Shown: positions 1-16,673 of the stretch, piece after piece | Layout of the letters: every line of letters starts with the position of its first letter | Position numbering within the stretch: position 1 is the first letter of the stretch | Source of the DNA: a bacterium | GTDB lineage: Bacteria > CSSED10-310 > JAJRTK01 | DNA length: 16,673 bases | Direction: 5' to 3' | Assembly: GCA_024278345.1 (NCBI GenBank) | Contig: JAJRTK010000409.1 | Span: 1-16,673, forward strand | Translations under genes and position numbers: made by a program | Notes under the pieces: generated by a model | Databases searched by the model: none | Told to the model about the DNA's origin: nothing | The model's input: only the letters and a program-made list of their open reading frames with translations

Positions 1-25
1 CCACCGAGAAAGGTCCAAGGGATAG

Positions 26-47
26 GCTGTGACTTGCGTATCACAGC
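26..47. repeat. Inverted repeat upstream of guaA (possible operator or hairpin)
   Basis: GCTGTGA (26-32) and TCACAGC (41-47) form a perfect 7-bp inverted repeat with an 8-nt spacer, about 180 nt before guaA. It could be a regulator site or a small hairpin belonging to whatever lies to the left. No T-run follows it, so it is not a standard terminator. I see no convincing promoter or gene in the rest of 1-223. Confidence 0.3.
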
Positions 48-223
48 TCAGTGGATTTTCTCTGAATTGGTGAATCCTGTCAATTTCGAAAACAGCTTGA
101 ATAAGATGGATTTTTCATGCGATTGCCATGGCGTGAGTACCCCTCCGTCCTCCGCCACTCGCCTGATCACCCCTCTCCCGATCTTCTCCCGAAAGTCCGA
201 GCCCACCAGGAGACCCACCAAAC

Positions 224-1768
224 ATGGACCGCATCGTCATCCTTGATTTCGGAAGCCAGTACACGCAGCTCATTGCACGCAGAATCCGGGAATTGGGGGT
301 GTTCTCCGAAATCCTCCCCCACGACGTGCCGGTGGAAAGAGTGTCCGGGGCTAAAGGACTCATTCTGTCCGGTGGACCCCGGAGTGTCTACGGGGAGGAA
401 TCCTTGCGCTGCGACCCAAAGATCTTCGAGATGGATCTGCCCATCTTGGGGATTTGCTACGGGATGCAGCTCTTGAATATCCATTTTGGAGGGACCGTTC
501 GTGCCCGAGAGCTAGGGGAATACGGCCGAGCGAAGCTCCTCATCGAAAAAGTGGACCCTCTTTTTTCAGAGGTCACCGATTCCACGGTTTGGATGAGTCA
601 CGGCGATAGCGTCGATCTTCCGGGGAACAGCCTTCAAGTCCTGGCCCGCTCGGAAGATGGGCTCATCGCGGCGGTGGGCCACTGCGAGCGGCCCATCTTC
701 GGAATCCAGTTTCATCCCGAGGTGAGCAACACACGGCATGGGGGAACGATCACGGAGAATTTCTTGGCGCTCACCGGGGCCCGGCAAGATTGGGATGCAG
801 GGCACTGCGTTGAGAGAATGGTCGAGATCGTCCGGCAAGAGGTCGGAAAGGCCCCGGTCATCTCGCTCATCAGCGGAGGAGTGGACTCGGCGGTCTCTTC
901 CTGCATCGTTGCCCGGGCGCTTCCGCCCCGGCAGGTGCGGTTTCTGCACGTGGACAATGGTCTCATGCGCACGGACGAGAGCCGAGTTGTGGTATCGGAG
1001 CTCCAAAAACTCAGTTTTGGCGAAATCGAGGCCGTGGATGCTTCAGAACGATTTCTTTCCGCCCTGGAAGGGGTGCAAGACCCAGAAAAGAAACGAAAAA
1101 TCATTGGCGACACCTTCATCCGAGTCCTAGACGACCGCCTGGGATCGTTGGAGCGGGAGCTGGGCCGCCCATTTCTCTGCCAGGGCACCCTCTACACCGA
1201 TCTCATCGAGTCGGGGCATGGCGTGGGGAAATCGGCTGCTGTCATCAAATCCCACCACAACGTCTCCAGCCCAAAAATTGATCAGTGGCGCAGGGAAGGC
1301 CGGATCATCGAGCCCAACCGGGAGATCTTCAAAGACGAGGTCCGGAAAGTGGGTCGGGAGCTGGGACTCCCCAAGAAACTGGTGGGTCGGCACCCTTTTC
1401 CCGGTCCAGGTCTGGCCATCCGGATCCTGGGCGCCGTGACGCACGCACGCCTGGCGACCCTGCGGATGGCCGATGACATCTTCTTGGAAGAGCTCCGGAA
1501 CGCCGACCTCTACGATCTCATCTGGCAGGCCTTCGCGGTCTTGCTTCCCATCCGTAGCGTCGGAGTCATGGGGGACGCCAGGACCTATCTTGACGTCATC
1601 GCTCTTCGGGCCGTGGACAGCGTTGATGGAATGACCGCTGGCTGGGTTTCCTTGCCCGCTGAGCTCCTGGAGCGAGTCTCTTCCCGGATCGTCAACGAAG
1701 TTCCCGGTGTTGGCCGCGTCGTTTACGACGTGACCTCCAAACCCCCAGCCACCATCGAGTGGGAATAG
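224..1768 (+). CDS. guaA: GMP synthase (glutamine-hydrolysing)
   Basis: Converts XMP to GMP using ATP and glutamine, the last step of de novo guanine nucleotide synthesis in the cytoplasm. The 514-aa product has the usual full length and domain order. The N-terminal class I glutamine amidotransferase has its nucleophile in GICYGMQ (Cys78) and the catalytic pair in QFHPEVSNT (His164, Glu166). The ATP-pyrophosphatase domain follows, with P-loop SGGVDSAV (217-224). The C-terminal dimerisation domain ends in the family-typical KPPATIEWE. The ATG at 224 has an AGGAGA ribosome site at 208-213. The gene stands alone; the next gene has its own promoter 30 nt downstream. Assignment is secure. Confidence 0.98.
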   Translation: MDRIVILDFGSQYTQLIARRIRELGVFSEILPHDVPVERVSGAKGLILSGGPRSVYGEESLRCDPKIFEMDLPILGICYGMQLLNIHFGGTVRARELGEYGRAKLLIEKVDPLFSEVTDSTVWMSHGDSVDLPGNSLQVLARSEDGLIAAVGHCERPIFGIQFHPEVSNTRHGGTITENFLALTGARQDWDAGHCVERMVEIVRQEVGKAPVISLISGGVDSAVSSCIVARALPPRQVRFLHVDNGLMRTDESRVVVSELQKLSFGEIEAVDASERFLSALEGVQDPEKKRKIIGDTFIRVLDDRLGSLERELGRPFLCQGTLYTDLIESGHGVGKSAAVIKSHHNVSSPKIDQWRREGRIIEPNREIFKDEVRKVGRELGLPKKLVGRHPFPGPGLAIRILGAVTHARLATLRMADDIFLEELRNADLYDLIWQAFAVLLPIRSVGVMGDARTYLDVIALRAVDSVDGMTAGWVSLPAELLERVSSRIVNEVPGVGRVVYDVTSKPPATIEWE

Positions 1769-1799
1769 CCTTTCCAAGGTGGCTTTATGTACGGTGTTG

Positions 1800-1828
1800 T
1801 TGACTTTATGCGCGAGTTCTACTATTAA
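1800..1828 (+). promoter_or_regulatory. Sigma70-type promoter of the blaI-M56 pair
   Basis: TTGACT (1800-1805) and TATTAA (1823-1828) are separated by exactly 17 nt, a near-consensus vegetative promoter. Transcription would start near 1835, giving a leader of about 36 nt before the GTG at 1871. The -10 box lies inside the proposed BlaI operator, which fits autorepression. Confidence 0.7.
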
Positions 1829-1838
1829 GGGTCGTAGA
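1822..1838. promoter_or_regulatory. Proposed BlaI-type operator, copy 1 (autoregulatory)
   Basis: TACTATTAAGGGTCGTA (within 1820-1836 to 1838, counting the flanking bases) is an imperfect dyad with outer TAC/GTA arms. It matches the perfect dyad upstream of the efflux operon at most positions: with one flanking base on each side, 14 of 19 bases agree without a gap. It overlaps the -10 hexamer, as expected for a repressor that blocks its own promoter. The functional role is inferred. Confidence 0.55.
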
Positions 1839-1870
1839 TTGTTGCTGGTTCTTGCAAAAGGAGTCCTGGC

Positions 1871-2296
1871 GTGAGGGGCATTCGAATTCGACCGGAGTAT
1901 GCCGGGGTCCGATCCTCGCTCTTCGACCTTGAGGCGGATATCATGGAAATCGTTTGGTCCCTGGGTTGGGCGGAGTTCTCCGTTGGTGCTGTTCATAAGA
2001 AGTTGGAGGCGAACCGCGATATCGCCTATACGACCGTGATGACGACCGTTGGGAGGCTTTTCGGGAAGGGATTGCTGGAGCGGCGCCGAGACGGGCGGCG
2101 ATACCTCTACACGCCGGTGATGGGGAAGGACCAGTTTCTTCGCGCCATGGCACGCGATGTGTTGGGAAGCCTGTTGAAGACCGGCGAGCATCAGATGGAG
2201 GCCTTGCTCATGGAGGAAGTCGCAGAGGCGGACAGCGATGAGCTCGACCGGCTGGAGGCCATGATTCGAGCACGGCGCAAGGAGCTGCAGGGGTGA
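1871..2296 (+). CDS. BlaI/MecI/CopY-family transcriptional repressor
   Basis: A 141-aa winged-helix repressor. The family core is clear: [10 protein letters not shown] near the start, then the recognition helix region [19 protein letters not shown] (about 53-71) and the wing [13 protein letters not shown] helical dimerisation tail ends in [13 protein letters not shown]. Family members bind short dyads as dimers and are released by proteolysis in the tail (BlaI, MecI) or by metal (CopY). No CopY-type CxC metal site is present, so release by the adjacent protease is more likely. GTG start at 1871 with AAGGAG just upstream; the next gene overlaps by 4 nt. Likely target: its own promoter and that of the efflux operon. 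Confidence 0.9.
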
Positions 2297-3312
2297 GCGA
2301 AATCCTGTCATCTCTCTTGAAAGTCGTGGTGGTGTTCGGGCTTGGCATTCCGCTGGCCACTCTTGTGGCAAAGGTCAGTCTGGCGCTCCGATGGCGATCC
2401 GATTCCCATCCGCTCCGCCACGGATCGCTCTCGTCCTTTCTCTTGGTTGTCGGGCCGAGCCTTGCCACTGTCTTGTGGTTCGTTTCCGCGGCGATTCACC
2501 GGGCGGAACCGGGCGAGGGCGCCGGCGTGTGTGCCATCAGCCATACCGGAATTGGCACTTGCATCGATTCACTATTGCTGGCTCTTATACTTTCCACGGT
2601 CCTGGCCACGGCATTGACCAGCCGTTGGAGACTTTCGCGGAGCGGTTCCCATGGTGTCGTGCCCGCAATCTATTTTCGACGGCTGGCGCGGCTGTGTCGC
2701 CGCCATGGGAAGCTAGACGTGCTCAGCGGGCGGGTGAAGGCTGTTGGGGACTCACAGAGCCACCCGATTTGCGTCCGTGGTTTTTTTCGGCCCATGGTTG
2801 AGGTCAGCACTCTTTTGATGGATCGTCTGGACGATGCCGCGCTGGAAGCAGCTTTGTTGCACGAGGTCGCGCACGTGCAGGGGTATGACCCTTTGCGTTA
2901 CCTTCTTGGCTCCTTGGCTTTGGCATTGAATCCAATGGGTTTTTTGCTGCGCCCCGAGCTTCGGCGTTGGCGGGCGGCTCGAGAGGCGGTTTGTGATTTC
3001 GAGGCCGTGGGGCGATCGGCGGATCCGCTCTCCCTGGCCGAGGCTTTGGTTACCGTTTCCCGGATCAGCCGCCCGTTACCGGACTTCTCCGCGGGTCTCG
3101 GAGGGGCCGCCTTGAAATTGTTGCAGCTACGAATTCATTTGCTTCTTGGCTACGCTTCAAACCCACGTCATGCGGTTCGCACTCCGGTTCGTTGGCGGTT
3201 TCTCTGGATCGTTTTCGCCCTGATTCTCTCTCCCCATTGGTTGGGTGTGTGGCCCTTGGATGGCCTCCACGAGGGTGTCGAAAAATTCCTGTCCACGTTC
3301 GGCTTGATTTAA
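2293..3312 (+). CDS. M56-family (BlaR1/MecR1-like) membrane metalloprotease, sensor-less
   Basis: A 339-aa integral membrane zinc protease. Predicted helices are at about 9-31, 46-67, 92-110 and 302-314. The cytoplasmic domain between the last two has HEVAH (190-194) and the downstream acidic motif [12 protein letters not shown] (Glu231/Asp236 region), which probably supplies the third zinc ligand. BlaR1 and MecR1 are near 600 aa with a C-terminal penicillin-binding domain; here only about 25 residues follow the last helix. By BlaR1 topology the loop 68-91 is outside and holds C80, H84 and C90. GTG at 2293 overlaps the repressor stop (GTGA), with AAGGAG at 2279-2284, so the two are translationally coupled. 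Likely role: cleave or inactivate the neighbouring BlaI-type repressor on a signal. Confidence 0.88.
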
Positions 3313-3374
3313 CAGAGAGGCGCTCGGAGACCGGCCCCGGTTTCCAGTCAAGCCAACCGCTGTCAATGGCAGAT

Positions 3375-3403
3375 TTGTCAACTCCGAAGGAGAAACTTAA
3401 AAA
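3375..3403 (+). promoter_or_regulatory. Candidate promoter of the metal efflux operon
   Basis: TTGTCA (3375-3380), a 17-nt spacer, and TAAAAA (3398-3403) make a plausible vegetative promoter. Transcription would begin near 3410, placing the 17-bp dyad at about +8 to +24. An alternative is a -10 inside the dyad (TATCAA, 3421-3426), as in the blaI promoter, but its -35 would be poor. Confidence 0.5.
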
Positions 3404-3417
3404 GATGCACCATAATC

Positions 3418-3434
3418 TACTATCAATGATAGTA
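3418..3434. promoter_or_regulatory. Proposed BlaI-type operator, copy 2 (efflux operon)
   Basis: TACTATCAATGATAGTA is a perfect dyad: 8-bp arms TACTATCA/TGATAGTA around one central A. It lies in the 157-nt gap between the M56 gene and the efflux operon and resembles the KACTACA-NN-TGTAGTM pattern of known BlaI operators. The related copy in the blaI promoter supports the same repressor binding both. The dyad is seen; the binding is inferred. Confidence 0.65.
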
Positions 3435-3481
3435 ACCCGGCGTTTGTTTGTTCCACGGTCTCTGGCGCAGTGAGGGGGAAG

Positions 3482-4948
3482 ATGAAGAGCAGACTTTTTC
3501 CTCGGCGACCCATTGTCCCGCTTTGCGTGGATACCCGCCAGAAGAGTTCTCGATCTAAAATTGTTTGTGGAAGTCCTTTGTTCAGGTTCATACCGTTGCT
3601 TGTCCTTCTTGTCCCGGCCACCGGTTGTTCGGGTGTCCCGCGGTTGACCAGCTCTCAGGCTTCGGTGGGTTCAAGCCTCTTCGAGCCCCCGCCAGGGCGG
3701 GTCAAGCTGTTCGTTCCAGATGTAGATCAGCCCGATCCCTCTGCGGTCTCCGCCGTGACTTTGGAGCAACTTCTGGCGTACGCCGATGAGCATGCACCGG
3801 CTCTCGGGGTGGCTCGTGCCCGTTCTCGTCGGGGTGACGCGGGGATCGAGGCGGCTTCGCTGCTCTTGCAGAACAATCCTCAAATGGGTCTTGGCGTTGG
3901 AGGCCGCGCGGTTGCGTCGAGCAATTTCTTTGAGAGTGAGCTCTCCGTTCAACAGCAGATCGAGATTGCTGGTGAACGAGGCTTGCGTATCCAGACGGCG
4001 GAGCAGGGTCGCGAGGTTGCCCTCGCCGAGCTGGACGAAGTCCGGTGGCAAGTCCACGTGAATGTCCATGGTCTCTTTTTTGAAGCTCTCATCGCAGAAG
4101 AGCGCGTTGGAGTGGCGAAGGGGGTCGTTGGGTTTGCCGAAGACCTTCGATTGGTGGCACAACGGCGCGTTGACGCTGGCGATGACGCGCCCCTGGCGAT
4201 GCTTGTCGCCCGGGCGGATCTGGCCCAGGCCAAGGAGCGTCTTGTTGCGGCGGATCAGGAGGAGAGGCTTGTGCGTTTGGCTTTGGCCGAAGCGGCGGGC
4301 TGGCCGGCAACGAATGCCCCGATGCCTCATGGTGCCTTGCCGACCATCCGAATCACCCGGGTTCTTCCGGATTTGATTCGCCTGGCAGGGCAACATCATC
4401 CGGCGCTCCGCACCCTGGAGTTCGCGGTTGGGGAGGCGGAGTCCCGAGTTCGGCTCCAGGATCGGGAAGCCTGGCCCGAGCCGACGTTGGGCTTCGGGTA
4501 CGGGCGGGAAGGAGACGCCTCGGATCCGCCCAACGTTTGGCTGTTCACGGTTGGCATTCCCATTCCGCTCTGGAACCGAAATCAGGGTCAACGGGCCCAA
4601 GCTTCCGTTGCCCTTGGCACCGCCCGTGCCGAGCGGGAGAGTCTTGGCCTGCGTTTACAGGCCCGGATCGCCCGGGCCGCCAGTGCGGTCAACGCCGCGG
4701 CGGAGCGAGTTCGCATCTATGGAGCGGATGTCGTACCGGCCGTCATGAGCAATCTCAGACTCATTCGCCGGGCATACGAATTGGGCGAGCTTGATATCCA
4801 CGCTGTTTCGCAGACAAGGGAACGAGTGCTGGAGACCCAAGGTCGTGCCATTGATGCTCGCAGTGAGTATTTTCGCGCGCTTGCCGAGTTGGAGGCATTG
4901 GTGGGAGCCGAGCTGGACGATTCAGCCCTAAAGGAGACGAGGCCATGA
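3482..4948 (+). CDS. CzcC/CusC-like outer-membrane channel of heavy-metal RND efflux (TolC family)
   Basis: About 488 aa; forms the outer-membrane exit duct of a tripartite metal pump. The ATG at 3482 is preferred over the upstream GTG at 3470 because GAGGGGGAAG directly precedes it. The N-terminus has an unusually long polar stretch, then a hydrophobic segment ending in LLVPATGCSG, a probable lipobox with Cys49. The rest is two outer-membrane efflux repeats of long amphipathic helices, with family phrases such as SVQQQIEIAGERGLRIQTA, GIPIPLWNRNQGQRAQA and LRLIRRAYELGELDI. It overlaps the adaptor gene by 4 nt (ATGA). It is the first gene of the operon and sits just downstream of the proposed operator. 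Confidence 0.92.
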   Translation: MKSRLFPRRPIVPLCVDTRQKSSRSKIVCGSPLFRFIPLLVLLVPATGCSGVPRLTSSQASVGSSLFEPPPGRVKLFVPDVDQPDPSAVSAVTLEQLLAYADEHAPALGVARARSRRGDAGIEAASLLLQNNPQMGLGVGGRAVASSNFFESELSVQQQIEIAGERGLRIQTAEQGREVALAELDEVRWQVHVNVHGLFFEALIAEERVGVAKGVVGFAEDLRLVAQRRVDAGDDAPLAMLVARADLAQAKERLVAADQEERLVRLALAEAAGWPATNAPMPHGALPTIRITRVLPDLIRLAGQHHPALRTLEFAVGEAESRVRLQDREAWPEPTLGFGYGREGDASDPPNVWLFTVGIPIPLWNRNQGQRAQASVALGTARAERESLGLRLQARIARAASAVNAAAERVRIYGADVVPAVMSNLRLIRRAYELGELDIHAVSQTRERVLETQGRAIDARSEYFRALAELEALVGAELDDSALKETRP

Positions 4949-6132
4949 AGCCATTGGAATCAATTATCGCAGGCTGGACGCGATTTACCGGATGGTGTCT
5001 TTTCACCGCCCTGCTTTTTTTGCAGCTCGCGGCGAGTACAGGCTGCAAAGAGCTTGCTTCACTTCCAGCCAGGCAGATGGAACTTGAGGCTCCGAGCCTC
5101 GAAGAGGTTGTGCAGCTTTCGGACGAGGCGATGGCGCGGAACAACATTCAGCTTGCCAAGGTTACAAAGGAGCTTCTCCACGATTCTATCGAGGTTCCCG
5201 CCGAAGTTCGACTCAATCCCGATCGCGTTGCCCACGTGGCGCCCCTCGTGGCTGGGCAGCTCCAGAAGGTGCTGGTCTCCGTCGGTGACACGGTCAAGAA
5301 AGGGCAGAAACTGGCGGTGCTCAGGAGCGTGGATCTGGGGCAAGCTCGGGCCGAGTATCGGCGGTCGAAAGCGATGCTACAGGCGGCTCAGGCCAATTTT
5401 GCGCGCCAGGAACGTCTGAGAACGGAAGGGATTTCCTCGGAGAGATCGTTTCTCGAAGCCCAGCTCCGGCTGGCGGAGGCGGAGGCGGACTGGGATGCCG
5501 GCCAGGCGCGGTTATTGGTTTTCGGGCCCAGCGGAGGCAGTGGCCCGGACATGCCGATTAAGGCGCCTATTGCAGGGACGGTGGTGAAGCGGCATGCCAC
5601 GCAGGGGGAGAATGTCAGTCCCTCGGATACTCTTTTCATGATTGCTGATACATCGAAGGTCTGGGTCATCGGTCACGTGTATGAAGAAGAGATGTCGAAG
5701 ATCCACACGGATGCCAAGATTACTTTGGGATTACAGGCCTATCCTGAGCTCTCGTGGGAGGGGAAGCTCGCTTTCGTGGCGCCAATCGTGGAGGAAACGA
5801 CAAGGACCCTCGGCGTTCGTGCCGAATTGGACAATGAAGATGGGGTTTTGCGACCGGGGCTGTTCGGACATTTGAGGATTTCGGTGAGCGAGGCGGAACC
5901 GGTCGTCGCAATCCCTTTGGCCGCTTCGCAGACATTGCGTGGCGCCACGGTGGTTTTCGTGCCGTCGGGCAAGCCGAACAGCTTTCGAGCAAAGAAAGTC
6001 GTGCTGGGCCGGCGCAGTGGCTATCGAGTCGAGATTCGTGAAGGGCTTGAGGTCGGAAACCAGATTGTGATTTCTGGGGCTTTTCTGCTCAAATCCCAGC
6101 TCATGGCTGGCGAGTTCGGCGAAGAGGAGTAG
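4945..6132 (+). CDS. CzcB/CusB-like periplasmic adaptor (membrane fusion protein)
   Basis: A 395-aa adaptor linking the inner-membrane pump to the outer-membrane channel. The N-terminus has a hydrophobic segment ending in LAASTGC (Cys34), a possible but atypical lipobox with Ser at -3. Two lipoyl half-motifs occur at about 95-130 (VAPLVAGQLQKVLVSVGDTV) and 203-235 (MPIKAPIAGTVVKRHATQGE). They flank a short alpha-hairpin (130-192). A beta-barrel and a membrane-proximal domain follow (TSKVWVIGHVYEEEM; LRPGLFGHLRI). There is no His-rich N-terminal metal-binding stretch and no CusB-type Met cluster. ATG at 4945 has AAGGAG at 4931-4936. The pump gene starts 2 nt after the stop. Confidence 0.93.
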   Translation: MKPLESIIAGWTRFTGWCLFTALLFLQLAASTGCKELASLPARQMELEAPSLEEVVQLSDEAMARNNIQLAKVTKELLHDSIEVPAEVRLNPDRVAHVAPLVAGQLQKVLVSVGDTVKKGQKLAVLRSVDLGQARAEYRRSKAMLQAAQANFARQERLRTEGISSERSFLEAQLRLAEAEADWDAGQARLLVFGPSGGSGPDMPIKAPIAGTVVKRHATQGENVSPSDTLFMIADTSKVWVIGHVYEEEMSKIHTDAKITLGLQAYPELSWEGKLAFVAPIVEETTRTLGVRAELDNEDGVLRPGLFGHLRISVSEAEPVVAIPLAASQTLRGATVVFVPSGKPNSFRAKKVVLGRRSGYRVEIREGLEVGNQIVISGAFLLKSQLMAGEFGEEE

Positions 6133-6134
6133 CC

Positions 6135-9100
6135 ATGATTGAGAGATTCGTCGAAACTGCTCTCCGCCAGCGTTTTCTGGTGGGAATCTTTGGCCTCGTG
6201 TTGGTGGCCTATGGGGTCTACGTCACTCTGGGCCTCCCGGTAGCAGCCTTTCCAGACGTGACGAACGTTCAGGTTACTGTCAATACCGAGGCCCCGGGCT
6301 TGAGTGCCACAGATGTGGAGCAGCTCATCACTTTTCCAGTGGAAACCTCGATGATGGGTCTTCCCGGAGTGATCCAGGTACGGTCCATCTCCAAGTTCGC
6401 GCTTTCCGTCGTGACGGTAGTCTTCCAGGACGGTGTCGATATCTACTTCGCCAGGCAGCTCGTTTTCCAGCGCTTGGCTCAGGCCCGTGAGAGGATTCCC
6501 GGAGGGTTGGGGACCCCGCAGATGGGGCCTATCACTACGGGCTTGGGGCAAATCTACCAGTACACCATTGAGGGAGAAGGGCGTTCCGCCATGGAGCTGA
6601 GGACCCTGAACGACTGGATTGTCAAATACCAGCTTCGCGGTGTCTCGGGGGTTGCCGATGTGCTCTCTTTCGGCGGCGAGGTACGACAATACCAGGTTCA
6701 GGTCGATCCTGATCGCCTGCTTCGTTACGGCATGACGCTGGACGATGTGTCAGCGGCCATCGCTGTCAATAATCTCAACGTCGGGGGACAGTACCTCGTG
6801 GGTGAGTCCGAACAGCTCGTTGTGCGCGGCGTCGGCCTCATTCGCGGGCAGCGTGAGGGCCTCGAGGATGTCGCGAACATCGTCATACGGAGTGAGGATG
6901 GCACGCCCATCCGTGTCAGGGACGTAGCGAAGGTTGAATATGGGGCCGAGGTCCGGCAGGGCGCGGTATCCAAGAACGGGCGCGGCGAGGTCGTCAGTGG
7001 TATCGTATTGCAGCTCCAGGGAGCCAATACTCGGGATGTCATCCGTCGGGTACGGATCCGGCTCAAGGAGATCCAGTCGTCGCTGCCCCAAGGCGTCCGA
7101 ATTGTACCCTACTACGACCAGGGGGATCTGACAGACAAGGCCGTCAAGACCGTGACCGACGCCTTGCTCGAGAGCGCTGTGCTCATTGTTGTCATGCTCT
7201 TTTTGTTCCTGGGCAACTTTCGCGCTGCCTTGGTGGTTGTTGCCTCCATTCCCCTCTCCTTGCTGGTGGCGTTCATCATGATGGATCGCGTGGGGCTCGA
7301 TGCGAATCTGATGTCGCTTGGTGGCCTTGCCATCGGAATCGGAATGATGGTTGATGGGTCTATCGTGATGGTGGAGAACATCTTCCGCGTTCTTGCAGAA
7401 CGAAGCGATGATGATCGGCTGAGCGCGGTCGGTCGGGCGGCTCACGAAGTTGCTCGTCCAGTTTTCTTCGCGGTGCTCATCATCGTGGCGGTTTTTCTTC
7501 CGCTTTTTACCTTGCAGGGCGTTGAGGGTAAACTGTTTGGGCCATTGGCATTTACCACCAGCTTTGCCATGATCGGGTCCCTCATTACGGCTCTGGCCAT
7601 TGTTCCTTCCCTGACCACGGTGCTTCTCACGGGAAAACTGAAGGAGGAAGAGCCCGTTTTCGTCCGGATCCTCAAGCGGATCTATCGGCCCATTTTGGCC
7701 TGGGTGCTTTCCTACCGAAAAACGACTTTGTTGGGGGCGGTTGCTCTCCTTGTGTCGGCGCTGGCGACCAGTCCGTTTCTTGGGACGGAGTTCGTGCCAG
7801 AGCTCGAGGAGGGCACCATGACGATTCGCGTTACGATGTTGCCCACCGTGTCCCTCCCCCAAGCGTTGGAGATCGGTCAGCGGTTGGAGAAGCGTTTGCT
7901 AGAGTATCCTGAAGTGACCTATGCGCTTTCCAGGATTGGGCGTGCTGAGCTCGGCGGCGATCCCGAGTCCGTGAGCAACAACGAGATCTACGTGGGCATA
8001 CAGTCTCCCGAGGAATACAAATGGGTGACCGCACCCAGCCGGCTGGCTCTTGCCGAGCGCATGGCCGAAGATCTCGGGAAGGAGTATCCCGGTGTCCTCT
8101 TCAACTTCAGCCAACCCATCGCAACCCGTGTCGATGAACTCTTGAGCGGCGTCAAGGCGCAGATTGCCATCAAGATATTTGGGGATGATTTGGGCACACT
8201 CGCGGATTTGGGTCGGCGGATCGAAGCCGTAATCCGAGGCGTTCCAGGTGCCGCCGATGTTCAGCTCGAGCAGATTGAAGGTGAAGCCCAACTTGTTGTG
8301 CGCGCCGATCGAAATGCCATGGCGCGCTATGGAGTCAACGTTTCCGATGTCATGAGTGTGGTGCAGAATGGAGTTGGCGGGGTGACGGCCAGCGAGGTGC
8401 TGGAGGGCAATCGCCGATTTGGCATCTACGTGCGGGTGGAAAAGTCACAGCGACTTGACGCGGAAGCCATTTCGAAGCTCTTGGTTCCCGGGGGGGGAAA
8501 TGCCCGTATTCCCCTCTCTCAGGTGGCACACATCCAGGCGGAGGAAGCCCCTCCTCAGGTGAGTCACGAGCAGGGGCAACGGCGCGTGGTCGTCCAGTGT
8601 AACGTTCGTGGCCGTGACATGGGCGGCTTTGTCGCTGATGCCCGCCGTGAAATCTCACGGCGGGTTGCCATGCCGGCAGGTTATCATACCGAGTGGGGCG
8701 GGCAGTTCGAGAACCAACAACGAGCCCAGCGCACCCTGGTCATTGTCGTCCCGGTCTCGATGTTGCTCATCCTGCTCTTGCTCTACCTGTCGTTCAACAC
8801 CGTAAGACACTCGCTCCTAGTGATTTCCAATGTCCCGTTTGCCGTCATTGGCGGCATTTTTGCCCTGGCGGCCACGGGGCAGTATCTGAGCGTCCCCTCC
8901 GCGGTGGGGTTCATCGCCGTGTTCGGTGTAGCGGTTTTGAACGGGGTCGTGCTTGTGGCTTGCATCAACGGGCATTACCGTGAGGGAATGGATGCCCCAT
9001 CAGCCGCCGCGTTGGGCGCCATGCAGCGTCTGCGGCCAGTCCTCATGACGGCGTCGGTGGCAATGTTGGGGCTTATTCCACTGCTGGTGTCATCGGGGAT

Positions 9101-9233
9101 AGGCTCCGAGGTACAGCGCCCACTTGCCACGGTCGTCGTGGGGGGCGTGCTCACGTCAACACCGATGACACTTCTCGTATTGCCGGTGCTCTACACGATG
9201 TTCGTGAGGCGCCGCAGGGAGGTTGAAATATGA
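6135..9233 (+). CDS. CzcA/CusA-family heavy-metal RND efflux pump
   Basis: A 1032-aa inner-membrane proton/cation antiporter of normal HME-RND length. It has the twofold layout: TM1 at about 13-31, a first periplasmic domain, TM2-6 and a linker, then a repeat of the same. In TM4, AIGIGMMVDGSIVMVEN (399-415) keeps the relay Asp407 and Glu414 but has Gly401 where CzcA has Asp402. CusA also lacks that Asp, yet by my alignment the second and third CusA substrate methionines are replaced here by Asn615 and Glu668 (RVDELLSGVK). The metal class is therefore uncertain; a divalent cation is somewhat likelier. ATG follows GAAGAGGAG. The PII-like gene overlaps its stop (ATGA). Confidence 0.95.
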   Translation: MIERFVETALRQRFLVGIFGLVLVAYGVYVTLGLPVAAFPDVTNVQVTVNTEAPGLSATDVEQLITFPVETSMMGLPGVIQVRSISKFALSVVTVVFQDGVDIYFARQLVFQRLAQARERIPGGLGTPQMGPITTGLGQIYQYTIEGEGRSAMELRTLNDWIVKYQLRGVSGVADVLSFGGEVRQYQVQVDPDRLLRYGMTLDDVSAAIAVNNLNVGGQYLVGESEQLVVRGVGLIRGQREGLEDVANIVIRSEDGTPIRVRDVAKVEYGAEVRQGAVSKNGRGEVVSGIVLQLQGANTRDVIRRVRIRLKEIQSSLPQGVRIVPYYDQGDLTDKAVKTVTDALLESAVLIVVMLFLFLGNFRAALVVVASIPLSLLVAFIMMDRVGLDANLMSLGGLAIGIGMMVDGSIVMVENIFRVLAERSDDDRLSAVGRAAHEVARPVFFAVLIIVAVFLPLFTLQGVEGKLFGPLAFTTSFAMIGSLITALAIVPSLTTVLLTGKLKEEEPVFVRILKRIYRPILAWVLSYRKTTLLGAVALLVSALATSPFLGTEFVPELEEGTMTIRVTMLPTVSLPQALEIGQRLEKRLLEYPEVTYALSRIGRAELGGDPESVSNNEIYVGIQSPEEYKWVTAPSRLALAERMAEDLGKEYPGVLFNFSQPIATRVDELLSGVKAQIAIKIFGDDLGTLADLGRRIEAVIRGVPGAADVQLEQIEGEAQLVVRADRNAMARYGVNVSDVMSVVQNGVGGVTASEVLEGNRRFGIYVRVEKSQRLDAEAISKLLVPGGGNARIPLSQVAHIQAEEAPPQVSHEQGQRRVVVQCNVRGRDMGGFVADARREISRRVAMPAGYHTEWGGQFENQQRAQRTLVIVVPVSMLLILLLLYLSFNTVRHSLLVISNVPFAVIGGIFALAATGQYLSVPSAVGFIAVFGVAVLNGVVLVACINGHYREGMDAPSAAALGAMQRLRPVLMTASVAMLGLIPLLVSSGIGSEVQRPLATVVVGGVLTSTPMTLLVLPVLYTMFVRRRREVEI

Positions 9234-9583
9234 GTGGTAGGATCAAGGAGATCAAGGCGATTGTGCAACCCTTCATGCTCGAACATGTTTTGGATGCCCT
9301 TGCCTCTATCGAGGGGCTTCCAGGGGTTACGATTTCGCAGGTGCTAGGATGGGGGACGAGCCGTGCCAGTGGCGAGGCGAAACGGATTCGTGAGGCAGGG
9401 CACGCTTTTGCCCCCAAGACCAAAGTAGAGATCGTGGTTCGGGCGGAGATGGCCCAGCGGGTCGTGGAGGCGATCATGGGGGCGGCGCACACGGGCAATC
9501 CAGGCGATGGCAAGGTCTTTGTCACGGACCTCGTGGATGCCGCTAAGATTCGCACGGGGCTGCGCGGCGTCGCGGCGATTTGA
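9230..9583 (+). CDS. PII-like signalling protein linked to metal efflux
   Basis: A 117-aa PII-superfamily protein. The beta-alpha-beta core (IKEIKAIVQPFMLEHVLDAL; PKTKVEIVV) is clear. The nucleotide-binding B-loop TGNPGDGKVFV (about 88-98) and the C-terminal KIRTG (107-110, canonical RIRTG) suggest ATP/ADP binding. The T-loop (about 41-61) does not resemble GlnB: the uridylylated Tyr51 motif and the Gln39 ligand for 2-oxoglutarate are absent, so a nitrogen role is doubtful. PII proteins of a divergent group are known next to RND metal pumps. ATG at 9230 overlaps the pump stop, with AGGGAGG at 9216-9222, so it is translationally coupled. A likely role is gating or regulating the pump, but this is inferred. 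Confidence 0.88.
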   Translation: MSGRIKEIKAIVQPFMLEHVLDALASIEGLPGVTISQVLGWGTSRASGEAKRIREAGHAFAPKTKVEIVVRAEMAQRVVEAIMGAAHTGNPGDGKVFVTDLVDAAKIRTGLRGVAAI

Positions 9584-9602
9584 AGGGAAGGGGAAAAAGA
9601 AC

Positions 9603-10553
9603 ATGGGGCACGATCACGAACACGGTTCGGCAGCGCAGGCCCAACGTGGCGGATCGCGCTATAAGAAGCGCCTCCTTTGGTCCTTTGCCATTGTCGGGGG
9701 ATATTTTGTCGTGGAGCTGGTGGGAGGGCTCCTGACGAACTCGCTGGCATTGTTGTCCGATGCCGGCCACATGTTCACCGATGTTCTTGGCCTGGGCATG
9801 GCCGCGGCGGCCATCCATGCCGCGGAGCGGTCGAAAAGAGATGGGCAACACACCTTCGGCATGTACCGCTTGGAGGTTCTCGCAGCGCTGGCCAACGCAG
9901 TTTTGTTATTTGGTGTTGCCCTCTACATCCTGTACGAGGCGGTCCAGCGGATCAGTGAGCCACAGGATGTGATGAGCTTGCCGATGCTCGTCGTCGCGGT
10001 CATCGGCCTCTTGGTGAACATCGGCGTGTTCCTGCTCTTGCGGGAAGGGGCGAAAGAGAGCATCAATGTCGAAGGTGCGTACCTGGAGGTATTGGCCGAT
10101 CTTTTCGGCTCCGTCGGGGTGATTGTGGCGGCGGTTGTCATGGAGGTGACGGAATTCACCCTTGTGGACCCGATTTTTGGAGTTGCCATCGGGCTCATGG
10201 TTCTGCCGCGCACGTGGAGATTGGGCAAGAAGGCGTTGCGTATTCTGATGCAGGCCGCGCCGCCGTCGGTTGCTCTCGAGGATATTGAGGAGGCGCTGGG
10301 AACCATCGTCGGCGTGGACGAGGTTCACGATTTGCACGTTTGGACTCTCACCTCGGGGATGGAGGTTGCCACCGTTCATCTACGGGTGGCCGACAGATTG
10401 AGGATGCCCGAGGCGCTGGCGGAGGCCCGTGAGATGCTTTCTCACCGTTTTTCCGTGGATCATGCCACCGTCCAGGTCGAGCTATCGGGCGGGGCCGTTT
10501 GTGAATCCTTTTGTGAGCGGGAGGGGCACCCATCCGATCCCACGAAAGCCTAA
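9603..10553 (+). CDS. Cation diffusion facilitator (CzcD/ZitB-like) transporter
   Basis: About 316 aa; exports divalent cations from cytoplasm to periplasm, where an RND pump can take them on. The ATG at 9603 follows GGAAGGGG (9586-9593) and begins MGHDHEHG, a short His-rich tail typical of the family; the frame is open further upstream but overlaps the PII-like gene. Six helices fit. TM2 has the metal site HMFTD (His56, Asp60). TM5 reads EVLAD (Glu162, Asp166), where HxxxD is usual. The C-terminal cytoplasmic domain is present (VHDLHVWTLTSGMEVATVHL, about 241-260). Last gene of the efflux operon; no terminator seen after it. Confidence 0.93.
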   Translation: MGHDHEHGSAAQAQRGGSRYKKRLLWSFAIVGGYFVVELVGGLLTNSLALLSDAGHMFTDVLGLGMAAAAIHAAERSKRDGQHTFGMYRLEVLAALANAVLLFGVALYILYEAVQRISEPQDVMSLPMLVVAVIGLLVNIGVFLLLREGAKESINVEGAYLEVLADLFGSVGVIVAAVVMEVTEFTLVDPIFGVAIGLMVLPRTWRLGKKALRILMQAAPPSVALEDIEEALGTIVGVDEVHDLHVWTLTSGMEVATVHLRVADRLRMPEALAEAREMLSHRFSVDHATVQVELSGGAVCESFCEREGHPSDPTKA

Positions 10554-10649
10554 GGCTCGAAAACTTCCACAGTGCCGGCTTTGTTTCCTCTGCACAACAG
10601 CACTCGGCGTAAGCCTCCCGATCCCTGGAGAAGGAGAAGTTTTGCCTAG

Positions 10650-10829
10650 TCTTACCTCTCCTTCGCATTGCTCCTTGGTCTGCTAGCCAACGCCGCAGCC
10701 GGCTGGTGGTGGGCCGATCCGGTTGCGGCGCTGCTCATGGTCCCATGGCTCCTGAAAGAGGCACACGAGGGATTGAGAGGCTATGGGTGTTCCCACGACT
10801 ATGCACCTCTGGAAACGACACCTATCTAG
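10650..10829 (+). pseudogene. C-terminal relic of a CDF-type cation transporter
   Basis: One frame reads 59 residues beginning SYLSFALLLGLLANAAAGWW, followed by WADPVAALLMVPWLLKEAHE, and ends at TAG 10827-10829. The GWWWADPVAAL-MVP-KE pattern is the last membrane helix region of small (about 200-aa) CDF-type transporters. A stop (TAG 10647-10649) lies directly upstream in frame. No frame of 10554-10649 encodes recognisable earlier parts of such a protein, and there is no start with a ribosome site. The rest of the gene is deleted or degraded. Its end overlaps the stop of the convergent VIT/VWA gene. Confidence 0.7.
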
Positions 10830-13315
10830 TTTCGCAGGAGCTCAGCCACATTGACGGCCGGTGCCCGGCCTGCCAGCCAGCGCCGGGCTTTCGCCGCCGC
10901 AGGCGCCCACTCGTCGGAGCGATTTCCGGCCTCATGTTCCAGGAGTGCTAGCACCACCGCCGTGGCAATTAGCGCCTCACCCTGCGCTGCGCAGGCCGCC
11001 TTGACGACCGCTGCCCGAACTCCCAGCCAGCGCTCTAGCTCGGGGCTCCAGCCGAAGCTGCCGTCAGCCCTCTGGCTCATCAATAGCTCAAAAAGAGCAT
11101 CGACTCCCCTGGTCATCCCTTCCGTTAGGCCGCCCAGTTCAGTCAGGCCCAGTTCAGCCACGTCCAGTTCAGCCACGTCCAGGTCGGCCAGGTCCAGTTC
11201 AGCCACGTCCAGGTCGATTGTGTTCGAGTAGGGCGGATCCGAGGAGAAGTCGATAGAGGCGTTGGCCCGGGATTCGTCCCCTGCCCGCTTCTTGAACAGC
11301 CTCCCCAGCAGGCCGTCGGAATGGCCGCTTGCCGGCCCTTTTTTGAGGCTTGGTGGCGCCGGTGCGGGAGAAGCAGTCCGAAGCCTTGTTGGAGAATCTC
11401 CGAGACTCCGCCGCAAGAAAGCCGGGATCTCAAGGAGGGGATGCCTGGCCACTGCGCCCACCATACGGGGAGCAGACGGCACGACCATGCCGATGTGGCT
11501 ACTTCCCGCGGAGAACCCGATACCTCCCATGCCGCCCCAACCCACGGTCAAGGCGATGGGTATCTTGCGCAGCTCTGCCTGCTCCAGGGTTTTTTCTTCA
11601 GCACTCCTTTCTTCCACCGCAACATAGCTGGTGGCACTGGACATCAGGCCGTAACCAGTGCCCAGCTCCACGATCCTCTGCCGGGTTCGATCTTCTTTCG
11701 ACTTTCGCCGTTGTTGGCTACCTCGGGCCGATCCCCCTGTCTCTTCCAGATGGCGGATCATCTCCCTGGCCCAAAGGATGGGAACCGGTCCGCCTTTTTC
11801 CGCGGATTCGATCTCCAGGGGAAGTTGCCAGGAACGATGGTCCGCCCGGAGGGTGACTTCTCTTGGCGAACCTCTCTGAATACGGGCATACAAAGTTACA
11901 GTATCGCCGTCGAACACGGGCGGACAGTCTGGGGGCGCTTGCTCCACCTTGAGATCGCTCCAGTGGACCGTGACCTCCTTGTACGTGGGAGATCCCACTC
12001 GGGCGAACATTCGGAGCACCTTGGGCTCAATCCTTTCCCCGGGGAAGATGAACTCCGACGCGCCTTTCGTGGCTCTGGCGACTCCGCGGACCAGATATTC
12101 GCTGCATCCTGCTCCAATACCAAAGGAGAAGATTCGGCATTGCTCCGAATGTTGGCGGCAAAGTGCGATGACACTCTCTTCGTTGGAGACCTCTCCGTCC
12201 GTAAGGAGAAGGAGTTGCCGCGCCCTCTCCGGATCTGGAGATTTTTTCAGGAGAGCCTTGAGGGGGCTCAAGATTTCGGTTCCACCCAAATTCGCGCTCA
12301 CCTGGCGGAGGTATTTCGACGCCTTGTCCAGGGTCTTCTGGCTGTAGGGCTTGGGCCTCTTCCAAAGGGACTGCCAGGAACTGCCGAACAGCGTGATGTT
12401 GAAGCTGTCGCCTTCGGAGAGGGCCCGCAGACAGAGGGCCAAGGCCTTTTTCGCCTGCTCCATGGAATCTCCGCCCATGGAGCCGGAACAATCGAGGAGG
12501 AACAACACTTCTTTTCCTTGACGCTGGGCGCCGCCGTGGTCGGGGTAGAAACTCACCATGGCGATCCGGGTCCCGTCTTCCTCCTGAGCCACCCGAACGT
12601 GAGGCTGGTGGGGCTCCTTGGGCTCCAAAAGCAGCACGAAATCCCGATCCAGTGCCACCGATTCCGAAGAAATCTCCACTTTGGCCCGATTCTCTTCGAG
12701 CATCGTCACCTTGAGCGGATGGCTGGGGCTGTCGATAGAGCGCAGAGGAGAATCCGACTCGATTTCAAGGCGCAGCGTCAGACCATATGGTACCTTGAAC
12801 GCAACCGGCGGGTTGACCCGATGGCCATCCGGTTCCCCCACTTCGGGAGGGCCAGCCGGAACATATCTCGGGGAAACTGTCGTGGGGATCTGGAATCGCA
12901 GTGCCTTTCCCTCATGGCGGAGCTGGGCAACGTAGGTGATGGCGATTTCCACCCTTTCGCCGGGCCGGAGATTTCCCACGGACGCCGTGAAAATATTGGG
13001 CCTCTCCTGATCCAACAAAAACGCACCGTCTCCCTCGGTGAGAGCATCGTCATAGATTTCAAACGCCTTCTCCTTTTCTTCTACCCGGCCGCGGATCAAT
13101 CGATCCCCGACTCTTGCCTCGAAACCACAGACAGCCGAGCCCTCTTCCATGGGGAACACGTAGACCGCCTCCACCGGAATCGACTCCTTGTTCTGGTAGC
13201 GCTGTGTCACGGTCACTTTGGAGCAAGCTCCAGAAAGCTTGGCCTCCAAGAGAACACCTTCCAGGGGAACTTGCCCGGAGGCTGTCAACAGACCAGTTTT
13301 CGGCGAGTCATTCAT
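10826..13315 (-). CDS. VIT and von Willebrand factor A domain protein
   Basis: About 829 aa, no signal peptide, so probably cytoplasmic. The ATG at 13315 (MNDSPKTG) is chosen because AAAGGA precedes it; the frame is open further upstream but runs into the MerR-type gene. Domain order: VIT domain (about 5-135); VWA domain (about 266-430) with MIDAS residues in DCSGSM (Asp275, Ser277, Ser279), GGTE (Thr346) and LTDGE (Asp373); a linker with the family phrase YGLMSSATSYVAVEE; a 15-bp-encoded pentapeptide repeat (about 703-727); and a C-terminal helical part (DGSFGWSPELERWLG). The function of bacterial VIT/VWA proteins is largely unknown; the MIDAS suggests metal-dependent protein binding. Co-transcribed with a MerR-type gene 14 nt upstream. 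Confidence 0.9.
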   Translation of the reverse strand: MNDSPKTGLLTASGQVPLEGVLLEAKLSGACSKVTVTQRYQNKESIPVEAVYVFPMEEGSAVCGFEARVGDRLIRGRVEEKEKAFEIYDDALTEGDGAFLLDQERPNIFTASVGNLRPGERVEIAITYVAQLRHEGKALRFQIPTTVSPRYVPAGPPEVGEPDGHRVNPPVAFKVPYGLTLRLEIESDSPLRSIDSPSHPLKVTMLEENRAKVEISSESVALDRDFVLLLEPKEPHQPHVRVAQEEDGTRIAMVSFYPDHGGAQRQGKEVLFLLDCSGSMGGDSMEQAKKALALCLRALSEGDSFNITLFGSSWQSLWKRPKPYSQKTLDKASKYLRQVSANLGGTEILSPLKALLKKSPDPERARQLLLLTDGEVSNEESVIALCRQHSEQCRIFSFGIGAGCSEYLVRGVARATKGASEFIFPGERIEPKVLRMFARVGSPTYKEVTVHWSDLKVEQAPPDCPPVFDGDTVTLYARIQRGSPREVTLRADHRSWQLPLEIESAEKGGPVPILWAREMIRHLEETGGSARGSQQRRKSKEDRTRQRIVELGTGYGLMSSATSYVAVEERSAEEKTLEQAELRKIPIALTVGWGGMGGIGFSAGSSHIGMVVPSAPRMVGAVARHPLLEIPAFLRRSLGDSPTRLRTASPAPAPPSLKKGPASGHSDGLLGRLFKKRAGDESRANASIDFSSDPPYSNTIDLDVAELDLADLDVAELDVAELGLTELGGLTEGMTRGVDALFELLMSQRADGSFGWSPELERWLGVRAAVVKAACAAQGEALIATAVVLALLEHEAGNRSDEWAPAAAKARRWLAGRAPAVNVAELLRN
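11135..11217 (-). repeat. 15-bp tandem repeat (minisatellite) inside the VIT/VWA gene
   Basis: Five consecutive 15-bp units (11135-11209) plus a partial sixth. On the plus strand three units are identical (CAGTTCAGCCACGTC) and the others differ at a few positions. Read on the minus strand they encode a pentapeptide of type DVAEL, so unit changes keep the frame. Copy number may vary between strains. Confidence 0.85.
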
Positions 13316-13329
13316 GACTTTGTCCTTTC

Positions 13330-13779
13330 TTATTCCAGTAAAGAGCGAACGGCCTCCCGGATTCGGTGGAGCTTCGACGGGTCGAGGGAAAAAGGCGGTT
13401 GCCGAAGGTGGAGCTCCACCCCATCGCCCAAGCGAATTCGCGTCCAAACGGTCCTGGGAAAGAAGGCCGGAGGAGACCATTTTTCCGGCGAAGGGGGCGG
13501 GCCTATGTGAGGCACGGAAATCCGTAAGGGCTCTTCACCTTCTTCTTTAAGATTGTTCAGGAATTGGCCAATGGCGTCCAGGGACATCCCTGCCCGCTGA
13601 CATTCCCGGACCCGGATCAACTGCTCCAAGTGGCTTTTTGTGTAGTGCTTTCCACGTCCCATCCCAAGGGGCGGCGGGAGTAAGCCTCTCTGCACATAGT
13701 ACCGGACTGTTCGCCGGTTGACCCCTCCGAGCTCTGCCAGATCGCCGATGGAATAATTGTCCTGAGCCTGTTGCTTCAT
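13330..13779 (-). CDS. MerR-family transcriptional regulator
   Basis: 149 aa. The N-terminal MerR winged helix is clear: YSIGDLAELGGVNRRTVRYY (9-28) followed by VQRGLLPPP and a GRGKHYTKSHLEQL wing. The dimerisation helix is short (LDAIGQFLNNLKEE). The C-terminal part (about 95-149: VWTRIRLGDGVELHLRQ) is a small domain, not the metal-binding tail of MerR, ZntR or CueR; only one cysteine (Cys60) is present, so metal sensing is unlikely. The stop at 13330 is 14 nt before the VIT/VWA start, so they form an operon. A dyad around its own promoter suggests autoregulation. The effector is unknown. Confidence 0.85.
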   Translation of the reverse strand: MKQQAQDNYSIGDLAELGGVNRRTVRYYVQRGLLPPPLGMGRGKHYTKSHLEQLIRVRECQRAGMSLDAIGQFLNNLKEEGEEPLRISVPHIGPPPSPEKWSPPAFFPRTVWTRIRLGDGVELHLRQPPFSLDPSKLHRIREAVRSLLE

Positions 13780-13822
13780 CGCTTTCGCCTGCCTCTTGTG
13801 ACTTCACTGTACCTTCATCTCT

Positions 13823-13861
13823 AATGTGACACCATACTGTCGAATTGTCAAGTGTCGCATT
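13823..13861 (-). promoter_or_regulatory. Promoter and dyad of the merR-VIT/VWA operon
   Basis: On the minus strand TTGACA (13851-13846), a 17-nt spacer and CACATT (13828-13823) form a promoter with a consensus -35 and weak -10. AATGTGACAC (13823-13832) and GTGTCGCATT (13852-13861) are 10-bp arms of an inverted repeat with one mismatch and a 19-nt centre. One arm covers the -10 and the other abuts the -35. Transcription would start near 13816, 36 nt before the MerR start codon. Confidence 0.6.
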
Positions 13862-13872
13862 GCGAAAAAGGC

Positions 13873-13904
13873 AAAAAAAACGCCGCCGAGACAGCTTCTC
13901 GGCG
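13873..13904 (-). terminator. Rho-independent terminator of the LolA-like gene
   Basis: On the minus strand a perfect 8-bp stem (CGCCGAGA/TCTCGGCG, plus-strand 13884-13891 and 13897-13904) with a 5-nt loop is followed by GCG and eight T. It lies 17 nt after the stop codon at 13922 and separates this operon from the merR promoter. Confidence 0.9.
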
Positions 13905-13921
13905 ACGGAAGGTACCCGGAC

Positions 13922-14719
13922 TCAGAGGGCGCGTTGGAGATAGCGCTGGGTGAAGAATTCGTCCCCCAGACCCTCGTCGATCCTGATGTTGGAGAGCTCC
14001 AGGACTGTCTGAGATTTCTTTTTGAGGTTTTTCATGGTGACTTTCTTTGCCACCCAATAGCCCTTGATTTTCTCGTAATCCCCGAACGTCGCTGTCTTGA
14101 TGTGCTTGCCTTTCTTGTCGAAGAGCTCCATTTTGACATTGACGAAAATGTCTTTTTGAACCCAGACGAGGGCTTTGGAATAGGTGGCCCGCTTCTTGTC
14201 TTTGTCGATGCTTTCGATGACATAACACTCGGTATCGCCGCAAGGTTCGGTGGAGACCAGGCGGTGTTCCGATTCATCCACTGATCGATCCTCCATGTCG
14301 TAGTAACTGAAGTCCGAACCCATGAAACTCCCCCCTCTCTTGTTGGAAGCGATTTTCTTTACCCGCTTGAGGGCTGGCAGATAGAGCCACTGGTCGTCAT
14401 TCCGCTCCTTGTGTCCCCAAATCAAGAAGCCGGTCCCCTTGACATCGGTTGGTTTGAGGAAGCGGAGAAGGGTTTTGTCTACGTCGCCGTAGCTTTTGCT
14501 GTACATCCGGATTTGGCGTACCCGTTCGCCGCGGCGTGCCTGGATTCGCATGGTCATGTCGGTGGTCCGATCCTGGCTCCGGATCTGGTCCCGGACCTTT
14601 TGCATGATTTCCGCCCCGGTCATTTCGGCTTGAGCCGGAGGCTGCAGCCCTAAGAAGAAGAGAGGCATGGCAAGGAGGATTCCCAGTGGGGAATGGGCGA
14701 ATGTTTTCAAAAATCTCAC
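13922..14719 (-). CDS. Outer membrane lipoprotein-sorting protein (LolA-like fold)
   Basis: 265 aa, periplasmic. A signal peptide (MRFLKTFAHS... to AQA, cleavage after about residue 31) precedes EMTGAEIMQKVRDQ. The family core follows: TTDMTMRIQARRGERVRQIR, SYGDVDKTLLRFLKPTDVKG, WLYLPALKRVKKIASNKRGG and GSDFSYYDMEDRSVDE. This is the LolA-like group often found beside MMPL/RND-type exporters, thought to carry lipids or lipoproteins across the periplasm. GTG at 14719 has a good AGGAGA (14731-14726). The length is normal. It ends at a strong terminator and is probably co-transcribed with the outer-membrane barrel gene upstream. Confidence 0.9.
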   Translation of the reverse strand: MRFLKTFAHSPLGILLAMPLFFLGLQPPAQAEMTGAEIMQKVRDQIRSQDRTTDMTMRIQARRGERVRQIRMYSKSYGDVDKTLLRFLKPTDVKGTGFLIWGHKERNDDQWLYLPALKRVKKIASNKRGGSFMGSDFSYYDMEDRSVDESEHRLVSTEPCGDTECYVIESIDKDKKRATYSKALVWVQKDIFVNVKMELFDKKGKHIKTATFGDYEKIKGYWVAKKVTMKNLKKKSQTVLELSNIRIDEGLGDEFFTQRYLQRAL

Positions 14720-15027
14720 GCTGACTCTCCTGGTAGTGGGTCTTTCTTTTTGCTTTGGGGTCCGCTCACATCGGTCGCCGTCCGGCGCCCGCTGCTCGCC
14801 CGGTTTGCCGCAACCTCCAGCTTTTGCAGTGAAATGAGGTCAGTGGCCGAATCTGCCTGGTTGGCCCATTTTCCTTCTTCTTTGTTTGAAGATCCCCGTG
14901 GGAGTGACGAGGGGCGACTGGCGCCCGCCGGAGGGCGGGCGACGGGAGCGGAACTCAAGAAGGAGAAGAAAATCCTGAAAGGTGAAAACGACTCGGACCT
15001 ATTTGAGTTAGATTTGTGCTCGGTCAC
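14716..15027 (-). CDS. Doubtful 103-aa ORF bridging two genes
   Basis: This frame fills the 304-nt gap (14720-15023) between the barrel and LolA-like genes. Its GTG start overlaps the upstream stop (GTGA), and its stop overlaps the downstream GTG start (GTGA). That is typical of operon genes. Against it: no ribosome site is visible, the product is Ser/Pro/Lys-rich with no hydrophobic core, signal peptide or recognisable domain, and it contains a strong GC hairpin (14922-14941). It may simply be an untranslated spacer. Confidence 0.2.
   Translation of the reverse strand: MTEHKSNSNRSESFSPFRIFFSFLSSAPVARPPAGASRPSSLPRGSSNKEEGKWANQADSATDLISLQKLEVAANRASSGRRTATDVSGPQSKKKDPLPGESA
14922..14941. repeat. 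GC-rich hairpin between the barrel and LolA-like genes
   Basis: CGCCCGCC (14922-14929) and GGCGGGCG (14934-14941) form a perfect 8-bp stem with loop GGAG. No T-run follows on either strand, so it is not an ordinary terminator. It could stabilise or partly stop the message between the two genes. Confidence 0.6.
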
Positions 15028-16592
15028 CAGTAATAAGTCAGCTCCAACATCCCGAGGTCGAGAGCCTGGAAGTCCGCGAGAATCGAGCCTTTGCGGCCCC
15101 CGATGGAGAGAGCCATGGCCCGGAGTTTCCAGGAATCGGTAAACCGGTAGGTGGCGGCAAGTTGCCCCACGTAGGCGGAGCGGTCGATATTGAACTGTCC
15201 CGATGCTTCGAGCTCGATACGGTCCCCGTCCTTATTGATTCGGAGAAGACCCGTGACACTGGTTTCCCGTTCATCGTAGATAAGAGGCTGCACGATGTCG
15301 AAGATCCGTTGTTGGATGATCTGGGCAGACAGATAGAAATCGAAATCTCCAACAGAGGGTGGTGGGTAGTCAATGCCCAAAAGGAAGGTGGCGGAATCGT
15401 TTTCCGAAACCAATTCCGGAAGGATGACTTCCCAGATGCCGTTTTCATAGACATATTCGGTGCCAGGGGTCCCCATGAGATCGTTGAGCTGGTCCGTAGA
15501 AAGATCCTCCACGCCACTCCAATTGTAGCGGCGGCCTTTAAGGAAGGCAGCTTCGCCCCGGACGACCACCGGGCCCAACGTGGAGGTGAAGTCTGTCCCT
15601 ATTTGCCAGATGGGCGGGTGGCGGGCCGTGATATCGATCCTGGCTTTTGCATCCAGGAGGTCGAGGAGCGTGGGGTTTTGCGGGAGTCCGTCCAGAAAGA
15701 AATGGGGCCTTGGCGAATAGATTGGCTGGCGGTCGTAGCCGAAAAACATGTAGAGCTGAGAGTCGAAGGGGCCAAAGGTTGCCGCGGCCCGAAATCCCAA
15801 TTCCGAGCGGCTTAGGGTAGGCTTGGGCAGTTCTTCGTCGAGGAACTGGATTTTCGTGGGAATGGGGAATCCCAGGATCTTTACCGTCGGTTCCACAAGA
15901 AGCGTTGGCGGGAAGAAGGGATCGTCCGCCTTGGGGTAGACATCGGGCCGGAAGCGGGGGATGAAGACGAATTCGACGGTCCCGGATTGTCCGTAGTAGC
16001 TGGCTCGGACCATGAAATTGCCGATTTTGCGGTTCAGCTCGTCGTCCAAGATGAAAAGGGAATAGTCCTGGGGATTGAGAATGTCGTTGGGTACGATGCC
16101 GTCGCCGCGACCCCAGGCGAGCTTCTGGATTCCGGCGCTGAGATCCCAGCGGCTGGATGAGTATTGAAAGTAGAGCTCATCGACACCGTAGCGGCCGAAG
16201 AGAGAGAAGCGAGAGATACCGTCGTCGAAGCGGAAGGAAGGATCGAGCTTGAGCTTGAAGGCGAGGCCCTTGGGAGATGTGAATTCATGGCCGATTTCGG
16301 CGACGGCGATGGTCTCGGTAAGGAGGCTCTCTTTCAAGACGAAGCCATAGGCTGCCCGCGTGGTGATGGATCCAGAAACTTCCATGGCGTGGCCGGCGGG
16401 AATCCGGGCAAAAAGAGAGAGAATAAACGTCAGTGCCATCACAAGTAGGGAGAGATGCCTTGACGGTGCTGGAATCGAGCCTTGTACCGCGGATTCCCGC
16501 GGGGCGGTCTGGGATCCACCCACCGTCACGATGGGGTATCCACGCAAGGCGGGACAAAGATTGGAAATAAAAGGAAAACGCGCAGCGCACAA
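15024..16592 (-). CDS. Outer-membrane beta-barrel protein, DUF1302-like
   Basis: Up to 522 aa. Residues about 43-69 hold a signal peptide whose hydrophobic core runs LSLLVMALTFILSLFA and ends PAGHA. The mature part is made of alternating strands. It carries the hallmark of the DUF1302 group, WDLSAGIQKLAWGRGDGIVP and DILNPQDYSLFILDDE (about 149-186), and ends in the aromatic ELTYYW typical of outer-membrane barrels. The start is uncertain: the frame opens at TTG 16592, GTG codons lie at 16529 and 16523, and ATG at 16439 would leave a signal peptide without positive charge; none has a clear ribosome site. The substrate is unknown. It is upstream of the LolA-like gene on the same strand. Confidence 0.82.
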   Translation of the reverse strand: MCAARFPFISNLCPALRGYPIVTVGGSQTAPRESAVQGSIPAPSRHLSLLVMALTFILSLFARIPAGHAMEVSGSITTRAAYGFVLKESLLTETIAVAEIGHEFTSPKGLAFKLKLDPSFRFDDGISRFSLFGRYGVDELYFQYSSSRWDLSAGIQKLAWGRGDGIVPNDILNPQDYSLFILDDELNRKIGNFMVRASYYGQSGTVEFVFIPRFRPDVYPKADDPFFPPTLLVEPTVKILGFPIPTKIQFLDEELPKPTLSRSELGFRAAATFGPFDSQLYMFFGYDRQPIYSPRPHFFLDGLPQNPTLLDLLDAKARIDITARHPPIWQIGTDFTSTLGPVVVRGEAAFLKGRRYNWSGVEDLSTDQLNDLMGTPGTEYVYENGIWEVILPELVSENDSATFLLGIDYPPPSVGDFDFYLSAQIIQQRIFDIVQPLIYDERETSVTGLLRINKDGDRIELEASGQFNIDRSAYVGQLAATYRFTDSWKLRAMALSIGGRKGSILADFQALDLGMLELTYYW

Positions 16593-16602
16593 AAATGTGG
16601 GT

Positions 16603-16668
16603 CCAGGGAGCGAGCTCCCTGGTGGGTGCAGGGCGAAGTCCTGCCAGGGGACGGGGGACAGCGTCCCC
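16603..16668. repeat. Three tandem GC-rich hairpins (REP-like intergenic repeat)
   Basis: Stem 1: CCAGGGAG/CTCCCTGG with loop CGAG (16603-16622). Stem 2: GCAGG/CCTGC with loop GCGAAGT (16628-16644). Stem 3: GGGGAC/GTCCCC with loop AGC (16654-16668). The spacing and the CGAG/CGAA-type loops look like dispersed hairpin repeats found between genes. The element reaches the window edge and may continue. Confidence 0.65.
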
Positions 16669-16673
16669 GGACG

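Follow-up and report, generated by a model that had tools for sequence, protein, structure and literature searches.

The 16,673-nt stretch of DNA analysed here, referred to below as the window, carries a BlaI-family repressor gene and an M56 membrane protease gene whose products very probably control the adjoining czcCBA heavy-metal efflux genes, with BlaI very likely acting at two related dyads, one at its own promoter and the other at the front of the pump genes. The favoured reading, to which a probability of about 0.7 is assigned, is a self-contained, metal-responsive operon run by proteolytic signalling of the BlaI/BlaR1 type. BlaI/M56 repressor-protease pairs are best known from beta-lactam (penicillin) resistance. 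The preliminary description of this DNA had proposed that the pair controls the efflux operon through a shared dyad, and the proposal is supported by the conservation of the sites and by their confinement to the locus, the binding of the repressor being predicted from both. The features concerned are the following.

224-1768, + strand: guaA
1800-1828, + strand: probable blaI-M56 promoter, TTGACT (1800-1805), 17 bp, TATTAA (1823-1828); from sequence, below the strict-scan threshold
1819-1837, no strand assigned: predicted operator O1, CTACTATTAAGGGTCGTAG, overlapping the -10
1871-2296, + strand: blaI, BlaI/MecI/CopY-family repressor of 141 aa (PF03965, E 3.2e-26)
2293-3312, + strand: M56 family membrane metalloprotease, BlaR1-like module without a penicillin-binding sensor domain (PF05569, E 1e-5, below cut-off)
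2497-2562, + strand: M56 codons 69-90, predicted periplasmic loop at the BlaR1 EL1 position, with near-invariant H69, E72, C80, H84 and C90 in the alignments
2860-2874, + strand: HEVAH protease motif of M56 (H190-H194)
3235-3282, + strand: M56 codons 315-330, predicted periplasmic C-terminal tail, H326 invariant, H315 and E330 near-invariant
3405-3473, + strand: putative 22-codon ORF running through O2, from sequence and frame analysis
3417-3435, no strand assigned: predicted operator O2, CTACTATCAATGATAGTAA, at the M56-czcC junction, from dyad sequence and conservation
3470-4948, + strand: czcC, TolC-like outer-membrane efflux protein, start GTG 3470 or ATG 3482 (PF02321, E 8e-35)
4945-6132, + strand: czcB, periplasmic adaptor (PF16576, E 5e-49; TIGR01730 above its cut-off)
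6135-9233, + strand: czcA, CusA/CzcA family RND metal pump (TIGR00914, 1127.6 bits, cut-off 701.45)
9230-9583, + strand: PII-like protein (PF00543, E 2.6e-21), overlapping the czcA stop
9603-10553, + strand: CDF cation efflux transporter, ZitB-like, probable start ATG 9603 in an ORF that opens at 9507 (PF01545, E 2.4e-48; TIGR01297 above its cut-off)

The M56 gene begins 4 nt inside the end of blaI, and since the neighbouring genes overlap or abut throughout, the stretch from blaI to the CDF gene can be a single transcription unit, with the exception of the M56-czcC junction of 93-170 nt. The pump is assigned to the CusA/CzcA heavy-metal RND class by its TIGR00914 score and by the adjacent CzcB and CzcC; its TM4 motif, AIGIGMMVDGSIVMVEN, which replaces the DFG...D form of CzcA, only hints at the class of metal transported, and the CDF and PII-like genes next to it point to a divalent cation, for example zinc. 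A PII-like gene also follows czcA in another locus, L187. Beyond the CDF gene, a VIT and VWA domain protein is encoded on the - strand (10829-13480), whose residues around 800 form an acidic, repetitive Leu-Asp stretch (LDVAELDLADLDVAELDVAELGLTELGG), and the protein at 15027-16592 matched no Pfam family. The domain search of the main window genes found no beta-lactamase or penicillin-binding protein domain, as the preliminary description had said, and strict sigma-70 and terminator scans returned nothing in the window.

The repressor matches PF03965 (Penicillinase_R) over residues 19-133 with 92.4 bits (cut-off 22.6), and its profile, compared with the PDB, finds 2g9w, followed by MecI and BlaI; 2g9w, M. 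tuberculosis BlaI (Rv1846c), is thus the closest solved structure by sequence profile. The M. tuberculosis BlaI regulon, a subject of Sala et al. in 2009, is reportedly not a metal RND operon. Kinship with the copper repressors CopY and TcrY, which share the DNA-binding family and have metal export as their target, raises the alternative that BlaI itself senses the metal, as CopY of lactococci and enterococci does, with M56 only tuning its turnover. CopY is indeed a metal-sensing member of this family, and the window BlaI scores 60 bits against the CopY equivalog TIGR02698; the cut-off, however, is 121.95 bits, and whereas CopY and TcrY bind metal through their own C-terminal cysteines and have no protease partner, the BlaI of the window contains no cysteine, no C-terminal cysteine motif is conserved in its aligned relatives, M56 is always adjacent, and the conserved cysteines and histidines are those of M56. 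Direct sensing was rejected on the lack of cysteine and is considered quite unlikely.

The dyads themselves are well defined. The perfect dyad claimed in the preliminary description exists: TACTATCAATGATAGTA occupies 3418-3434 of the + strand as an 8+1+8 palindrome, with no other occurrence in the window at up to 3 mismatches and none in 200 dinucleotide shuffles. A related copy had been reported at the -10 of the repressor's promoter, and it is found there, O1 (CTACTATTAAGGGTCGTAG) sharing 14 of 19 bases with O2 (CTACTATCAATGATAGTAA) and overlapping the TATTAA. The 6.06-Mb genome of the window has a single BlaI-family gene, and CTACTAT-N6-TMGTAR is matched without error in it by O1 and O2 alone. 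Another region of this genome (L092, contig C164:20000-30755) contains a second CzcB-CzcA operon with a 13/14 operator match, CTACTATCGATGATAATAG, at its front (contig positions 29125-29143), beside an NtrC-type regulator gene; this site could be a third target of the same BlaI, a possibility to be taken only as a lead because one-mismatch sites arise by chance at that level (control 6-10). A site at C199 and a one-mismatch site at C96, both in the window genome, have no apparent tie to metal genes.

Conservation was assessed in two sets of loci. Eight genomes of the window's own phylum yielded no relative of its BlaI outside the window genome, and Myxococcota were for that reason used for comparison. 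The first set comprised 21 further database loci with BlaI-M56 and Czc genes, found with the BlaI protein and belonging mostly to Myxococcota and other former Deltaproteobacteria, together with one Binatota MAG, one Bdellovibrionales MAG and one locus labelled Alphaproteobacteria. With a site counted as present at 11 or more of 14 matches, the first site was found in 21/21 of these loci and the second in 20/21 (22/22 and 21/22 with the window). The held-out set, 36 loci from a separate Myxococcota genome sample, a few of them sister copies from genomes already used, gave 30/36 and 27/36, where the frequency of sites elsewhere in the same loci predicts 0.18 and 0.22, and the explanation of the dyads as chance occurrences was rejected on this test, with about 0.2 expected for each. 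A lack of dyad conservation at orthologous loci, which the preliminary description had named as a ground for refutation, was looked for in this way and not seen. The gene order BlaI-M56-CzcCBA recurs in the 21 further loci and in nearly all held-out Myxococcota loci, and a CusA/CzcA heavy-metal pump is the partner in nearly every locus.

The sites are also confined to this context. In the genomes of 20 relatives (about 138 Mb), exact CTACTAT-N6-TAGTAR matches number 24 distinct sites, all 24 within a blaI-M56-czcCBA locus, compared with 2 matches for the reversed control pattern; this confinement argues that the O1/O2 system is a dedicated two-site circuit. A Planctomycetota locus (L079) carries both CTACTAT sites, O2 is missing from L009, and CTACTAT-type sites are absent from L185, L195, L204 and L209, in part because their operator differs. 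In L204, from Myxococcota, the dyad CACCGATTGACAATCGGTG lies 60 nt upstream of blaI and is more like the plasmid-type operator described below than like CTACTAT.

A search of plasmids with tblastn found the arrangement BlaI-M56-TolC-adaptor-CusA/CzcA, in some cases followed by HupE, in Shewanella, Pseudoalteromonas, Glaciecola and one IncC-type Salmonella plasmid. The CTACTAT dyad is absent from these Alteromonadales-type plasmid loci; another dyad, AAACCGAT-N5-ATCGGTTT (AAACCGATN5ATCGGTTT), is located at -65 or -69 of blaI (L210, L211, L212 and L213), and a second copy follows the start of tolC by exactly 33 nt in 4/4 loci examined. The presence of a different recognition sequence in both of these positions is good evidence that the two-site layout itself is functional. 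A third, weaker copy is present 125 nt before tolC in L210 and L212; for the plasmid loci, strict scans for sigma-70 promoters and for terminators were uninformative.

The layout agrees with that of BlaI-BlaR1 and MecI-MecR1 of staphylococci and Bacillus licheniformis, in which a winged-helix repressor gene stands beside the gene of an M56 membrane gluzincin and a dyad operator occurs both at the pair's own promoter and at the target genes. It differs from them in its target, here a heavy-metal RND pump, and in the second operator, which is usually inside the first pump gene. The sites themselves resemble the experimentally derived motif of Clostridium thermocellum BlaI_0696, an inverted repeat of GTCTAT with 5 nt between the arms, in having the same spacing when read as TACTAT-N5 and in sharing the inner CTAT; BlaI_0696 and BlaI_1845, with half-sites GTCTAT and GACTAT, govern a small, autoregulated regulon, the gel shifts (EMSA) used single repeats of the motif, and the system, which includes no metal pump, has been read as a beta-lactam response (PMC8457756). 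A dyad with this BlaI spacing is conserved at blaI's own promoter in the loci compared, and BlaI is predicted to bind it.

The two sites are not equivalent in their surroundings. A TTGACA-like -35 element occurs at a few fixed offsets before O1 in 31/47 related loci (6/47 in a control stretch), compared with 3/45 before O2 (5 in the control stretch), a difference between the sites with a Fisher probability of 1.4e-9; the strict consensus scan does not list the O1 promoter of the window. O2 lies within the czcC reading frame in 35/47 loci, always in the same phase and at a median of 34 nt past the start codon, and in this set of 47 the czcC start follows the M56 stop by a median of 11 nt. The preliminary description had placed the perfect dyad upstream of the Czc operon, which is correct for the window, where O2 is found 105 nt past the M56 stop and before the first usable czcC start, but does not extend to most relatives, in which the dyad falls within the 5' end of czcC. 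The codons that spell O2 are otherwise rare: at O2, 32/35 Thr codons are ACT and 34/35 Ser codons are AGT, whereas over the remainder of czcC the fractions are 44/707 and 34/851, respectively. Retention through rare codons indicates that O2 is kept by DNA-level selection inside a gene, and an explanation at the protein level was rejected on this codon test.

The in-gene position, the lack of a promoter signature, the rare-codon retention and RNA folding no better than shuffles favour a function of O2 mainly as a roadblock or read-through gate rather than as a promoter-operator, a proposal that we hold with even confidence for and against. In the window, where O2 lies before czcC, the roadblock geometry is less clear. 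The main alternative, a tentative one with a real but smaller chance, is that O2 is an ordinary promoter-operator, the czcCBA promoter lying within the end of M56 or immediately ahead of it, so that BlaI would repress two promoters. The 93 nt that separate the M56 stop from ATG 3405 in the window leave room for this, a weak TTGTCA-17-TAAAAA at 3375-3403, which could be a separate promoter, would start transcription just before O2, and the sigma-70 consensus may not hold for promoters in these phyla. Against it stand the -35 counts given above, the location of O2 in coding sequence in most loci and the short M56-czcC distance; at O2 of L210, of L212 and of the window the strict scan finds no promoter, a weak point since it also missed promoters at O1, and the one promoter that it does find in L213 lies 39 nt downstream of the O2 start. 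A third reading takes the dyad in czcC for an RNA element, an attenuator or a ribosome-site hairpin, in place of a DNA operator. The dyad can form a 7-bp hairpin in the transcripts of the window and L007, but predicted folding is no better than that of shuffles in 5/5 sequences (z -0.4 to 1.5) and the same dyad is also present at O1, in a promoter, which makes this reading scarcely credible.

The 22-codon ORF across O2 has a good ribosome site (AAGGAG), is out of frame with czcC and overlaps GTG 3470 at its end. In relatives, czcC begins about where this ORF sits; a real leader, a shifted start or frameshift, and an assembly error are possible accounts of it.

The PF05569 match of the M56 protein (E 1e-5) reaches 25.1 bits, below the Pfam cut-off of 31, and the M56 profile matched no PDB chain by sequence; a fold search did, the predicted model (pLDDT 85) having Staphylococcus aureus BlaR1 (8exq) as its best match, with a Z of 13.7 over 240 residues. 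Membership in the M56/BlaR1 gluzincins is indicated, in spite of the Pfam score below cut-off, by the HEXXH and E-xxx-D motifs and the BlaR1 fold: H190, E191, H194 and the third ligand E231 are invariant in 20/20 aligned relatives, and E231 and D235, which form the E-xxx-D, are likewise invariant in these 20. The penicillin-binding sensor domain of BlaR1 and MecR1 is absent, the protein of 339 aa ending after one C-terminal helix and the Pfam search giving no such domain, and conserved Cys, His and Glu residues in a loop and in the tail distinguish it further from them. The loop sits between model helices 46-71 and 87-116 (helices 2 and 3), residues 76-86 having pLDDT <50, and both loop and tail would be on the outer side if the topology follows BlaR1. 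BlaR1 signals through its EL1 loop (PMC9834060).

A sensor pattern, defined as at least three Cys/His in the loop together with H326 and E/D330, is found in 59/60 M56 proteins linked to RND genes and in 2/17 others (Fisher 6e-13), or in 42/43 and 1/15 once the proteins are dereplicated at 60% identity, the unlinked control set being mostly actinobacterial, so that ancestry is a confounder of the comparison; H326 and E/D330 alone are present in 59/60 and 3/17, respectively. The two unlinked exceptions, L024 and L035, come from the actinobacterial set. Three checked members of that set (L024, L027 and L034) adjoin MacB/FtsX-type transporter genes, with an FtrD-like gene also next to L024 and L027, and their M56 proteins have Cys pairs in the loop; the three systems may represent a variant of the switch that serves metal uptake. 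The loop patterns vary, from H-x2-E/C/H/C to C-x3-H-x-H-C, DHC-x2-HDHH-x-HLC and, in the plasmids, HWHH, and they shift in step with the TM4 motif found in the partner pump. Given these patterns, the loop and tail of M56 are a probable site of metal sensing. The homology to BlaI/BlaR1 and the best fold match would also agree with sensing of beta-lactams or cell-wall damage, as in BlaR1/MecR1, the metal pump then being a bystander or exporting a cell-wall-active compound; nevertheless, this is judged very unlikely, as the protein lacks the penicillin-binding domain, the main window genes include no bla or PBP domain, a CusA/CzcA pump accompanies the pair in nearly every locus, and conserved Cys/His take the place of the sensor.

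In the preferred reading, that of a metal-responsive proteolytic switch, a BlaI dimer would bind the two dyads, of the form CTACTAT-N5-ATAGTAG, covering the -10 of the blaI-M56 promoter at O1 and thus limiting its own expression, and barring RNA polymerase from the pump genes at O2, at the front of czcC. This would allow low-level synthesis of repressor and protease while keeping czcCBA and the PII-like and CDF genes off. Excess periplasmic metal, bound by H69, E72, C80, H84, C90, H315, H326 and E330 of M56, would activate the cytosolic HEVAH centre, and cleavage of BlaI would then free O1 and O2, giving more sensor and much more pump, until export of the metal lowers the signal. Such a circuit would have in common with the CzcRS/CusRS control of CzcCBA/CusCBA the induction of an RND pump by periplasmic metal sensing; those systems consist of a histidine kinase and an activator, whereas a protease and a cleavable repressor are proposed here.

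A full-text literature search returned no description of a BlaI/M56 pair controlling a metal RND pump, the hits that were checked being incidental; this is weak evidence of novelty in view of its thin coverage of subscription journals; as far as seen, the parts are known, and the use of BlaI/M56 for metal efflux, the exchange of the sensor and the in-gene operator have not been described. The wider proposal could as readily hold as fail: widespread BlaR1-like proteases may serve as periplasmic metal receptors, with a metal site formed by loop and tail, a ligand pattern that tracks the transporter and an in-gene roadblock operator, in several phyla and on conjugative plasmids and with two operator sequences that are unrelated. 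Annotation often lists BlaI/M56 pairs as regulators of beta-lactam resistance, and dozens of them are here tied to metal efflux; the presence of such pairs in a genome should not be scored as beta-lactam resistance. In Shewanella, where a version is carried on a plasmid, the system is accessible to genetics. If the reading is right, it offers a testable case of an operator kept within coding sequence, it shows how the EL1 loop of BlaR1 could have served as a sensor without the penicillin-binding domain, and proteolytic repressor cleavage would join the known modes of periplasmic metal sensing in bacteria.
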